Shown: in pieces, positions 1 to 64,000 of the stretch | Layout of the letters: each line of letters begins with the position of its first letter | Position numbering within the stretch: the stretch's first letter is position 1 | Assembly: GCF_004331485.1 (NCBI RefSeq) | Contig: NZ_SJKD01000014.1 | Span: 1 to 64,000 of the forward strand | Direction: 5' to 3' | DNA length: 64,000 nucleotides | From: Kribbella capetownensis | GTDB taxonomy: Bacteria; Actinomycetota; Actinomycetes; Propionibacteriales; Kribbellaceae | Translations under genes and position numbers: made by a program | The notes under the pieces: generated by a model | What the model was told of the DNA's origin: nothing | Database searches by the model: none | Seen by the model: the letters and a program-made list of their open reading frames with translations, nothing else

Positions 1-95
1 AGACAGCTCCACTCCACGCCGGGAGGCCTTCACGCATCAACCACACTCACCGCGTGTCGTCACACTTTCTCAACCAACGTGCCTGATCAGTACAG

Positions 96-1568
96 CTAGG
101 TGAGCCAGTCGGTGAGTGGGCCGATCGCGAAGTACACCACGAAGAGCGCCGACACGATCCACATCAGTGGGTGGATCTGGTGCGCCCTGCCCCGGACCAG
201 CTTCAGGATGACGTACGCCACGAAGCCCGCGCCGATGCCGGCCGAGATCGAGTACGTGAACGGCATCAAGATGATGGTCAGGAACGCCGGGAACGCGATG
301 TCGAAGTCGTCGAAGTTGATCCCCTTCACCTGGGTCATCATCAAGAACCCGACCAGGATCAACGCCGGCGTCGCCGCTTCGTACGGCACCAGCGTGACCA
401 GCGGCGCGACCACCATCGAGATCAGGAAACAGATCCCGGTCACCACGCTGGCCAGCCCGGTCCGGGCTCCTTCACCGACACCGGACGCCGATTCGATGTA
501 CGACGTGTTGCTCGAGACCGAGGCGGCACCACCGGCCGCGGCCGCGACGCTGTCGACGATCAGGATCCGCTGCGCGTTCGGCGGGTTGCCCTCCTTGTCG
601 AGCAGCCCGGCCTCGGCGCCGATCGCGGTCATCGTGCCCATCGTGTCGAAGAAGTCGGCGAGCATCAGCGTGAAGACCAGCAGCAGCGCGGAGATCACGC
701 CGACCCGCTCGAACGCCCCGAACAGGCTGAACTCGCCGATCGTGTCCAGGTTCGGCTTGGTGAACCAGTCGTCCGGCAACTTCGGCACGCTCAGGCCCCA
801 GCCGCCCGGGTTCTTGTCGCTGCGGGCCCCGATCCCGGCGATCGCCTCGATCACGATCGACAGCACGGTCGCGCCCAGGATGCCGATCAGGATGGCGCCC
901 TTCACCTTCCGCGCGTACAGCGTCACGATCAGGATCAGGCCGACCACGAACACCAGCACCGGCCAGCCCCGAAGGTTGCCGGCGACACCGAGCTCGACCG
1001 GCGGCCCGGTCAGGGCGGCCGGGCGACGGACGAAGCCCGCATCGACCAAGCCGATGAACGCGATGAACAAGCCGATGCCGACACTGATCGCGACCTTCAG
1101 CTGTAATGGCACCGCCTCGAACACGGCTTTGCGGAACCCGGTCAGCACCAGGACCAGGATGATCAGGCCCTCCAGCACCACCAGGCCCATCGCGTCGGCC
1201 CAGGTCATCTTGGTCGCGACCGAGAACGCGATGAACGCGTTCAGGCCGAGGCCGGTGGCCAGCGCCAGCGGGAAGTTCGCCACGAGGCCCATCAGGATCG
1301 TGACCACGCCGGCGACCAGTGCGGTGGCGACCGCGATCTTCGCGATCGAGGCCGCCGTACTGGTGCCACCACCGACGAGCTGGCCGTCGCCGTCCGGCAC
1401 GGTGCCGATGATCAGCGGATTCAGCACCACGATGTACGCCATGGTGAAGAAAGTGACCAGCCCGCCACGGATCTCCCGGCTGAGGGTAGATCCACGTTGG
1501 CTGATCTTGAAGAACGAGTCGACGACATTCGATCCGGAGCGGGCCGTCGCGGCCTGGGGCGAGCTCAT
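96..1568 (-). CDS. NCS2-family (AzgA-like) purine nucleobase permease
   Basis: Predicted inner-membrane proton symporter for purine bases (adenine, guanine or hypoxanthine) of the NCS2/AzgA group. The 490-residue protein has the family length and about 12-14 hydrophobic segments. Family stretches include TFFTMAYIVVLNP near the N-terminus, GLGLNAFIAF, LADFFDTMGTMTAIG and TSYIESASGVGEGARTG; the last is typical of AzgA rather than UraA proteins. The frame stays open upstream to 1739, but the ATG at 1566-1568 gives the normal family N-terminus (MSSPQAAT...), so I chose it. It is divergent from the DUF2530 gene, a neighbour I recall as common in actinobacteria. Exact substrate is not determinable from sequence. 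Confidence 0.9.
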   Translation of the reverse strand: MSSPQAATARSGSNVVDSFFKISQRGSTLSREIRGGLVTFFTMAYIVVLNPLIIGTVPDGDGQLVGGGTSTAASIAKIAVATALVAGVVTILMGLVANFPLALATGLGLNAFIAFSVATKMTWADAMGLVVLEGLIILVLVLTGFRKAVFEAVPLQLKVAISVGIGLFIAFIGLVDAGFVRRPAALTGPPVELGVAGNLRGWPVLVFVVGLILIVTLYARKVKGAILIGILGATVLSIVIEAIAGIGARSDKNPGGWGLSVPKLPDDWFTKPNLDTIGEFSLFGAFERVGVISALLLVFTLMLADFFDTMGTMTAIGAEAGLLDKEGNPPNAQRILIVDSVAAAAGGAASVSSNTSYIESASGVGEGARTGLASVVTGICFLISMVVAPLVTLVPYEAATPALILVGFLMMTQVKGINFDDFDIAFPAFLTIILMPFTYSISAGIGAGFVAYVILKLVRGRAHQIHPLMWIVSALFVVYFAIGPLTDWLT

Positions 1569-1664
1569 GCCCGCATCGTGCCAGTTCCTACCCGTCGGTT
1601 GCGAGCACTGACGCAAAACCGTTCCGCTGCGGGATACGTCGGCGGTGGGTACTAAGGTGGTGCC

Positions 1665-1976
1665 GTGGCAGACGAACGGGAGGCGTCGAAGAAGCGGAAC
1701 GACCCCACGAGCCAGCTCGCCCGCGGCGAACTGGTCCACGCCGAGGTGAAGCCGCTCGACCTGTCCGGCATCCCCAGCGTCATCGTCGGGATCATCGCCT
1801 GGGCGATCGCGTTCGTCGTTGTCCTCATCTTCCGCGACGACCTCAAAGAAGACGGCCTCGAATGGTGGCTCTGGGTCACCGTCGCCGGCTTCGGCCTAGG
1901 CCTCATCGGCCTCTGGTACTGCCGCCGCCGGTGGGCCGCCATCCAAGCCGGCCACCGCCCAGAACAAGAAGACTGA
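1665..1976 (+). CDS. DUF2530 small membrane protein
   Basis: A 103-residue protein with two hydrophobic helices (about residues 37-56 and 69-86), a charged N-terminus and a short charged tail, matching DUF2530, an actinobacterial family of unknown function. The GTG start at 1665 directly precedes ADEREASKKRNDP. It is divergent from the NCS2 permease and points towards the DUF3027 gene. Function is unknown; proximity to the permease suggests at most a shared membrane context. Confidence 0.82.
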   Translation: MADEREASKKRNDPTSQLARGELVHAEVKPLDLSGIPSVIVGIIAWAIAFVVVLIFRDDLKEDGLEWWLWVTVAGFGLGLIGLWYCRRRWAAIQAGHRPEQED

Positions 1977-2284
1977 CGCCCACCAAAGGACACCGCCTCC
2001 GGCCGTTCGCGGACTGGGGTCGCGGGCACATGTGATCGGCGGGTATGACTGCGAGTGGTGACTACCCCACCGCGCCACCTGCGACTCGTGACCGGCCGAA
2101 CGACACCTCTTCGGTAAGCCATGGGTGCTCAAGGAACTGCGTTGCGCGGAAACAAGTTGCCACCAGGCGGCGAAAAGGTTCTGGGTAATGGACCGGCGAA
2201 AGGAGCGGGTGCGTCAGGCGGCCAACGGTCCACAGGTCCGCGCGAGTGTTGGGACGGCGCGTGGTCGGGCGCTTTGGCGGCGGA
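1977..2284. other. Gene-free stretch between two converging genes
   Basis: About 308 bp between the converging ends of the DUF2530 and DUF3027 genes. I see a related pair of short segments (ctgcgagtggtgac near 2049 and ctgcgactcgtgac near 2089) and weak complementarity around them, but no convincing hairpin with a T tract and no coding pattern with a ribosome site. Confidence 0.5.
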
Positions 2285-3130
2285 CTACTTGAGTTCGTCG
2301 TCTGATTCTGGTTCGGCGGCGGCTTCGACTTCGGATTGGACTGCGTCGGCTAGTTCGAGGGTGTCGTAGCCGGTGGTGTCGAAGGCGTGTTCGGCGGACG
2401 GTTGGTCCGGGAGGTCGATGACCGTGTCGGAGTGGGCGCCGCAGCCGTAGTCGTACGCGACGACGCGGCCCTCGCCCGGGGCCATCTCGTTCGCGCAGAT
2501 GCCGAAGGCTTGGCCGAGGCTGTCGGCGAGGCGGATCCAGTAGCCGCACGAGTGGCACTTGTACGGGACGGCCTGCGCGATCGGTGCGCTCGGGCCGAAG
2601 TCACCGGCGTACCAGCGCTCGGCTGCTTCTTCCCGGCCGAACGGCGAGAGCACGCGCTCCCGGCCGAGGCCGAGCTCGTCGACGACCGCGCGTACGTCGT
2701 CCGGGGCGCCAACCTCGGTGAAGCCGGCCTCGAGGCGCGGGTCGTCCGCGTGGGTCGGGAACAGGTCGCCGGGGCGGAGGTCGCCCGGCTGGACGCGCTC
2801 GGACCACGGGACCCACTCCGGTGCGACGACTGCCGCCTCGCCGGGGAGCATGACGACCTCATTGACCGTGACCGTCTTCGCCCGGGAGGCGCGGGTCACC
2901 GTGACCGCCCACCGCCAGCCCCGGTAGCCCGGGTGGGTGGAGGCGAAGTAGTGGGTGACGAGGCGCTCACCCTCCACCGAATGACCGAGGTACTCCCCGA
3001 CCTGCGCAGTACCGGCCTCGTCGATCGCTGCCTCACGGGCAGGGTCGACCGCCGCGACACTGACCGCGTCGGCCTTGGCACGCACCGGTTCCGGAGTTCT
3101 GACGGGAGTCACAATCGCCCATTCTCGCAC
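2285..3130 (-). CDS. DUF3027 domain protein
   Basis: A 281-residue soluble protein matching DUF3027, an actinobacterial family of unknown function. A cysteine-rich segment near residues 190-230 (CHSCGYWIRLADSLGQAFGIC, then YGCGAHSD) looks like a structural zinc site. The C-terminal 45 residues are acidic and low-complexity. Start is uncertain: the GTG at 3128-3130 opens the frame, and another GTG at 3110-3112 (VTPVRTPEPV) is equally plausible; neither has a strong ribosome site. It is divergent from an MFS gene, an arrangement I recall as recurrent. Confidence 0.8.
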   Translation of the reverse strand: MREWAIVTPVRTPEPVRAKADAVSVAAVDPAREAAIDEAGTAQVGEYLGHSVEGERLVTHYFASTHPGYRGWRWAVTVTRASRAKTVTVNEVVMLPGEAAVVAPEWVPWSERVQPGDLRPGDLFPTHADDPRLEAGFTEVGAPDDVRAVVDELGLGRERVLSPFGREEAAERWYAGDFGPSAPIAQAVPYKCHSCGYWIRLADSLGQAFGICANEMAPGEGRVVAYDYGCGAHSDTVIDLPDQPSAEHAFDTTGYDTLELADAVQSEVEAAAEPESDDELK

Positions 3131-3196
3131 GCCCGCGGCAGTGTTCCGAACGCGCCGTGACTACGGTCTGTCCCCTGCAGGAGGCAGGATGGTTCC

Positions 3197-5119
3197 ATGC
3201 ACAGCCCAGACCCCGCCGACCCGAAGTCGACGCCCGGCGGAAAGCCCGCCGGCGAGCGACCGACCGGCGGTCAGCCGAGGGCGGGACAGCAGGCTGGCGG
3301 CCAGCAGACCAGCGGGCAATCGGCGGCGGGGAAGACACCCGGTGACCGGTTCAGTGACGCGCGGGACAAGTTGGGTACTGCGAGCAAGAAGGTCGGCCAC
3401 GCCTCGAAGGTCGGCGCGACCGGGTTCGCGACCGCGTCGAAGAAGACCGCCGTCGTGGGTGGGAAGGTCGGCCGGGCCACCGGCCGCCGGATCCGCGGAC
3501 TGACGGGCGCTCAGGGCGCCCGCGAATCGGGGCTGTCCCGGCTGATCGAGCTGGGCGCGGTCAACGCCGCCGGCGACACCGCGTTCGCGGTCTCGCTGGC
3601 TGGGACCGTGTTCTTCACCGTGCCGAGCGACCAGGCCCGTGACCGCGTCGCACTGTTCCTCTTGCTGACGATGGCGCCGTTCGCCCTGATGGCACCGCTG
3701 ATCGGACCGATCCTGGACCGGTTCCGCCACGGCCGCCGCTGGGCGATCGGTGCGACGCTCGGTCTGCGCGGCTTCCTGGTCTGGAGCCTTGCCGCGTCGA
3801 TGACCGGCTCGAGCTCGGCCTGGCTCTACCCGGCCGCGCTCGGCTGCCTGGTCGCCTCCAAGGCGTACGGCGTGACCCGGGCGTCCGCCGTACCTCGGCT
3901 GCTGCCGAAGGAGATCACGCTCGTCACCGCCAACTCCCGGATCTCGCTGGCCGGCGTCGTGGGTGCGACCGTCGGCGCGGGCATCGCGGGAGCGTTCGCC
4001 GTGATCGGGCCGCAGTGGTCGCTGCGCTGGGCTGCGGTGGTGTACACGATCGGCCTGATCCTCGCGATCCGGCTGCCCAGCGCGGTCGACTCCCCCGCGG
4101 ACGAGGAGATCACCGGTACGGCGGGACGCGACGCGCGGCGCCGGGCGATCACGGCGGCGGTGGCACGCGGCATCCGCTGCAACCTCGGACTCCGGTTCGT
4201 GTCCGGCTTCCTCACCATGTATCTGGCCTTCCTGCTCCGGGACAAACCGATCAGTGGGGTCGACGGCGCGATCGCGGTCGCCGCGGTGATCGCCGCGGCC
4301 GGGATCGGCAACAGCCTCGGCACCCTGACCGGATCGTTGCTCAAGGCACGAAAACCCGAGGTGGTCGTGCTGGTGGTGCTGATCGTGGACGCGACGCTCG
4401 CGGTCGCGGTGGCGGTGCTGTACGGCTTCCCGAGCCTGATCGCACTCGGCCTGATCGCGGGGCTGTGCAGCTCGCTCGGCAAGCTGTCGCTGGACGCGAT
4501 GATCCAGCGTGACGTCGCGGAGTCCGTGCGTACGTCGGTCTTCGCGCGCTCGGAGACAGTGCTGCAACTGGCCTGGGTGATCGGCGGTGGCTGCGGCATC
4601 GTGCTGCCGCTGATCCCGCGGCTCGGCTTCGGCTTCCTGGCGGTCGTCCTGCTCGCCGTGGTCTTCCTGGTGATCCGGATGAAGCCGTCGAAGCCACTGC
4701 CCACCGGCCTGCGCGCAGAGGGCGGGCCTGGTCACAGACCTGGTGGCGGGGAGCCGCACCGGCGGTCCGGCGAGGCGCCACACCGGACGAGCGACACGGA
4801 GCCGGAGCATCCGACCAGCACGAGCCGCACAATCCTGACCACCAGCGTCGCCGAGCAGCGGGCGAACCGGGCGCAGCGCTCCGGCCGGTACGACGAGCCG
4901 ACGGTGGAGCTGAGGATCGAGGACCAGAAACCACCTGGCGACCCCCAGCAGCCGGTCGGACGGTGGTGGAGCGGACAGCAGGACGACGAGGACGAGGACA
5001 CGCTCGAGGACCAGGCGCGGTGGGCCGAGGAGCCGACCGAGGAGCGGGCGCCTGAGCGCGAGCGCGGCCTGTTCAAACGGCGCCCAGGCGGCGACACCCC
5101 ACGCCGCCCACCACGCTGA
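3197..5119 (+). CDS. MFS transporter with long disordered tails
   Basis: A 640-residue membrane protein with an MFS core at about residues 115-500 (roughly 12 helices). It is flanked by a Gly/Gln/Lys-rich N-terminal tail of about 110 residues and a charged C-terminal tail of about 140 residues rich in Arg, Glu and Asp. The tails are unusually long for an MFS carrier and are predicted cytoplasmic and disordered. An AGGAGG sequence lies about 13 bases before the ATG. Substrate unknown. The gene is divergent from DUF3027 and ends at a strong hairpin shared with the next converging gene. Confidence 0.82.
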   Translation: MHSPDPADPKSTPGGKPAGERPTGGQPRAGQQAGGQQTSGQSAAGKTPGDRFSDARDKLGTASKKVGHASKVGATGFATASKKTAVVGGKVGRATGRRIRGLTGAQGARESGLSRLIELGAVNAAGDTAFAVSLAGTVFFTVPSDQARDRVALFLLLTMAPFALMAPLIGPILDRFRHGRRWAIGATLGLRGFLVWSLAASMTGSSSAWLYPAALGCLVASKAYGVTRASAVPRLLPKEITLVTANSRISLAGVVGATVGAGIAGAFAVIGPQWSLRWAAVVYTIGLILAIRLPSAVDSPADEEITGTAGRDARRRAITAAVARGIRCNLGLRFVSGFLTMYLAFLLRDKPISGVDGAIAVAAVIAAAGIGNSLGTLTGSLLKARKPEVVVLVVLIVDATLAVAVAVLYGFPSLIALGLIAGLCSSLGKLSLDAMIQRDVAESVRTSVFARSETVLQLAWVIGGGCGIVLPLIPRLGFGFLAVVLLAVVFLVIRMKPSKPLPTGLRAEGGPGHRPGGGEPHRRSGEAPHRTSDTEPEHPTSTSRTILTTSVAEQRANRAQRSGRYDEPTVELRIEDQKPPGDPQQPVGRWWSGQQDDEDEDTLEDQARWAEEPTEERAPERERGLFKRRPGGDTPRRPPR

Positions 5120-5144
5120 AGCGACGGACCTGCGGGCAAGCGCA

Positions 5145-5176
5145 GAGCAGCCCCGGCGGGTGCGCCGGGGCTGCTC
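5145..5176. terminator. Bidirectional terminator hairpin
   Basis: Perfect 14-bp stem (gagcagccccggcg / cgccggggctgctc) with a 4-base loop, lying between two converging transporter genes that end at 5119 and 5188. No long T tract follows on either strand, which is common for GC-rich actinobacterial terminators. Confidence 0.8.
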
Positions 5177-5187
5177 GGTCGAGGGGT

Positions 5188-6732
5188 TCAGGCAACGGGC
5201 TGGAGTGCGGGGTCGTCCTCTTCGCCGGAGACGGGAACCGGCTCCGGCGAAGGAGCAGTGCCGCGCAGGGTTGTGGTGGCGACGACCGCGGTGACCAGAA
5301 GAAGGACGCAACCGACGACTGCGACCACGTTCATGCTGTGGGTGAAGGCGTGCCGAGCGGTGGCCAGAACGGTCTCGGCAACCTGGGCCGGCAGGTGGGC
5401 CGCCGCTGCGGTCGCCGCCGGCAGACCCTCGCGGACCGGAGCCGCCACATCCGACGGCAGGTCCGAGCGGTAGGCCGCAGTACCGATGGAGCCGAGGACC
5501 GCGATGCCCAGCGCGCCGCCGAACTCGCTGCAGGTCTCCATCACCGCGGAGGCCGAGCCGGCCCGCTCCGGGGCGACCGATCCGACGATCGCCTCGGTCA
5601 CCAGCGACATCACCATCACCAAACCGGCGGCCAGCAGAGCAGCTCCAGTCAGGACGACCGCCAGCGAGGAATCCGGCCGCACCTGGGTCAGGACGCCGAA
5701 ACCGGAAGCCGCCAGGACGAAGGCACCACCGATCACGTACGCCCGGTCGATCCGCCGAGCCAGCGAGGTCGCCAGCGGCGCCGCACCGCCAACCACCACC
5801 GACGGAGCCAGTGACCACAGCGCCGCCTTGAACGGGCTCAGACCGTGGACCAGCTGCAGGTACTGGGTCATGAAGACCGCGTTGCCCACCAGGGCCAGAG
5901 TCCCAACAGTGTTGGCCACCAGCGAACCGCTGAACGCCATGTTGCGGAACATCCCCAGCTCGATCATCGGGTACGCCGCGGTCCGCTGACGCTGCACGAA
6001 CATCACTCCGAACATCAGGCCGGCCACGATCGCGACCACCGGCAGCGCGGACGCCCCGTTCGCCGCCAGCTCCTTGATCCCCCAGATCACCGGCAGTACG
6101 GCGGCCAGCGACAGCAGCGACCCGAGCAGGTCGAACCGGCCGCCGGTCGGCGCCTTGAACTCCGGCAGCAGCATCGGCGCGAGCACCAGCAGCAGGAGCA
6201 TCGCCGGGGTGTTGATCAGGAACACCGAACCCCACCAGAAGTGCTCCAGCAGGAAGCCGCCGAGCACCGGGCCGAGCGAGATCCCGCCCATCATCACCGC
6301 GCTCCAGAACGCGATCGCCTTCGCCCGCTGCTCCGCGTCGTGGAACATGTTCCGGATCAGCGCCAGGGTCGACGGCATCAGGGTCGCGCCACCGATTCCG
6401 AGCACCGCGCGAGCCGCGATCAGCTGCTCCGGGCTCTGCGCGTACGCCGCGGCCACCGAGGCCAGACCGAAAGCGACGGCGCCGAAGATCAGCAACCGGC
6501 GGCGGCCGATCCGGTCACCGAGCGAACCCATGGTGATCAGCAGGCCGGCCAGCACGAACCCGTAGATGTCGAAGATCCACAGCTGCTCGGTCGCCGAGAC
6601 TCCCAGGTCCGCGCTGATGTACGGGACTGCGAAGTACAGCACCGAGACGTCCATCGAGACCAGCAACAGCGGCAGTGCGAGCACGCCGAGCGCGATCCAC
6701 TCTTTGCGTCCCGCTCGTTCTGTCGGACCCAT
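5188..6732 (-). CDS. DHA2-type 14-TM MFS drug exporter
   Basis: A 514-residue MFS protein of the EmrB/QacA (DHA2) type with about 14 hydrophobic segments. Visible motifs are LGDRIGRRRLL (motif A, loop 2-3) and VLGIGGATLMPSTLALI (motif C-like antiporter region). It likely exports hydrophobic or cationic compounds by proton antiport. The ATG at 6730-6732 follows GGAGGGG at 7 bases. It is divergent from a TetR gene with a palindromic operator between them, the classic arrangement for drug-inducible efflux under local repression. Confidence 0.88.
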   Translation of the reverse strand: MGPTERAGRKEWIALGVLALPLLLVSMDVSVLYFAVPYISADLGVSATEQLWIFDIYGFVLAGLLITMGSLGDRIGRRRLLIFGAVAFGLASVAAAYAQSPEQLIAARAVLGIGGATLMPSTLALIRNMFHDAEQRAKAIAFWSAVMMGGISLGPVLGGFLLEHFWWGSVFLINTPAMLLLLVLAPMLLPEFKAPTGGRFDLLGSLLSLAAVLPVIWGIKELAANGASALPVVAIVAGLMFGVMFVQRQRTAAYPMIELGMFRNMAFSGSLVANTVGTLALVGNAVFMTQYLQLVHGLSPFKAALWSLAPSVVVGGAAPLATSLARRIDRAYVIGGAFVLAASGFGVLTQVRPDSSLAVVLTGAALLAAGLVMVMSLVTEAIVGSVAPERAGSASAVMETCSEFGGALGIAVLGSIGTAAYRSDLPSDVAAPVREGLPAATAAAAHLPAQVAETVLATARHAFTHSMNVVAVVGCVLLLVTAVVATTTLRGTAPSPEPVPVSGEEDDPALQPVA

Positions 6733-6759
6733 GATGCCCCTCCGAAGATCTGTTTACGC

Positions 6760-6774
6760 CGCACACTGTGTGCG
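6760..6774. promoter_or_regulatory. Candidate TetR operator, 15-bp palindrome
   Basis: The sequence cgcacactgtgtgcg is a perfect palindrome around a central base, located 28 bp upstream of the exporter start and 73 bp upstream of the TetR start. A second, wider inverted pair, tgtttac (6751-6757) and gtaaaca (6809-6815), brackets it. The position fits autorepression and repression of the exporter by the adjacent TetR; this is inference. Confidence 0.6.
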
Positions 6775-6846
6775 CCATACACAGACCATAACGACATCTG
6801 TCTATGATGTAAACAGTCAATCCGGAAGAACGCCGAGGAGGGCCAC

Positions 6847-7605
6847 ATGGACGAGCAGGTCGAGCTGCCGCGAGTGCTGCAGCAGCTGTGGGGGATCGAG
6901 GGCCCGGCCCGGCCCGGGCCGAAGCCGGCGTTCCACCTGAGTGACATCGGCCAGGCGGCGATCCGGCTGGCGGACACGGGCGGCCTGGCCGCGGTCTCGA
7001 TGAGCAAGGTGGCGGCCGAGCTCGGCTTCACCACGATGTCGCTCTACCGGTACGTCGATTCCAAGGACGACCTGTACGCCGTGATGCTGGAAGAAGCGTT
7101 CGGCGAGGCACCCGAGCCGGTGGCCGGGCAGGACTGGCGCGGCCGCATCACCAGGTGGGCCGAGGCGTTCCGCGACAGCCTGCGGCAGCACCCGTGGATC
7201 CTGCAGGTGCCGGTGTCGGAGCCGCCGCTGTCACCCAACCAGCTGGGCTGGATGGAGTCGGCGTTGCAGGCGTTCGACGGTACGCCGTTGACGGCGAACG
7301 AACGGCTGTCGTCGATGCTGCTGGTGAACATCTACGTCCGCGGGACCATGCAGCTGACCTTGAGCATGCTGACGCAGACCCCCGAGGAGGCCGCGACCGC
7401 GGGCCGGCAATACAACCAGCGACTGCGCCTGCTCGCGACCGAGGATCGGTTCCCGGCGATCGCGGCCGGCGTCCAGCAGCCGAACTCGGTGGCCGACCTC
7501 GACGTGGACTTCGAGGACGATGGATTCCGCGACGGCCTGGAGACCGTCCTCGACGGCATCCAGGCCCGGATCGACCGGCAGCCCTCGACTGATCGCGAGG
7601 GCTGA
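6847..7605 (+). CDS. TetR/AcrR-family repressor
   Basis: A 252-residue regulator. The N-terminal helix-turn-helix at about residues 30-80 (AAIRLADTGGLAAVSMSKVA, then GFTTMSLYRYVDSKDDL) is canonical TetR, and the long C-terminal domain resembles the TetR_C_1 class of drug-efflux regulators. Residues 1-30 are an extension before the HTH, also common in this class. Start ATG at 6847 has GAGGAGGG 6-13 bases upstream. Likely represses the divergent DHA2 exporter and itself. Confidence 0.88.
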   Translation: MDEQVELPRVLQQLWGIEGPARPGPKPAFHLSDIGQAAIRLADTGGLAAVSMSKVAAELGFTTMSLYRYVDSKDDLYAVMLEEAFGEAPEPVAGQDWRGRITRWAEAFRDSLRQHPWILQVPVSEPPLSPNQLGWMESALQAFDGTPLTANERLSSMLLVNIYVRGTMQLTLSMLTQTPEEAATAGRQYNQRLRLLATEDRFPAIAAGVQQPNSVADLDVDFEDDGFRDGLETVLDGIQARIDRQPSTDREG

Positions 7606-7607
7606 AC

Positions 7608-7991
7608 TCAGATGTCCAGCTTGTCGGCGACCCCGCGCAGCACGGTCGCGACCTGACGGGCGGCCTTGTTGTCGGGGTGGCGGCCGCGGCGGTAGCCCTC
7701 GCCGAGGTTGTCCAGCAGCTTGATCAGGTCCTCGATGACGAGCTGCATCTCCTCCGGCTTCGGCCGCATCGCCTTCGCCACCGACGGCGGCGGGTCGATC
7801 AGCCGGACCTGCAGAGCCTGCTCACCCTTGCGGCCCTCGACGACCCCGAACTCGACCTTCTGCCCCGGCTTGAGGTTGGTCACTCCGGCGGGCAGGGCCT
7901 CGGCCCGGACGTAGACGTCACCGCCCTCTTCCTTGCTGAGGAAGCCGAACCCCTTCTCGGAGTCATACCACTTGACCTTGCCAACGGGCAC
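7608..7991 (-). CDS. Cold-shock-domain protein with C-terminal helical extension
   Basis: A 127-residue protein. The N-terminal 65 residues are a cold-shock domain (KVKWYDSEKGFGFL is RNP1-like; DVYVRAEAL replaces the usual DVFVHFSAI), binding single-stranded RNA or DNA. The remaining 60 residues form a predicted helical extension not present in classical 67-residue CspA proteins but usual in this actinobacterial subgroup. The GTG start at 7989-7991 follows GAAGAGG and gives PVGKVKWYD; the longer upstream frame is rejected. It ends 2 bases after the TetR stop (convergent) and begins about 1 kb before the next opposite-strand promoter. Confidence 0.88.
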   Translation of the reverse strand: MPVGKVKWYDSEKGFGFLSKEEGGDVYVRAEALPAGVTNLKPGQKVEFGVVEGRKGEQALQVRLIDPPPSVAKAMRPKPEEMQLVIEDLIKLLDNLGEGYRRGRHPDNKAARQVATVLRGVADKLDI

Positions 7992-8133
7992 GGGAACCTC
8001 TTCAGTCGTCAATCGTCGGAACCGACCGGGCGGGCGGCCTGATCGGGAACCCAGCGTACGTGAACCGGCGCCGCGGCGCCTCCGGGAAACCATCTGATCC
8101 GGCAGGCTTCCCGCAGAGACCAGGACCCACACC

Positions 8134-9603
8134 TCATCGGTACTTCTCCGGATTCTTCAGACGCTCGTTCATCGAGCCCGAGCGGAAGCCGCGCGGGTCG
8201 AGCCGGGCGGCCGGGAAGCCCTCGGCGACGACCGCGGCGATGAGTGGCTCGTGGTCCACCCGGTCCAGCAGGTCGCGATCGATCTCGATGCTCCCGGCGT
8301 CACCCAGATCCCGGACACGGACGTTCTGGACGCCGTACGGCGTGAGGCGGGAACGGACTGCCTGCTCGGCCCGGTCGACCCGGGCCAGCAGGTTCGGCGT
8401 GATGCGGATGCCGTACGCGATCCGGCTGGACAGGCAGGCCGCGGCCGGCTTGTCCGAGGTCTCCAGACCCCAGCTACGGGAGGCCTCGCGGATCTGCGCC
8501 TTGGTCAGCCGCGCGTCCTTCAGCGGCGTGAGCGCACCCCGCTCGAAGGCGGCCCGGATTCCCGGCCGGAAGCCGGCGATCGCGTCATCGGCGTTGGTGC
8601 CGGTCGCGATCGCAGTCATGCCGAACTCGTCCGCGATCGGCTGCAGCGTCTCGACCAGCTCGGCCTTGCAGAAGTAGCACCGGTCGCCCGCGTTGGCCTG
8701 GTAGCCCTCGCGATCCATCTCGTGCGTGTGCGGCGTGAGATGCCGGACGCCGAGGCTGTCGGCGAACCGCGCCGCCGGCTCGAGCTCCGCCGCCGGCAAC
8801 GAAGGCGAGATCGCGGTCGCGGCGACCACGTTGGCCGGGCCGATCGCCCGCGCCGCGGCCGCCAGCAGGAACGCCGAGTCGGCGCCGCCGCTGAACGCGA
8901 CGACCATCTTGTCGTAGCCGGACAGCCGCTTCATCAACGCTTCCAGGCGCTGCTCGAGGACGTACGCGTCCAGCCAGGCCGGGAACTCGGTCAGATCATT
9001 CAGTACGACGTCCGCGCCGTACGCACGCAACTCGTCCGCGGTGAACGGCCCGGTCGCCACGGCCACCGCGACTGCTCCGGCGGCACGGGCTCCCTCGATG
9101 TCGGCGGTGTGGTCACCCACGTAGATCGTCGCCTTGTGCTCGCGCAGTGCCGTACCCTTCTCGGCGCCGTGCAGGTCGCCGACCGGCTCGTCGATGTCGA
9201 GGCCGAGGTGCTGCATGTGCAGCAGCACCGATGGCGTGTACTTCGCCGACACCACCATGGTCCGGCCACGCAGGGCGCGGACGGCGGCCAGCGACTCGGC
9301 CGCACCGGGCAGCGGCAGGCTCCCGGTGATCGCGTGCGACGGGTAGTGCTCGCGGTACCGCACGACCATCGCGTCGATCTGCTCCGGCGGGAACCAGTTC
9401 GCCATCTCAATGGTCAACGGCGGCCCGAGCCGACTGACCACCAGGTCGGAGTCGATCGGTACGCCGGTCTCCGCAGACAGCAGATCCCAGACCGCCTGGA
9501 TCCCCGGCCGCGAGTCGATGAGCGTCATGTCCAGGTCGAAGCCGACCACCAGTTCCGGCACATCGGCGGTGGCGGGCGCGGGCTGGATCTCGGCGGTTGA
9601 CAC
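8134..9603 (-). CDS. larE: HAD hydrolase - LarE sacrificial sulfur transferase fusion
   Basis: A 489-residue two-domain protein. Residues about 1-205 are a HAD phosphatase-like domain (GFDLDMTLIDSRPG nucleophile motif; VGDHTADIEGARAAG acidic motif). Residues about 215-489 are LarE, which adenylates and thiolates pyridinium dicarboxylate in nickel-pincer cofactor synthesis: PP-loop AFSGGADSAFL, then CYFCKAEL and ACLSSRIAYG. The two cysteines of CYFC plus the one in ACLSS match the three-cysteine set of [4Fe-4S]-type LarE enzymes. No LarB, LarC or lactate racemase gene is in the window. The GTG at 9601-9603 (STAEIQPAP) is preferred over an upstream ATG at 9669 because it precedes the HAD start closely. 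Confidence 0.85.
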   Translation of the reverse strand: MSTAEIQPAPATADVPELVVGFDLDMTLIDSRPGIQAVWDLLSAETGVPIDSDLVVSRLGPPLTIEMANWFPPEQIDAMVVRYREHYPSHAITGSLPLPGAAESLAAVRALRGRTMVVSAKYTPSVLLHMQHLGLDIDEPVGDLHGAEKGTALREHKATIYVGDHTADIEGARAAGAVAVAVATGPFTADELRAYGADVVLNDLTEFPAWLDAYVLEQRLEALMKRLSGYDKMVVAFSGGADSAFLLAAAARAIGPANVVAATAISPSLPAAELEPAARFADSLGVRHLTPHTHEMDREGYQANAGDRCYFCKAELVETLQPIADEFGMTAIATGTNADDAIAGFRPGIRAAFERGALTPLKDARLTKAQIREASRSWGLETSDKPAAACLSSRIAYGIRITPNLLARVDRAEQAVRSRLTPYGVQNVRVRDLGDAGSIEIDRDLLDRVDHEPLIAAVVAEGFPAARLDPRGFRSGSMNERLKNPEKYR

Positions 9604-9677
9604 GTCCCCAACCCTACGTGTTCCGGCGACGGGACCGCGCGCGGATTCCGCGATCAGTTGACAATCCAAGATCTCAT

Positions 9678-9701
9678 GTCCTGCTACTTGACACTCAGGA
9701 C
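9678..9701. promoter_or_regulatory. Inverted repeat over a TTGACA box, candidate TetR operator
   Basis: GTCCTG (9678-9683) and CAGGAC (9696-9701) form a perfect 6-bp inverted repeat with a 12-bp spacer that contains a consensus TTGACA (9688-9693). It lies 23 bp before the TetR start and is well placed for autoregulation of the TetR-R2lox operon. A clear -10 is not evident. Confidence 0.5.
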
Positions 9702-9723
9702 GAAAATGTAAACCATCGGCCCC

Positions 9724-10314
9724 ATGGACTCGTTCGCCGACCGGACCAAGCGCCGACTGCGTGAGGAACTGCTCGATGCGGCATACGACGCGATCGTGGC
9801 CGGCGGGTACGACGGACTCCGGATGGCCGAGGTGGCCCGGCGTACCGGCGTCTCCCGCCAGACCGTCTACAACGAGTTCGGCGACAAGTGGAGCGTGCTG
9901 CAGGCGGTCGTGGCGCGCGAGACCGAGAGGTTCCTGGTCGAGGTGAACGTGGCGCTCGCCGAGCAGTCCGACCCGATCGACGGTCTCCGGGCCGCGGTCG
10001 AGGGCGCGCTACGGCAGGCCGCGGACAACCCGCTGCTGAAGGCCGCGCTGGGACAGCCGGGATCCGACCAAGCCAGTCAGCTGCTGACCACACGGGGGCA
10101 GCAGGTGCTGGAGCTGTGTCATCAGCGGCTCGACGCACACGTCCGTACGCACTGGCCGCAGATCCCTGTCGACGACGCGACCGCGTGTGTCGACGTCGCA
10201 CTGCGTCTCGTGATCAGTCACATCGTCAGTCCCGGTCCCGCGCCGGTCATGGTCGCCGACCAACTCGCCAGGGTGCTCGGTCCGTTTCTCAGCACAACAG
10301 GAGGTCGCGCATGA
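9724..10314 (+). CDS. TetR/AcrR-family regulator
   Basis: A 196-residue TetR regulator with the HTH at about residues 10-56 ([22 protein letters not shown]). The C-terminal ligand domain is not assignable. Its stop overlaps the start of the R2lox gene by ATGA, so the two form one operon and this is the probable local regulator. The organisation suggests that a ligand of, or lipid processed by, R2lox is the inducer; this is inference. Confidence 0.87.
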
Positions 10315-11261
10315 CGAATCCTTTGCACCGGCAGGGCTTCACTTCGCTGCGGTCCGGAGGACTGAACTGGGAGGCGCTGCCGCTGCGATTGTTCGACAAG
10401 GGCAATCGCAAGTTCTGGAATCCACGCGACATCGACTTCAGCCAGGACGCGAAGGACTGGAAGGAGCTCAGCGACAACGACAGGCACAACGCGTTGATGC
10501 TGTGCTCGCAGTTCATCGCCGGCGAGGAGGCGGTGACCGAGGACCTGCAGCCGTTCCTGCAGGCGATGGCGGCCGAGGGACGCTTCGGCGACGAGATGTA
10601 CCTGACCCAGTTCTGCTTCGAGGAGGCCAAGCACACTGCGGTCTTCCGGCTTTGGCTGGACGCGGTCGGCGTCACCGAGGACCTGCACCACTTCATCGAG
10701 AACAACCCGGGCTACCGCGCGATCTTCTACGAGGCCCTGCCGGTCGCGCTGAAGTCCTTGGCCGACGACCCTTCGCCGGCCAACCAGGTCCGGGCCTCCG
10801 TCACCTACAACCACGTGGTGGAAGGGACTCTGGCCCTGACCGGCTACCACGCGTGGAACCTGCTCTGCACGTCCCGCGGAGTCCTGCCCGGCATGCAGGA
10901 ACTGATCCGCCGCATCGGCGACGACGAACGACGCCACATGGCCTGGGGCACGTTCACCTGCCGGCGGCACGTCGCCGCGGACGAGTCGAACTGGAAGGTC
11001 GTCACCGACACGATGGAGGAGTTGCTCCCGCACGCGCTCACCCAGATCCAGTGGGCGATGGACAACTCCCCCGCGCTCCCGCCCGAGATCAACCCGACCG
11101 CCCTGATGGCGTACGCCGGCGACCGCGCGACCCGTCGCCTCGGCGCGATCGAGTCGGCGGTCGGCGCGGACGTGGCCGGGATCGACCTCGACTACTCCCC
11201 CGAGCAACTCGAGGACACCTTCGGCGAGGAGGACTCAGCCGCGCTGGCGGCGGTTCGCTAG
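10311..11261 (+). CDS. R2-like ligand-binding oxidase (R2lox)
   Basis: A 316-residue ferritin-like protein of the R2lox family, which assembles a Mn/Fe cofactor, binds a long-chain fatty acid and performs two-electron oxidations. All six metal ligands expected by alignment are present: E72, E105, H108, E171, E206 and H209 (in GEEAV, CFEEAKH, VVEGT, DDERRH). The partners of the characteristic Val-Tyr ether crosslink are also there: V75 and Y166. CAGGAGG lies 6-12 bases upstream of the ATG, which overlaps the TetR stop. Its end overlaps by 27 bp the end of a converging MFS gene. The in vivo substrate of this family is not established. Confidence 0.92.
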
Positions 11262-12404
11262 CACCACGATCAGCGCTGCCGTGCCGAGGACTGCCGGTAG
11301 CCAGGTGACGGTCGTCGTACCGAGGTGGTCGGCTGCTTGGCCTCCGGCGAAGGCACCCAGTGCGATCGCGCCGTTGTAGACACCTACGAGTACGGCGGAC
11401 GAAGCTTCGGGGGCACTGGGTGCTGCGGCGTGGCCCCACGCCTGCGTGCTCACGCTGGTGCCGCCGTGCGAGAAGCCCCAAACAACCAGCAGAACAAGGG
11501 CTCCGGCGAGCGTCGTACCGAGGAGAGGCATGAGTACGGCGACCGTCGCGATGCCGAGGGCAATCATTCCGAGGGCACGGGTCGGGCGGAGCGATCCCGC
11601 GACGAAGTTTCCGATGACGCCGGCCACGCCGTACGCGAGGAGCAAGGTGCCGATGAGGGCGGGTGTGATGCCGGCCTGCTTCTCGAGCAGCGGACGCACG
11701 TACGTGTAGGCGGCGAAGTGGCCGGTGACGAGGAGTGCGACCAGGGCCAGCCCGACGCGCAGTTGCTTGATCTTGAGGACTTCCGCGACGTCGCTCAGCC
11801 GGACCGCCTTCTCAGCGGATAGCGGAGGCAGGAAGAGCGCGAGAGCGGCGGCGAGCGTTGCGGACAATACGCCGACGGCGGCGAAGGCCCAGCGCCAGCC
11901 GACCAGTTCACCGACGTACGCGCCGGCCGGGATCCCCAGTACAGAAGCGATTCCGATGCCGCTGAAGATGAGCGAGGTCGCCGGTCCGGCCGCGTGCGCC
12001 GGTACGACGCGACGCGCGAGGCCGATCGTGAACAGCCAGACACCGCCGAGCGAGATGCCGAAGACGACGCGGGCGATCATCAGTACGCCGAAGGTCGGGG
12101 CCGCCGCCGCGAGGAGGCTCGCGGCGGCGAGGAGCACCATCAGCCCGACCATCACGATGCGGCGGTCGAGCTTGCCCAGCACCAGCGGGAGGATCGGCGA
12201 GGCCAGCGCGGACACCACACCGGTGACGGTCAGGCTGAGGCCCGCCGTACCTTCACTGACCTGCAGGCTCGACCCGATCGGGGTGAGCAGACCGACCGGC
12301 AGCATCTCGGCGGTGACCACGGTGAACACGGTCGCCGCCATCACCACTGGAGGCGCCCAGCCGCGGGTGGCCGGTGCGACCTGGTCGGCGCAGATTGTCG
12401 TCAT
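11235..12404 (-). CDS. DHA1-type MFS transporter
   Basis: A 389-residue MFS protein with 12 hydrophobic segments, resembling AraJ/PbuE/YdhP-type exporters ([17 protein letters not shown] near helix 1; [17 protein letters not shown] between helices 5 and 6). The ATG at 12402-12404 (MTTICADQ) is chosen over an upstream ATG because it leaves a promoter region between this gene and the divergent LysR gene. Substrate unknown; an exported metabolite or drug is likely, and the adjacent LysR probably controls it. Confidence 0.85.
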
Positions 12405-12493
12405 ACATCCACTGAACGGCCGCGCACCGGTGCGGAACAACGGCGATGTGATCATGCTTGTATTAGTTGAGCTCATCGATCGGAGGAGGCGCC

Positions 12494-13375
12494 GTGGCCG
12501 TCGAGATCCGCGAACTGGAGTGCTTCCTGGTGCTCGCCGAGGAGCTCCACTTCGGGCGTACGGCGGAGCGCCTCTACCTCTCGCAGAGCCGAGTCAGCCA
12601 GTTGCTGCAGTCGCTGGAACGCCGGATCGGCGGACCGCTGTTCGAGCGGACCAGCCGCCGGGTCGCGCTGACCCCGCTCGGCAAGGAGTTCCTCACGTCG
12701 CTGCGACCCGCGTACGCCGCGCTGGAACGGGTCGTCGAGAGCGCGCGCGAGTTCGCGAACGACGTGAAGGGGACGCTGCGGATCGGCTTCCAGGGCTCGG
12801 CCGGCGACGAACTGCTCGGCGCGGTCTCGTCGTTCCAGGCGCAGAACCCGAACTGCCTGATCAACACCTGCGAGCTTCCGCTGAACGATCCGTTCGGCGC
12901 GCTCCGGCGCGGTGGCGTCGACGCCGCGGTCGTCCTGCTGCCCATTGCCGAGGACGACCTGGTCATCGGGCCGGTGTTCTCCCGGCAACCACAAACCCTC
13001 ACGGTCTCCTGCCGCCACCGCTTTGCCGACCGGGACAGCCTCGACGTCGAGGACCTCGCCGATGAGGTGCTGATCGCTGTCGCGGGCCCGGCGCCGAGCT
13101 ACTGGCGGCAGGTCCAGGCGCCGACGCAGACACCGGACGGAGCCCTCATCCACCGCGGTCCCGAGATCCACACCCGGGAAGAAGGCCTGTCGCTGATCGC
13201 GGCCGACCGCGGCGCGATGCTGCTGTGCCGAGCCACCGCCGAGAACAACCGCCGCGCCGACATCGTCAACATCCCCATCGCCGGCGTCCCCGACTCAGCC
13301 CTCGCACTCATCTGGCGCCGCGGCGAGGACACCCCCGCCCTGCAGAAGTTCGCCGCCCACCTCAAGGGAGCTTGA
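12494..13375 (+). CDS. LysR-family transcriptional regulator
   Basis: A 293-residue LysR protein. The N-terminal winged HTH (residues 1-60: LHFGRTAERLYLSQSRVSQL) is followed by a substrate-binding domain that is less conserved. The GTG at 12494 follows GGAGGAGG, better than the upstream open-frame start. It is divergent from the MFS exporter (89 bp apart) and is followed after one base by a YjbR-family gene, probably co-transcribed. Confidence 0.88.
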   Translation: MAVEIRELECFLVLAEELHFGRTAERLYLSQSRVSQLLQSLERRIGGPLFERTSRRVALTPLGKEFLTSLRPAYAALERVVESAREFANDVKGTLRIGFQGSAGDELLGAVSSFQAQNPNCLINTCELPLNDPFGALRRGGVDAAVVLLPIAEDDLVIGPVFSRQPQTLTVSCRHRFADRDSLDVEDLADEVLIAVAGPAPSYWRQVQAPTQTPDGALIHRGPEIHTREEGLSLIAADRGAMLLCRATAENNRRADIVNIPIAGVPDSALALIWRRGEDTPALQKFAAHLKGA

Positions 13376-13376
13376 G

Positions 13377-13721
13377 ATGTCCAGCTGGGACGAGGTCGGC
13401 CGGATCGCGCTCGGGTTGCCGGAGGTCGCCGAAGGCCAGGCGCACGAGGGCTCACCGGCGTACGACGTCTCCGGCAAACAGTTCGCCCGGCTTCGCTGGG
13501 AGGACGACGGCCGCGAGATCCTGCAGTTCTGGACCGGCGACGACCGGAACGCCTTGATCCAGAGCAATCCGGACGCCTATTTCATCGTCAGGGCCTTCCC
13601 GTCCGCCATCTTCGCCTACCTGGGTGCGCTCGGCGTCGATGAGTTGCGCGAGATCGTCACCGACTCCTGGCAGGTGCGTGCACCCAAGCGGCTGGTCAAG
13701 GCGCACCCTGAGGTCAGCTGA
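13377..13721 (+). CDS. MmcQ/YjbR-family protein
   Basis: A 114-residue protein of the MmcQ/YjbR family (double-wing fold, proposed nucleic-acid-binding). Family signatures are [20 protein letters not shown] and KQFARLRW. It starts one base after the LysR stop codon, suggesting translational coupling, and its last 8 bases overlap the converging acyl-CoA ligase gene. No specific function is known. Confidence 0.8.
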
Positions 13722-15345
13722 GGCCCAGCATCTCCACGGACTTCTCGCGCATCTCGACCTTGCGGACCTTGCCGGTCACCGTCATCGGGAAGTCGTCGAC
13801 GAGCAGGACGTACCGCGGGATCTTGAAGTGCGCGAGTTTGCCGTTGGCGAAGGCACGAACCCCGGCCGCGTCGAGCGGATCGGCGCCGGGCTTGAGCTTG
13901 ATCCAGGCGCACAGTTCCTCGCCGTACTTCTCGTCCGGTACGCCGATCACCTGGACGTCGGCGATGTCGGGATGGGTGTAGAGGAACTCCTCGATCTCCC
14001 GCGGGTACACGTTCTCGCCGCCGCGGATCACCATGTCCTTGATCCGGCCGACGATGTTCACGTACCCGTCCTCGCGCATCGTCGCCAGGTCGCCGGTGTG
14101 CATCCAGCGCGCCTGATCGATCGCCTCGGCAGTCTTCTCCGGCTCATCCCAGTAACCGAGCATCACGGAGTACCCGCGGGTGCACAGCTCACCCGGCTCA
14201 CCTCGGTCGACGACCAGCCCGGTCGCAGGGTCGACGAGCTTCACCTCGACGTGCGGCATCACCCGGCCGACGGTCGACGTACGCCGGTCCAGATCGTCGT
14301 CGCGACGGGTCTGCGTCGACACCGGCGACGTCTCGGTCATGCCGTAGCAGATCGCGACCTCGGCCATGTGCATGTCGGCGACGCAGCGCTTCATCACCTC
14401 GATCGGGCACGGCGATCCCGCCATCACGCCGGTCCGCAGGCTGCTCAGGTCGTAGTCGGCGAAGTCCGGCAGCCCGAGCTCGGCGATGAACATCGTCGGT
14501 ACGCCGTACAGCGCGGTGCATCGCTCGTCCTGCACGGCCTTCAGCGTCGCCGCCGGGTCGAAGGCCGGGCCGGGGATGACCATGCACGCGCCGTGGGTGG
14601 TGCAGCCGAGGTTCGCCATCACCATGCCGAAGCAGTGATAGAAGGGCACCGGGATGCAGAGCCGGTCCTCGGCGGTGAACGCGATCGTCTCGGTGACGAA
14701 GAAGCCGTTGTTCAGGATGTTGTGGTGGCTGAGGGTCGCGCCCTTCGGGAAACCCGTGGTCCCGCTGGTGTACTGGATGTTGATCGGGTCGTCGAAGGCC
14801 AACTCCGCTTCGCGTTCGTGCAGCTCGTCCACGGTGACGCGACCGGCGGCGTCCCGGAGTTCGTCCCAGTCGCCGGTGCCGATGTAGACGGTCTCCTCGA
14901 GCGACTTGCACTCCGGCCGCACCTGGTCGACCATCGCGCGGTAGTCGCTGGTCTTGAACTCGGTCGCCGAGATCAGCAACCGTACGCCGGACTGGTTCAG
15001 CGCGTAGGACAGCTCGTGCGTCCGGTACGCCGGGTTGATGTTCACCAGGATCGCGCCGATCATCGCGGTCGCGTACTGCGTGATCGTCCACTCCGCGCAG
15101 TTCGGGGCCCAGATGCCGACCCGGTCACCCTTCGCGATGCCGCGACTGAGCAGGCCGCGCGCGACCACGTCGACCTCGGCGCCCAGTTCGGCGTACGTCC
15201 AGCGTCGTCCGGTCTGGACCTCGACCAGTGCGTCGCGGTCGCCGTACTCGCCGACCGTGCGTCTCAGGTTGGCGCCGATCGTCTCGCCCAGCAAGGGAAC
15301 CTCGGACACTCCGGATGCGTACGACGGCAGGCTCATGACTGTCAT
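13714..15345 (-). CDS. AMP-forming acyl-CoA synthetase
   Basis: A 543-residue ANL-superfamily ligase that activates a carboxylic acid through an acyl-adenylate and transfers it to CoA. Core motifs are [11 protein letters not shown] (P-loop), [10 protein letters not shown] (A5), [19 protein letters not shown] (A7-A8 hinge) and the catalytic lysine in [11 protein letters not shown] (A10). Overall it resembles medium/long-chain fatty-acyl-CoA synthases (FadD-like) rather than acetate ligases. ATG at 15343-15345 has AGGG 5 bases upstream; an ATG three codons later (15336) is the alternative. Chain-length specificity is not readable. Confidence 0.88.
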
Positions 15346-15489
15346 CGTCGCCCTAGTCAGATGCCCCTGCAACTGCACGTGCGGCAGGAAACAGGGGGTG
15401 GACGGCAAGCAATGTCCTTACCAACTCTCCGTCATCACGGTCGCACAGCGTGGTTGCCCGGTTACATTGGTGCTGAGAGGTGTGAGGCG

Positions 15490-16953
15490 ATGGGCCGAAC
15501 CGTTGAAGGTCACGCCCGCAGCGACCGGCCACCTGGGCGTACCGCCGAGGCGGCTCAACGTACCGTTGCGGTGGAGGAACGCGTCCGGATGCTCAGCGGG
15601 ATCCTGTCCGACGCCCTCGCGATCGATGTCCACGGCACCGACCTGCAGACCCTGAAGCGGGCACCCCGGCGAGCGCCACCGAGCGCGTCGCCGAGCGATC
15701 TCGAGCCCCATCCCGGGCCGGTCTGGGACGCGTTCGTACCGCACCCGCCGGGCCGTTTTCGTTGGTGGGGAGCCGAACGCCGGTACAACCGCCGGCTGGC
15801 ATGCGCCGAGGATCGCTTCGCCGAGGCGATCGAACGGCACTGGGCGTCCGAGGAGAGCCGCCGGGAGCGGGTGGCGCGCGCACTGCGGGACCAGCTCGAG
15901 CAGCAGCGCCGGCTCGACGAGGCGACCGCCGAACAACATGCCCGGATCGACGCGTACCAACGGGCAGTGCAGAACCGGGACCGGGCGGCGGTCAGCCGGT
16001 ACTTCCAGAAGGCGCTGGAGCGGGTGGCGGAGCCACTCGACTTTCGCCGCCGTCGACGGGTTGGCTACGTGCCCGAGTCGACGTTGCTCGCGGTCGAGTG
16101 GGATCTGCCGGACGTGAGCGTCGTACCTGCTGAGGCGTCGTACCGGTATGACCGTTCGCTCGACGCTGTGCTGGCGGTGCCGCGGCCGGAGAAGGAACTG
16201 CGGTTGCTGTACCAGCAACTCGTTGCACAGTTGGCGTTGCGGGCGTTGCACCTGATCTTCGGGAGTGACCGGTACGGCGTGGTGGACACGGTGGTGTTCA
16301 ACGGGATGGTCGAATCCGTGGACCTGCCGACAGGGCAGATGGTGCGGCCGTGCCTGATCACGTTGCGGGCGACGCGGGAGCAGTTCAAGGCGCTGGTGCT
16401 GGACCAGTTGGATCCGGTCGCGTGTGTGCGGCACTACTTCTCCGCGGAGGTGTCGCGGCATCCGGAGGAGCTGCAGCCGGTCGAGCCCGTGCTGGAGTTC
16501 GACCTGGCCGATCCGCGGACGATCGAGGCGGTCGACGTGATCAGCGAGATCGACAGCCGGCCGAACCTGCTGGAGCTGAGCCCGGAGTCGTTCGAGCACC
16601 TGGTGCAGAACCTGCTCACCCGGATGGGCCTGGACACCAGGCTGTTCCGCCGCGGCACCGACGGCGGGATCGACTGCGTCGCCTACGATCCCCGCCCGAT
16701 CACCGGCGGGAAGTTCGTCGTCCAGGCCAAGCTCTGGACCCGCACCGTCCCACCGTCGGCCGTCCGCGACCTCTTCGGCACCGTCCTCGACGCCGGCGCC
16801 ACCAAAGGCATCCTCATCACCACCAGCGGCTTCGGCCCCACCAGCTACCAGTTCGCCACCGGCAAACCCCTCCAACTCATCGACGGCACCGCCCTCCTCT
16901 CCCTCTGCCACCACCACCACATCCCCGCCCGAATCATCGGCCGCGCCAGTTAG
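15490..16953 (+). CDS. Mrr-type restriction endonuclease-like protein
   Basis: A 487-residue protein whose C-terminal 120 residues form an Mrr_cat PD-(D/E)XK nuclease: FEHLVQNLLTRMGLDTRLF, then GTDGGIDCVAY and KFVVQAKLW carry the D...QxK catalytic core. A coiled-coil-rich region (about residues 90-190, rich in Arg and Glu) precedes it. Similar standalone proteins are widespread in actinobacteria. No methyltransferase lies nearby, so it may be a type IV enzyme against modified DNA or a DNA-repair nuclease. The upstream open frame is antisense to the ligase and not coding; the ATG at 15490 follows GAGG. Confidence 0.82.
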   Translation: MGRTVEGHARSDRPPGRTAEAAQRTVAVEERVRMLSGILSDALAIDVHGTDLQTLKRAPRRAPPSASPSDLEPHPGPVWDAFVPHPPGRFRWWGAERRYNRRLACAEDRFAEAIERHWASEESRRERVARALRDQLEQQRRLDEATAEQHARIDAYQRAVQNRDRAAVSRYFQKALERVAEPLDFRRRRRVGYVPESTLLAVEWDLPDVSVVPAEASYRYDRSLDAVLAVPRPEKELRLLYQQLVAQLALRALHLIFGSDRYGVVDTVVFNGMVESVDLPTGQMVRPCLITLRATREQFKALVLDQLDPVACVRHYFSAEVSRHPEELQPVEPVLEFDLADPRTIEAVDVISEIDSRPNLLELSPESFEHLVQNLLTRMGLDTRLFRRGTDGGIDCVAYDPRPITGGKFVVQAKLWTRTVPPSAVRDLFGTVLDAGATKGILITTSGFGPTSYQFATGKPLQLIDGTALLSLCHHHHIPARIIGRAS

Positions 16954-16960
16954 CTATGTT

Positions 16961-17002
16961 CTGAAAAGTGGGCATGTGGCTGATATAGTGGGCGATTGGA
17001 GG
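16961..17002 (+). promoter_or_regulatory. MNT-HEPN promoter with tandem operator-like repeats
   Basis: A -35 like CTGAAA (16961-16966) and a -10 like TATAGT (16984-16989) are spaced by 17 bp, with GGAGG at 16998-17002 and a GTG at 17011. Two direct copies of AGTGGGC (16967-16973 and 16987-16993), each preceded by TGA, sit exactly 20 bp apart, one behind the -35 and one over the -10. Two helical turns between sites suit cooperative binding by the winged-HTH antitoxin. Confidence 0.6.
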
Positions 17003-17010
17003 TGGTCGGC

Positions 17011-17640
17011 GTGCAGTTTCCCGAGCCGGTGTCGACCGTGATTCCCGGCGTGCACGGCCGGGTCCTCGGCGTGCTCGCGCGGACCGATCAGCCACTGACC
17101 GGACGCGCGGTGGCCGGGCTCCTGCGAGCGCCCGGAAGTCCCAGCGGCGTACAGAAGGTGCTCGACGACCTGGTCAGGAACGGTGTCGTGACCGCACAGC
17201 CGGCCGGTCGTGCTCGGCTGTACACGCTGAACCGGGATCACGTTGCCTACCAGGCGATTGACCACCTCGCGCGACTCCGGGAGCTTCTGCTCGAACGCAT
17301 CAGAGCAGAAGCAGAGTCGTGGCAGCTGCACGCCAAGGCAGTCTGGCTGTTCGGCTCGACAGCTCGCGGACAAGGCGGCACCGACAGCGACCTCGACCTG
17401 CTGATCGTTCGACCGGATGACATCGACGAGTCGGATCCCCGCTGGGTCGAGCAGCTCGCAACCCTGGCCGAACACGCGAGCCAGTGGTCCGGGAACTCGT
17501 GCGAGCTCGTCGAATACAGCGCCCAGGAGGTTCGTCAACTCATCGCAAGTGACGAACGCCTGGTCACCGAACTACGCCGCGACGCCGTGCCGATCGCCGG
17601 CACCTCACCCCAACAAACCCTCACCCGAAAGGCCAGCTAA
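17011..17640 (+). CDS. Winged-HTH plus MNT nucleotidyltransferase (antitoxin-like)
   Basis: A 209-residue fusion. Residues about 15-85 form a MarR/ArsR-like winged helix (LARTDQPLTGRAVAGLL..., DDLVRNGVVTAQPAGRARLYTL). Residues about 100-165 form a minimal nucleotidyltransferase domain with GSTARGQGGTDSDLDLLIV, containing the GSxxxG and DxD metal-binding motif. In MNT-HEPN systems the MNT protein AMPylates the HEPN toxin to neutralise it. The GTG at 17011 has GGAGG at 8 bases; an upstream TTG at 16996 is less likely. Abuts the next gene with no spacer. Confidence 0.82.
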   Translation: MQFPEPVSTVIPGVHGRVLGVLARTDQPLTGRAVAGLLRAPGSPSGVQKVLDDLVRNGVVTAQPAGRARLYTLNRDHVAYQAIDHLARLRELLLERIRAEAESWQLHAKAVWLFGSTARGQGGTDSDLDLLIVRPDDIDESDPRWVEQLATLAEHASQWSGNSCELVEYSAQEVRQLIASDERLVTELRRDAVPIAGTSPQQTLTRKAS

Positions 17641-18015
17641 TTGTCTGCACTCGATGAAGCCCGAGCACACCTGGCAAAGGCTCGCGAGTTCCTCGAGGCC
17701 GTCGAACTGACCAACGATCTTCAACTCTTCAACGCCGCGGCTTCGAACGCGGTCACCTCCGGGATCAACAAGGATGCGATCTGCCTTGCCTTGACCGGCA
17801 GGACCAAGAAGTCCGACAACCACGCGGAGGCAGTGTCCGAACTGAAGGGCGCTGGGCCCGTCGGCCGGGAGAGTAGTACGACGCTCTCCCGGCTGCTCAA
17901 GCTCAAGTCGAAGGCTCAGTATCAGGCGGCGGCTGTGTCTGCTGCCGATTCCGCGAAGAGCGTCGACTGGGCGGGCCGGCTACTGGCCGCCGCGCAATCC
18001 GTCGCACCCGACTAG
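17641..18015 (+). CDS. HEPN-domain protein, probable RNase toxin
   Basis: A 124-residue all-helical protein. It carries R-x6-H (GRTKKSDNHAEA), the catalytic signature of HEPN ribonucleases, in the expected position between helices. The TTG start follows the antitoxin's TAA immediately, so translation is probably coupled. With the upstream MNT gene it forms a HEPN-MNT pair; the target RNA is unknown. Its end overlaps the converging DUF6454 gene by 4 bp. The sequence is less GC-biased at third positions than its neighbours, consistent with horizontal transfer. Confidence 0.75.
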   Translation: MSALDEARAHLAKAREFLEAVELTNDLQLFNAAASNAVTSGINKDAICLALTGRTKKSDNHAEAVSELKGAGPVGRESSTTLSRLLKLKSKAQYQAAAVSAADSAKSVDWAGRLLAAAQSVAPD

Positions 18016-18947
18016 CTCAGTGGGGATTCGTAGATTTGGAGTTCGGTGCCGCCGGGGGTTTCGCCGTCGTCGGGGGCGGTGAGGAGGCGGAGTTTGTTGT
18101 TGGTGGTTTCGAGGGCTACGGGGTTGCGGGTGGCGGAGTGGTTGGTGGTGGGTGAGAAGTAGGGGAAGGGGATCTCGTGGAGGATGCGGTTGGTGCGGAG
18201 GTCCAGGAGGGCCAGGCCGCCTAGGTCGTAGGTGGTGTTCGCCGGGCCGGGGAGGGTGGTGACGCCGCCGCAGAGTTGTTTGCCGCGGGCCACGTAGTCG
18301 CAGTCCTGGTAGTCGAGGATGTGGCTCTCGTTCGGTACGGCCTCCAGGCGGCGTCCGGTCGCGGTCCACTCGTAGAGCGTCCGGGAGCCCCAGCTGACCC
18401 CGTGGACCAGGCCCGTGGTGCGGTCACGGACGACGCCGCCGACGTGGTCGTTCGCCCGGAAGCGCTCGGTCACTCGGTAGGTCTTCGGGTCGACGGTGTA
18501 GATGATCGCCCGCGAGTCCGGGCGGTACTCCGCCGCCGGCACCCACAGGTTCTGCCCGTCGTAGTCGATGCCGCCCGGGTGGTACGCCGTACCTTCGCCG
18601 AGGTGGATGTCCTCCTTCAGGTTGCCCTGCCGGTCGATCACGAACAGGTGCCCGATCCCCTTGCCCGGGCTGCGGTCGTACCCGTCCACCGGCTCCGGGT
18701 ACTTCACCGGCGCCTCCAGCACCTCCACGCTGGTCATGAAGATCAGATCACCCACCAGTGCGAACCCCTGCGGGTGGTACGTCGGGAACTTCAACGGCAC
18801 TCGCGCCACCTGGGTCCACGCAGTACTGCGCGTGGTCGCCTCGAAGGCCCGGGCGACGCCGGAGTCCTTCCCGGACGCGTCGGCGGTGGTCAGTCCGGTG
18901 AGCAGGACACCGGCGAGAGCTGTAGAGATGAGGATCCGGCTGCGCAT
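18012..18947 (-). CDS. Secreted DUF6454 beta-propeller-like protein
   Basis: A 311-residue exported protein. The first 25 residues are a Sec signal (MRSRILISTALAGVLLTGLT...ADA). The rest has repeated strands around IDYDGQNLWVPAAEY, VDPKTYRVTERF and LDLRTNRILHEIPFPY, matching DUF6454, likely a propeller fold. The ATG at 18945-18947 follows AAGGAG at 7 bases. Function unknown. The 3' third carries unusual G-rich coding-strand repeats typical of low-selection C-termini. Confidence 0.8.
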   Translation of the reverse strand: MRSRILISTALAGVLLTGLTTADASGKDSGVARAFEATTRSTAWTQVARVPLKFPTYHPQGFALVGDLIFMTSVEVLEAPVKYPEPVDGYDRSPGKGIGHLFVIDRQGNLKEDIHLGEGTAYHPGGIDYDGQNLWVPAAEYRPDSRAIIYTVDPKTYRVTERFRANDHVGGVVRDRTTGLVHGVSWGSRTLYEWTATGRRLEAVPNESHILDYQDCDYVARGKQLCGGVTTLPGPANTTYDLGGLALLDLRTNRILHEIPFPYFSPTTNHSATRNPVALETTNNKLRLLTAPDDGETPGGTELQIYESPLS

Positions 18948-19060
18948 CAGAGTCTCCTTGGGCGTGAAGTCGATGGTGCAGTGTGCCGCGGCCGGATGAC
19001 GGCGCGGCCGACACCAGATGATCAGACCCCGATGACCGAGGGAAGTGTCAGACTGCAGCA

Positions 19061-19681
19061 ATGGACGCTGGGGTGCGGGTTGTCGGGTCGGGGCAGGCTG
19101 GTGCGGCGCCGGATGTACTGCGGGTGTCGTTCAGCGTGGAGCTTGTGGCTCCCGACGTGGCGGCCACGGTGTCGCAGGTGGCACAGCGGACGGATGCGGT
19201 CACCGCGGCACTGCGCGGCCAGGGCGTCGAGGCGGACGACATCTCGACAACCACCGTGAACGTCTACCAGGAGTACAAGGGTCAGGACGCGGTCGCGGGG
19301 TACCGCGGTTCGCACGTGTTGACGGTGACGACGAAGGACCTGACCGGGTTCGGCCGGCTGCTCAACGCCGCGGTGGATGCTGCCGGCAACAGCCTCGGAC
19401 TGCAGGGACTCCAGTTCGACATCGAGGACAAGACCGAACTGCTCACCCGTGCCCGCGAGCTCGCCTTCCGGCAGGCCCGGGACAAGGCGCAGGAACTCGC
19501 CGCCCTGGCCGGCTACTCCCTCGGCTCGGTCACGTCGATCTCCGAGACCAACCGCCACTTCCCGATGGCGGAAGGCATGGCGCCGAGCGGCGGCGCGGCG
19601 AAGTTCGACGCGGCCCTCAACATCACGCCCGGCGAGCACACCGTTCAGGTCTCCCTCGAAGTCCACTTCTCCTGGGCCTGA
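19061..19681 (+). CDS. SIMPL-domain (DUF541) protein
   Basis: A 206-residue SIMPL/DUF541 protein (family of periplasmic or kinase-associated proteins such as BP26 and YggE, implicated in oxidative-stress resistance). Characteristic stretches are VAQRTDAVTAALRGQGVEADDISTTT and ARELAFRQARDKAQELAALAGYSLG. No signal peptide is visible at the N-terminus, so it may be cytoplasmic in this organism. It is divergent from the secreted DUF6454 gene and upstream of the NRAMP transporter. Confidence 0.85.
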   Translation: MDAGVRVVGSGQAGAAPDVLRVSFSVELVAPDVAATVSQVAQRTDAVTAALRGQGVEADDISTTTVNVYQEYKGQDAVAGYRGSHVLTVTTKDLTGFGRLLNAAVDAAGNSLGLQGLQFDIEDKTELLTRARELAFRQARDKAQELAALAGYSLGSVTSISETNRHFPMAEGMAPSGGAAKFDAALNITPGEHTVQVSLEVHFSWA

Positions 19682-19703
19682 GCAGGTGCTCGAGCTGTAA
19701 CTC

Positions 19704-19737
19704 CTGTCTCACAGCGTGTTCGAACTGTCTCAAAGCG
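19704..19737 (+). repeat. Tandem operator-like direct repeats before NRAMP gene
   Basis: ctgtctcacagcg (19704-19716) and ctgtctcaaagcg (19725-19737) are identical at 12 of 13 positions and spaced 21 bp start to start, two helical turns. They lie 31-64 bp before the NRAMP start. This spacing suggests a dimeric regulator binding the same face twice; metal regulation (MntR, Fur or similar) would be logical but no known box is matched. Confidence 0.5.
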
Positions 19738-19766
19738 AGATCAGGGGTATGCGCTGTCGGTGCTGT

Positions 19767-19785
19767 CATGGAAACTTCTTCCATG
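19767..19785 (+). promoter_or_regulatory. Inverted repeat covering the NRAMP start codons
   Basis: CATGGAA (19767-19773) and TTCCATG (19779-19785) form a perfect 7-bp inverted repeat with a 5-base spacer. Both candidate ATG starts (19768 and 19783) are inside the arms. It could act as an RNA hairpin hiding the initiation site or as a DNA operator. Confidence 0.45.
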
Positions 19786-21018
19786 TACGCACCGGCACCG
19801 CTGCGGCGGCAGTTGAACCGGTCCGGGCTGCTCCTGCTCGGACCGGCGTTCGTTGCGGCGGTCGCCTATGTCGATCCCGGGAACTTCGCGACCAACATCG
19901 CGGCCGGCGCGACGTACGGCTATCTGCTCTGCTGGGTCGTGGTCGGGGCGAACCTGATGGCTGTGCTCGTGCAGTATCTGGCGGCGAAGGCGAGTATCGC
20001 GACCGGCCGGACGCTGCCGCAGTTGTGCCGTGACCACTTCAAGCGGTCCACGTCGACCGGGTTGTGGTTCCAGGCCGAACTGGTGGCGATCGCGACCGAC
20101 CTGGCCGAGGTGGTCGGCGGCGCGATCGCGCTGAACCTGCTCTTCGGGATCCCCTTGCTGCTCGGTGGTGCCATCACCGGCGCGGTGTCGTTCGGGCTGC
20201 TGGTCTATCAGTCGAAGCGCGGGCAGCGGCCATTCGAGGCCGCCATCATCGGACTTCTCGCCGTGGTTCTGGTCGGATTCGTCGTCTCCACCGTCCAGTC
20301 CGAGCCGTCCGCGGCCGGAGTGGTGGGCGGACTGGTGCCGCGGCTCGACGGGACCCAGTCCCTCGTCCTGGCGGCCGGCATGCTCGGCGCGACCGTGATG
20401 CCACACGCGATCTGGCTGCACGGCGCACTGGTCACCGACCGGCATTGGAAGACGATCCGGTCAGCCGCCGGCAAGTCCCGCGTACTGCGGGCCACCCGGA
20501 TCGACGTGGCCGTCGCGATGGCGCTGGCCGGCGCGGTCAACCTCGCCATGGTCGTCGTGGCCGCCGCCGCGCTGAGCGGCACCGGCGCCGACTCACTGGA
20601 CGCCGCCCACGCCGCCATCGGCGACCGTCTGGGCCAGCTGCCCGCGCTGTTGTTCGCGCTCGCCCTGCTGGCCAGCGGATTCGCGTCCTCTTCGGTCGGC
20701 ACCTACGCCGGCTCGGTCATCCTCGACGGTTTCTGGCAGCGCCACGTCCCGCTGGCGGTCCGCCGCCTGATCACCCTGATCCCGGCCCTGCTCATCCTTG
20801 CGATCGGCATCGACCCGAGCCGCGCGCTGGTCGTGTCCCAGGTCGTGCTCAGTTTCGGCATCCCCTGCGCCCTGTGGCCGCTGGTCCGTTTGACCGCCTC
20901 CCGGCGCGTCATGGGTGACTTCACCAACCGGTGGGCGACTACCCTCCTGGCATGCCTGGTCGCCACCGCTGTCTCCGTCCTCAACGTCGTACTGGTCGTG
21001 CTCACCGTCCGGGGATGA
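19768..21018 (+). CDS. mntH: NRAMP-family Mn2+/Fe2+ transporter (MntH-like)
   Basis: A 416-residue transporter with about 11 helices. The metal-binding signatures are present: YVDPGNFATNI in helix 1 (DPGN) and VMPHAIWLHGAL in helix 6 (MPH). It imports divalent manganese or iron with protons. The start at 19768 (METSSMYAPAP) or 19783 (MYAPAP) is ambiguous; neither has a clear ribosome site and both fall in an inverted repeat. Its stop is one base before the phosphoesterase ATG, so the two genes are likely co-transcribed. Confidence 0.9.
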   Translation: METSSMYAPAPLRRQLNRSGLLLLGPAFVAAVAYVDPGNFATNIAAGATYGYLLCWVVVGANLMAVLVQYLAAKASIATGRTLPQLCRDHFKRSTSTGLWFQAELVAIATDLAEVVGGAIALNLLFGIPLLLGGAITGAVSFGLLVYQSKRGQRPFEAAIIGLLAVVLVGFVVSTVQSEPSAAGVVGGLVPRLDGTQSLVLAAGMLGATVMPHAIWLHGALVTDRHWKTIRSAAGKSRVLRATRIDVAVAMALAGAVNLAMVVVAAAALSGTGADSLDAAHAAIGDRLGQLPALLFALALLASGFASSSVGTYAGSVILDGFWQRHVPLAVRRLITLIPALLILAIGIDPSRALVVSQVVLSFGIPCALWPLVRLTASRRVMGDFTNRWATTLLACLVATAVSVLNVVLVVLTVRG

Positions 21019-21019
21019 C

Positions 21020-21814
21020 ATGACGGCGGTGTATGCCGTCAGCGACATCCACGGTCATCCGGAGAAGCTGACGGCATCGCTGCAGGAGGCCGGGCTGACG
21101 GATGCCGACGGCAACTGGTCCGGCCAGGACGCGCGGCTGTGGTTCCTCGGCGACTTCTTCGACCGCGGCCCGGACGGGATCGGCGTACTGCGCTATGTCC
21201 GTGGGCTGATCGAGCAGGCGCCGGACGGGGCGATCCGGATGCTGCTCGGCAACCACGAGATCCTCGCGCTCGGGATGCACAAGTTCGGCGACGAGTTCGT
21301 ACCGCACGAAGGGATCACCACCCGCAGCTTCGAGCGGTCGTGGACGCTGAACGGTGGACGGGACCGCGACCAGGAACTGCTCACCGAGGACGACGTCGCC
21401 TGGCTGCTCGAGCAGCCGATGCTCGCGTTGGACGCCGGGCACCTGCTGATGCACTCCGACACCGCGGAGTACGTCGAGTGGGGCGACAGCATCGACCAGA
21501 TCAACGAAGCGGCCCGGGCCGAGCTGCACACCGACGACATCGTGGTGTGGTGGGAGATCTGGCGCCGAATGACGTCGCGGTACGCGTTCCGCGGCGCGAG
21601 CGGTGGCGAGGTGGCGACCATCCTGCTGCAGCATCTCGGCGGCCACCGCATCGTCCACGGTCACAGCATCGTGGCCGACCAACTCGGCATCGATCCGGCC
21701 AACCTGACCGGCCCCAACCTGTACGCCGACGGCCTCGTCCTCGGCATCGACGGCGGCGCCTTCGACGGCGGCCCCTTGTTACTGGTCGAACTCGAACAGC
21801 TCTCCGCGGAGTGA
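21020..21814 (+). CDS. Calcineurin-like metallophosphoesterase
   Basis: A 264-residue phosphoesterase with the PPP-type metal motifs in order: AVSDIHGHPEK (D-x-H), LGDFFDRGPDG (GDxxDR), LLGNHEILA (GNHE) and RIVHGHS (GH). A two-metal hydrolase; it resembles bacterial Ser/Thr protein phosphatase-like or diadenosine tetraphosphatase-like enzymes, and the substrate cannot be set. The ATG at 21020 begins two bases after the NRAMP stop; co-expression with a manganese transporter would fit a Mn-dependent enzyme. Confidence 0.86.
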   Translation: MTAVYAVSDIHGHPEKLTASLQEAGLTDADGNWSGQDARLWFLGDFFDRGPDGIGVLRYVRGLIEQAPDGAIRMLLGNHEILALGMHKFGDEFVPHEGITTRSFERSWTLNGGRDRDQELLTEDDVAWLLEQPMLALDAGHLLMHSDTAEYVEWGDSIDQINEAARAELHTDDIVVWWEIWRRMTSRYAFRGASGGEVATILLQHLGGHRIVHGHSIVADQLGIDPANLTGPNLYADGLVLGIDGGAFDGGPLLLVELEQLSAE

Positions 21815-21843
21815 CGCGACCACGTCATCCACGACCTGAGGAC

Positions 21844-22026
21844 CTACTTGTCAGCGGTGAGCGTGCCGCCGACGGCCCAGCTCTCCGGTGGGGTCTCCTG
21901 GATCCAGACCTGGACACTCTCGGCCGGCACGCCGAGGCTGTCGACGAAGGCGTCGGTGATGCGCTCGACCAGCGCGCGCTTGAGCTCGACGGTCCGGGGG
22001 CCTTGCTGAACGGTGACGACGGGCAT
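21844..22026 (-). CDS. 4-oxalocrotonate tautomerase-family enzyme
   Basis: A 60-residue 4-OT subunit. The start MPVVTVQQGP exposes the catalytic N-terminal proline after Met removal. Family residues in the first 40 positions (LKRALVERITDAFVDSLGVP) fit, and 60 residues is the usual length. The ATG at 22024-22026 follows AAAGGA. It lies 86 bp downstream of a LysR gene on the same strand and may be controlled by it. The substrate is not determinable. Confidence 0.85.
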   Translation of the reverse strand: MPVVTVQQGPRTVELKRALVERITDAFVDSLGVPAESVQVWIQETPPESWAVGGTLTADK

Positions 22027-22112
22027 CGGATTGTCCTTTCCTGGTTCGGCTGTTGGTCCTATTCCAGTCGTCCCGGCGGGCCGGAGCCAGACGCAGATCC
22101 GATGCCCAGCTA

Positions 22113-22985
22113 TCACTCGAACTGATCGGACGCTGCCCGGCAGGCCTCCAGCAGTACGGCGAGGTCGCCGCTCACCGTAGACCCGGCCGGAATGGCCAGG
22201 CACGTGGTCAGAGCAAGCCGCGGGCTGGGCCGACGGAACGCCACCCGCCCCTCGCGGAGGACTTGTGCGTGCGACTCGTAGATGACGGTCCAGCTGGGCG
22301 GGCCGGCACCGATCGACGCGTGCGTGTCCTGCAGATTGCTCGACCGCGGACCGAGTACCGGTTCGAATCCCTCGGCGCTGCAGGCCGACATCACCAGATC
22401 GACGAGCGGCGGATTGTCCCGTCGTGAGGTGATCCGCAGCGGCAGCGTGCGCAGTTCCTTCAGCGGGACCTCGCCATCCGGTGCGACGGCGGCGGGCAGC
22501 GCGATCAGCAACGCGTCCTCCCAGACCGGGATGAACTCCAGACCGGCCACCTCGTCCTGGCCCCGCACGAACGCAGCGTCCAGCTGCCCGCCCCGAACCC
22601 GGTCCAGTCGCGCGCGGGTCGACGTACTGACGAGGTCGACCTGCAGGCCACGCCCGCTGAGCTGAGAGACGACGGTCGTCAGCCGCTCCCCCAGTCCGGT
22701 GCTGGTGCCGAGGCGGAGACGGCGGCCGGTGGTTCCGGTGGCGGCGGCACGGGCATGGTCGACCGAGACCAGGACGGCCCGGGCAGCGGGCAGGAAGCGC
22801 TGGCCGGCTTCGGTGAGCCGGATCGCGCGCGCCGAGCGGTCGAACAGCAGCACGCCCAACTCCCGCTCCAGCCGGGCGATCTGCTGGCTGACCCCGGGCT
22901 GGCCGATGCCGAGTTGCTCTGCGGCCCGGCCGAAGTTGAGTACCTCGGCGACGGTCACGAAGTACTGGATCTGGCGCAGCTCCAC
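22113..22985 (-). CDS. LysR-family transcriptional regulator
   Basis: A 290-residue LysR protein: HTH at residues 1-60 (LNFGRAAEQLGIGQPGVSQQIARLE), then a periplasmic-binding-like effector domain from about residue 90. It is divergent from the DUF427 gene (89 bp apart) and directly upstream of the small tautomerase, either of which could be its target. Confidence 0.87.
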   Translation of the reverse strand: MELRQIQYFVTVAEVLNFGRAAEQLGIGQPGVSQQIARLERELGVLLFDRSARAIRLTEAGQRFLPAARAVLVSVDHARAAATGTTGRRLRLGTSTGLGERLTTVVSQLSGRGLQVDLVSTSTRARLDRVRGGQLDAAFVRGQDEVAGLEFIPVWEDALLIALPAAVAPDGEVPLKELRTLPLRITSRRDNPPLVDLVMSACSAEGFEPVLGPRSSNLQDTHASIGAGPPSWTVIYESHAQVLREGRVAFRRPSPRLALTTCLAIPAGSTVSGDLAVLLEACRAASDQFE

Positions 22986-23074
22986 ACCACGATCATCGCC
23001 GATCGCGGGAATGCCGGCGGGGACGGGGTGGTTGTTGAAAAGTTGATGGTGAGGTCGACTCTCTGGGAGCTGAG

Positions 23075-23452
23075 ATGGCGGAGAAGACAGTGAAGATTCC
23101 TGGTCCGGACCACCCGATCACGGTCGGGAAGAACCCGGATCGGGTCGTGGTCAGGCTCGGCGAGCAGATGATCGCGGACACCCGCGAGGCGCTGTCGCTG
23201 CAGGAGGCGAGCTATCCCGCGGTGCAGTACATCCCGCGCGAGGACGTCGACTTCGGGCTGCTGGAGCGCACCGACCACGCGACGTACTGCCCGTACAAGG
23301 GTGACGCGTCGTACTACAGCATTCTCCCCGCCGGGGCGGACGGGGTGAACGCGGTGTGGACCTACGAGCAGCCGTACGACGCGGTCGCGGACATCCGCGA
23401 GTACGTCGCTTTCTACCCGAACAAGGTCGCGATCGAGATCATCGCGGACTGA
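23075..23452 (+). CDS. DUF427 domain protein
   Basis: A 125-residue protein of the DUF427 family, known as a small compact beta fold of unknown function. Recognisable are the central YCPYKGDASYYSI and the preceding VQYIPREDVDFGLLERTDHAT. ATG at 23075 has GGGAGCTGAG upstream. It ends one base before the converging hydrolase gene. Confidence 0.85.
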   Translation: MAEKTVKIPGPDHPITVGKNPDRVVVRLGEQMIADTREALSLQEASYPAVQYIPREDVDFGLLERTDHATYCPYKGDASYYSILPAGADGVNAVWTYEQPYDAVADIREYVAFYPNKVAIEIIAD

Positions 23453-23453
23453 T

Positions 23454-24224
23454 TCACCGGCTGAGGAAGTCCCGCAGCACCGGGGCGAGGAGCTCCGGCG
23501 GTACGACGTGGTCCTGGTCAGCGAGCTCGGTCAGCCGGGCCGCGGGCAGGATGCCGACGATCCGGTGGGCCGCGTCGACCATGAACGGCGGCGACGCGGT
23601 CCCGGCGACGACCAGGGTCGGTTGCATGATCTTGCGGAGTACGTGGACCGGCGTGCGGCCGCCGGGCGCGCCGTGGTCCATCACGGCGAAGTCGTAGGCG
23701 AGCGTCGGCGCGACCTCCGCCATGCCCGGGAAGGCCGCGGTCTCGACGGCGGCCTCCTTCGGCATGCCCGCCATCATCAGGAACAGCTCGACCGCCTCCC
23801 GCCCGTGACCCTCGCGGATCAGCTCCAGCACCCGTCCGCCGTCCTCGCTCGAGTCGACGTCGTCGGGCCCGTACGGCGGCTCGTGCAGCACGACCTTCGT
23901 GAACGGCAGTCCGGTGCTCGCCGCAACCGCGGCCAGCCCGGCTCCCGACGAGTGCCCGTAGACAGCCGCCGTACCGCCGACCGCCGTCAGCAGTGCCCCG
24001 AGGTCGTCCACCTCGCGCTGCACGGAGTACGGCGTACCGTCGCCGCTGTCGCCGCGGCCGCGCCGGTCGTAGGTCACCACGTCGAAGTCGGCGGCCAGCT
24101 CCACCGCCAACGGCTTGAGCGCGTTCCGGTCACAGAGCGCACCGCCGACCAGAATCACCCGCGGCCCACTCCCCATCCGCTCGTAGGCGATCGCCGTACC
24201 GTCCGCCGAGCTCACTTTCTGCAT
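23454..24224 (-). CDS. Alpha/beta hydrolase
   Basis: A 256-residue alpha/beta-hydrolase. The nucleophile elbow is YGHSSGAG (Ser about 95), the oxyanion region is GGALCDRN, and a C-terminal DQDHVVPPE supplies the histidine. The ATG at 24222-24224 has GGGAGG at 7 bases; the much longer upstream frame is antisense to the next genes and non-coding. Substrate unknown. Confidence 0.85.
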   Translation of the reverse strand: MQKVSSADGTAIAYERMGSGPRVILVGGALCDRNALKPLAVELAADFDVVTYDRRGRGDSGDGTPYSVQREVDDLGALLTAVGGTAAVYGHSSGAGLAAVAASTGLPFTKVVLHEPPYGPDDVDSSEDGGRVLELIREGHGREAVELFLMMAGMPKEAAVETAAFPGMAEVAPTLAYDFAVMDHGAPGGRTPVHVLRKIMQPTLVVAGTASPPFMVDAAHRIVGILPAARLTELADQDHVVPPELLAPVLRDFLSR

Positions 24225-24332
24225 GCCACGTCCTCCCTCGATCATCACTGACATGCGGTACGTCGGAGCCGGTCCGCGCGGTTCGACATAATCCCTGGCG
24301 CTCGATCCGGCCTGGTGATTCACTGCGTCGCG

Positions 24333-25115
24333 ATGATCACCAGAGTCGACGACTACCTCCACGCAGCCCCGCTGTCCGGTGCGATCCCGGAGCAGGCCGG
24401 GCCGTTCACCCTCTTCCGCAGTACGACGGCCTGGCCGTACTACGCCCGTCCGGTGCCGGGCTCGTCGACGGTCATCGAGCCGGCGGACATCGACGTACTG
24501 CGGGCGCGGTGTGCCGAGCTCGAGATCCCGCTGAGTCTCGAGTGGGTCGTGGAGACGTGTCCGTCGCTCGGTCCGGCGGCGGCTGCGGCCGGGCTGACCT
24601 TGGTCGAGCACCCACTGCTCGTGCTCGAACGCCACGAGTTCCGCCCGGTGTCCGCGGACGCCCGCTGCGAGATCCTGCCCGCGGACGACGCCGTACTGCG
24701 GCAGGCCGCTGCGGTGGCGTCGCTCGCGTTCCACGACCCGGGTACGGCGATCGGCGCGGGCGGACCTGCGGAACGGGATGCGGAAGCCGCTGCGGTACCG
24801 GACGACCGGCTCGCGGCGATGGTGGAGCGGGTCGCCAGCGGCATCACCGTGAGCGCCGGCGCCTTCACCGACGAGGGCATGGTGGCCAGCGGGCAGCACC
24901 AGGCGGTCGGCGCCACGACCGAGATCGTCGGTGTCGGCACGCTGCCGTCCATGCGTCGCCGTGGCCTGGCCGCGGCAGTCACGTCCACGCTGGCCGAGCA
25001 CGCGTTCGCGAACGGTGTCGATCTGATCCTGCTGTCCGCCGCGAACAAGGCGGTCGCGGCGGTCTACGAACGCGTCGGCTTCCACCGCATCGGCAGCGCC
25101 GGGGCCGCGGAGTGA
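24333..25115 (+). CDS. GNAT-family N-acetyltransferase
   Basis: A 260-residue protein with a C-terminal GNAT domain at about residues 120-255. The acetyl-CoA loop is GTLPSMRRRGLAAAVTSTL, followed by VAAVYERVGFHRIG. The N-terminal 115 residues form a separate domain, probably a degenerate second GNAT fold. The ATG at 24333 is chosen over a GTG six codons upstream; neither has a strong ribosome site. Acceptor substrate unknown. Confidence 0.8.
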   Translation: MITRVDDYLHAAPLSGAIPEQAGPFTLFRSTTAWPYYARPVPGSSTVIEPADIDVLRARCAELEIPLSLEWVVETCPSLGPAAAAAGLTLVEHPLLVLERHEFRPVSADARCEILPADDAVLRQAAAVASLAFHDPGTAIGAGGPAERDAEAAAVPDDRLAAMVERVASGITVSAGAFTDEGMVASGQHQAVGATTEIVGVGTLPSMRRRGLAAAVTSTLAEHAFANGVDLILLSAANKAVAAVYERVGFHRIGSAGAAE

Positions 25116-25158
25116 CACGGTTCGTCGTGGGTAGGGCTGGGGCCGTACCGTTGTAGGG

Positions 25159-27444
25159 ATGAGCACATCCGAGCGCAACCGCCCACGCACCCTCGCCGAG
25201 GCCCTGCGTACCTGGGACGACGCTGCGCTCGGTCTACTGCTCCAGCGTCGCCCGGATCTGGCGATGCCTATCCCCGCGGACACCGGCCAGCTCGCGGCGC
25301 GAGCCACGACGAACGCGTCCGCCGCGCGGGCGATCAACCGGCTCGACGAGTTCGGCGTCGATCTGCTGGAGTCGCTGTCGGCGCTGCCGGAGCCGGTGAA
25401 CCTGGCCGCGCTGGCGACCGGAGTGGCGCAGCCCGTCGAGGTGGTCCGGCCTCGGGTGGACGAACTGCTGAAGCTCGCGTTGGTGTGGGGCACGGAGGAC
25501 GACCTGCGTCCGATCCGCGCCGTCCACGAGCTGCTCGGTCCGACGCCGGCCGGGCTCGGACCGGTAACCACGAGGCACTTCGGCGATCTGGACCAGCTGA
25601 TCGAGGACGCCGGGCCGGACGCGCGTGAGGTGCTCGCGAAGCTGACATGGGGTCCGCCGACCGGCTCGGTGGAGAAGGCTGAGCGTCCGGTGACGATCGC
25701 CTCCGCCCGTACGCCGGTTGAGCGGTTGCTGGCACGCGGTCTCGTCGTACCGAAGGATGCGAACACCGTCGTTCTGCCGCGGCAGATCGGACTGCACCTG
25801 CGGGGTGGGCGAGTGCTGGCGTCGACTCGGCCAACGCCGCCGCCGCTCGATGGCAAGACCGTTTCTGCGTCGATCGCGGACCGGGCGGCTGCTGGTGCGG
25901 CGCTCGACCTTGTCCGGCAGGTGGATCGGGCTCTGGAGCAGCTGGGGACCGAGCCACCGCCGGTGCTGCGGACCGGTGGCATCGGAGTGCGTGAGCTGCG
26001 CAGTCTGGCCGGGAAGATCGGTGCGGACGAGCAGACGACCGCTGCGGTGCTGGAGTTCGCGTACGCCGCCGGACTGGTTGCTGCGGCTGAGATCGGGACG
26101 AGTGAGTTCTGGCTGCCGACAAGCGCGTACGACGACTGGCTGGACCTGAACCTGGCACATCGGTGGGCTCAGCTGGTGTCGGCCTGGTTCACCGGGATGC
26201 GGGCGATCGGACTGATCGGCCGGCGTGACAGTGGTGGTGCGACGGCTGCTGCGCGCGAGCGGCTGATCAACGCGCTCGCACCGGATCTGGAGCGGTTGCT
26301 GGCGCCTGAGGTCCGGGTGCTGACACTGCAGGCGCTGTCGAAGGCCGACGCTGGTTCGGCGCCAGCCCCGGAGTCAGTGGTCACCTGGGTGGCGTGGCAT
26401 CGGCCCCGACGTGGCGGGCAGTTCCGCGACGATCTGGTCGAGTGGACGATCACCGAGGCCGCTCTGCTGGGTCTGACCGGTCTTGGTGCATTGGCGCAGC
26501 ATGCGCGGCCGCTGCTCGACGCGGAGCCGACGGTGGACGATCTGGCCGAGGCGATCAGCCCGCTGGTGCCGGAGCCGGTGTCCGAAGTGTTGCTGCAGGC
26601 CGATCTGACCGCGGTCGCGCCCGGTCCGCTGGTGCGGGTGGTGCAGGACGAGCTGTCCGCCATGGCTGACGTCGAGTCGCAGGGCGGTGCGGCCGTCTAC
26701 CGGTTCAGCGAGGCGTCGGTACGGCGTGCGTTCGACCTCGGGCGGACCGCGGATCAGCTGCACAAGTGGCTGGCTGAGCACTCGCGTACACCGGTGCCTC
26801 AGCCGCTGACGTACCTGATCGACGACGTTGCCCGGCGGCACGGCGTACTCCGGCTTGGTACGGCGTCGACGTACCTGCGGTGTGATGATGAGGATGTGCT
26901 GACGCAGCTGCTCAGCTCCAACCTGCCGGGTATTCGGTTCCGGCGGCTGGCGCCGACGGTGGTGGTGTCGCCGTCACCGCCGGACATGGTGCTGAGCCGG
27001 CTGCGTGAGGCGGGGCTGGCGCCGCTCGCCGAGACGTTCGATGGGGTCATCCATGTGACCAGTGGTGGGACACGTCGGGGTGACACGCCACGGCGCCGTT
27101 CCAGCCGGGACTTCGCGGACAGCGCGGTCGACCTGACCGACGAGCAGGTCAAGGCGGTGATCGAGAAGGTCCGCGCCGGCGACCGCATCGCCGCTGAGCG
27201 CCCCGCCGACGAGGGTCTGATCGAGCCAATCGCCCCGGCCGAGACCATCGCCGTACTGACCAACGCGGCCGAGTCCCACACCCGCACCTGGATCTCGTAC
27301 GTCGACCACAACGGCACCGCCTCCGAACGCATCGTCGAGCCGGTCCGAGTCGCCGACGGCTGGCTCACCGCCTACGAAGACACCACCGACCACCCCCGCA
27401 CCTACGCCCTCCACCGCATCTCCACAGCCCGAGTCGTGGAGTGA
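25159..27444 (+). CDS. Helicase-associated/WYL-like protein, XPB partner
   Basis: A 761-residue protein of the actinobacterial helicase-associated family normally found next to XPB. It has repeated winged-helix-like segments in the first 350 residues, a Helicase_C_3-type domain at about 530-640 (VARRHGVLRLGTASTYLRCDDE..., LSRLREAGLAPLAE) and a WYL-like C-terminus (WISYVDHNGTASERIVEP). No Walker A is present, so it is not itself an ATPase. It is probably co-expressed with XPB, which starts 107 bp downstream. Molecular role is unknown. Confidence 0.82.
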   Translation: MSTSERNRPRTLAEALRTWDDAALGLLLQRRPDLAMPIPADTGQLAARATTNASAARAINRLDEFGVDLLESLSALPEPVNLAALATGVAQPVEVVRPRVDELLKLALVWGTEDDLRPIRAVHELLGPTPAGLGPVTTRHFGDLDQLIEDAGPDAREVLAKLTWGPPTGSVEKAERPVTIASARTPVERLLARGLVVPKDANTVVLPRQIGLHLRGGRVLASTRPTPPPLDGKTVSASIADRAAAGAALDLVRQVDRALEQLGTEPPPVLRTGGIGVRELRSLAGKIGADEQTTAAVLEFAYAAGLVAAAEIGTSEFWLPTSAYDDWLDLNLAHRWAQLVSAWFTGMRAIGLIGRRDSGGATAAARERLINALAPDLERLLAPEVRVLTLQALSKADAGSAPAPESVVTWVAWHRPRRGGQFRDDLVEWTITEAALLGLTGLGALAQHARPLLDAEPTVDDLAEAISPLVPEPVSEVLLQADLTAVAPGPLVRVVQDELSAMADVESQGGAAVYRFSEASVRRAFDLGRTADQLHKWLAEHSRTPVPQPLTYLIDDVARRHGVLRLGTASTYLRCDDEDVLTQLLSSNLPGIRFRRLAPTVVVSPSPPDMVLSRLREAGLAPLAETFDGVIHVTSGGTRRGDTPRRRSSRDFADSAVDLTDEQVKAVIEKVRAGDRIAAERPADEGLIEPIAPAETIAVLTNAAESHTRTWISYVDHNGTASERIVEPVRVADGWLTAYEDTTDHPRTYALHRISTARVVE

Positions 27445-27551
27445 GCTGGCCGCCGTCCTTTCATCTCTTCCTTCGGACGCATGTGCCGCGGTCAGTCGCC
27501 CACTTGCAGGACGAGGCACAATGGAAGGTCGGACACCGAATGGGAGATGCA

Positions 27552-29192
27552 GTGACAGACGGTCCTTTGATTGTGCAGTCCGACAAGACGCTTTTGCTGG
27601 AGACTGCGCATCCGGACGCCAACGACTGCCGGAAGGCCATTGCGCCGTTCTCCGAGTTGGAGCGCGCGCCGGAGCATGTGCACACCTATCGGCTGACGCC
27701 GCTGGGGTTGTGGAACGCTCGGGCGGCCGGGCACGACGCCGAGCAGGTAATCGACGTACTGCTGCGCTACAGCCGCTACCCCGTCCCGCACTCCCTGCTC
27801 GTGGACATCGCGGAAACGCTGGACCGGTACGGGCGGCTGCGGCTGGAGAAGCACCCGCAGCACGGACTGGTGCTGGTGACGACCGACCGGCCGGTTCTGG
27901 AGGAGGTGCTCCGCAGCGCCAAGGTCAAGCCGATGCTGGGCGATCGCATCGACGACGACACCGTCCTTGTGCACCCCTCGGAGCGCGGTCACCTCAAGCA
28001 GACACTGCTCAAGCTCGGCTGGCCGGCCGAGGACCTCGCCGGGTACGTCGACGGCGAGACGCACAAGATCGAGCTGGTGCGTGACGGCTGGGACGTGCGC
28101 CCGTACCAGCAGCAGGCGGTGGACTCGTTCTGGCACGGCGGCTCCGGTGTCGTCGTACTCCCCTGTGGCGCCGGCAAGACGATCGTCGGCGCGGCAGCGA
28201 TGGCGCAGGCGTCCGCGACCACGCTGATCCTGGTCACCAACACGGTGTCCGCGCGGCAGTGGAAGGACGAGCTGATGCGCCGCACCAGCCTGACCGAGGA
28301 CGAGATCGGCGAGTACTCCGGTGCCCGCAAGGAGATCCGCCCGGTCACCATCGCGACGTACCAGGTGATGACGACGCGCCGGAAGGGCGTGTACTCGCAC
28401 CTGGAGCTGTTCGACGCGCGCGACTGGGGCCTGATCGTGTACGACGAGGTGCACCTGCTGCCGGCGCCGATCTTCCGGATGACCGCGGACCTGCAGACCC
28501 GGCGACGGATCGGCCTGACCGCGACCCTGGTCCGCGAGGACGGGCGCGAGGGTGACGTGTTCTCGCTGATCGGCCCGAAGCGGTACGACGCGCCGTGGAA
28601 GGACATCGAGGCGCAGGGCTGGATCGCACCGGCCGACTGTGTTGAGGTGCGAGTGGACCTGGAGCAGACCGAGCGGTTCGTGTACGCGACGGCTGAGCCG
28701 GAGGACCGCTACCGCTTGGCCGCGTCGACCCCGGCGAAGTCCCGGCTGGTACGGCGGATCGCCGACCACCACGCGGGTGAGCCGCTGCTGGTGATCGGGC
28801 AGTACATCGACCAGCTGGACGAGCTCGGCGAGCGGCTGGAATGCCCGGTGATCAAGGGCGAGACGACGGTCCGCGAACGGCAGCGGCTCTTCGACGCGTT
28901 CCGCAAGGGCGAGATCGACCGCCTGGTGGTCAGCAAGGTCGCCAACTTCTCCATCGACCTGCCCGAGGCCTCCGTCGCGATCCAGGTCTCCGGCACGTTC
29001 GGCTCCCGCCAGGAGGAGGCCCAGCGCCTGGGCCGGGTCCTCCGCCCCAAGGGCGACGGCCGCACCGCGCGCTTCTACTCCATCGTCGCCCGCGACACCG
29101 TGGACGCCGAATTCGCCGCCCACCGCCAGCGCTTCCTGGCCGAGCAAGGCTACGCGTACACGATCGTCGACGCCGAGAACCTCTTCGCCTGA
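27552..29192 (+). CDS. xpb: DNA repair helicase XPB
   Basis: A 546-residue SF2 helicase closely resembling mycobacterial XPB (start MTDGPLIVQSDKT). Motifs: Walker A PCGAGKT, DEVH box YDEVHLL, GLTATLVREDGRE (motif III with the XPB RED loop) and QRLGRVLRPK (motif VI). It is a 3'-5' DNA helicase proposed for nucleotide-excision repair. The GTG at 27552 is chosen because GGGAG lies 5 bases upstream and the product matches the mycobacterial N-terminus. Its stop codon TGA is completed by the terminal bases of the inserted element that follows. Confidence 0.93.
   Translation: MTDGPLIVQSDKTLLLETAHPDANDCRKAIAPFSELERAPEHVHTYRLTPLGLWNARAAGHDAEQVIDVLLRYSRYPVPHSLLVDIAETLDRYGRLRLEKHPQHGLVLVTTDRPVLEEVLRSAKVKPMLGDRIDDDTVLVHPSERGHLKQTLLKLGWPAEDLAGYVDGETHKIELVRDGWDVRPYQQQAVDSFWHGGSGVVVLPCGAGKTIVGAAAMAQASATTLILVTNTVSARQWKDELMRRTSLTEDEIGEYSGARKEIRPVTIATYQVMTTRRKGVYSHLELFDARDWGLIVYDEVHLLPAPIFRMTADLQTRRRIGLTATLVREDGREGDVFSLIGPKRYDAPWKDIEAQGWIAPADCVEVRVDLEQTERFVYATAEPEDRYRLAASTPAKSRLVRRIADHHAGEPLLVIGQYIDQLDELGERLECPVIKGETTVRERQRLFDAFRKGEIDRLVVSKVANFSIDLPEASVAIQVSGTFGSRQEEAQRLGRVLRPKGDGRTARFYSIVARDTVDAEFAAHRQRFLAEQGYAYTIVDAENLFA
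29184..29190. repeat. Left 7-bp direct repeat, candidate target-site duplication
   Basis: TTCGCCT immediately before the inserted cassette; the identical sequence follows its other end at 30309-30315. It codes the end of XPB (Phe-Ala and the T of the stop). Confidence 0.65.
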
Positions 29193-29288
29193 GGGCCGTA
29201 CAGCTCGACAGGTGGTGTGCTCGGGTGCGTCGATCGAGCAGGCTCGGCGAGGCGTCACCGGCTCATGCAGCGGGTGACACCTCCTGTC
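29192..29288 (+). repeat. Left terminal inverted repeat
   Basis: Outer arm agggccgtacagctcgacag plus one g (29192-29212) and inner arm ggtgacacctcctgtc (29273-29288), matched in reverse by the right end. The intervening 60 bp share shorter blocks such as a cggctc core with the other side. The last 9 codons of the nuclease gene lie in this repeat. Confidence 0.72.
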
Positions 29289-30225
29289 CGTGTGCACGGC
29301 CTCGCTGCGCCAACGCAGCACGGATCGTTGCGACGACCCAGGCCGGGTCTCCGATGATGTGCTCATAGGTGAGCCGGAGCACCAACCACCCGGCCGCCAC
29401 CAGCTCGTCGTACCGATGGCAGTCAGCAGCGAAGTCCCGCCGGGACCCGTGGAACGCGAAGCCGTCCGCTTCCAGCGCCACCCGCGCCACGCGATGTCCC
29501 AGGTCGACCCTTGCCCGGAACAACCCGTTGGTCACCGGTACCTGCGGCTCGAAGCCGTCGATGCCCTCGGTGATGAGGAGCGCCCGGAGCATGGACTCCA
29601 GAATGCTGCCGGACAAGCCAGTCGCCGCGAGGGCTGTTCGGCGAGCGTTCGGGGATCCTGGCCCGCGCATCGCGATGGCGGCGGCGAGGAGCTCTTCGCG
29701 ATTCAGATACCCGGTAGCGAGCGCCGCGTCAGCGACGGCCAGCGCTTCGCCGAACGGCAGAACTCGGGCGCAGTCGACCACCGTCCGCAGTAACGAGGTG
29801 CTCCGGTTCCGTCGCTCGTCCGCGTCGACCGCCGCCCAATGCAGAACGGCCGGCGGCCCCGGACGCGGATGACGGTTGGGCGGAAGGGTGACATGCGGCT
29901 TTTCCGGCACCACCAGGAGCGGAAGCTGCCATGTTCTCGCGGCACTCAGATGCGAGCGCACACCGTCGTACGCGAGCGCTGCCGCCAGATCCGCCGGCAG
30001 CTCCGGCAGGGCGTACATCCCCAACGCGATTCGCCGCACCTCTCCACGCTCGAGCGCTGCCGCGACAGCTCGTCGAGACGTCAGTGCCGACAACTCGGCG
30101 AAGGTAGCCCACCCACCGAGACGGGCAAGGACTTCAGCGGGCGATTCCACCCTGGGATGGTGCCTGAAATCGGTCGGATCGTGACGTGGGTTGTCCACAG
30201 CGGGCATCTCGACAGGAGGTGTCAC
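29263..30225 (-). CDS. AbiEi-like winged-HTH plus DUF559 nuclease
   Basis: A 320-residue protein. Residues about 28-80 form an AbiEi_4-type winged helix (VLARLGGWATFAELSALTSR...). The middle resembles the AbiEi C-terminal region. Residues about 215-310 form a DUF559 Vsr-like PD-(D/E)XK nuclease fold, with VALEADGFAFHG (E and D/H) and DCHRYDELVAAGWLVLRLTYEHI. Similar proteins are often multi-copy in actinobacterial genomes. The GTG start and the stop both sit inside the terminal repeats of the cassette. No AbiEii-type toxin is adjacent. Nuclease activity is inferred from fold motifs only. Confidence 0.8.
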   Translation of the reverse strand: MTPPVEMPAVDNPRHDPTDFRHHPRVESPAEVLARLGGWATFAELSALTSRRAVAAALERGEVRRIALGMYALPELPADLAAALAYDGVRSHLSAARTWQLPLLVVPEKPHVTLPPNRHPRPGPPAVLHWAAVDADERRNRSTSLLRTVVDCARVLPFGEALAVADAALATGYLNREELLAAAIAMRGPGSPNARRTALAATGLSGSILESMLRALLITEGIDGFEPQVPVTNGLFRARVDLGHRVARVALEADGFAFHGSRRDFAADCHRYDELVAAGWLVLRLTYEHIIGDPAWVVATIRAALAQRGRAHGQEVSPAA

Positions 30226-30307
30226 CGCCGAGCGAGCCGATGCACGCTCGGCCGACCCGCGACAGGCCCCTGAGCAGCCGAGACGTCCTGTCGAGCTGTA
30301 CGGCCCT
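30211..30307 (-). repeat. Right terminal inverted repeat
   Basis: Reverse counterpart of the left end: inner arm gacaggaggtgtcacc (30211-30226) and outer arm 30287-30307. It contains the GTG start and first five codons of the nuclease gene and supplies the final bases of the GntR gene. Confidence 0.72.
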
Positions 30308-31016
30308 ATTCGCCTAGACGGGTGTGGATTCCGTTGAAGTGGCTTTTCATGGAGCGGGCGAAGGCGTCCGAGTTGCCGGACTCCAGGGCGAGCAGGAGGT
30401 CTCGGTGCCAGGCGGCGGCGTCCGCAGGGGTGTAGCGGGCGCCGGGTAGGCGGGCGTCGACCTGGGCGAAGGTTCGCCAGAAGACGGACAGCAGGTCGAT
30501 CACGAGCGCGTTGCCCAGGGGTTCGTAGAGGGCCTGGTGGAAGGCCCAGTCCTCGTCCGGGAAGTACTCGCCGGACCGGGCCTTCGCCTCCATGCGTTCG
30601 ACGATCGGCTCCAGCGCGTCGTACCCGTGCGACTTGAAGTACGCGACCACGTCGTCCGCCATGCCGACCTCGATGGCCTGGCGGACCTCCAGCACGTTCT
30701 GTACGTCGCGCAGGTCGCCGGCCATCGACTGCGACATCCGGAACGCGAGCCCGTCCTCCAGCGACTGCAGTGACACCTCGCCGACGTACGTCCCGTAGCC
30801 GTGCCGGATCTCGATGATCCCGACCGCCTGCAGTGCCTTCATGGCCTCGCGCAACGGGTGCCGGCCGACACCGAGCTGAGCCATCAGCTCCTGCTCGTTG
30901 GGTAGCGGGTCACCCGCCTTGAGCCCGCGTTCCAGGATGTACGACTTCATCTGGTCGCGAATGAAGGACTGATTCCCCGCCGCACCGCGTGCCCGGCTGA
31001 GCCCACCCGTTGTCAC
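30306..31016 (-). CDS. GntR/FadR-family regulator of the sialidase cluster
   Basis: A 236-residue GntR regulator: winged HTH at about residues 18-80 (GLKAGDPLPNEQELMAQLGVGRHPLREAM) and an all-helical FCD ligand domain (EDWAFHQALYEPLGN; His/Asp metal ligands). The GTG at 31014-31016 follows GAGGAGG. It is the last gene of an operon-like row (sialidase, aldolase, regulator) and probably binds the palindrome at 33064-33083. Its stop codon TAG is formed by the tip of the adjacent inserted element, so its original C-terminus may have been different. Confidence 0.87.
   Translation of the reverse strand: MTTGGLSRARGAAGNQSFIRDQMKSYILERGLKAGDPLPNEQELMAQLGVGRHPLREAMKALQAVGIIEIRHGYGTYVGEVSLQSLEDGLAFRMSQSMAGDLRDVQNVLEVRQAIEVGMADDVVAYFKSHGYDALEPIVERMEAKARSGEYFPDEDWAFHQALYEPLGNALVIDLLSVFWRTFAQVDARLPGARYTPADAAAWHRDLLLALESGNSDAFARSMKSHFNGIHTRLGE
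30309..30315. repeat. Right 7-bp direct repeat, candidate target-site duplication
   Basis: TTCGCCT immediately after the cassette, identical to 29184-29190. It lies in the last codons of the GntR gene. Confidence 0.65.
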
Positions 31017-31041
31017 TGCCGGCCTCCTCGTCTAGGACCGC

Positions 31042-31977
31042 TCAGTGTAATCCGGCACGATCAAGTAGAGGGCGGATCGCGGCGATCTCCTCGTCGTTCA
31101 GGGGGATCGAGGGGAAGGCGGTCAGCGGGCAGTCGATGACGCCGAGCAGGTATAGCCCGGCCTTGAAGGCGCCCAACGCTGCCGAGCTCGCGCCCATCCG
31201 CGAACGGTCCGCCACGGTGATGATCTCGAACAACCGGAACAGCCGATCCTGCTCCGCCCGTGCCGTCGCGGTATCGCCCGCCGACGCCGCGTCGAACAAC
31301 CGCACGTACCCGGACGGATCCACATTCCCCAGCCCTGGTACGACGCCATCGACGCCGAACGCCAACGCGGAGTCGACCGTCAGCTCCGCCCCGGTCATGA
31401 TCGCGAACCCGGTCAGCCCAGCGCCCCGCCGGTCCAGCACCAACTGCCGCAGGCTGGTCTCCTGACCACTGGAATCCTTCACTCCCGCGATGATCCCGCG
31501 CTCTCCCAGCGAGATCATCAACGACGCGGGCAGCTTCGTCCCGACCCGCGGCGGGATGTCGTACGCATACATCGGCACGTCCCCCGCGATCGACGCCAGC
31601 CGCGTGAAGTGCTGCTCGATCTCGGCCGGATGCGTCGCCGCATAGAACGGCGCCGTCGCGACAACGGCATCGACGCCGGCTTTCAACGCCGCAGACAGAT
31701 GCGCACCGGCACGGGCTGTCGACGTGTCGATGACACCGGCCAGCACCGGCACCTGCCCGGCCACTTCCGCGACGGTGGTCTCCAGCACCACCTGGCGCTG
31801 TTCGTCGGTCAGGAACGTTCCTTCGCCGGAGGTGCCGAGCACGAACACCCCGTCCACACCCCCGGTGAGCTGGTACTGGATCAACCGGGCCAGCGAGGCC
31901 GTGTCGACGTCGTACTCGGGGGTGAACGGCGTGACGAGCGGCGGTACGACGCCGGTCAACTGGGCGGAGTCGGTCAA
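31042..31977 (-). CDS. DapA/NanA-family aldolase (probable sialic acid lyase)
   Basis: A 311-residue (beta/alpha)8 aldolase of the dihydrodipicolinate synthase/N-acetylneuraminate lyase family. GTSGEGTFLT is the carboxylate-binding motif, YAYDIPPR carries the catalytic tyrosine and GVKDSSG the Schiff-base lysine. Context next to a sialidase favours N-acetylneuraminate cleavage to ManNAc and pyruvate, but other 2-keto-3-deoxy sugar acids are possible. A TTG at 31977 with GGGAG at 7 bases is preferred; a TTG at 31995 overlapping the sialidase stop is the alternative. Confidence 0.83.
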   Translation of the reverse strand: MTDSAQLTGVVPPLVTPFTPEYDVDTASLARLIQYQLTGGVDGVFVLGTSGEGTFLTDEQRQVVLETTVAEVAGQVPVLAGVIDTSTARAGAHLSAALKAGVDAVVATAPFYAATHPAEIEQHFTRLASIAGDVPMYAYDIPPRVGTKLPASLMISLGERGIIAGVKDSSGQETSLRQLVLDRRGAGLTGFAIMTGAELTVDSALAFGVDGVVPGLGNVDPSGYVRLFDAASAGDTATARAEQDRLFRLFEIITVADRSRMGASSAALGAFKAGLYLLGVIDCPLTAFPSIPLNDEEIAAIRPLLDRAGLH

Positions 31978-31991
31978 GGGGTCTCCCAACG

Positions 31992-33068
31992 TCAAAGGGC
32001 GAATGTGGCGAAGCGCAGGGTCGCGAACGACGAGGTCTCACCGGCTTCGTAGAAAATCCCGACCGCGCCATCAGGCAGCAGGACCAGATCGGAGTACCCG
32101 GCCATGCCCGGGTGCACGACCAGCGCGGGGCGCCACGACTGACCGGAGTCCGCACTGACGAAGACGGTCAGCTCCCGGCGACTCGACGGGTTCACCGGCG
32201 TCGACATCAGCAGCCGGCCGTCGGGCAACGTGAGGACGCTGCCCTGGATCCCCGGCGCCGTGACTTCAGGGATCCCGGCGTACGGCGCATCGAGCGTCGT
32301 ACCGCCGTCGGACGACCACGCGTGGACGCGCGCCGGGCCGGTGCCCTGGTGGTTGCGCGCGTTGAAGTACAACCGGCCGTCAGGCAGTTCGGCGACGGCC
32401 GTCTCGTTCGCGTTGATCTCCGGGCCATCGTTGCGATCGACGAATCCGACCGACCATGTGTGCCCGCCGTCGTCACTGACGATGCAGTGCCCGCCGTTCA
32501 GCCGGATCAGATCATCGACAGGTTCCGCAGGCACGAAGGAGTGATTGGCCGGTACGACGAGTCGCCCGCTGGTCAGCGCGATCGCGTGACACGGACCGGT
32601 CGCGTACCAGCCCCAGTCGGACGGCTTGACCTGCGCGGTGATCTCCTCGGCCCGACTCCAGGTCGCGCCGTCGTCCGCAGACCGTTGCACGAACACTCGC
32701 CGGCCGGACTCCGGATCGGTGCCGCGGGCAAGCGACAGCTCGACCGCGTCAGCGCCGTTCTGCACCGTGACCAGCACGATGTCGCCGCTGGCCGGGTCGA
32801 TCACCGGGGCCGGGTTGCCGCACGTCTTGCCGGCTACCGCCGACACGACCTGCAGCGGCAGCCAGGTCCGCCCGCCATCGAGCGAGCGGCGCAGTACGAC
32901 CTCGATCTCGCCCGCGTCGCCGGACCCGTGCAGCCGGCCCTCGCAGAAGGCGAGAACCACCTCGCCCCGTGCCAGGACCGACGGGATCCGGAACGTGTGG
33001 TAGCCGCTGCCCGCCGGGTCGAAGACGACCGTAGGAGCGATTTCCAGCGCGCCGACTCTTGAAGACAT
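31992..33068 (-). CDS. Exo-alpha-sialidase (BNR family), no signal peptide
   Basis: A 358-residue six-bladed sialidase (GH33-like). It has the FRIP motif with catalytic arginine (YHTFRIPSVLA) and about five Asp-boxes (SLDGGRTW, SADDGATW, SDDGGHTW, SSDGGTT, SADSGQSW). The acid/base Asp may be in GSGDAGEIE. No signal peptide or anchor is visible, so it should act on imported oligosaccharides inside the cell or have a non-sialic acid substrate. The ATG at 33066-33068 lies within the proposed GntR operator. Confidence 0.86.
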   Translation of the reverse strand: MSSRVGALEIAPTVVFDPAGSGYHTFRIPSVLARGEVVLAFCEGRLHGSGDAGEIEVVLRRSLDGGRTWLPLQVVSAVAGKTCGNPAPVIDPASGDIVLVTVQNGADAVELSLARGTDPESGRRVFVQRSADDGATWSRAEEITAQVKPSDWGWYATGPCHAIALTSGRLVVPANHSFVPAEPVDDLIRLNGGHCIVSDDGGHTWSVGFVDRNDGPEINANETAVAELPDGRLYFNARNHQGTGPARVHAWSSDGGTTLDAPYAGIPEVTAPGIQGSVLTLPDGRLLMSTPVNPSSRRELTVFVSADSGQSWRPALVVHPGMAGYSDLVLLPDGAVGIFYEAGETSSFATLRFATFAL

Positions 33069-33083
33069 AGGACGTACTATGTC
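33064..33083. promoter_or_regulatory. Candidate GntR operator of the sialidase/transporter divergon
   Basis: GACATAG (33064-33070) and CTATGTC (33077-33083) form a perfect 7-bp inverted repeat with a 6-base spacer, between the divergent sialidase and solute-binding protein genes and over the sialidase start codon. TACTAT inside it may be a -10 for the transporter operon. FadR-type GntR regulators bind such 17-20 bp palindromes. Confidence 0.6.
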
Positions 33084-33115
33084 ATGGTGTGGCCCTCCGA
33101 TGGAAGTGAGGCCTC

Positions 33116-34738
33116 ATGCCAGTCAGCAGAAGAAGATTCCTCGGCGGTGGTCTGGCCGCCGCCGCTGTCGCGGTCACCGGTACGCCGCTGCTGGCGGGGT
33201 GCGCGTCGGACAAGAAGGGCACCGCGGCCGCCAACCTGGCGGTGAAGCTGCCGACCTACACCAGGTACGGCGAGATCAAGCCGGACCTGCCCGGCACCGA
33301 CGTCGTCCTGGACGGCTTCCTGAAGTACCCGGCCAACCCGATCAAGGCGATCAGCGAGGCGCCGGGTGACGGCAAGCCGATCACGTTCCTGACCAACATC
33401 CCGGGCGCGATCCCGCCGTCGGTGGACAAGAACCAGTTCTGGCAGAAGCTGAACGAACGGCTCGGGTCCGAACTGCAGATCAGCATGGCGTCCAACGACG
33501 AGTACAAGGACAAGTTCGCGACCCGGATCGCCGGCGGGGACCTGCCCGACATCATCAACATCCCGGTCGACACCGTGCAGATCCCAGGCCTGGTGAAGGC
33601 CAAGTGCATGGATCTGACCGAACAGTTGTCCGGGGATGCGGTCAGCAAGTACCCGTTCCTGGCCAACATCCCGACGGAGTACTGGAAGGGTTGCGTCTTC
33701 AACGGCGCCATCTACGGCGTCCCGGTGCCGCGCGGCATGTCGCGGACCTCACTGCCGCTGTACCGCGCGGACCTGCTCGCCGCCAAGGGGATCAAGGATC
33801 CGGCGCCGAAGACCTTCCAGGAGTTCTTCGACCTGGCCAAGGAGCTGACCGCGGCCAAGCAGAACAAGTGGGCCTGGACCCGGGTGCCACTGTCGACGAT
33901 CCGGCAGATGCTCTCGATCCCGAACGTCTGGAAGGAGGACGGCGGCAAGTTCACCTCGATGTACGAGCACGAGGCACAACTCGACGCGCTCGAGGCCGGC
34001 CGCAAGATGGTCGCCGCCGGCGTGGTCAACCCGGACGCGTTCAACGACAAGGCCAGCGCCCGCAAGCAGTGGTTCAACGGCGGCATCGCCGCGTTCGACT
34101 ACGACAGCTTCGTCGCCTGGAACCAGTACTACTCCGACAACACCGCCGGGCCGGCGTTCTCGGTGAACATGCTCGACGTCCCCGGCTTCGACGGCGGCGC
34201 GGGAGCGCCCTGGATGGGTGCGGCACTGAACAACGTCACGTCGTTCAGCAAGAACAGCAAGCACTCGGCCGACACCCTGCTGAAGATCGCGAACTGGATG
34301 GCCGCGCCGTTCGGCACCGAGGAGTACCTGTTCCGCAAGTACGGCATCGCCGGCCGGCACTACACCTTGCAGGGCACAGACCCGGTGCCGACGAAGGTCG
34401 GCGTGGTCGAGACCGGCATCGGCGTGCAGTACATCAGCGACTCCGCCCTGGCGCTGTACTGGGCCGGCAAGCCCGACGTTCCGCAGAACCAGCACACGAT
34501 CCAGACGAAGGTCGCGCCGCGGCTCACGTACGACGCGTCGTACGGGCTGTACTCCGACACCCAGTCGAAGAAGCAGACGCAGCTCTCGAAGACGATGCTC
34601 GACCTGGAGAACCAGATCGTGCAGGGCAAGAAGCCGGTGTCGGACTGGACGGCGGCGGTCCAGACCTGGCGGTCCTCCGGCGGCGACACGATGCGCACCG
34701 AACTCGAGCAGGCCCACACCGAGGCGGCAGGCAAGTAG
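33116..34738 (+). CDS. Extracellular solute-binding lipoprotein
   Basis: A 540-residue binding protein of the large LplA/YtcQ type. The N-terminus has both a twin-arginine motif (SRRRFLGGG) and a lipobox (LLAGC, Cys about 28), so it is likely a Tat-exported lipoprotein. Size and sequence type (WKEDGGKFTSMYEHEAQLDAL) match binding proteins for oligosaccharides with LplB/YtcP permeases. GGAAGTGAGG precedes the ATG. First gene of a three-gene operon; ligand inferred as sialylated or related glycans from the divergent sialidase. Confidence 0.87.
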   Translation: MPVSRRRFLGGGLAAAAVAVTGTPLLAGCASDKKGTAAANLAVKLPTYTRYGEIKPDLPGTDVVLDGFLKYPANPIKAISEAPGDGKPITFLTNIPGAIPPSVDKNQFWQKLNERLGSELQISMASNDEYKDKFATRIAGGDLPDIINIPVDTVQIPGLVKAKCMDLTEQLSGDAVSKYPFLANIPTEYWKGCVFNGAIYGVPVPRGMSRTSLPLYRADLLAAKGIKDPAPKTFQEFFDLAKELTAAKQNKWAWTRVPLSTIRQMLSIPNVWKEDGGKFTSMYEHEAQLDALEAGRKMVAAGVVNPDAFNDKASARKQWFNGGIAAFDYDSFVAWNQYYSDNTAGPAFSVNMLDVPGFDGGAGAPWMGAALNNVTSFSKNSKHSADTLLKIANWMAAPFGTEEYLFRKYGIAGRHYTLQGTDPVPTKVGVVETGIGVQYISDSALALYWAGKPDVPQNQHTIQTKVAPRLTYDASYGLYSDTQSKKQTQLSKTMLDLENQIVQGKKPVSDWTAAVQTWRSSGGDTMRTELEQAHTEAAGK

Positions 34739-35680
34739 ATGCTCCAGCGCTCCGCACCGCGATCGCAACAGCTCAGCTTGGGGCGCCGTCTGCTCCGGGA
34801 CCGGGTGCTGTTGCTGTTCGCGCTGCCCGGGATCGGGCTGATCATCGCGTTCCACTACGTGCCGCTGCTCGGCAACGTGATCGCGTTCAAGGACTACCAG
34901 CCGTTCCTCGGCATCGGTGGCAGCGACTGGTCCGGCTGGGCGAACTTCGCGGTGATCTTCAACGGCGACCCGGCCTTCCTGCGGGCGCTGAAGAACACGC
35001 TGATCCTGACCTGCCTGCAGTCGGTCTTCGTCTTCCCGGCACCGATCCTGCTCGCGCTGCTGCTCAACTCGCTGTTCTCCGAGCGGATCAAGCGGATCGC
35101 GCAGAGCATTCTCTATCTGCCGCACTTCATGTCCTGGGTGATCGTGGTCGCGCTGTTCCAGCAGATGCTCGGTGGCAGCGGGTTACTGAACAACTACCTG
35201 CGCTCACACGATCTGGGCACGCTCGACATCATCGGGAACTCGGAGTTGTTCCACGTCCTGCTGACCTCGCAGATCATCTGGAAGGACACCGGCTGGGCGA
35301 CGATCCTGTTCCTGGCCGCGCTGTCCCAGATCGACTCGCAGCTGTACGAGGCGGCCAGCGTGGACGGCGCGAGCCGGATGAAACAGATGTGGCACGTCAC
35401 GCTGCCGGGGCTGCGCGGGATCATCATCCTGCTGTTCATCCTGCGGCTCGGTGACTCGCTGACGGTGGGCTTCGAGCAGATCATCCTGCAGCAGCAAGCG
35501 GTCGGCCGGGACGTCAGTGAGGTGCTCGACACCTACGTCTACAACAACGGCGTACTCGGAGGTGCTTGGGGCGTGGCGGCCGCGGTCGGGCTGGTCAAGG
35601 GCCTGGTCGGCGTCGCCCTGGTGCTGGCCGCGAACAAGGTGGCCCACATCTTCGGGGAGCAGGGGGTGTACAGCCGATGA
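34739..35680 (+). CDS. Sugar ABC transporter permease (LplB-like)
   Basis: A 313-residue permease with six helices. It has the early LFALPGIGLIIAFHYVPLLGNVIAFKDY signature split across helix 1 and loop (LplB type), and the cytoplasmic EAA loop EAASVDGASRMKQMWHVTLP that contacts the ATPase. Its ATG directly follows the binding-protein stop codon (zero spacer), so translation is coupled. Confidence 0.88.
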   Translation: MLQRSAPRSQQLSLGRRLLRDRVLLLFALPGIGLIIAFHYVPLLGNVIAFKDYQPFLGIGGSDWSGWANFAVIFNGDPAFLRALKNTLILTCLQSVFVFPAPILLALLLNSLFSERIKRIAQSILYLPHFMSWVIVVALFQQMLGGSGLLNNYLRSHDLGTLDIIGNSELFHVLLTSQIIWKDTGWATILFLAALSQIDSQLYEAASVDGASRMKQMWHVTLPGLRGIIILLFILRLGDSLTVGFEQIILQQQAVGRDVSEVLDTYVYNNGVLGGAWGVAAAVGLVKGLVGVALVLAANKVAHIFGEQGVYSR

Positions 35681-36594
35681 CGCAGACGATTGTTGCGCGA
35701 AGCCGCGCGCCCCGGAAGATCGTGCAGGGCGTGCCGATGGCGTCCTGGCCGATGCGGGTGTTCAAGGGCCTGGTCCTGCTGGTGTTCTGCGCGGTGGTGA
35801 TCATCCCGTTCGTCGGGGTGATCTCGACCAGCGTCGCGCCGAACAAACAGATCAACGAGTCCGGTGGTCTGGTGCTGTTCCCCGACTCGGTCAACTTCGG
35901 CGCCTACGAGTCGCTGTTCGCCGGTGGCGTGGTGACCCAGGCGCTGTTCATCAGCATCTTCGTCACCGTGGTCGGCACGCTGCTCAGCCTGACCGTGTCG
36001 TGTCTGCTCGCCTACGCGTTGTCCCGGCCGGGGTTCGCGGCCGGGCGGCCGATCCTGCTGGTGGTCCTGTTCAGCATGCTCTTCTCCCCCGGCATCATCC
36101 CGACGTACCTCGTGGTCAAAGGCGCCGGACTACTGGACAGCATCTGGGCGCTGATCGTGCCGACGATGGTGAGCGCGTTCAACGTGATCGTGCTGCGTGC
36201 GTTCTTCATGAACCTGCCGAACGAGATCACCGAGAGCGCCCGGATCGACGGCGCGGGTGAACTGAAGACGTTCGTCCACATCGTGCTGCCGCTGTCCAAG
36301 GCGGTGCTGTCGGTGATCGGGCTGTTCTACGCGGTGGCGTACTGGAACGCGTTCTTCTCCGCACTGCTGTACCTGAACGACAGCAAGCTGTGGCCGTTGC
36401 AACTGGTGCTGCGGACGTACGTCATCAACGACACCCAACTGGGTAGTGCGGAACTCGGCACCGAACTGCTCCCACCGCAGGCGTCGATCCAGATGGCGAT
36501 CCTGGTCGTCTCGATCGTGCCGATCCTGATCATCTACCCGTTCCTGCAGCGGCACTTCGCCAAGGGCGTGCTCACTGGCGCCGTGAAGGGATGA
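35677..36594 (+). CDS. Sugar ABC transporter permease (YtcP/AraQ-like)
   Basis: A 305-residue permease with six helices and EAA loop ITESARIDGAGELKTFVHIVLP. The ATG overlaps the previous stop (ATGA). No ATP-binding subunit is encoded nearby; transporters of this type in actinobacteria usually borrow a shared MsiK-like ATPase encoded elsewhere. Confidence 0.88.
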   Translation: MTQTIVARSRAPRKIVQGVPMASWPMRVFKGLVLLVFCAVVIIPFVGVISTSVAPNKQINESGGLVLFPDSVNFGAYESLFAGGVVTQALFISIFVTVVGTLLSLTVSCLLAYALSRPGFAAGRPILLVVLFSMLFSPGIIPTYLVVKGAGLLDSIWALIVPTMVSAFNVIVLRAFFMNLPNEITESARIDGAGELKTFVHIVLPLSKAVLSVIGLFYAVAYWNAFFSALLYLNDSKLWPLQLVLRTYVINDTQLGSAELGTELLPPQASIQMAILVVSIVPILIIYPFLQRHFAKGVLTGAVKG

Positions 36595-36603
36595 TCGCAA
36601 TGG

Positions 36604-36683
36604 CGTGACGGGTGCGTCACGAACGGTCGCCCTGAGCATGACCAGGGGTTGCCCAGGGCAACGCCAGGGTTGCGCCTGGGCAA
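36604..36683 (+). terminator. Two consecutive hairpins after the transporter operon
   Basis: First: CGTGACG / CGTCACG with a 4-base loop (36604-36621), beginning 10 bp after the stop. Second: ttgcccagg-gcaac / gttgc-g-cctgggcaa (36649-36683), a 14-bp stem with one bulged base and 6-base loop. Together they probably end the operon before the PAP2 gene; no T tract. Confidence 0.6.
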
Positions 36684-36716
36684 ATCCTGAGCAGACGGCA
36701 GGTACCGTCGACAGGT

Positions 36717-37514
36717 ATGGGGACGCAGGCGCTGGAGCGGGTGGGGCTGGGTGGGGAGAACGAGAACCGGCGATCGGGGACGGGGCCGGTCGTCTGGCGG
36801 GTGGTACGCGAAGCAGTCCTGCTGGCGACCTTGTTTCTCGTCTACAGCGCCGGACGCCAGATCGCGGCCAAACACACCGGCTCCGCGTTCGACCATGCGC
36901 ACGACGTACTCGCCATCCAGAGCTGGCTGCACCTGCCGAACGAGGCCTCGATCCAGCACGCGGCGCTGAAGCTTCCGGACCTGGTCGAGGGCGCGAATCT
37001 GTACTACGCGTCGGTGCATGCCCCACTGACGGCCGTCGTACTGCTCTGGCTGAGCATCTGGCGGCCGAAGGCGTATTCGCACGTTCGCTGGACGATCGTG
37101 GCACTGACCGGCCTGGCGCTGGTCGGTCACATCGTGTTCCCGCTGGCACCGCCGCGGATGATGCCCGGGTTCGTCGACACCGGGCTGGCGTTCGGTCAGT
37201 CCGTGTACGGCGTGGAGCGGTCCGGCGGGATGGCGAACCAGTTCGCCGCGATGCCGAGCCTGCATGTCGGGTGGGCCGCGCTGATCGCGCTCTCGATGAT
37301 CCTGATCACCCGGACGAAGTGGCGCTGGCTCTGGCTGGCGCACCCGATCATCACGTTCGCGGTGGTCGTGGTGACCGCGAACCACTACTGGATGGACGGC
37401 ATCGTCGTACTGCTCCTGCTCGCGGCCACGCTGCCGCTGCTGCTCCGCCCCGGCCTGCACGACGACATGCCTCGGACCCGTAATTCGGTTTCCCCGCGCC
37501 GGGTGCTCAAGTAA
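36717..37514 (+). CDS. PAP2-family membrane phosphatase
   Basis: A 265-residue protein with about six helices. The PAP2 catalytic motifs are visible as AMPSLHVGWA (C2) and ANHYWMDGIVV (C3), with the C1 lysine/arginine region weak. It belongs to the PAP2_3/inositolphosphotransferase-like group common in actinobacteria, acting on lipid phosphates or transferring phospho-headgroups. ATG at 36717; monocistronic by position between hairpins and helD. Confidence 0.83.
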   Translation: MGTQALERVGLGGENENRRSGTGPVVWRVVREAVLLATLFLVYSAGRQIAAKHTGSAFDHAHDVLAIQSWLHLPNEASIQHAALKLPDLVEGANLYYASVHAPLTAVVLLWLSIWRPKAYSHVRWTIVALTGLALVGHIVFPLAPPRMMPGFVDTGLAFGQSVYGVERSGGMANQFAAMPSLHVGWAALIALSMILITRTKWRWLWLAHPIITFAVVVVTANHYWMDGIVVLLLLAATLPLLLRPGLHDDMPRTRNSVSPRRVLK

Positions 37515-37553
37515 CGTAGCTGGGCTTCCCCACCCCTTTGCCGGAGGTTCCGC

Positions 37554-39578
37554 ATGCCCCCCGATTCGTCCGACACCCTCCAGGCCGAGAAGGACTATCT
37601 GAAGAGCTCGCGCGCCGCGCTCGCGGTGATGCGGGAGAAGACCGGCGCACTGGAGATCCACAGCGCGGACCGGGTCAACGAGGAGTTCCTGAAGGCCGCG
37701 ATCTGGCGGCGGATGAAGGAACTGGAGGACGACCCGGAGGTGCCGCTGTTCTTCGGCCGGCTGGACTACCTGGAGCCGACCGACGAGACGTTCCACATCG
37801 GCCGCCGGCATGTGAACGACGAGCTCGGCGAGCCGCTGGTGGTGGACTGGCGAGCGGACATCTCGGTGCCGTTCTACCGGGCCAGCAAGACCGAGCCGAT
37901 GGGGGTCGGCATCCGGCGGCGGTTCGGCTTCACGCACGGGGAGATGACCGCGTTCGAGGACGAGGATCTGACCTCCTCGGCGGCCGCCGAGCAGCACAGC
38001 AACATCCTGGACGCGGAGATCGAGCGTCCACGCTCCGGCCCGATGCGCGACATCGTGGCCACGATCCAGCCGGAGCAGGACGTGATCGTCCGCGCCGGCG
38101 TCGACGACACCATCTGCGTGCAGGGAGCGCCCGGGACCGGGAAGACCGCGGTCGGGCTGCACCGGGCGGCGTACCTGCTCTATGCGTACCGCGACCAGCT
38201 CAGCCGGTCCGGTGTGCTCGTGGTCGGACCGAACGCGAGCTTCCTGCGGTACATCGGCGACGTACTGCCCGCGCTGGGCGAGATCGAGGCGAAGCAGACC
38301 ACTGTCGAGGAGCTGGTCGGACGGGTGCGCGTGGCCGGGCCGGGTCCCGCGGCGGTCGACGTACTCAAGGGCGATGTGCGGATGGCCGAGGTGCTGCACC
38401 GGGCGGTGTGGTCGCAGGTGCAGCTGCCGAAGGAGGCGCTGGTCGTGCCGCGGGGCGCACACCGCTGGCGGGTGGTGACGTACCAGGCGGAGGAACTGGT
38501 CAACGAGCTCCGGACGCGCGGAGTCCGGTACGGCGCCGGGCGGGCGATGCTGCCACAGCGGCTGGCCCACGCCGTGCTCCTGCGGATGGAGGCGGCGGGC
38601 GACTCCCCGGACGACCGGGTGCAGGACGCGGTCGCGCGCAGCCGTCCGGTCAAGCAGTACGCCGAGGCACTCTGGCCGGCTGTGGACCCGGCGAAGCTGC
38701 TCTTCCGCCTCTTCACCGACCCGGCTCTGCTGGCCGAGCACGCCGACGGCATCCTGACCCAGGAAGAGCAGGAGCTGCTGCTCTGGGAGAAAGCGCCCCG
38801 CTCAGCCGGTGCGGCGAAGTGGTCGGTCGCGGACGCCACTCTGATCGACGAGGTCGCCGATCTGGTCGACCGGACGCCCTCACTCGGCCACGTGGTGCTG
38901 GACGAGGCGCAGGACCTGTCGGCGATGCAACTGCGCGCCGTCGGGCGCCGCTGCTCGACCGGCTCGATGACAGTCCTCGGAGACATCGCGCAGGGCACCA
39001 CTCCGTGGGCCACACCGTCTTGGGACGAGGCACTGAAGCACCTGGGCAAGTCCGGCGCCCACACCGAGGAGCTGACCGCCGGCTTCCGCGTCCCCGGTCA
39101 GGTGATCGAGTACGCCGCCCGCCTCCTCCCGTCGATCGCTCCGCACCTCACACCGCCGACCGCCGTACGACGTGCGCGCGGTGAGCTCACCATCACGCGA
39201 GTGCCGGACAGCCTCGCCGCAGCCATGGACACCGTCGGCGAAGTGTCGACCCGGCTCGGCTCGATCGGTCTGATCGTTCCGGACGCCCTGGTGCCGGCCA
39301 CCCGCAAGGCCCTGCTGGCCTTGCAGATCCCGTTCTCCGTGCTCGGCGACGAGGACGATGTCGACGCGCACCTCGACGTCGTACCCGCGTCGCTGGCCAA
39401 GGGTCTCGAGTTCGACCACGTCGTACTGGTCGAGCCGGCCGGCATCGTCGCAGGTGAGGCCGACGAGCGCACCGGTCTGCGCCGCCTCTACGTCTGCCTC
39501 ACCCGTGCGGTCACGTCGCTGGCCGTACTGCACAGCCAGGACATACCGCCGGTGCTAGAAACCGCGGGAGCCGCCTGA
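37554..39578 (+). CDS. helD: HelD-like UvrD-superfamily ATPase
   Basis: A 674-residue SF1 NTPase of the HelD type, which removes RNA polymerase from stalled complexes and recycles it. An N-terminal coiled coil (residues 1-60) precedes VVDWRADISVPFYRASKTEP, a family signature. Walker A is GAPGTGKTAVGLHRAAYLL, Walker B is VVLDEAQDLSAMQLR and the C-terminal motif is GLEFDHVVLVEP. It is slightly shorter than mycobacterial HelD (about 735), so the secondary-channel arms may be reduced. GGAGG at 9 bases before ATG. Ends in a 24-bp overlap with a converging gene. Confidence 0.85.
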   Translation: MPPDSSDTLQAEKDYLKSSRAALAVMREKTGALEIHSADRVNEEFLKAAIWRRMKELEDDPEVPLFFGRLDYLEPTDETFHIGRRHVNDELGEPLVVDWRADISVPFYRASKTEPMGVGIRRRFGFTHGEMTAFEDEDLTSSAAAEQHSNILDAEIERPRSGPMRDIVATIQPEQDVIVRAGVDDTICVQGAPGTGKTAVGLHRAAYLLYAYRDQLSRSGVLVVGPNASFLRYIGDVLPALGEIEAKQTTVEELVGRVRVAGPGPAAVDVLKGDVRMAEVLHRAVWSQVQLPKEALVVPRGAHRWRVVTYQAEELVNELRTRGVRYGAGRAMLPQRLAHAVLLRMEAAGDSPDDRVQDAVARSRPVKQYAEALWPAVDPAKLLFRLFTDPALLAEHADGILTQEEQELLLWEKAPRSAGAAKWSVADATLIDEVADLVDRTPSLGHVVLDEAQDLSAMQLRAVGRRCSTGSMTVLGDIAQGTTPWATPSWDEALKHLGKSGAHTEELTAGFRVPGQVIEYAARLLPSIAPHLTPPTAVRRARGELTITRVPDSLAAAMDTVGEVSTRLGSIGLIVPDALVPATRKALLALQIPFSVLGDEDDVDAHLDVVPASLAKGLEFDHVVLVEPAGIVAGEADERTGLRRLYVCLTRAVTSLAVLHSQDIPPVLETAGAA

Positions 39579-40973
39579 GCGTCGCGACGAACGTCGCGAG
39601 GACCCGCCACCGCTGGAGCGCGTGCGGGACGACCAGGAGCTGCGCCGACGACGACTACTGGAACCGCTGGACCAGCCGTCGCTGTCGGAAGAGCCCGAGG
39701 ACGCCGACCAGCTGCTGACCGAGCTCCCGACATCGGAGCTCCATCGACCCAGGCGTGCACCGGGCCGGCGAGAGTGCCAGCGAGCCCGCATCCGGTCCCT
39801 CGTCCGGCGAGCGTCGTCGTCGGGGAACCACCACTGGCGCTCGTCGCCCTGCGACCAGTAGCCGTCGATGTACGCCGACATCTTCTCGCCGACCATCCAG
39901 TACGGCCGCAGGTTGCCACTCCACTGCTCGACCATCCGGACCTGCGGCTCCTCCCCGGCCACGGCCCGCTCCTTGCAAGCCGCACAGACCTGGACCTCGC
40001 GGACCGCTCCGCGCTCCGGTTGCCACTCGACGGACGCCGTACTCGGACCGTGTCGCGGGTCGAAGAAGCAAGGCGGCGTCGGCTCCGGGATCGGCTCGCC
40101 TGCGCGCGCCGCGTCCAGACAAACCAGTCCGTACCGCGCAGAGCCCAGCAGCGTCGTCACCGCTTGGACATCGTCATCACCCTCGGCGGCGTCCAGCCGG
40201 TGCCGCGCCTTCTCGACCGCGTCGAGCACGTCCTTGGACAGCTTGGACTGCTGCGCGTCGGACGTGGTCGGCAGGTCGGACACCTGCTGCGACAGAGCGA
40301 TGATCTCCTCGTTCAGCAGCGGCTTGGTGAGCTCCAGGTGCTCCTTCTCGTCTTTGCGGCGAGCCCGGCGAGCCCCAAGTGCCGACAGACCCCACCAGAG
40401 CCCGGCCAGTCCGGCAGCTCCACCGGCGTACGGCGCAGCGTCGATGTAGAACGGCTTGTCGACCTGCTGAGCCCGCTCGATGAACTTGGCCAGCATGTCC
40501 TCGTAGTCCGGCGCGCAGCAGTCGACGGCCTGGTTCACCGCGTCTTCCACGTGGTACGTCGGCCCACGGTCAGCCCGCTGTACGGCGTGGAACCCGCGGC
40601 CGTCGGACTCCGACGACGCGTCCACCAGGACGGCGTACACACCCTCCACACCGACGCGGTCGTACAGCTGGTCCGCGATCTCCTCGCCCTCCCAGGCCAG
40701 GTTCACGGAGAAGCCGCTGTCCGAGGTGTTGATCTTCTCCGCCGGGATGACTGCGATCCGGATCGGTGCCACTGCGCTCTTGGCCGCTGCGTCGAGCTGC
40801 GAGACCTCGGCCGGCGACAGCTCTGTCACCTCCGGGTCGACCCAGATGCCGACGTCGCCGAGGTGACCGGCCACGGTGCTCATGTAGGCGTCGGGGTCCT
40901 CGGCCGCGTGCGCCGGCAGTGCGGGCAGGACCGAGGCCGCGACCAGCGCGAACGCTCCCAGCAGACGTTTCAT
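39555..40973 (-). CDS. Secreted-anchored protein with zinc-ribbon-like motif and Ser/Arg tail
   Basis: A 472-residue protein. It has a Sec signal (MKRLLGAFALVAASVLPALPAHA), an extracytoplasmic domain of about 160 residues resembling TPM-type domains (RIAVIPAEK..., GVEGVYAVLVDASS), one membrane helix near 190-205, and a cytoplasmic part containing CFFDPRHG and VCAACKERA (four-cysteine/His metal-site candidate). The last 75 residues are almost only Ser, Arg and Gly. It starts in a 4-bp overlap with the upstream paralogue. Function unknown. Confidence 0.75.
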   Translation of the reverse strand: MKRLLGAFALVAASVLPALPAHAAEDPDAYMSTVAGHLGDVGIWVDPEVTELSPAEVSQLDAAAKSAVAPIRIAVIPAEKINTSDSGFSVNLAWEGEEIADQLYDRVGVEGVYAVLVDASSESDGRGFHAVQRADRGPTYHVEDAVNQAVDCCAPDYEDMLAKFIERAQQVDKPFYIDAAPYAGGAAGLAGLWWGLSALGARRARRKDEKEHLELTKPLLNEEIIALSQQVSDLPTTSDAQQSKLSKDVLDAVEKARHRLDAAEGDDDVQAVTTLLGSARYGLVCLDAARAGEPIPEPTPPCFFDPRHGPSTASVEWQPERGAVREVQVCAACKERAVAGEEPQVRMVEQWSGNLRPYWMVGEKMSAYIDGYWSQGDERQWWFPDDDARRTRDRMRARWHSRRPGARLGRWSSDVGSSVSSWSASSGSSDSDGWSSGSSSRRRRSSWSSRTRSSGGGSSRRSSRRSGGSRGF

Positions 40974-41992
40974 CGTTCTCCTCCCGAGAGGCGGTTCCGG
41001 CAGGCGGCGCAGACCGGGACCTCACGGGACCGGCCACCGGGTGGCTTGTACATCCAGTCCGTCACGGAGATCCCGTGACCGGGGTCGAAGAAGCAGAGCG
41101 CTCGCCAGGGCGGCGCGATCTTCCCCGCGATCCGCGCCTGTGCACAGGCCAGCCGCCAGCGGCCGTACCCGACCGTGGCACGCACCCCGCGCAACTGTTC
41201 GTCGTCGGGCTTGCCGTCGACGACGCGGCCGGCGGCGGCGTACGCATCCATCGCAGCCTGCACGTCCGCCGTGGTCGCGGTCCCGTCTCCATGGCCATCC
41301 AGACGCACGTCCGCCGCATCCAGTTCCTCACCGAAGCGCGTGACGTCCTCGCGGGCCAGCCGTCTGCGCTCCTCCACCGTGTCCGCCTCGTCCGGCAGGA
41401 CGTCGTACGACGGGCGGTAGAGCGCAGGGCCCTCGTCCTTGCCCGGCCGGGACCTCCACCAGCGCAGCGCGAAGGCACCGGCGATCAGTACGACGAGGAC
41501 GATCACCAACGGCCAGAGCCAACCAGGCGGACCACTCGGCGCCTTGGGTGCGCCGAGCTGGTCCAGCACTCCGTTGAGCGTGCCGACCGGATCGGACCGG
41601 CTGTGCTTACCCAGCTCGTCGGTCAGGATGCTCGCGATCGGGGTGTCGACGCCGACCGCACTCCCCCAGGTGATCAGCCCGCCGAACACGATCACGTAGA
41701 TCCCGTCCGCGGACTGTTTGTCGACCACGGAGTCCAGGAAGGCCTGCGCCGAGTCCTGCTTGTCCCGCCGGCCGTCGTTCAGCGCCTCCGCCGGGAGTAC
41801 GGCGATCCGGATCGCCGGGCTCTGGTCCTTGATTCGCTCGGCCAGCTTCGCGGCCTCGTCGTCCGGGACCAGTGCGCGCTGCGACGAATCGACGTACACG
41901 GGTGACGTCCGCCAGCCTTCGACGACCGCCGCGGGGTCACTGGAGCCCGACACTGTGGACGTGAGCAGCAGGAGGGCGGCCAGAAAACGCAT
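40970..41992 (-). CDS. Paralogous membrane protein with CFFDPxHG/CxxC motif
   Basis: A 340-residue protein with the same plan as its downstream neighbour: signal peptide, TPM-like extracytoplasmic domain (IRIAVLPAEALND, GIYVIVFGG), one membrane helix at about 155-175 (WLWPLVIVLVVLIAGAFAL), and a cytoplasmic helical region ending in CFFDPGHGISV and VCAACRNRL. It lacks the Ser/Arg tail. The two genes overlap by 4 bp and are an operon produced by tandem duplication. Function unknown. Confidence 0.75.
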   Translation of the reverse strand: MRFLAALLLLTSTVSGSSDPAAVVEGWRTSPVYVDSSQRALVPDDEAAKLAERIKDQSPAIRIAVLPAEALNDGRRDKQDSAQAFLDSVVDKQSADGIYVIVFGGLITWGSAVGVDTPIASILTDELGKHSRSDPVGTLNGVLDQLGAPKAPSGPPGWLWPLVIVLVVLIAGAFALRWWRSRPGKDEGPALYRPSYDVLPDEADTVEERRRLAREDVTRFGEELDAADVRLDGHGDGTATTADVQAAMDAYAAAGRVVDGKPDDEQLRGVRATVGYGRWRLACAQARIAGKIAPPWRALCFFDPGHGISVTDWMYKPPGGRSREVPVCAACRNRLSGGER

Positions 41993-42026
41993 GGCCGCTA
42001 TCCTGCTCTATCCCGGGTGCGAACCG

Positions 42027-43217
42027 TCAGTCGGTCGTAGTGACAGTGACGCAGTCCTCTTCGGGCTCCAGATGCTCGATCTCCTCCAGCTCCGGATCAC
42101 GGCGCAGGGTGAACACCAGACCGAGCACGATCAGCGTCAGTACGGCGGACATCGGCGGCAGGAAGCGCAGACCGGCCATGTCGATGACCAGACCGCCGAC
42201 CACTGCGGCCAGTGCGGCACCCAGGTAGATCGCCGAGGCGTTCAGCGAGATCAGCAGACCGCCACCGAGCTCCAGCAACAGGTTCTGGATGGGCGGGTTG
42301 AAGGCCCAGGTGAACAGACCCAGTACGAACAGCGCCGCTGCGGCGCCACCGATCGAGTTCGCGGTGAGGTCGAGCGTGGAGACGACGGCGATGATGCCGG
42401 TCAGCAGCACGATCAGCGTGCGGATGCTGCCGAACCGGTCTGTCGCCCGGCCACCGATCACGTTGCCCAGTACGCCGCCTACGCCGTACAGGAGGAGCAG
42501 GATGCTGGTGGCGTTGCCGGCCAGGCCCGCGGTCTCCTTCAGGAACGGGATGATGTAGATGTACACGCTCAGGGCCGCCAGCACGCCCAGGATGGTGATC
42601 GCCAGCACGGTCTGCACGCGCCGGTCCGTGACGCCGGCGAACCGCTCGCGGAGTCCGACCTGTGGTGGCGCATCGACCTTCGGGAGTGCGGCACGCTCGA
42701 CGATGGCGACGAGTACGGCGACGGCTGTGATGAGGGCGAACACACCCTTGTAGCCGAGTGTCGGACCGAGCAGGCTGCCGGTCGGTACTCCGAGCACCAG
42801 CGCGAAGGTCAGGCCACCGAACACGATGGCGACGGCCCTGCCGCGCTCCTCCGGCGGCAGCAGACCCGTGGCGAACAGAGTGGCGGCCGGGGTGTAGATG
42901 GCGGCTCCGAACGCGGCCACCACCCGGCCGACGATCAGCACGGGGTAGTTGGTGGCGACGGCGGCGATCAGGTTGCCCAGCGCGGCCAGGACGAGCGCGG
43001 CGATGAGCAGAGTACGGCGCTCCCACCGGCCGGTCAGCGTGGACAGGATCGGCGCACCGACGGCGTACGCCAGGGAGAACGCAGTGGCGAGCTGGCCTGC
43101 GGCGGTCAGGGAGACATGGAGCTCGGAACTGACGTCGGGCAGCACACCGGACACGACGTACGCGCTGGTGCCGACCGCGAACGCGCCGGCGCCGAGCAGG
43201 TAGATCCGTGCGGACAT
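42027..43217 (-). CDS. DHA1-type MFS transporter
   Basis: A 396-residue MFS exporter with 12 helices (LSTLTGRWERRTLLIAALV motif A; LGVPTGSLLGPTLGYKGVF motif between helices 5 and 6). The C-terminal tail is acidic. It is divergent from an ArsR gene with a 15-bp palindrome between, indicating local control. Substrate unknown. Confidence 0.86.
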   Translation of the reverse strand: MSARIYLLGAGAFAVGTSAYVVSGVLPDVSSELHVSLTAAGQLATAFSLAYAVGAPILSTLTGRWERRTLLIAALVLAALGNLIAAVATNYPVLIVGRVVAAFGAAIYTPAATLFATGLLPPEERGRAVAIVFGGLTFALVLGVPTGSLLGPTLGYKGVFALITAVAVLVAIVERAALPKVDAPPQVGLRERFAGVTDRRVQTVLAITILGVLAALSVYIYIIPFLKETAGLAGNATSILLLLYGVGGVLGNVIGGRATDRFGSIRTLIVLLTGIIAVVSTLDLTANSIGGAAAALFVLGLFTWAFNPPIQNLLLELGGGLLISLNASAIYLGAALAAVVGGLVIDMAGLRFLPPMSAVLTLIVLGLVFTLRRDPELEEIEHLEPEEDCVTVTTTD

Positions 43218-43272
43218 CGAGGACCTTCCGGACGAGGGTTTCTTATTTCGACCGATATCGTACTACGAAGAT

Positions 43273-43287
43273 CATCGAACTTCGATG
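43273..43287. promoter_or_regulatory. Candidate ArsR operator, 15-bp palindrome
   Basis: catcgaacttcgatg is a perfect palindrome about a central base, 20 bp before the ArsR start and 56 bp before the MFS start. Additional partial copies (acgaagatcatcg) adjoin it. Confidence 0.6.
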
Positions 43288-43306
43288 GGCGTCGTATCAT
43301 GGACAC

Positions 43307-43618
43307 ATGACGAGGAAGGCGCTCCCGCAGCCGGAGCGCGACGAGATCCGGGTCGAGTCGGTCCTGCAGGCCCTCGGCGAGCCAGTGCGCCTGCAGATCA
43401 TCCGCGCCCTCGCGGACGCCCCCGAAGGCATCGCCTGCGGTGAGATCGAGCTCCCGGTCACTGCCTCCACCCGAGCCCACCACCTGCGCATCCTGCGCGA
43501 GGCCGGCGTCTTGTCCACCCACACCGAAGGCACCCGCCGCATCAGCACCCTCCGCCGAGAAGACCTCGAATCCCTCTACCCCGGCCTCCTCACCGGCATC
43601 CTCACCGCCCGCCACTAA
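43307..43618 (+). CDS. ArsR-family repressor
   Basis: A 103-residue winged-HTH repressor (LGEPVRLQIIRALADAPEGIACGEI; recognition helix around TASTRAHHLRILREAGVL). It has a single cysteine (CGEI) and no CVC metal motif, so it is probably not a classical metal sensor. It likely represses itself and the divergent MFS transporter. Confidence 0.86.
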   Translation: MTRKALPQPERDEIRVESVLQALGEPVRLQIIRALADAPEGIACGEIELPVTASTRAHHLRILREAGVLSTHTEGTRRISTLRREDLESLYPGLLTGILTARH

Positions 43619-43706
43619 CCGTGGTGGGCCTGGGCGGGAAACGTGAGGTCTTGGTGGGGAGATCGAGCGTTTGCTGTCGAGGTGGGGCTGGCAGACTGGG
43701 GCGGTG

Positions 43707-45965
43707 GTGGAGCTTCGTGGGCGGTGGAACGAGCTGGCGCCCGGCTCGGCATCGTTGGCGGACGAGCTGGTCGGCAGGTACGTCGAGCGCACCCGCCGCG
43801 CCTACCGCGACCAGTACCTCGAGATCGTCCTGACCGCTCTCGACTCACTCATCCAGCTCTCCACTGACCCCACGTCCGTCCGACTGGCGGCCTGGTTCCA
43901 CCGCGCCGTACACGAACCAGGCGGCACCCCAGCCGAGGACGCCGAGGCATCCGCCCGCTTGGCCGAGCACCTCCTCCCGCGGTACGGCGTACCGCCGATC
44001 CGCATCGCCGAAGTCGCCCGCCTGATCCGCCTCACCGGCGAGCTCGTCGCACCCCCGCCCGACTCCTACGCACCACCTCGCCGCGACGCGAACGGCGACG
44101 TACTGCTCGACGCCGTCAACGCAGTCCTCGCCTCCGACCCCAGCCGGTACGCCGTCCACACAGCAGAGGTACGCCGGGACGCCGGCGACCGGAAGGTAGC
44201 GCTGGAACGGCGGTACGACGAGGTCCGCCAGCTCCTCGACGGCCACCTCTACCGGACCCAACTGGCCAGGCAGCGCCTCGGCCCGGTGGCCCGCATCAAC
44301 CTCGAGACAGAGCTGGCCGGACTCGACAGCGAGCTGCCCGCACCGTGGCGCGGCTGGCAACAAGCAGCACTCACCGCCATAGCTACCTTCACCGCGGTCG
44401 GAGCCGTCGTCGCTTCCATCGCCGCATCGGGCGCGTCCTGGCAAGTCCCAGCGACCGAGGACGAGGTCGGCTGGCCTCCCGTCGTACTGGCCGTGGTCGC
44501 GTTCTTCAGCGCACCAGTGCTGTTCCGTTGCGCCCGCAGCGCCAGCCAGCGCTCACGCCTCACCGCAGGCGCAGTCCTGGCGGCCGCCGTGACCGGACTG
44601 CTCGTCGCGTGGGCCCGAGTCCCCAGCATCAACCCAGCAGTCGGTGTCGGCCTCAGAGTGCCGCTGCTCATCTCCGCTCTGGTCTTGCTGCTCGTGGCCG
44701 GCACAGCAGCGCTGGTCGCCTCACTCCTCCGCACCCGGACAGCCCGCTTCCTGCCGCCCCGCAACCTCGGACAGCAGCTCGCCTGGCTCGCCGTGCCAGG
44801 GGTGATCGCACTCATCCTCTTGCTGATCATCCAGCCGCTGGCGCGCAACTATGTGATGACCTCCAACGAGCGAGTGGACGGTCCACGCGAGCCAGCCGGC
44901 AAGGCATCGCCCTCCACCCTGGACGGCGGTGTCGCCTGGGTCAGCAAGTCGCTGCCGGGATCCGGCGCGGAGGAGGCGATCGGCACTCGGTACGGCATCG
45001 CCATCCCACGACAGAGCGGTGTGGTCGAGATGCTGGACGCCGCCACCGGCGAATTGCGCTGGCGCTACAGCCGCTCCGACTCCGACGAGAAGCCCAACAT
45101 CACCGCGACCGGCAACGGCGACTACGTGCTCGCCGAGTTCGCCGACATCGGCTACCTGCTTCTCGACGCCAACACCGGCCGCCGCAAGGCCACCTGGCCT
45201 GGCGGCACCCGCGACCACCTCATCCAGCAGTCCGAACCGCTGCTGACCGGCGAGCGCGTCGCCCGCGGCTCCGACAAGCTCCACGGTGTCGACCCGGACG
45301 GCCACCAGCGCTGGACGTTCGAACCGGGCAACTGCACCGACATCGGCGCGGTCGCGACCATGGACACCGTCGTCGCATTCCTCGGGCAAAGCTGTGGCAA
45401 CGAGAGTGACGAGATGACCGGCTTCGATCTGAAGTCCGGCAAGGAGCTGTGGTCCAAGCCGTCGACCGACATGTACCGCCGTCCCGTTGTCGTCGCCGGA
45501 CTGGTCGTGGTCGCCGAGCCCGCGGGGGACTCCGACGTACCCGAGGCCCTGACCGCCATCGACCCGCGCTCCGGCGAGATCAAGTGGCGCTGGCCGGTGC
45601 CACGGACCTGGGCGTGCCGGACGCTGCTCAACCCAGTCGGCCGGTACCTGGTCGTGGTGGACTGCCCCGGCCCGAGCACGCTGGAGAACCGCCGGACCGT
45701 CGTCACGGCTATCGACGCCAGCACCGGGGAGACCGCCTGGCAGAAGACCGCACCGGTCAGCCCGAGGGTGAAGGTCACCGTCACGGCGGACGCCCGAGTG
45801 ATCTCCCTCGGCCGCGGCGTGGACGGCTGCCAGGCCAACGTGATCAGCCGACTCGGCTTCCGTCAGGTCCGCCTCCCGACCGGCATCTCCTGCAGCCGAG
45901 ACGCCCGCGCCATCGGTAACCTCGTCCTCACCTCAGGCAGCAACACCGTCATCGCCCTGCGCTGA
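43707..45965 (+). CDS. Inactive-HD / five-TM / PQQ-propeller membrane protein
   Basis: A 752-residue protein. Residues 1-190 match the HD hydrolase domain of the paralogue at 47043 but lack its metal ligands: YRDQYLEIV instead of YHDQRHLTEV and WFHRAVH instead of WFHDAIY. About five helices follow (residues 215-385). Then comes a PQQ-type beta-propeller with repeats such as DAATGELRWRYS, DLKSGKELWSKP, DPRSGEIKWRWP and DASTGETAWQKT. The odd helix number puts the propeller outside and the pseudo-HD domain inside. The GTG at 43707 gives MELRGRWNEL, aligning with the paralogue's MDLRDQWNRL. Confidence 0.78.
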   Translation: MELRGRWNELAPGSASLADELVGRYVERTRRAYRDQYLEIVLTALDSLIQLSTDPTSVRLAAWFHRAVHEPGGTPAEDAEASARLAEHLLPRYGVPPIRIAEVARLIRLTGELVAPPPDSYAPPRRDANGDVLLDAVNAVLASDPSRYAVHTAEVRRDAGDRKVALERRYDEVRQLLDGHLYRTQLARQRLGPVARINLETELAGLDSELPAPWRGWQQAALTAIATFTAVGAVVASIAASGASWQVPATEDEVGWPPVVLAVVAFFSAPVLFRCARSASQRSRLTAGAVLAAAVTGLLVAWARVPSINPAVGVGLRVPLLISALVLLLVAGTAALVASLLRTRTARFLPPRNLGQQLAWLAVPGVIALILLLIIQPLARNYVMTSNERVDGPREPAGKASPSTLDGGVAWVSKSLPGSGAEEAIGTRYGIAIPRQSGVVEMLDAATGELRWRYSRSDSDEKPNITATGNGDYVLAEFADIGYLLLDANTGRRKATWPGGTRDHLIQQSEPLLTGERVARGSDKLHGVDPDGHQRWTFEPGNCTDIGAVATMDTVVAFLGQSCGNESDEMTGFDLKSGKELWSKPSTDMYRRPVVVAGLVVVAEPAGDSDVPEALTAIDPRSGEIKWRWPVPRTWACRTLLNPVGRYLVVVDCPGPSTLENRRTVVTAIDASTGETAWQKTAPVSPRVKVTVTADARVISLGRGVDGCQANVISRLGFRQVRLPTGISCSRDARAIGNLVLTSGSNTVIALR

Positions 45966-45999
45966 GTCAGAAGCGATAACGCAGTACGACGTTCTGCGG

Positions 46000-46866
46000 C
46001 TAGCGGGCGAGTTGGGCTTCCGCGGATGCCAGCAGCTCGACGACGCGGACGCCGAAGGCGACATCAATCGGGTGCGATTCCCCTGACTCCGCCGCTTGGA
46101 CCAGCTCCTCGACCGCCACCTGGTACACCTCGACCGGTGCCGTGTACCCGTCTGGCATGAGCGCCGTACCGGACTCTCCCCAGACGCCGGTCTCGAAGCT
46201 GGAGCCGGACGGCGGGGCGGACAGCGTCAGGCTGGCGGTGCTCGTCGCGCCGGACTCGTGCGTCACGACCAGATGGACCAGCCCGCCCGCGCCGCCGACA
46301 GCGCTCAGCTCAACGATCGGCCCGAGCAGTGCACTCAAGTTGGACAGTGCGTGCGGCCCGACGTCCCAGAGCGCGCCTCGCTCCTCACGCCGCCATGGCG
46401 ACTCGGCGTTCGGGTCCATCGCTGCCAGCATCCGGGCCCAACCGCCCTTCCACCCCTCCTGAGCCTGCACCTCCGCGAAGAACTGCCGCATGATCGGATC
46501 GAACCGGCCGGTGAAGAACACCAGCGTCGCGATCCCCTCGTCGGCGGCCTCGTCGGCCAGCGCGCGGGCATCGTCGAGCGAGTCGGCCACCGGCTTGTCT
46601 AGCAGCAGATGCTTGCCGATGGCAGCAGCCTCGAGCGCCATCGACGCCTGCACCTTCGGCGGTACGGCGAACGCGACCGCATCCACCGTCTCCAGTAACT
46701 CCGCGTAGTCGCCGTACGCCGGAACCTCCAGCTCGGCCGCGAACTCGGCCGTTTTCGCCGCGTCCCGGCCCCAGACGCCGGCCAGTTCGGCCCCGGACGC
46801 GGCTCGCAGCCCTGGTCCGTGCGCCAGCCGAGCCCAGGGACCGGTGCCGACAAGACCGAAGCGCAT
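46000..46866 (-). CDS. Gfo/Idh/MocA-family oxidoreductase
   Basis: A 288-residue NAD(P)-dependent sugar oxidoreductase-like protein. The Rossmann motif is GLVGTGPWARLAHGPGL; the LLLDKPVADSLDDARALADEA stretch carries the EKP-type catalytic lysine (here DKP). The ATG at 46864-46866 has GGGAGG at 6 bases. It lies between the two propeller paralogues, on the other strand; whether it is functionally linked is not clear. Confidence 0.85.
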   Translation of the reverse strand: MRFGLVGTGPWARLAHGPGLRAASGAELAGVWGRDAAKTAEFAAELEVPAYGDYAELLETVDAVAFAVPPKVQASMALEAAAIGKHLLLDKPVADSLDDARALADEAADEGIATLVFFTGRFDPIMRQFFAEVQAQEGWKGGWARMLAAMDPNAESPWRREERGALWDVGPHALSNLSALLGPIVELSAVGGAGGLVHLVVTHESGATSTASLTLSAPPSGSSFETGVWGESGTALMPDGYTAPVEVYQVAVEELVQAAESGESHPIDVAFGVRVVELLASAEAQLAR

Positions 46867-46907
46867 GGTGTCCTCCCGAGCCGGAAATGTGACTTGCACC
46901 GCAATTT

Positions 46908-46925
46908 CATCGATGGGATTCGATG
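46908..46925. promoter_or_regulatory. Inverted repeat upstream of the oxidoreductase gene
   Basis: CATCGA (46908-46913) and TCGATG (46920-46925) with a 6-base spacer; a third CATCGA occurs at 46937-46942. Possible operator in the 176-bp divergent region before the oxidoreductase and the HD-propeller gene. Confidence 0.35.
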
Positions 46926-47042
46926 CCTGACGCACCCATCGAAGCGGTCAGGTGACGAGCCGATATCGCTTTGGCCACGACCCTATCCGGGAACGCCGGA
47001 TCGGTCGGCCGAGGCCTCCACCGAGTGCGAGACTCCGTAGCC

Positions 47043-49424
47043 ATGGACCTGCGCGACCAGTGGAATCGCCTGCTGCCGCACGCGCAGCCGTTGGGCGACG
47101 ATCTGCTGGCTCGTTACGCAGAGCAACACCGTCATTATCACGACCAGAGGCACCTGACCGAGGTGCTGCAGACCGTCGACGTACTGGCCGGCGCCGCGGA
47201 TGACCCGGACACGGTCCGGCTCGCGGCGTGGTTCCACGACGCGATCTACGACCCGCAGGCCGACCCCGGCGAGAACGAGGAGGTCTCGGCCCAGCTGGCC
47301 GAGCTCGAACTGGCCGCGTACGGCGTCGACGCCGCGCGGGTCGAGGAGGTCGGCCGGCTGATCCGGCTCACCGCCAAACACGACTGCGAGCCGGACGACG
47401 CGAATGGAGCGGTCCTGTGCGACGCCGACCTGCGCATCCTGAGCATGTCGCAGCAGCGGTACGACGAGTACGCCGCGGGCATCCGGCAGGAGTACGGGCA
47501 CATCGGCGAGCGGGACTTCGCGCGCGGCCGGATGTCGTTCCTGCAGAGCCTGGCCGAGACGCGCCTGTACGCGACCGACCGCGGCCACACCGATTGGGAG
47601 CAGGACGCCCGGGAGAACCTCCATCGGGAGGTCGAGTCGTTAGGCCCTAAGGCCGCCCGGCCGATCGGCGGGCTGATCCCGATCGTGTACTTCGGTGCTG
47701 CCCTCGGAGTCATCGTCGCCGCCTCGGTCCTGCTCGGCCGTGGCCTGGGCGCGGCCGCCAAGTGGCCGGTCGGTCCGGACGACACCACCGGCTTCCCGGT
47801 CTGGACACCGATCGCGGGTACTGCGCTCGCCGCCGGACTGTCGTGCGCATGGTTCCGGCGGACACAGCAGCGGCTCGTCACCGTCCCAGCTCTGGTCTTC
47901 GGAGTGATCGGGCTGATCGCGGTCGGCATCTGCTGGTGGCGATGGCCCGCCGCACAGCCTGGTGCGGCGATGTCGGAGCGCTGGCCGTACCTGATGCTCG
48001 CGTCCGCGGCTCTGGTGGTCGCCGGTGCGCTGCTGGCGTTGGCGAGACGTCTGCGGCTCGCACCGCCGTACGCACAAGCCCCACCGCGACTGCTCGGCAT
48101 CGGTGCGATCGTCGTGTGTGGCGCAGTGCTGGCCTGGATCGTGGTGTCGGCGGGCGAGCCATTCGTGCAGGCCCGGCTGGAGACCGCCAACACGGTCAGC
48201 ACGACGACTACGACCAAGCCCGACCAGATGCCGGTGCAGCTCGACGGGACCCTGGCGTGGAGCCGTGAGGTCCCGGCAGCCGGCGCCATCGCCGGTACGG
48301 CGGGCGGCATCGCGGAGCTGCGGCCGGACGGCGTGGTCATGTCAGACGCGACCACCGGCCAGATCCGGTGGCGGTACTCGCGGGCCGACGTCAACGACGC
48401 CGCCTCCAGTGGTTCCAAGGGGCTCCTGATCTCCGGCGACGGGCGGACCATCGCCGCGCACCTCCCGTACGCCGGCAACCGTGCACCGGCGGGCATCGAC
48501 CTGCCGACGTACGCCGTACTCGATGCGGTGAGCGGAGAGGTGCTGACCGAGGTCCACACCGACGGTGTGGCGCTCGCGGTCGACGCGAACCAGCTGCTGG
48601 TGGCGGAGGGGAACTACGTCGTCGCCCACGGCGTGAGCGGTCCGACACATTGGCGCACCCAGTTGCGGTGCACCGTGACGCAGGGCGAGCTCATCGGCGA
48701 CCTGGCGGTGGTCGTGGACGCGTGCGGTGGGAACGGTGCCGTCGTACGCGGACTGGATCTGAAGGACGGCGACCAGCGGTGGGAGGTCGACCTCGGTCTG
48801 CGGTTCGACCTGAGTGCCGAGCTGGACCCGACCACCTGGGTCGGCGACCTGGTCGCCGTACCGGACACGCGTGAGGTCTCCGGACTGATCTGGACCGGCG
48901 CGGCGGGCGGCACGCTCTTCCAGTGGTCCGTCGATGTCGGCGAGGGCCGCGTCATCTGGACGACCCCAGTGCCCGGTACGCCGCGGCCGCGGCTCGGGCC
49001 CGCCTCGTGCGACGCACAGCTCGCCGCTACCCATGCATCGCTGGTGCTGATCACCTGTCGGAACGCGACCGACCCCGGCCAGCCTCAGACGTACGACGTG
49101 TCCGCGGTGAGCCCGGCGGACGGCACACCGCAGTGGCATCACCTGCTGCAGGTGCCACCGAAGTTGCAGCAGCCGGAGTACCCGCTCGACGGCTTCGGAC
49201 TCCTGCCGGACGGGCGTGTGGTCACGCTGATGCCGCAGCCGAACGGCAGCTGCTCCCCCGTCCTGATCGGCACCACCGGCGTCCAGCCCCGCCCGATCCT
49301 GGCCGGCCCGACGGCCACCTCGGTCGCCGCCTCCGAAGAAGTCACCTGCAACAAGCCGGCCGTGACCGTAGCCGGGGCCCGCCCCGCCTTCTCCGACGGC
49401 ACCCGCCTCTTCGCCCTCAACTAG
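47043..49424 (+). CDS. HD phosphohydrolase / five-TM / PQQ-propeller membrane protein
   Basis: A 793-residue protein with an intact HD-type domain (COG4339-like) at residues 1-190: HYHDQRHLTEVL, AAWFHDAIYDP and CDADLRIL supply the His/Asp metal ligands. Five hydrophobic helices follow at about 225-400. The C-terminal 380 residues form a PQQ-like propeller (DATTGQIRWRYS, DLKDGDQRWEVD, SPADGTPQWHHL). Topology would place the hydrolase inside and the propeller outside, a receptor-like layout. ATG at 47043 aligns with its paralogue. Substrate of the HD domain is unknown, possibly a nucleotide. Confidence 0.8.
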   Translation: MDLRDQWNRLLPHAQPLGDDLLARYAEQHRHYHDQRHLTEVLQTVDVLAGAADDPDTVRLAAWFHDAIYDPQADPGENEEVSAQLAELELAAYGVDAARVEEVGRLIRLTAKHDCEPDDANGAVLCDADLRILSMSQQRYDEYAAGIRQEYGHIGERDFARGRMSFLQSLAETRLYATDRGHTDWEQDARENLHREVESLGPKAARPIGGLIPIVYFGAALGVIVAASVLLGRGLGAAAKWPVGPDDTTGFPVWTPIAGTALAAGLSCAWFRRTQQRLVTVPALVFGVIGLIAVGICWWRWPAAQPGAAMSERWPYLMLASAALVVAGALLALARRLRLAPPYAQAPPRLLGIGAIVVCGAVLAWIVVSAGEPFVQARLETANTVSTTTTTKPDQMPVQLDGTLAWSREVPAAGAIAGTAGGIAELRPDGVVMSDATTGQIRWRYSRADVNDAASSGSKGLLISGDGRTIAAHLPYAGNRAPAGIDLPTYAVLDAVSGEVLTEVHTDGVALAVDANQLLVAEGNYVVAHGVSGPTHWRTQLRCTVTQGELIGDLAVVVDACGGNGAVVRGLDLKDGDQRWEVDLGLRFDLSAELDPTTWVGDLVAVPDTREVSGLIWTGAAGGTLFQWSVDVGEGRVIWTTPVPGTPRPRLGPASCDAQLAATHASLVLITCRNATDPGQPQTYDVSAVSPADGTPQWHHLLQVPPKLQQPEYPLDGFGLLPDGRVVTLMPQPNGSCSPVLIGTTGVQPRPILAGPTATSVAASEEVTCNKPAVTVAGARPAFSDGTRLFALN

Positions 49425-49440
49425 GCCGCCGGGAATTCTG

Positions 49441-49469
49441 TTGCCGGGGGCAGCGTTCCTACCTATCGT
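49441..49469 (+). promoter_or_regulatory. Candidate promoter for the tuf leader
   Basis: TTGCCG (49441-49446) and TATCGT (49464-49469) are spaced by 17 bp. A start point 7 bases later would fall at the A of the leader-peptide ATG (49477), so the leader ORF may be read leaderless. Confidence 0.45.
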
Positions 49470-49476
49470 GACGCAC

Positions 49477-49599
49477 ATGTTCCCCGTGGTTCTCGAGCAC
49501 AACCTGTCAGGCACCGGCCTGACGGGCGCTCCCACGTGGGCTGCGTCAGTCGATTCAGCAACCTTCACCGGCGCGCGAATCCGACCCTCCTCCTGCTGA
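49477..49599 (+). CDS. 40-residue leader peptide upstream of tuf
   Basis: An ATG-initiated frame of 40 codons: starts MFPVVLEHNLSGTGL and ends FTGARIRPSSC. It sits wholly within the 294-bp region before the EF-Tu gene. No ribosome site precedes it, but the candidate promoter would start the RNA at its ATG. Its last codons (Arg-Pro-Ser-Ser-Cys-stop) overlap the first arm of a strong hairpin, the geometry of an attenuation leader. Not proven to be translated. Confidence 0.45.
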   Translation: MFPVVLEHNLSGTGLTGAPTWAASVDSATFTGARIRPSSC

Positions 49600-49679
49600 G
49601 CAGGACCCGCGGAGGAGGGTGGACCGCTCACCGGCCCCCTCCCGTGCGGTGACAGCGCTGCGGAAGGCCTGCCGGAGGG
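49584..49679 (+). promoter_or_regulatory. Mutually exclusive hairpins, possible attenuator
   Basis: Arm A accctcctcc (49584-49593) pairs perfectly with B ggaggagggt (49611-49620). B (ggaggg, 49614-49619) can instead pair with C ccctcc (49637-49642), and C can pair with D ggaggg (49674-49679). A ribosome at the end of the leader peptide would mask A and free B. No T-rich run follows, so control could be on translation or by factor-dependent termination. Confidence 0.45.
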
Positions 49680-49718
49680 TCCTGGCTCTTCGAATCTTCT
49701 GACCAGCAAAGGAAACTC

Positions 49719-50906
<1,188 letters not shown>

Positions 50907-50910
50907 CGAA

Positions 50911-50940
50911 CGGCCCCAACCGCCACCACGGTTGGGGCCG
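50911..50940. terminator. Terminator hairpin after tuf
   Basis: Perfect 11-bp stem cggccccaacc / ggttggggccg with an 8-base loop, 5 bp after the EF-Tu stop codon and before the converging DUF4031 gene. No T tract. Confidence 0.8.
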
Positions 50941-50970
50941 CTCTGCTGCGCGGCAAAGCGCTGGCGTGAG

Positions 50971-51228
50971 TCAGGGGCGTTTGCGGTGGCGGAGGCCGGC
51001 TTTGGTTAGGCGGTGGACCAGTTCTCGGCTGGAGACTGGGACTGCGCCTGCGGCGATCAGGGAGTCGTATTGGTCGCTGGGGACGTCGTAGTGGTCTCGG
51101 TCGAAGCCTCGTGCAGGGATGCCGGCGGCTTTGGCGAAGGCGTGGAGTTCTTCGTAGGACTCGTCGCTGACGAGGTGGGACCAGACGCGGTCCCAGGCCG
51201 GCCAGGCCGGGGGGTCGATGAGGATCAT
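50971..51228 (-). CDS. DUF4031 protein
   Basis: An 85-residue protein matching DUF4031 (MILIDPPAWPAWDRVWSHLVSD...). The conserved ELHAFAKAAGIPARGFDRDHYDVP stretch is family-typical. Its ATG overlaps the stop of the upstream cutC gene by 4 bp, so the two are one operon. Function unknown. Confidence 0.84.
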   Translation of the reverse strand: MILIDPPAWPAWDRVWSHLVSDESYEELHAFAKAAGIPARGFDRDHYDVPSDQYDSLIAAGAVPVSSRELVHRLTKAGLRHRKRP

Positions 51229-52010
51229 TCGCGCGGATCCCCGGAGTCCAGTCCGCCGGCATCGGGGGCGGATGGTGCGGGTGAGCCGGGATCAGCCTGT
51301 GGGTCTGGGGTGCGGGCGTCTCGGGCGTCCAGGAGGTTGCGCCAGGAGCGGACGAAGCCGGAGTTCACGTAGGCCTTGGTCCAGGAGCCGTCTTGGCGGA
51401 CGGAGGAGCCGACGTGGAAGCGGCGTACGCCGGACTGGTGGAGCCACGGAACGTGCTCGGGGCGGAGAGAGCCGCCGGCCATCATCACGCTGGCGACGGC
51501 TGAATCTGCTGTGGCGAGTTTGCACAGGTCGTCGAGGCCGCGCGTGACACCGAGAGCTGATCCAGCCGTGAGTACACAGTCCAAACCCGGCAGCGATCGC
51601 AACGCACGCCACGCCAACGCTTGCTCCAGTACGGCGTCAATCGCGCGATGGAAGGTCCACGGCGTACCGGCGAACGTGCTCGCCAGCGCGGCGACGGACT
51701 CGACGTCCACCTGGTTGTCCGGGGTGAGGAACCCCAGCACGAAGCCGTCGGCGCCGGCCGCGAGGTAGGACTGTGCGGACGCGGTGAGGCGGTTGAGTTC
51801 GGCGCCGTTGGTGACGAAGGAGTCGGACAGGCGCAGCATCACCCGCAACGGGAGGTCGGTCGACCGCCGGATCGCGCTGACCGTCGACACCGACGGGGAC
51901 AGGCCGTCGGCCTCCATCGACGCGCACAGTTCCAGCCGGTCCGCCCCACCCTCCTGCGCCGCCTCCGCATCCGCCGGATGCAGCGCAATCACCTCCAGCA
52001 AGGAACCCAT
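51225..52010 (-). CDS. cutC: CutC-family protein
   Basis: A 261-residue TIM-barrel protein of the CutC family, historically called copper homeostasis protein though its role is unsettled. Signatures are GADRLELCASMEADGLSPS, MLRLSDSFV and FVLGFLTPDNQVD. About 35 residues of Pro/Asp-rich tail follow the family domain. ATG at 52008-52010 (MGSLLEVIALH) fits the family start; two more ATGs lie 3 and 4 codons upstream. Confidence 0.88.
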   Translation of the reverse strand: MGSLLEVIALHPADAEAAQEGGADRLELCASMEADGLSPSVSTVSAIRRSTDLPLRVMLRLSDSFVTNGAELNRLTASAQSYLAAGADGFVLGFLTPDNQVDVESVAALASTFAGTPWTFHRAIDAVLEQALAWRALRSLPGLDCVLTAGSALGVTRGLDDLCKLATADSAVASVMMAGGSLRPEHVPWLHQSGVRRFHVGSSVRQDGSWTKAYVNSGFVRSWRNLLDARDARTPDPQADPGSPAPSAPDAGGLDSGDPRE

Positions 52011-52059
52011 ACCCGCCATCATCCCGCACAGCCCGGCCCCTCCCCCATCAGTCCCACGT

Positions 52060-52154
52060 GCTAAGGACAGGAGGTAGTCGCGTCGGCCGCCCCGCGTTCA
52101 CGCGGGCGCGAGCGCGGGGCGGCACCAAACTGGGCACTACCTCCTGTCCTTAGC
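52060..52154. repeat. 95-bp cruciform-forming element
   Basis: A perfect 19-bp outer inverted repeat (52060-52078 and 52136-52154; gctaaggacaggaggtagt and its complement) encloses a perfect 11-bp inner repeat gccgccccgcg (52086-52096) / cgcggggcggc (52113-52123), and within that cccgcg-ttca-cgcggg (52091-52106). It lies between divergent genes, so it is not a terminator of either. It resembles a small palindromic mobile or REP-like unit. Confidence 0.6.
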
Positions 52155-52194
52155 GCGGAAGCGGCCCCAGAAATAGGTCTTGCACTCCCGCCAG

Positions 52195-52244
52195 GTCTTC
52201 TGTATCGTTTTTCTAGAACGATTTAGAAGAACGATACAGAAGAC
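52195..52244. promoter_or_regulatory. LacI-type operator with three ATCGTT boxes
   Basis: Perfect 15-bp inverted repeat gtcttctgtatcgtt (52195-52209) / aacgatacagaagac (52230-52244) with a 20-bp spacer that holds another AACGAT (52217-52222). It ends 35 bp before the LacI start, a likely autoregulatory site. The AT-rich content stands out locally. Confidence 0.65.
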
Positions 52245-52279
52245 TGTCACCAGGCAGTCCACGACCGGGAGGCGGAGAG

Positions 52280-53317
52280 ATGGCGGGAGTCACGCTCAAG
52301 ACTGTGGCCAAGGCTGTTGGTGTGTCGCCGTCGACTGTGTCCAACGCTTACAACAAGCCGGATCAGCTGTCCGTCGCCCTGCGCGAGCGGATCCTGAACA
52401 CGGCCCGCGAGCTGGGGTACTCGGGACCGGACGCATCCGCACGCGCTCTGCGCAGCGGCAAGGCCGGGGCGGTCGGGGTGCTCTTCACCGACAAGCTCGC
52501 CTACGCGTTCTCGGACCCGTACGCGGTCGGCTTCCTGGCCGGTCTGGCCGAGGTCGCCGAGGAGTTCAGCACCAGCCTGCTGCTGATGCCGCTCAGCTCG
52601 ACCGACATCGCGGGTGGCAGCAACGCAGTGCAGCAGGCGGCCATCGACGCGGCAGCGATCTTCTGCGTGCCGAGCGGCAACCCGGCGCTGGACATCCTCG
52701 CGAACCGCGGCATCCCCGCCGTGTCCACGGACCGAGGCGACCACCCGGACCTGTCCTGGGTCGCGATCGACGAGGTGGAAGCGGCCGCCCAGCTGGGCGA
52801 GCACCTGGCTCGGCTCGGCCACCGGGACGTGGTCGTGCTGGTCGACAACGCCGAGGCGGCCGGCGGCAATCCGGTCGAGCTCAGCGTGGACCAGGTCGGC
52901 TACACCGACTGCGAGCTGCGGATCCAGGGCCTGCAGAAGGCGATGCCCGACGCCAGGCTGCGGATCATCTCCGGCGGCCACAACGCGTTCAGTTCCGGCC
53001 GCACGGGCGCCGAATGGGTGCTCGACTCGCAGGACCGGCCGACCGCGATCGTCGGACTGAGCGACGTCCAAGCGCTCGGCGCGCTGGAGGCGATGAGGGT
53101 ACGCGGACTGATCCCGGGCCGGGACCTGACGCTGGCCGGATTCGACGACATCCCGGCGGCCGAGGCGGCTGGACTGACCACGGTCCACCAACCGATCAGG
53201 GAGAAAGGCCGTGCGGTCGGCAGGATCCTGCTGGACCCGACGGCCACCGAGCGACAGCTCCTGATGCCGACAGAGCTGATCGTCCGCGCCAGTAGCGGAC
53301 CAGCCCCGAAGGCCTGA
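52280..53317 (+). CDS. LacI-family transcriptional regulator
   Basis: A 345-residue LacI repressor: HTH at residues 1-50 (TLKTVAKAVGVSPSTVSNAYNKPDQL) with the hinge helix, then a periplasmic-binding-like sugar domain (GFDDIPAAEAAGLTTVHQPI). GGAGGCGGAGAG precedes the ATG. No sugar transporter or hydrolase adjoins it, so apart from itself its targets must be elsewhere or be the small downstream ORF. Confidence 0.9.
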   Translation: MAGVTLKTVAKAVGVSPSTVSNAYNKPDQLSVALRERILNTARELGYSGPDASARALRSGKAGAVGVLFTDKLAYAFSDPYAVGFLAGLAEVAEEFSTSLLLMPLSSTDIAGGSNAVQQAAIDAAAIFCVPSGNPALDILANRGIPAVSTDRGDHPDLSWVAIDEVEAAAQLGEHLARLGHRDVVVLVDNAEAAGGNPVELSVDQVGYTDCELRIQGLQKAMPDARLRIISGGHNAFSSGRTGAEWVLDSQDRPTAIVGLSDVQALGALEAMRVRGLIPGRDLTLAGFDDIPAAEAAGLTTVHQPIREKGRAVGRILLDPTATERQLLMPTELIVRASSGPAPKA

Positions 53318-53432
53318 CAACCACACATCACCACCCAGGACCCACGCGGGTTCCCGGGCCGATACCGCACGACTTCCGACGGCCGCCCGGCCGCCGGCCG
53401 ACCCAACACGCTCTCAGGAAGGGAGCAGAACC

Positions 53433-53648
53433 ATGACGTACTTCATCGCCGGCAACACCGCTGTCGAGAACGCTCGATCCCTGGCGCAGTCGGCACTTCC
53501 GAACGCTCCCCAGCAGCCGTACGACGAGCCGGTCGCACGCCACGGCATCGCGGTCCGGATCAGCCAAGTACTTCGGTCCGCCGCCCAACGCCAGCTCGGT
53601 CTCGCGGAGCGCCTCGACCCGACCCCGACGTGCCCGACCACCGGCTGA
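53433..53648 (+). CDS. Small hypothetical protein, 71 residues
   Basis: Starts at ATG 53433 with AGGAAGGGAG 7-16 bases upstream, a strong ribosome site, and shows the local third-position GC bias. Sequence begins MTYFIAGNTAVENARSLAQS and ends with PTPTCPTTG; one cysteine, no membrane helix. The GIAVRISQVLRSAAQRQLGLAERL region is a likely helix. Unrecognised. It lies between the LacI gene and a long hairpin. Confidence 0.5.
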   Translation: MTYFIAGNTAVENARSLAQSALPNAPQQPYDEPVARHGIAVRISQVLRSAAQRQLGLAERLDPTPTCPTTG

Positions 53649-53652
53649 CCCC

Positions 53653-53752
53653 GGACCTGCAGCACTCACCAAGCAGGCGCGCCGCGAGCGGTTCACGCTC
53701 ATCGGCAGGCTCGCACGACCCGGAACTCCGGGTTGGTGAGTGCTGCAGGTCC
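53653..53752. repeat. 100-bp long-stem hairpin element
   Basis: Perfect 19-bp inverted repeat ggacctgcagcactcacca (53653-53671) and its complement (53734-53752) around 62 bp. The loop contains an inner imperfect stem gagcg-gttca-cgctc (53686-53700). It begins 5 bp after the small ORF stop and is followed by a separate ordinary terminator, so it seems to be more than a terminator. Confidence 0.6.
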
Positions 53753-53760
53753 GCCTCCAC

Positions 53761-53792
53761 AAACCCCACGCCCGGCGCCGGGCGTGGGGTTT
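53761..53792. terminator. Strong rho-independent-type terminator
   Basis: A perfect 32-bp palindrome: aaaccccacgcccggc (53761-53776) followed by its complement, ending in a short T run (ggggttttg). Placed after the small ORF and long hairpin. Confidence 0.8.
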
Positions 53793-53822
53793 TGTCGGTG
53801 TGGTCTGGCACTCTGTAGGGCG

Positions 53823-54167
53823 ATGAATGAGCCAGGGGTGTTGCTGACCGCCCGTGCCATGGTCCTGCACGACCTGGCCGTGCGGGGGTTCGACGACGCG
53901 GTGATGGTGTCGGTGCTCGAGGACGCCGTGGCCGGCCGTCAGTGGTGGCTGGACCAGTGGCCGGACGGCGCCGAGCACATTGCCGGCCTGGTCGCGCAGG
54001 ATGTGCAGGACCGCCTGGTCGACTCCGGGGTGCGCTGGCCGCGGTGTACGGCGTGCGACGACCTGCACGATCACGAGCTCCGGATCGAGCCCGAGCTCGG
54101 CCCCGACCCGCACTGGGTCTGCGAGCGCGCCGGCATCTCGGTCGCGCCGCTCGGCCACCTCACCTGA
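53823..54167 (+). CDS. Hypothetical protein with Cys/His motif
   Basis: A 114-residue soluble acidic protein (MNEPGVLLTARAMVLHDL...). It ends with WPRCTACDDLHDHELRIEPELG and HWVCERAG, giving CxxC-x4-H and a further Cys, a plausible zinc site. GTAGGG is upstream of the ATG at 53823. Similar unnamed proteins occur in actinobacteria; no function can be assigned. Confidence 0.7.
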   Translation: MNEPGVLLTARAMVLHDLAVRGFDDAVMVSVLEDAVAGRQWWLDQWPDGAEHIAGLVAQDVQDRLVDSGVRWPRCTACDDLHDHELRIEPELGPDPHWVCERAGISVAPLGHLT

Positions 54168-54299
54168 CCCCGCTCCGCCGAGCGCTGACGGCCCGAACCG
54201 TCGCTTGACCTCAAGAATGCTTGAGGTTTGACGATCAGGCCCATGACTTCACCCGATCACACCCAGAGTGGTACTCCAGGGATATACCTGATTGCACTA

Positions 54300-54332
54300 C
54301 ATGTAGACAGACTACTATTGTCTGTCTACATG
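54300..54332. promoter_or_regulatory. 33-bp palindromic operator over the multicopper-oxidase operon start
   Basis: catgtagacagac (54300-54312) and gtctgtctacatg (54320-54332) form a perfect 13-bp inverted repeat with spacer tactatt. The right arm contains the ATG of the first gene. TTGCAC (54292-54297) and TACTAT (54313-54318) may be the promoter, which would make the mRNA nearly leaderless. No regulator gene is adjacent. Confidence 0.65.
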
Positions 54333-54698
54333 AAGGCTCCCGTCTCTCTCCGCGTGGTCGCCGCCCTCCACGCTGTCGCGATCTGCCTGCAGCCCGTCCT
54401 GGCCGGCGCGTACCTCAACGGCGCCGGCCCCGCAATGCGGATGCACGAGCCGATCGGCCTCTCGCTCGCCGGCATCGGACTCCTCCAGTTGCTCATAGCA
54501 ACGGCCTGGTGGCGTACCGGCGGCCGCTGGATCGCCCCGGTGGTGGCCCTGCTGATCCTGGCCGGCGAGGTGTTCCAGATCGCGATGGGCTACACCCGTC
54601 AACTGGCCGTCCACATCCCGCTCGGCGTCGCCCTGGTGGCCGGCACGATCGCGTTCGCCGTCTGGATCAACCGCAAGCCCGCGGAGGTGCCGGCATGA
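54330..54698 (+). CDS. Small four-helix membrane protein
   Basis: A 122-residue protein with about four hydrophobic segments (VVAALHAVAICLQPVLAGAYL; GIGLLQLLIATAWW; WIAPVVALLILAGEVFQIA; HIPLGVALVAGTIAFAVW). It is similar in plan to the next gene, suggesting a duplicated pair. The ATG at 54330 is inside the operator; the longer upstream frame lacks a ribosome site. First gene of the oxidase operon. Unknown function, possibly an electron-transfer or copper-handling membrane partner. Confidence 0.68.
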   Translation: MKAPVSLRVVAALHAVAICLQPVLAGAYLNGAGPAMRMHEPIGLSLAGIGLLQLLIATAWWRTGGRWIAPVVALLILAGEVFQIAMGYTRQLAVHIPLGVALVAGTIAFAVWINRKPAEVPA

Positions 54699-55120
54699 CC
54701 ACACTCGCCGTCGAGAAGCAGGTACGACGCCCGCACGCAAGCCTGTGGGCACTCCGGATCACGCTTCTGCTGCACGCCGCACTCGCGATCGCGCAGCCGA
54801 TCTTCGCCGGTTACTTCCTGTCCGGCGACGTCGACGCGATCAACACGCACGCCGCGATCGGCGGGACGATCTGGATGGTGGCGATGATCCAGATCGTCGT
54901 CGCGATCCTCTACTGGCGCCCCGGCGGTGGGCGGTTCTGGCCGACCTGGTTCACGGTCCTGCTGTTCTTCGCCGAGTTCGCGCAGGCCATCTTCGGCTAT
55001 CAGCAGAACTTCTCCTTCCACGTCCCACTCGGCACCGCCATCGTCATCAGCATCGTCTGGATGGCCGTCTGGTCGTTCCGCCCCACCGCACGCCTGAGCC
55101 GCCAGGAGGCCAAGAAATGA
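54695..55120 (+). CDS. Four-helix membrane protein, paralogue of upstream gene
   Basis: A 141-residue protein with four helices (LWALRITLLLHAALAIAQPIFAGYFL is one, then TIWMVAMIQIVVAILYW, WFTVLLFFAEFAQAIFGY, HVPLGTAIVISIVWMAVW). Both paralogues share an HIPLG/HVPLG motif before the last helix and a QP...AGxxL motif in the first. ATG overlaps the previous stop and its own stop overlaps the oxidase ATG, so the three genes are tightly coupled. Confidence 0.75.
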   Translation: MTTLAVEKQVRRPHASLWALRITLLLHAALAIAQPIFAGYFLSGDVDAINTHAAIGGTIWMVAMIQIVVAILYWRPGGGRFWPTWFTVLLFFAEFAQAIFGYQQNFSFHVPLGTAIVISIVWMAVWSFRPTARLSRQEAKK

Positions 55121-56640
55121 AGCTGTCCCGCCGTGGTTTCCTGGCCGTTGCCGGCGGCACCGGTGCGGCGCTGACGCTGACCAACTGCGGCCTCGAGGCG
55201 AGCCCTGGGCAAGCCGGCGAACTGCTCCGCAGCAAGGCACCGCTCCCCGAGCCGTTCAAGGTCCCGCTCCCGATCCCGCCGGTGAAGAAGCCGGTCCGCA
55301 GCGACGCCCGCGCCGACTACTACCGCGCCGTACAGAAGAAGGCGATGGTCGAGATCCTGCCCGGTCTCAAGACCGAGGTGATGGGGTACGACGGCCTCCT
55401 GCCCGGGCCGACGTTCGACGTACGGAGCGGCCGGAACACTGTGATCGAGCAGGTCAACGAGCTCGACGTCTCGACCGTCGTCCACCTCCACGGCGGTCAT
55501 ACCCCTGCCGCGAGTGACGGCTGGCCCCTCGACCTCCTGATGCCGGCCGGCGGTCAAGGGGAACACGAAGGCCACCACGCCATGACCGGCGGCGACATGA
55601 AGATGGGCAGCCGGACGTACACGTACCCGAACACGCAACGCGCCGCCATGCTCTGGTACCACGACCACACGATGGACTACACCGCTCCACAGGTGTACCG
55701 CGGCCTGTTCGGACTGCACATCGTCCGCGACGACGAAGAGGACCAACTGCCTTTGCCCACAGGCGATCGCGAGATCCCGCTGGTGATCGCGGACCGCGCG
55801 TTCGACGACAACGGCGGGTTCCTCTACCCCATCGCCAAGGACGGCGTCGGCGTCGAATCGCAGTACATGGAAGGTGTCATCGGTGACGTGACGCTGGTGA
55901 ACGGCGCACCGTGGCCGGTGCACGAGGTGGACGCGGTCCGCTACCGGCTGCGCTTCCTCAACGCGAGCAACGCCCGCCGGTACGAGCTCGCCTTCGACAG
56001 GGGGCCGGCGAAGTTCGTCCAGATCGGCAGCGACGGTGGGCTGCTGGACAAGCCGGTCGAGCACAAGACTCTGGTGATCGCGCCCGCGGAACGCTTCGAC
56101 GTGATCGTGGACTTCTCGCAGTACCAGCCGGGTGACGAGGTCACGCTGGTCAACAAGCTCGACGGCAGCGCGAACGTGATGCGGTTCAAGGTCGCCCGCA
56201 AGGCAACCGACGACAGTCGCATCCCGGACAAGCTCTCGTCGTACGCCGCGGTCCCCGAACCCACCGGCCTCACCCGACGGCAGTGGCGGTTCCGTCGCGG
56301 TGATGCGGGCGGGCACAAGGGATGGACGATCAACGGCAAGGCGTTCGACCCGAAGGTGATGCAGGCGCAGGTGAAGCTCGACCAGTACGAGGTGTGGTCG
56401 TTCGTCACCGACGTCCACCACCCGGTGCACGTCCATCTCGCGCCGTTCCAGGTAGTGCGGCGTGGCGGCGGCCACCCCGGCGCGTACGACGGCGGCTGGA
56501 AGGACACCGTCGACATCCGGCCCGCCGAGGTGGTCGACGTACTGGTCAAGTTCACCGCCCACAAGGGGAAGTACCTGATCCACTGCCACAACCTCGAGCA
56601 CGAGGACATGGCGATGATGGCGGCCTTCGAGACGATCTAG
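55117..56640 (+). CDS. Tat-exported multicopper oxidase
   Basis: A 507-residue three-domain multicopper oxidase of the laccase/CotA type. A twin-arginine signal (KLSRRGFLAVAGG) and possible lipobox cysteine (TNCG) start the protein. Copper ligand clusters are VVHLHGGH, LWYHDHTMDYT, HHPVHVHLAPF and LIHCHNLEHEDMAM, giving intact T1 and T2/T3 sites with Met as the T1 axial ligand. A His/Met-rich insert (EHEGHHAMTGGDMKMG) may bind copper. CAGGAGG precedes the ATG. Its last 4 bases overlap a converging gene. Confidence 0.9.
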   Translation: MKLSRRGFLAVAGGTGAALTLTNCGLEASPGQAGELLRSKAPLPEPFKVPLPIPPVKKPVRSDARADYYRAVQKKAMVEILPGLKTEVMGYDGLLPGPTFDVRSGRNTVIEQVNELDVSTVVHLHGGHTPAASDGWPLDLLMPAGGQGEHEGHHAMTGGDMKMGSRTYTYPNTQRAAMLWYHDHTMDYTAPQVYRGLFGLHIVRDDEEDQLPLPTGDREIPLVIADRAFDDNGGFLYPIAKDGVGVESQYMEGVIGDVTLVNGAPWPVHEVDAVRYRLRFLNASNARRYELAFDRGPAKFVQIGSDGGLLDKPVEHKTLVIAPAERFDVIVDFSQYQPGDEVTLVNKLDGSANVMRFKVARKATDDSRIPDKLSSYAAVPEPTGLTRRQWRFRRGDAGGHKGWTINGKAFDPKVMQAQVKLDQYEVWSFVTDVHHPVHVHLAPFQVVRRGGGHPGAYDGGWKDTVDIRPAEVVDVLVKFTAHKGKYLIHCHNLEHEDMAMMAAFETI

Positions 56641-57263
56641 GTACGCCGGAGCTCGCGCACCGCCAGCGCCACCAGCCACGCGGACCCGATCGTGACGGTG
56701 AGTCGCTGGAACAGGCCGGCGAGGTCGACGAATGCCGATGCCTGGCTGAAGCCGGCGCTGGCGAGGAAGAAGAAGACCAGGAAGGCCGTTGCGCTGAGCA
56801 ACGAATAGATCATCCACCGAGGACCGTGGCCGCGAGACAGGACGACCTGGGCGGCGGCCAGCAGCAGGAAGGCGGGCAGTGAGAAGGCGTCATGCACGGC
56901 GCCCGAGGTGGTGTAGTCGGACGAAGCCGGCGTACCAAGGGGGAAGCCGCTGACCGGGTCAGTGGTGAAGAGGCCGGCTCCGATCAAACCGACGCCCCAC
57001 AAGGCGATCAGTACGGCGCCCGCCCTCAAACCTGGCCGCCAGAGGCCCACGGCGAAGGCGATGGTGAGCAAGCCGACGACCAGGAAGTTCGCCACCTGGA
57101 TCCAGCCGTGGGCGCCGAGCTCGAGCGAGCTCACTGGATGACGGAGAGCGTCGTACCCGGATCCCTTGAGGGCGCCCTGGAGCAGGAAGGCGAGCACGAA
57201 GAGCGGTCCGGCCACCACCCCGCACCACAGGAGGCGATCCCGAGCGGCCGGGGGTCTGGTCAT
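56637..57263 (-). CDS. DUF998 membrane protein
   Basis: A 208-residue protein with six hydrophobic helices matching DUF998 (RHPVSSLELGAHGWIQVANF is the family loop). Start ATG at 57261-57263 overlaps the end of the Clp-N gene by one base, so it is the third gene of an operon with the HTH and Clp-N genes. Function unknown. Confidence 0.82.
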   Translation of the reverse strand: MTRPPAARDRLLWCGVVAGPLFVLAFLLQGALKGSGYDALRHPVSSLELGAHGWIQVANFLVVGLLTIAFAVGLWRPGLRAGAVLIALWGVGLIGAGLFTTDPVSGFPLGTPASSDYTTSGAVHDAFSLPAFLLLAAAQVVLSRGHGPRWMIYSLLSATAFLVFFFLASAGFSQASAFVDLAGLFQRLTVTIGSAWLVALAVRELRRT

Positions 57264-57757
57264 CAGTGTTCGCCTGCAGCGAGAGCGTCGGCGGCGCGGG
57301 TGCGGAGGGCGGCGCGATCGACGCCGGCGGCTTGGAGCGCGCGGGCGACCCGGCCGCGTTCGGTGTCGAGGATGCCGACCAGGATGCGCAGAGGGCCGAG
57401 GCGACCGGCGCCCAGCTTCGGGGACGCGTCCATGGCGCGCTTGAGCAGCAGCCGGGTCGAGTCACCGATGTGGGGGTTGCGACTCCCATCCGGCGTTGCC
57501 TCGGGCAACAAACCGATCCGGACCGCGATGCCGGCGACCGCCAGGCTCTGCTCCCACTCACGATCCAGGGCGGCCCGGATCGCCTCCTCGGTCAGACCGG
57601 CCTCGGCCAGCATCCGGGCCGCGGACGTGGTCCGGGTCGCGGCCAATGCGAGCAGCACATGCTCTGCCTCGATCGACCGGGAACCGTCCCGCCGCGCCAC
57701 TGTGCGGGCTTCGCGCACCAGCAGCGCGCGTACGTCTTTCGCATCCGACGCCATCAT
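57263..57757 (-). CDS. Clp N-domain protein without ATPase
   Basis: A 164-residue protein made of two Clp-N repeats (IEAEHVLLALAATRTTSAARML; LGPLRILVGILDTERGRVARAL) as in the N-terminal domain of ClpA/ClpC but with no AAA+ module. Such proteins may act as adaptors or decoys for Clp substrates. Two adjacent ATGs (57757, 57754) follow GAGGAGG and overlap the HTH gene's stop, so translation is coupled. Confidence 0.82.
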   Translation of the reverse strand: MMASDAKDVRALLVREARTVARRDGSRSIEAEHVLLALAATRTTSAARMLAEAGLTEEAIRAALDREWEQSLAVAGIAVRIGLLPEATPDGSRNPHIGDSTRLLLKRAMDASPKLGAGRLGPLRILVGILDTERGRVARALQAAGVDRAALRTRAADALAAGEH

Positions 57758-57978
57758 CGCCTCCTCAGGGCGACGCCCGCGGCGACCAGCCGCCGGGCGT
57801 GTTTCTTGTGCACGGCCTGCCGGGTGACCCCCAGCACCTCGGCCACATCGGACCAGCTCCAGCCGGCCCGCATCGCCTGCTCCACCTGGCTGTCCTCCAG
57901 CCGGTCGGCCAGCCGGCGCAACGCGACCACCGCGGCCAGACCCGCCGCGGGGTCCTTGGGATCCACCAACTCGGTCAT
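57754..57978 (-). CDS. Small HTH protein, regulator of the Clp-N operon
   Basis: A 74-residue protein with a C-terminal helix-turn-helix (WSWSDVAEVLGVTRQAVHKKHARRL) and a coiled N-terminal half for dimerisation. Sits first in the operon HTH-Clp-N-DUF998, a pairing I recall from other actinobacteria. It is probably autoregulatory through the 43-bp inverted repeat immediately upstream. The mRNA appears leaderless. Confidence 0.8.
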   Translation of the reverse strand: MTELVDPKDPAAGLAAVVALRRLADRLEDSQVEQAMRAGWSWSDVAEVLGVTRQAVHKKHARRLVAAGVALRRR

Positions 57979-57981
57979 ATA

Positions 57982-58024
57982 AGCAACTTAGGTTGACACG
58001 ATCGACTTGTCAACCAAAGTTGCT
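57982..58024 (-). promoter_or_regulatory. Promoter/operator of the HTH operon
   Basis: A 17-bp inverted repeat with one mismatch (57982-57998 and 58008-58024; arms agcaactt[a/t]ggttgaca). On the minus strand it contains TTGACA (-35), a 17-bp spacer and TAAGTT (-10). Seven bases beyond the -10 lies the A of the ATG at 57978, predicting a leaderless transcript. The operator covers both promoter boxes, consistent with repression. Confidence 0.68.
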
Positions 58025-58064
58025 AAAACCCGGACCTTGACGCCCGCGCAGCTCATCTCTATAT

Positions 58065-58080
58065 TCAACATATCGGTTGA
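58065..58080 (+). promoter_or_regulatory. Candidate ArsR operator
   Basis: TCAAC (58065-58069) and GTTGA (58076-58080) with spacer atatcg form an inverted repeat, and CGGTTGAT recurs at 58074-58081 and 58090-58097. The position just before the ArsR start fits autoregulation; TCAAC-N6-GTTGA is typical for ArsR genes paired with SRPBCC proteins, from memory. Confidence 0.5.
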
Positions 58081-58101
58081 TCAAGGGAACGGTTGATAAA
58101 G

Positions 58102-58440
58102 ATGTCAGTTGACGACGCGCAGCTCGACCGGGCGTTCACCGCCCTCGGTGACCCGGTCCGGCGAGCGATGATCGCGCGACTGTCCCGCGGCCCGGCCACC
58201 GTGAACGAACTGGCCGAACCGTTCCCGATCACCAAGCAGGCGGTGTCGCGCCACATCCAGGTGCTCGAGACCGCCGGGCTGATCACCCGGACCCGGGACG
58301 GCCAGCGCCGCCCGTGTCACCTGGTGCCGGCCGCCCTCGAAGCACTGACGAGCTGGATCGACGAGTACCGGCTCGAGACCGAACGCCGCTTCCGCCGGAT
58401 GGACGCCTTGCTCCAGACAGTGCAAGAGCAGGAGCAGTGA
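58102..58440 (+). CDS. ArsR-family regulator (SRPBCC-linked type)
   Basis: A 112-residue winged-HTH regulator (FTALGDPVRRAMIARLSRGPATVNELAEPF; recognition helix ITKQAVSRHIQVLETAGLI). No metal-binding CxC motif. The ATG at 58102 (MSVDDAQLD) is chosen; a TTG at 58093 has a slightly better ribosome site (AGGGA). It is followed 51 bp later by an AHSA1/SRPBCC gene, a very common pairing. Confidence 0.87.
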   Translation: MSVDDAQLDRAFTALGDPVRRAMIARLSRGPATVNELAEPFPITKQAVSRHIQVLETAGLITRTRDGQRRPCHLVPAALEALTSWIDEYRLETERRFRRMDALLQTVQEQEQ

Positions 58441-58491
58441 AGGAATGAAAGCACAAGAGAAGTGATGAGAGACAGTGAAGGAGCAGGAGAG

Positions 58492-58959
58492 ATGAGCACC
58501 ACGATCAACACCCCCGCAGGGACCCCGTTCGTCGAGGTCACCCGCGAGTTCGACGCCACCCCGGCACAGCTGTTCACGATCAGCACCGACCCGGACCTGG
58601 TCGCCCAGTGGCTGGGCCCGCGCAACCTCGAGATGACCGTCGAGAAGTACGACGTACGCCCCGGCGGCAGCTACCGCTACATCCACCGCGACGACAACGG
58701 TGAGTACGCCTTCCGCGGTGTCTTCCACACCGTCGAGCAGGACAGGCTGGTCATCCAGACCTTCGAGTGGGAAGGCGCTCCCGGCGAGGTCTGCCTGGAG
58801 AAGATGACCTTGGAGCCGACCGAGACCGGCGTACGGCTGCACCAGCGGTCGGTGTTCCCGTCGGTGGAGGCCCGCGACCAGTCGATCGAGTACGGCATGG
58901 AGGCAGGCATCCGCGACTCGATGGACCGGCTGGCCGAGCTGCTCGCGAAGGGGGCCTGA
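58492..58959 (+). CDS. SRPBCC (AHSA1-like) protein
   Basis: A 155-residue START/SRPBCC-fold protein (FVEVTREFDATPAQLFTISTDPDLVAQWLGPR; GSYRYIHRDDNGEYAFRGVF). It likely binds a small hydrophobic ligand. GGAGCAGGAGAG precedes the ATG. Part of an operon ArsR-SRPBCC-two RibD-C reductases. Confidence 0.87.
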   Translation: MSTTINTPAGTPFVEVTREFDATPAQLFTISTDPDLVAQWLGPRNLEMTVEKYDVRPGGSYRYIHRDDNGEYAFRGVFHTVEQDRLVIQTFEWEGAPGEVCLEKMTLEPTETGVRLHQRSVFPSVEARDQSIEYGMEAGIRDSMDRLAELLAKGA

Positions 58960-58962
58960 CCG

Positions 58963-59568
58963 ATGAGCCAGGTCGTCATCGACATCTCGGTGTCCCTGGA
59001 CGGCTACGTCACCGGGCCCAATGTCAGCATCGACAACGGGCTCGGCGACGGTGGCGACGCCCTGCACTACTGGGCCTTCCAGGGCAACGCCGAAGACAAC
59101 GCCGTACTGGACTCCGCGTTCGAGGAGACCGGTGCGGTCATCCAGGGCCGGAACCTGTTCGACGTGATCGATGCCCCGCAGGGCTGGAGCGACGAGCTCG
59201 GGTACGGCGCGAAGCCCACGGGTGAGGTCAATCCGCCGGTCTTCGTCGTCACCCACTCGGCGCCGGCCAAGCCCCGGCTGGGCGATCGGTTCCGCTTCGT
59301 CGGCAGTCCGGAAGAGGCCGTCGCACAGGCCAAGGAAGTTGCCGGCGACAAGGATGTCTTCGTGATGGGCGGCGGTCAGGTCTGTTACGAGGTCCTCGCT
59401 GCCGGGCTGGCCGACGTACTGCAACTGCACGTGGCACCTGTCGTCCTGGGCGGCGGGGCCCGGTTGTTCCCGGCGGAGCCCGCACAGGCCATCGAGGTCG
59501 AGTTGGTCGACGCGGTGTCCACGCCGGCCGCGCAGCACCTGACCTACCGAGTCGTGAAGGGAAAGTAG
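58963..59568 (+). CDS. RibD C-terminal/DHFR-fold reductase 1
   Basis: A 201-residue protein of the dihydrofolate-reductase-like RibD_C family (ISVSLDGYVTGPN start; KDVFVMGGGQVCYEVLAAGLADVLQLHVAPV NADPH-binding part). Not a true DHFR by sequence; probably an NADPH-dependent reductase of unknown substrate. Starts 4 bases after the SRPBCC stop, in the same operon. Confidence 0.86.
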   Translation: MSQVVIDISVSLDGYVTGPNVSIDNGLGDGGDALHYWAFQGNAEDNAVLDSAFEETGAVIQGRNLFDVIDAPQGWSDELGYGAKPTGEVNPPVFVVTHSAPAKPRLGDRFRFVGSPEEAVAQAKEVAGDKDVFVMGGGQVCYEVLAAGLADVLQLHVAPVVLGGGARLFPAEPAQAIEVELVDAVSTPAAQHLTYRVVKGK

Positions 59569-59570
59569 CC

Positions 59571-60161
59571 ATGGGCAACGTCATTGCCTCCGCCGTGGTG
59601 TCGCTCGACGGGTTCGTCGCGGACACCGAGGACGGCGTCGGGCCGTTGTTCGACTGGTACGGCAACGGTCCGGTCGAGATCTACGGCACCGACCAGGGCC
59701 GCCCGTTCCATGTCAGCCAAGCCAGCGCGGACTACATGAAGTCGACCTGGCCGAACATCGCGTCGTGCGTGATCGGGCGACGCCTGTTCGACATCACGAA
59801 CGGCTGGAACGGCGTACCGGCGGTGGGTGACCACGTCTTCGTCGTCACCCACGAGCCGCCGACCGACTGGCCCTTCCCGGACGCGCCGTTCACGTTCGTC
59901 AACGGGATCGAGAACGCGATCGCGCAGGCCAAGGAGCACGCCGGAGACCGAGACGTCAGCGTGACCGGTGGCAACCTCACCGGCCAGGCGATCGCGGCCG
60001 GACTGGTCGACGAGATCGCGTACAGCCTGGTCCCGGTGCTGTTCGGCACCGGCCGCAAGTTCTTCGGCGACTACGTCGGGCCGCAGGTCATGCTCGACGA
60101 CCCACGCGTGGTCCAGGGCGACCGCGTCACCCACCTGCACTACCGCGTGAGCAAAGGATGA
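59571..60161 (+). CDS. RibD C-terminal/DHFR-fold reductase 2
   Basis: A 196-residue paralogue of the preceding gene (ASAVVSLDGFVADTEDGVG; RDVSVTGGNLTGQAIAAGLVDEIAYSLVPVLFG). Start 3 bases after the previous stop. Its final 22 bases overlap the converging PTH2-type gene. The tandem pair suggests duplication and perhaps a heterodimer. Confidence 0.86.
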   Translation: MGNVIASAVVSLDGFVADTEDGVGPLFDWYGNGPVEIYGTDQGRPFHVSQASADYMKSTWPNIASCVIGRRLFDITNGWNGVPAVGDHVFVVTHEPPTDWPFPDAPFTFVNGIENAIAQAKEHAGDRDVSVTGGNLTGQAIAAGLVDEIAYSLVPVLFGTGRKFFGDYVGPQVMLDDPRVVQGDRVTHLHYRVSKG

Positions 60162-60778
60162 TCCGCGATGACGGTCCGGGACCCGGGCTCCACTTCGGTG
60201 AAGCCCGCGTCCTGCACCACCGGTAGTCCACTGGCCAGCAAGCTCTCCCATTGAGCAGCGCTTGCAGTGCGGACCGCCAGCGCGAAGTCCGCAGCAGCCC
60301 AGGCCTTCCGCCCGACTGTCGACAGCGCCCACCAGGCGAGATGCGCACCATGACCGCACTGCGCCATCGCCTTGCCGCTTGACATCTCCAGCTCCGGATT
60401 GATCCACAGCACGGGTACGCCGGGCTCCGGCGCCGCTGGGTCCTCGGGGTCTTCGAAGTCGGTGCCACTCACCTGCAGGTTGGCGAGCTCCGGCGGTACG
60501 GCGTCCACCGGGGTCGGCGGGAACACTCGGACCTCCGCGGTCACTCCGGTCATGGTGATGCCGGGAACGGATTCGGCCCGGCGCCACTCGATACCCCGGC
60601 AGCGTTTGACGATCTTCCGGATCCGATCGTCCTGCCAGGCGGTCATCGCCTCGGCCCACTCCCCCGCACCGCTCGATCGGTCGTCGGCCAGGATCGCGAG
60701 GACCGCCCGCGCCGCGGTTTCCAGCGCGTCGGTCTGCGCCGGCCGGGCGTTCTTCTCCACCCGCACCACCAGCGTCAT
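60140..60778 (-). CDS. Peptidyl-tRNA hydrolase (PTH2-like) family protein
   Basis: A 212-residue protein with a C-terminal PTH2-like domain (MSSGKAMAQCGHGAHLAWW...; LASGLPVVQDAGFTEVEPGSRTVIA) and an N-terminal 110-residue extension. PTH2 enzymes release peptides from peptidyl-tRNA; the bacterial role is less clear since Pth1 is usually present. The ATG at 60776-60778 has GGAG 6 bases upstream; a GTG at 60790 is the alternative. Confidence 0.78.
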   Translation of the reverse strand: MTLVVRVEKNARPAQTDALETAARAVLAILADDRSSGAGEWAEAMTAWQDDRIRKIVKRCRGIEWRRAESVPGITMTGVTAEVRVFPPTPVDAVPPELANLQVSGTDFEDPEDPAAPEPGVPVLWINPELEMSSGKAMAQCGHGAHLAWWALSTVGRKAWAAADFALAVRTASAAQWESLLASGLPVVQDAGFTEVEPGSRTVIADHPLLTR

Positions 60779-60840
60779 CACATGCTCCACGCTGTGAGTC
60801 TTTCAAACTTCTTGTCGGTCGATGGGGGTAGGTTGGCGCC

Positions 60841-61632
60841 ATGCAGCAGTACCTGGATCTTCTACGGCACGTGCTGGACAACGGGGTGCAGAAGGGCGAC
60901 CGGACCGGGACCGGCACGCTGAGCGTGTTCGGCCACCAGTCGCGCTACGACCTTCGCGCGGGATTCCCGGCGGTGACGACGAAGAAGCTGCATCTGCGGT
61001 CGGTGATCGGCGAGCTGATCTGGTTCCTCAGTGGCTCGACCAACGTCAAGTGGCTGCACGAGAACAACATCTCGATCTGGGACGAATGGGCCGACGCAGA
61101 CGGCGAGCTCGGTCCGGTCTACGGCTACCAATGGCGGTCCTGGCCGACGCCGGACGGCCGGCACGTCGACCAGATCGCCGGCGTGATCGAGTCGATCAAG
61201 AACAACCCGGACTCCCGCCGGCACATCGTGAACGCCTGGAACGTCGCGGACGTGGACAGCATGGCGTTGCCGCCCTGTCACACCATGTTCCAGTTCTACG
61301 TCGCCGACGGCCGGCTGTCCTGCCAGCTCTACCAGCGCTCCGCCGACATCTTCCTCGGGGTGCCGTTCAACATCGCGTCGTACGCGCTGCTGACCCACAT
61401 GGTCGCCCAGCAGACCGGACTCGAGGTCGGCGACTTCGTCCACACGCTCGGTGACGCACATCTGTACCTGAACCACCTGGACCAGGCCCGTCTGCAGCTG
61501 ACCCGGGAGCCCCGCGCGCTGCCGACCTTGAAGCTGGCGGCCCGCGACTCGATCGACTCCTACGAGATCGCCGACGTCGAGCTGATCGGCTACGACCCGC
61601 ACCCCGGCATCAAGGCCCCGATCGCCGTCTGA
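60841..61632 (+). CDS. thyA: Thymidylate synthase
   Basis: A 263-residue ThyA, which methylates dUMP to dTMP using methylene-tetrahydrofolate. Catalytic cysteine is in [15 protein letters not shown]; the dUMP-binding [29 protein letters not shown] and the C-terminal [10 protein letters not shown] are intact. Length matches the E. coli enzyme. ATG at 60841. No dihydrofolate reductase gene follows, and the DHFR-fold genes just upstream are RibD-type, on a separate operon. Confidence 0.95.
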
Positions 61633-61779
61633 CCAGGTCCCTGAGCCGTCAGCGACAACGACTACGCAACGGGACCGTCACTTGGGCCTGGAACCGCGTA
61701 GATTGTGTGCGCGTCACGGAGGTGACAGTGCGCGCGGGTGACGGGGACGCCGCGCGGAGGCCACCGGAGGGGAACGACG

Positions 61780-63051
61780 ATGACCGAAGCCGACAACACA
61801 CCAGGTACGCCGGCAGCCGCGGCCGCCGCACAGCCGGCGATGTCGCCGCTGCAGCCGCCGACCGCGACCGCGCCGGGGCTGATACTGACCGCGCCGCCGC
61901 CGTCACAGCCGGTTGCCGCGACCGCCGCACCGAGCCTGGCGCCCGCGGTTGACGCTGCCGCCCTGCCCGGCCTCGACGCCAAGGTGGACACCTTCCTGAC
62001 CGCGCTGATGTCGGCCGAGCCGCGCTCGCCGGAGTTCGCGGCCAAGGCCAGTGACGTCCGCAGCATGGGCGACGTCGACATCCGCGCCGCCGCCGACAGC
62101 TCCAACCGGCTGCTCAAGTCGCCGGTGCGGGCGCTGCAGGAGGGCGGCCTGTCCGAGGGTTCGACCGTCGGCAAGACGCTGCTCGAACTGCGCCGTACGG
62201 TCGAGGACCTGGACCCGAAGGAAGCGACCGGGCCGAAGAAGCTGCTCGGGATGATCCCGTTCGGCGACAAGATCGAGGACTACTTCCGCAAGTACCAGAG
62301 CGCGCAGAGCCACCTCGAGGGCATCCTGCACGCGCTGCGCAACGGCCAGGACGAGCTCGGCAAGGACAACGCCGCGCTGAACCTGGAGAAGCAGCAACTC
62401 TGGGACGCGATGACCCGGCTGAACCAGTACGCGTACGTCGCCGAGCGGCTCGACTCCAGGCTGTCCGCGGCCATCGCCGAACTGGAGGCGACCAACCCGG
62501 ACAAGGCGAAGGCGTTCCGCGAGGACGTGCTGTTCTACGTCCGGCAGAAGCACCAGGACCTACTCACCCAGCTGGCCGTGTCGATCCAGAACTATCTGGC
62601 CATCGACATCGTGATCAAGAACAACATCGAGCTGATCAAGGGCGTCGACCGCGCGTCGACCACCACGGTCTCCGCGCTGCGTACGGCGGTCATCGTGGCG
62701 CAGGCCCTGAGCAACCAGAAGCTGGTGCTGGACCAGATCAGTGCGCTGAACACGACCACCAGCAACATGATCGAGCGCACCTCGCAGATGATGAAGGACA
62801 ACTCGGTCGCGATCCAGCAGCAGGCCGCGTCGGCGACGATCGGGCTGCCGCAACTGCAGGCCGCGTTCGCGAACATCTACGCGACCATGGACGCGATCGA
62901 CACGTTCAAGGTGGAGGCGCTGGACAACATGGCGGCCACCATCGGAACGCTGGAGACCGAGGTGACCAAGTCCCGCAGCTACCTGGAGCGGGTCGCCCAG
63001 CAGGACCAGCGAGTCGTTCACGGCAGCCTCGACCTCGACCTCGGTCGCTGA
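61780..63051 (+). CDS. telA: TelA-family toxic anion resistance protein
   Basis: A 423-residue protein. An Ala/Pro-rich disordered N-terminus (about 70 residues) precedes a long helical TelA domain (GPKKLLGMIPFGDKIEDYFRKYQSAQSHL; LYVRQKHQDLLTQLAVSIQNYLAIDIVIKNN-type region). Family members are linked to tellurite and antimicrobial tolerance; the mechanism is unclear. GGAGGGG at 6 bases before the ATG. First gene of a row continuing past the window end. Confidence 0.88.
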   Translation: MTEADNTPGTPAAAAAAQPAMSPLQPPTATAPGLILTAPPPSQPVAATAAPSLAPAVDAAALPGLDAKVDTFLTALMSAEPRSPEFAAKASDVRSMGDVDIRAAADSSNRLLKSPVRALQEGGLSEGSTVGKTLLELRRTVEDLDPKEATGPKKLLGMIPFGDKIEDYFRKYQSAQSHLEGILHALRNGQDELGKDNAALNLEKQQLWDAMTRLNQYAYVAERLDSRLSAAIAELEATNPDKAKAFREDVLFYVRQKHQDLLTQLAVSIQNYLAIDIVIKNNIELIKGVDRASTTTVSALRTAVIVAQALSNQKLVLDQISALNTTTSNMIERTSQMMKDNSVAIQQQAASATIGLPQLQAAFANIYATMDAIDTFKVEALDNMAATIGTLETEVTKSRSYLERVAQQDQRVVHGSLDLDLGR

Positions 63052-63081
63052 GTCGCGGACGCCGGCTAGCGAGGGGACTGC

Positions 63082-63675
63082 ATGGCGCTCGGTGCCCTGT
63101 TCTCAAGACTGAGTGGCTTGGCGCGGCTGACCGGCCGCAAGCAGGAGCCCGAGCCTGCCCCGACCCCCCGCGCGCCGACGAACGACGACCTGCTGGCGGC
63201 GCTGGTCCGCGTCGAGCAGCTGGTCGCGGACGGCGCCGTACCGGCCGTGGTCGCGTCGCGGGTCGGGCGAGTGGTCCGGGTGGTGCGGGAGACGATCCCG
63301 CGGCTGGGGAACCTCGGCGGGAGCGCCCAGGCGTACTCGGTGATGGCGACCGCGACGGACTATCTGCCGGAGGCGATCGGCGGCTACCTGCGGCTGCCAC
63401 GGCAGTGGGCGGACACGCGGCCGGTGGACCGGGGCAAGACCTCGCTGATGATCCTGATCGACCAGTTGGACCTCCTGGGCGCAACGATGGACAAGGTGTT
63501 CGACGCGGTGAACCGGGCCGACGCGGCGGCGCTGATCGCCCACGGCCGGTTCCTGCAGGAGAAGTTCGGCACCGGCTCCACCGGCGGAGGCCTGGCCCTC
63601 GGTCCGACGGCCTCGACCCCGCCACCCGACATCACCGGACCACTACAACCACCACCCGGACGAGGAGAGGCATGA
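63082..63675 (+). CDS. Hypothetical protein in telA operon
   Basis: A 197-residue protein: basic N-terminal 30 residues, a helical core (RVGRVVRVVRETIPRLGNLGGSAQAYSVMATATDYLPEAIGGYLRL) and a Pro/Gly-rich tail. No transmembrane segment is evident. Its stop overlaps the next ATG (ATGA). Co-occurs with telA here; resembles XpaC-type helical proteins only weakly, so no function is assigned. Confidence 0.72.
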   Translation: MALGALFSRLSGLARLTGRKQEPEPAPTPRAPTNDDLLAALVRVEQLVADGAVPAVVASRVGRVVRVVRETIPRLGNLGGSAQAYSVMATATDYLPEAIGGYLRLPRQWADTRPVDRGKTSLMILIDQLDLLGATMDKVFDAVNRADAAALIAHGRFLQEKFGTGSTGGGLALGPTASTPPPDITGPLQPPPGRGEA

Positions 63676-64000
63676 GCGGCGAGGGGGGACTCCGCGAGGC
63701 GCTGACCGAGCTGCTGGTCGTGGCCGGCCGGGCCGGTGTCGCCGAGGACCGCGCCCGCTCCGAGGCGCTGTCGCTCGCGGCCGCGCTGGCCGAGTCGGCG
63801 CCGGGCGCACCGGCCGACTGGAGCAAGGTGGTCGAGGGCGCGACGACGCAGGACTTCTTCGACGCCGCCGTCCGCGGCCGCCGGTGGCGCGGCGCACCGA
63901 CCGGCGCGCTGAGCGAGCTGATCGCCGACGGCTCGGCAGAGAAGGTCGCCTACGCGGAGGCACTCGCGGAGGTGGCATCGGCGGCATGCACGCTGGGCGA
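63672..64000 (+). CDS. Hypothetical protein, 3' end beyond window
   Basis: The frame from ATG 63672 is open to the last base (109 codons visible). It begins MSGEGGLREALTELLVVAGR and is Ala/Glu-rich with predicted helices and a central DWSKVVEGATTQDFFDAAV stretch. It overlaps the previous gene by 4 bp, so it is a third member of the telA operon. Not recognised. Confidence 0.65.
   Translation, partial: MSGEGGLREALTELLVVAGRAGVAEDRARSEALSLAAALAESAPGAPADWSKVVEGATTQDFFDAAVRGRRWRGAPTGALSELIADGSAEKVAYAEALAEVASAACTLG

Follow-up and report, generated by a model that had tools for sequence, protein, structure and literature searches.

How does a nuclease gene bounded by inverted repeats, with no transposase between them, come to lie between two complete genes of Kribbella capetownensis, a member of a genus of soil bacteria, and what moves it? 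The locus lies within a window of 64,000 nucleotides, the whole stretch of DNA that was analysed (positions 1-64,000 of contig NZ_SJKD01000014.1, assembly GCF_004331485.1), to which all coordinates below refer. The reading favoured here, with a probability of roughly 0.55, is that the segment represents a single copy of a mobile system made of a nuclease and palindromes, in which the gene is flanked by its own units; it has the appearance of a novel type of mobile DNA, with a repair-type nuclease in place of a transposase. The features on which the argument draws are the following.

27441-29192, plus strand: XPB/Rad25-type helicase gene, left flank, outside the cassette
29184-29190, plus strand: TTCGCCT, left direct repeat, at the end of the XPB coding sequence
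29192-29288, no strand: palindromic unit at the left end, with its outer arm at 29192-29212 and its inner arm at 29273-29288
29239-29246, plus strand: core-like CAGGCTCG within the left palindromic unit
29263-30225, minus strand: gene for a DUF559/Vsr-like nuclease with an AbiEi-like N-terminal part (longest open reading frame, 320 aa)
30205-30307, no strand: palindromic unit at the right end, with its inner arm at about 30205-30226 and its outer arm at 30287-30307
30243-30250, plus strand: core CACGCTCG within the right palindromic unit
30306-31016, minus strand: GntR/FCD regulator gene, right flank, outside the cassette
30309-30315, plus strand: TTCGCCT, right direct repeat, at the end of the GntR coding sequence (gene on the other strand)
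52061-52153, no strand: solo palindromic unit whose arms, CTAAGGACAGGAGGTAGTC, closely resemble those of the genome's second nuclease gene (C11:1946419)
53655-53750, no strand: solo palindromic unit with ACCTGCAGCACTCACCAAGC as arms and TTCACGCTCA as core; its arm word is that of the genome's third nuclease gene (C11:1237522)

The two perfect inverted repeats of the original prediction, one of 21 bp (29192-29212 and 30287-30307) and one of 16 bp (29273-29288 and 30211-30226), are present as described. Since the outer and inner repeats of one side together make up one palindromic unit, however, the supposed two terminal repeats are two palindromes, and the segment is no simple element bounded by terminal inverted repeats: each tip is a unit of ~97 bp, of a kind that also occurs alone, in which a pair of inverted arms (~16-20 bp each) encloses a variable spacer and, in many cases, a CACGCTCA-like core at the centre. 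Scanning for palindromes without a motif (span 94-104) returned four matches in the window vs 1, 1, 0, 0 and 0 in five shuffled windows; the left unit falls under the threshold of the motif-free scans and was detected via its motif. No Rfam family matched positions 28900-30600 at E values up to 1. The nuclease gene had been thought to start and stop within the repeats. Its stop codon does lie within the left unit, and the GTG start of the longest reading frame (30225) within the inner arm of the right unit, but conservation favours a start that probably lies ~75 nt further in, at a GTG near 30150. As predicted, no transposase was found inside the cassette, the longest open reading frame between the units, and the sole one profile-scanned (the others there are shorter), being the nuclease itself.

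The assignment of this protein to the AbiEi/DUF559 nucleases was confirmed by a DUF559 (PF04480) score of 22.2 bits, above the Pfam gathering cut-off of 20.6, and by a match to a PADLOC AbiEi profile (E 1.9e-13). The other Pfam families matched at E values up to 1, MTES_1575 (27.9 bits vs a cut-off of 38.2) and AbiEi_4, fall below their cut-offs, and among four relatives scanned two lie above the DUF559 cut-off and two below. The predicted structure (pLDDT 91.8) is covered by an AbiEi-like fold (residues 16-193), which resembles AbiEi 6y8q (Foldseek E 5.7e-6, Z 9.5), and a Vsr-like fold (196-301); the model matches 3hrl (Z 12.8), the homing endonuclease I-Bth0305I (3r3p; Z 12.7, rmsd 2.3, 95 residues aligned) and Vsr (1cw0; Z 10.3). 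On the predicted model, then, the protein is an AbiEi-like part joined to a nuclease of Vsr/homing type. The N-terminal fold and the profile matches recall the AbiE type IV toxin-antitoxin systems; here, however, the AbiEi-like part is fused to a nuclease and, in the window, no AbiEii nucleotidyltransferase toxin gene adjoins it, the neighbours being XPB and GntR. dN/dS values of 0.11-0.20 in seven pairs indicate that the nuclease is under purifying selection.

The search for empty sites suggested by the original prediction was rewarded, as element-free XPB-GntR junctions exist among related genomes. In one of these (G007) the XPB end TTCGCCTGA lies directly beside the GntR end AGTCGCCGAGG, so the two copies of TTCGCCT, present at both ends of the segment as claimed, are simply the ends of two genes; with one carrier (G035) lacking any duplication, their interpretation as a target-site duplication was rejected. 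Also rejected was the suggestion that the GntR gene of the ancestor would have lacked its stop codon, with a deletion accompanying insertion: four tight junctions (G032, G011, G033 and G019) retain both stops in CTATTCGCCTAG. In a lacI tree (30 of 38 genomes, G019 not included) the first three of these are nested among cassette carriers, and they are therefore probably losses rather than the pre-insertion state. Of the 14 cassettes found at the XPB site, three (G029, G035 and G002) are disrupted.

That the segment is a discrete mobile cassette carrying the nuclease, as had been proposed, was borne out by its transfer without flanks. The cassettes of two species that are not sisters group as sisters, but the XPB and GntR genes adjoining them do not (AU p 6e-31 and 6e-47, for clades picked after inspection of the trees). 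The history switches at 29194-29198 and at 30304-30315, within about 12 bp of the cassette tips, which implies that the cassette moves as a discrete unit. As judged from these sequence comparisons, the nuclease gene and its palindromes are passed between Kribbella species as a precise cassette.

Related DUF559 genes show that this design is not peculiar to one junction. The genes were assigned by hand, from sequence identities, to clades A-D; the A/B/C set holds 98 Kribbella loci from 36 genomes, with a usable reading frame in 85. Of these 98 genes, 94 have a detectable unit on one side or both, and 72 have units of the same design on both, at near-fixed distances, as had been expected of other DUF559 genes. 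Among the distant D genes, which are under-sampled (14 entered, 12 scored, all but one 28-36% identical), a unit was found on at least one side in 5 of 12 and on both in 1 of 12. The arms vary from gene clade to gene clade, yet agree across one gene: left and right arms match at 13 or more of 14 bases in 64 of the 72 A/B/C genes with two units, vs 158 of 661 pairings between different genes within one clade, 29 of 1,116 pairs from unlike clades and 0 of 360 shuffled pairs. Arm class also tracks the protein tree, with 16 changes over 84 rows (strict labels; 84 of 85 rows used, the long row L260 being dropped) against a shuffled mean of 50.1 and a count as low in 0 of 200 shuffles. The core hexamer CACGCT/AGCGTG is central 81 times vs twice elsewhere in 252 units, taken from loci fetched partly because such units were present. 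Of 12 A-clade loci scored, 11 have the cores of their two flanking units in direct orientation; in clades B and C the orientation is mixed or was not scored. Structured RNA beyond the arms was considered and rejected, the inner region being near random when folded as RNA (60 of the 252 units; mean z -0.33, 10% below -2).

Arms of these kinds were to be sought elsewhere in the genomes, and there they were found in abundance. Four arm patterns gave 605, 100, 600 and 355 matches over 38 genomes, compared to 0-2 per genome for reversed-pattern controls; removal of all gene-side units leaves at least 553, 86, 578 and 331 loose units, or at least 1,548 in total. Where the resident arm class is defined by the arms detected beside a gene, such that a gene with undetected arms is scored as absent, the median numbers of loose units with and without a resident gene of the class are 16 and 2, 5 and 0, 29 and 5, and 20 and 0. 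The excess in genomes with a resident gene has p values of 2e-4, 3e-4, 1e-4 and 3e-7 (5e-5, 3e-5, 4e-5 and 2e-7 before gene-side units were taken off), uncorrected for the kinship of the genomes. Exceptions, in which many units occur without a detected matching gene, include CACTCA units in G010 (25), G016 (31) and G005 (22), GCCATCACA units in G029 (21) and G026 (12), GACAGG units in G001 (28) and ACGGGTAGT units in G012 (12), all counts including gene-side units.

Both loose units in the window lie between likely genes. In the genome itself seven units, each at a different place and with flanks unlike those of the others, have interior sequence in common; this family was drawn from 20 of the 46 GACAGG units of the genome (G000), and its similarity stops ~15 bp outside GACAGG, with no visible duplication there. 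At one intergenic site a unit is present in 4 of 30 genomes, and in each the arm word resembles that of one of the genome's own genes. Comparison of the unit at 52061 with its absence in the sister species G015 gave no clean boundary, and the loose units checked showed neither a target-site duplication nor any one clean insertion event. Three of four own units checked are also present in this sister species, which suggests that dispersal of loose units is slow.

Of the alternatives, the one that survives best, although unlikely, is homing, in which cleavage of the element-free XPB-GntR junction, or of a resident allele, by the nuclease would lead repair to copy the cassette in; the palindromes would then mainly protect or regulate the gene, and loose units would have no role. 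The likeness of the catalytic domain to EDxHD/Vsr-type homing endonucleases (by fold in the match to I-Bth0305I, weakly in sequence, E 0.37) speaks for homing and for a possible role of the enzyme in moving its own gene, as do the few gene positions, recurrent throughout the genus, and the entry of cassettes into the same junction in different lineages. Homing usually takes flanking DNA along, whereas here the history switches almost at the tips, and loose units of the matching class lie at many other places. Nor was an intron or intein location found for the nuclease gene; it stands between two complete genes, and it differs from known genes of this type in being flanked by units that also occur alone.

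Next in order, and doubtful, is the reading of the units as operators, to which the AbiEi-like domain would bind as a regulator, with loose units as its regulon and another role, for example defence, for the nuclease domain. AbiEi profile matches, dyad arms with a core, an inner region unstructured as RNA and the position of the window's two loose units between likely genes all fit such a regulator. They must be set against the presence of a unit downstream of the gene too, families of copied units, precise cassette transfer and loose-unit positions that are not conserved (as at the site occupied in 4 of 30 genomes), though most own units checked are common to the sister species. A further possibility, that gene and units are passengers moved in trans by an unrelated transposase in the manner of MITEs, accords with the cassette's own lack of a transposase and the resemblance of loose units to MITEs, but is improbable given that the same nuclease family sits between such units across the 98 loci examined and that the arms change in step with it. 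A classical transposon inserted in the XPB stop codon, despite its 21-bp inverted and 7-bp direct repeats, is highly improbable, both TTCGCCT copies being gene ends in element-free G007 and carrier G035 having no duplication.

In the favoured reading of a nuclease with its own palindromes, the resident gene for a nuclease of the DUF559 group, with AbiEi domain and Vsr/EDxHD fold, has a copy of its own palindromic unit on either side; the arms would serve as the address of that nuclease lineage, and a short central core recurs across lineages. The protein may bind the arms via its N-terminal part and cut in or beside the unit, whereupon host repair would copy or move units and, more rarely, the whole cassette; this action on the units is inferred. 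Such a system would operate in the manner of REPIN-RAYT pairs, or of a homing endonuclease gene accompanied by the very palindromes that it recognises.

REPIN-RAYT is the one system named in this analysis that pairs a resident bacterial enzyme with its own dispersed palindromes, in doublets about 100 bp in size. Its layout, with flanking palindromes dispersed in the genome and one class per gene, is also that of the Kribbella system. Further likenesses to the pairs described in PMC3116915 are a resident gene in single copy next to palindromic doublets, a repeat class particular to each gene, repeats dispersed outside genes and presumed co-evolution. The Kribbella enzyme differs in its Vsr/EDxHD-fold nuclease with AbiEi-like part and its lack of an HUH motif: H-hydrophobic-H is absent from the window protein and from 84 of 85 A/B/C proteins, and no Y1 family is among the Pfam matches at E up to 1; the AbiEi-like and Vsr-like folds also cover the model, although a missing Y1 entry among the fold matches would carry no weight by itself. 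Its units have 16-20-bp arms around a core, and the whole Kribbella cassette is exchanged precisely between species. REPIN-RAYT is further characterised by a single-strand hairpin with a GTAG/CGTC tag (tag names after the title of PMC3733652). The short elements, inverted arms and dispersed copies likewise recall MITEs with an autonomous partner, although the gene-carrying form in Kribbella has a complete unit at each end and no transposase, and no target-site duplication was seen. No earlier description of a DUF559-palindrome system was among the matches listed from open-licence PMC text.

Flanking palindromes recur outside Kribbella, where strict left-right matching holds at 10 of 25 loci vs 13 of 210 control pairs. 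In genomes taken as Nocardioides, the strict pattern of one gene found nothing beyond the two units that flank it (1 of 16 genomes), and an arm word with up to three mismatches occurs 22 times in its owner (G173), not above other genomes (10-25) or controls. In another genome, G213, that arm word occurs once exactly and at two places with one mismatch. A broader claim can be made tentatively, at somewhat under even odds: that this is a self-standing class of bacterial mobile DNA, in which the driving force is a Vsr/EDxHD nuclease with an evolving DNA address that owns, lineage by lineage, a palindrome class (arms as address, centre as shared core) and maintains dozens of satellite palindromes in its host, in which cassettes hop between species cut exactly at the palindromes, and whose flanking-palindrome design extends to other actinobacterial genera.

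PMC3116915 (2011) names the spread of REPINs as a central, unresolved issue. If the favoured reading is true, a second, unrelated enzyme would have the REPIN-RAYT layout, and such a lifestyle would have arisen on two occasions. A set of actinobacterial DUF559 genes of "unknown function" would also gain a function, and there would be a natural series of nucleases for which the recognition words, the arms, may be read beside each gene, a series that would be useful for learning how such enzymes choose their DNA.

A protein match was obtained in all 38 of 38 Kribbella genomes, and 36 of the 38 contain a gene of clade A (the XPB-site group), B or C. Palindromic units lie at a near-constant distance from these genes: upstream of 88/98, downstream of 78/98, on at least one side of 94/98 and on both sides of 72/98, the single-sided matches being partly due to chance since the background elsewhere in the same loci is 0.17 unit matches per 290 bp. 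For the distant clade-D genes the corresponding counts are 2/12, 4/12, 5/12 and 1/12. The left and right arms of one gene agree at 13 or more of 14 bases in 64/72 cases, as compared to 158/661 pairs of different genes within one clade, 29/1,116 pairs from different clades and 0/360 after shuffling. Moreover, the arm word tracks the protein tree, needing 16 changes against a mean of 50.1 after shuffling (0/200 shuffles equally low); arms go with the lineage of the protein. Palindromes resembling GCCGAGTCGTGAGAATGG stand on both sides of a distant clade-D DUF559 gene at L174 (G033:C1:2163400-2165600), and the XPB-GntR junction of G026 (L072, G026:C3:338300-339200) holds a similar palindrome, GAGTCGTGGCGAATGGT.

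Within the window, the 21-bp and 16-bp inverted repeats of the original prediction are both perfect and located where it placed them. The two pairs are present but do not represent four independent repeats, as the outer arm pairs with the inner on each side. The relevant features are:

29192-29288, left palindromic unit of the cassette; more mismatches, detected by motif and below the threshold of the motif-free scan
29263-30225, minus strand, nuclease ORF; DUF559 score above cut-off
about 30205-30307, right palindromic unit of the cassette; motif-free scan
52061-52153, loose unit (away from the nuclease gene); motif-free scan
53655-53750, loose unit; motif-free scan
12138 and 53863, weaker palindromes; motif-free scan (span 60-139)

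The motif-free scan returned four palindromes of span 94-104 in the window versus 0-1 in each of five shuffled windows. Its full list (span 60-139) comprises five places in the window, among which the left cassette unit is absent; the palindromes at 12138 and 53863 may be chance occurrences.

The first half of the ORF product matches PADLOC AbiEi profiles and, in a predicted structure of mean pLDDT 91.8, this AbiEi-like part aligns with 6y8q (Z 9.5, 175 aligned, rmsd 4.6). The C-terminal nuclease domain resembles NGO0050 (3hrl, Z 12.8), the homing endonuclease I-Bth0305I (3r3p, Z 12.7) and Vsr (1cw0, Z 10.3). Across 25 aligned relatives, H250, D259 and R262 never vary, and E201, D232 and E243 hardly do (numbering of the 311-aa alignment row); by family, these six are putative catalytic residues. 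The gene shows dN/dS of 0.11-0.20 (seven pairs). A sequence search for an H-hydrophobic-H (HUH) motif found none in the window protein and one among 85 A/B/C proteins.

The cassette or its remains occupy the XPB-GntR junction in 14/38 genomes, including internal deletions in G035 and G002 and a broken frame in G029; a further genome, G025, has a single unit alone, and neither cassette nor unit was detected there in the other 23/38. The lone G025 unit begins like the left unit at its left tip and ends like the right unit at its right tip, as would be expected from recombination between the two direct units. The 7-bp direct repeat had been read as a duplication, a reading that fails because the ends of XPB and GntR each bring their own TCGCC word in element-free G007 (CTCTTCGCCTGATTCAGTCGCCGAGG); carrier G035 lacks the repeat. 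Nor is the GntR stop lost, as had been suspected: XPB and GntR overlap in CTATTCGCCTAG at the tight junctions and retain both stops. A purine-rich stretch (AAGAAGGAAG...) directly follows the XPB stop in L077 (G010), L071 (G024), L039 (G015) and L072 (G026), and in all of these but G026 part of the XPB end is then repeated; this may be a small insertion type of its own at the same place. XPB and GntR lie about 3.7 kb apart at L089 (G001:C133:24100-28400), with other DNA between them. The junction seems to be a hot spot.

In a lacI tree (one gene, about 1 kb), the tight element-free G032, G033 and G011 and the cassette-less G022, G010 and G026 fall within the carrier clade, and therefore gain or loss at the junction recurs. 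Among 13 carriers, the XPB+GntR tree places G023 with G029, G016 and G021 (100/100) and G018 with G034 (96/95), while G018 and G023 stand together in the nuclease-gene tree (100/100). For these groups, chosen after earlier trees had been seen, flank data reject G018+G023 (AU p 6e-31) and nuclease data reject both flank groupings (p 1e-58 and 6e-47). The site-by-site signal switches at 29194-29198 on the left and 30304-30315 on the right, with isolated contrary sites outside (29168, 29189, 30383, 30492, 30606, 30632) and inside (30284, 30295). Because the signal switches at its tips, the cassette, as far as the sites tell, travelled without its neighbours, with exchange points at those tips.

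Four arm patterns gave 605, 100, 600 and 355 matches in the 38 genomes (reversed-pattern controls, 0-2 per genome), of which at least 553, 86, 578 and 331, at least 1,548 in total, are loose. Median loose units with versus without a resident gene of that class are 16/2, 5/0, 29/5 and 20/0 (p 2e-4, 3e-4, 1e-4 and 3e-7, values that are too small because related genomes are not independent). Lacking any A/B/C gene, G011 has 4, 0, 0 and 0 matches and G010 has 1, 2, 25 and 1; further exceptions to the pairing include G016, G005, G029, G026, G001 and G012, among others, and unpaired units could be relics of a replaced resident gene. Matches to the GACAGG arm word are fewer where the A gene is missing (G011, 4 vs 18 in sister G034; G026, 17 vs 41 in sister G018). 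Across the arm classes, 252 distinct units have the hexamer CACGCT/AGCGTG 81 times near their centre vs twice elsewhere in the spacers. Of the 20 GACAGG units examined in the window's genome, seven have interior sequence in common (pairs up to 80%) and occupy seven places with unlike flanks; judged by sequence, these seven are copies of one another. Next to the LacI-type ORF at 52280, one intergenic site holds a unit in 4/30 genomes (G000, the window's own, G035, G005 and G032), with an arm word resembling that of one own gene in each. In G007 (L198), the site matching window 52019-52245, which carries nuclease-type units in other genomes, holds CCTTGAGCACC...GGTGCTCAAGG, a palindromic sequence that is larger than those units and differs from them. 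Three near-identical units stand in tandem at G001:C137:440-921 (207-bp period).

In the class as a whole, 28/296 sampled genomes, with the window's own counted in, contain a relative at E 1e-30. Under lax limits and without a control, palindromes lie upstream at 40/52, downstream at 46/52 and on both sides at 35/52 of the loci taken from other genera, at least one of which is counted twice. Strict left-right arm matching holds at 10/25 loci, including Knoellia, Quadrisphaera, Nocardioides, Tetrasphaera and Segeticoccus, vs 13/210 mismatched pairs; Phycicoccus L330, one of the ten, pairs unlike arms and probably passes by chance. Units of Knoellia sinensis have GTCAGGCTCA and CACGCTCAGC near their centres. 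Dispersed unit copies were sought twice in 16 genomes of the order, with a negative outcome. At L338 (Nocardioides sp. Soil797), two 57-bp gene-side palindromes differ at only 2/57 positions, and L401 (G213) shows a palindrome arm word once exactly and twice with 1 mismatch, the gene of that word having been seen in a different genome, G173.

Most likely, we infer, the nuclease recognises the unit by its arms and cleaves there, and units, sometimes also the whole cassette, would be copied as the break is repaired. Less likely readings are homing of the cassette into the junction, an operator or regulon role for the units, and passenger status of gene and units alike. In layout the system matches REPIN-RAYT (PMC3116915); the HUH motif defining the REPIN-RAYT enzyme is, however, absent from the window nuclease. 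EDxHD homing nucleases have the catalytic fold in common with it but, unlike them, the cassette has no intron or intein. No earlier description of the system was found in a search of the open-licence literature. Classed by layout alone, the system would fall within the REPIN-RAYT kind; given that layout without the HUH motif, and the EDxHD fold without intron or intein, we call it a new kind, working like a REPIN-RAYT pair.
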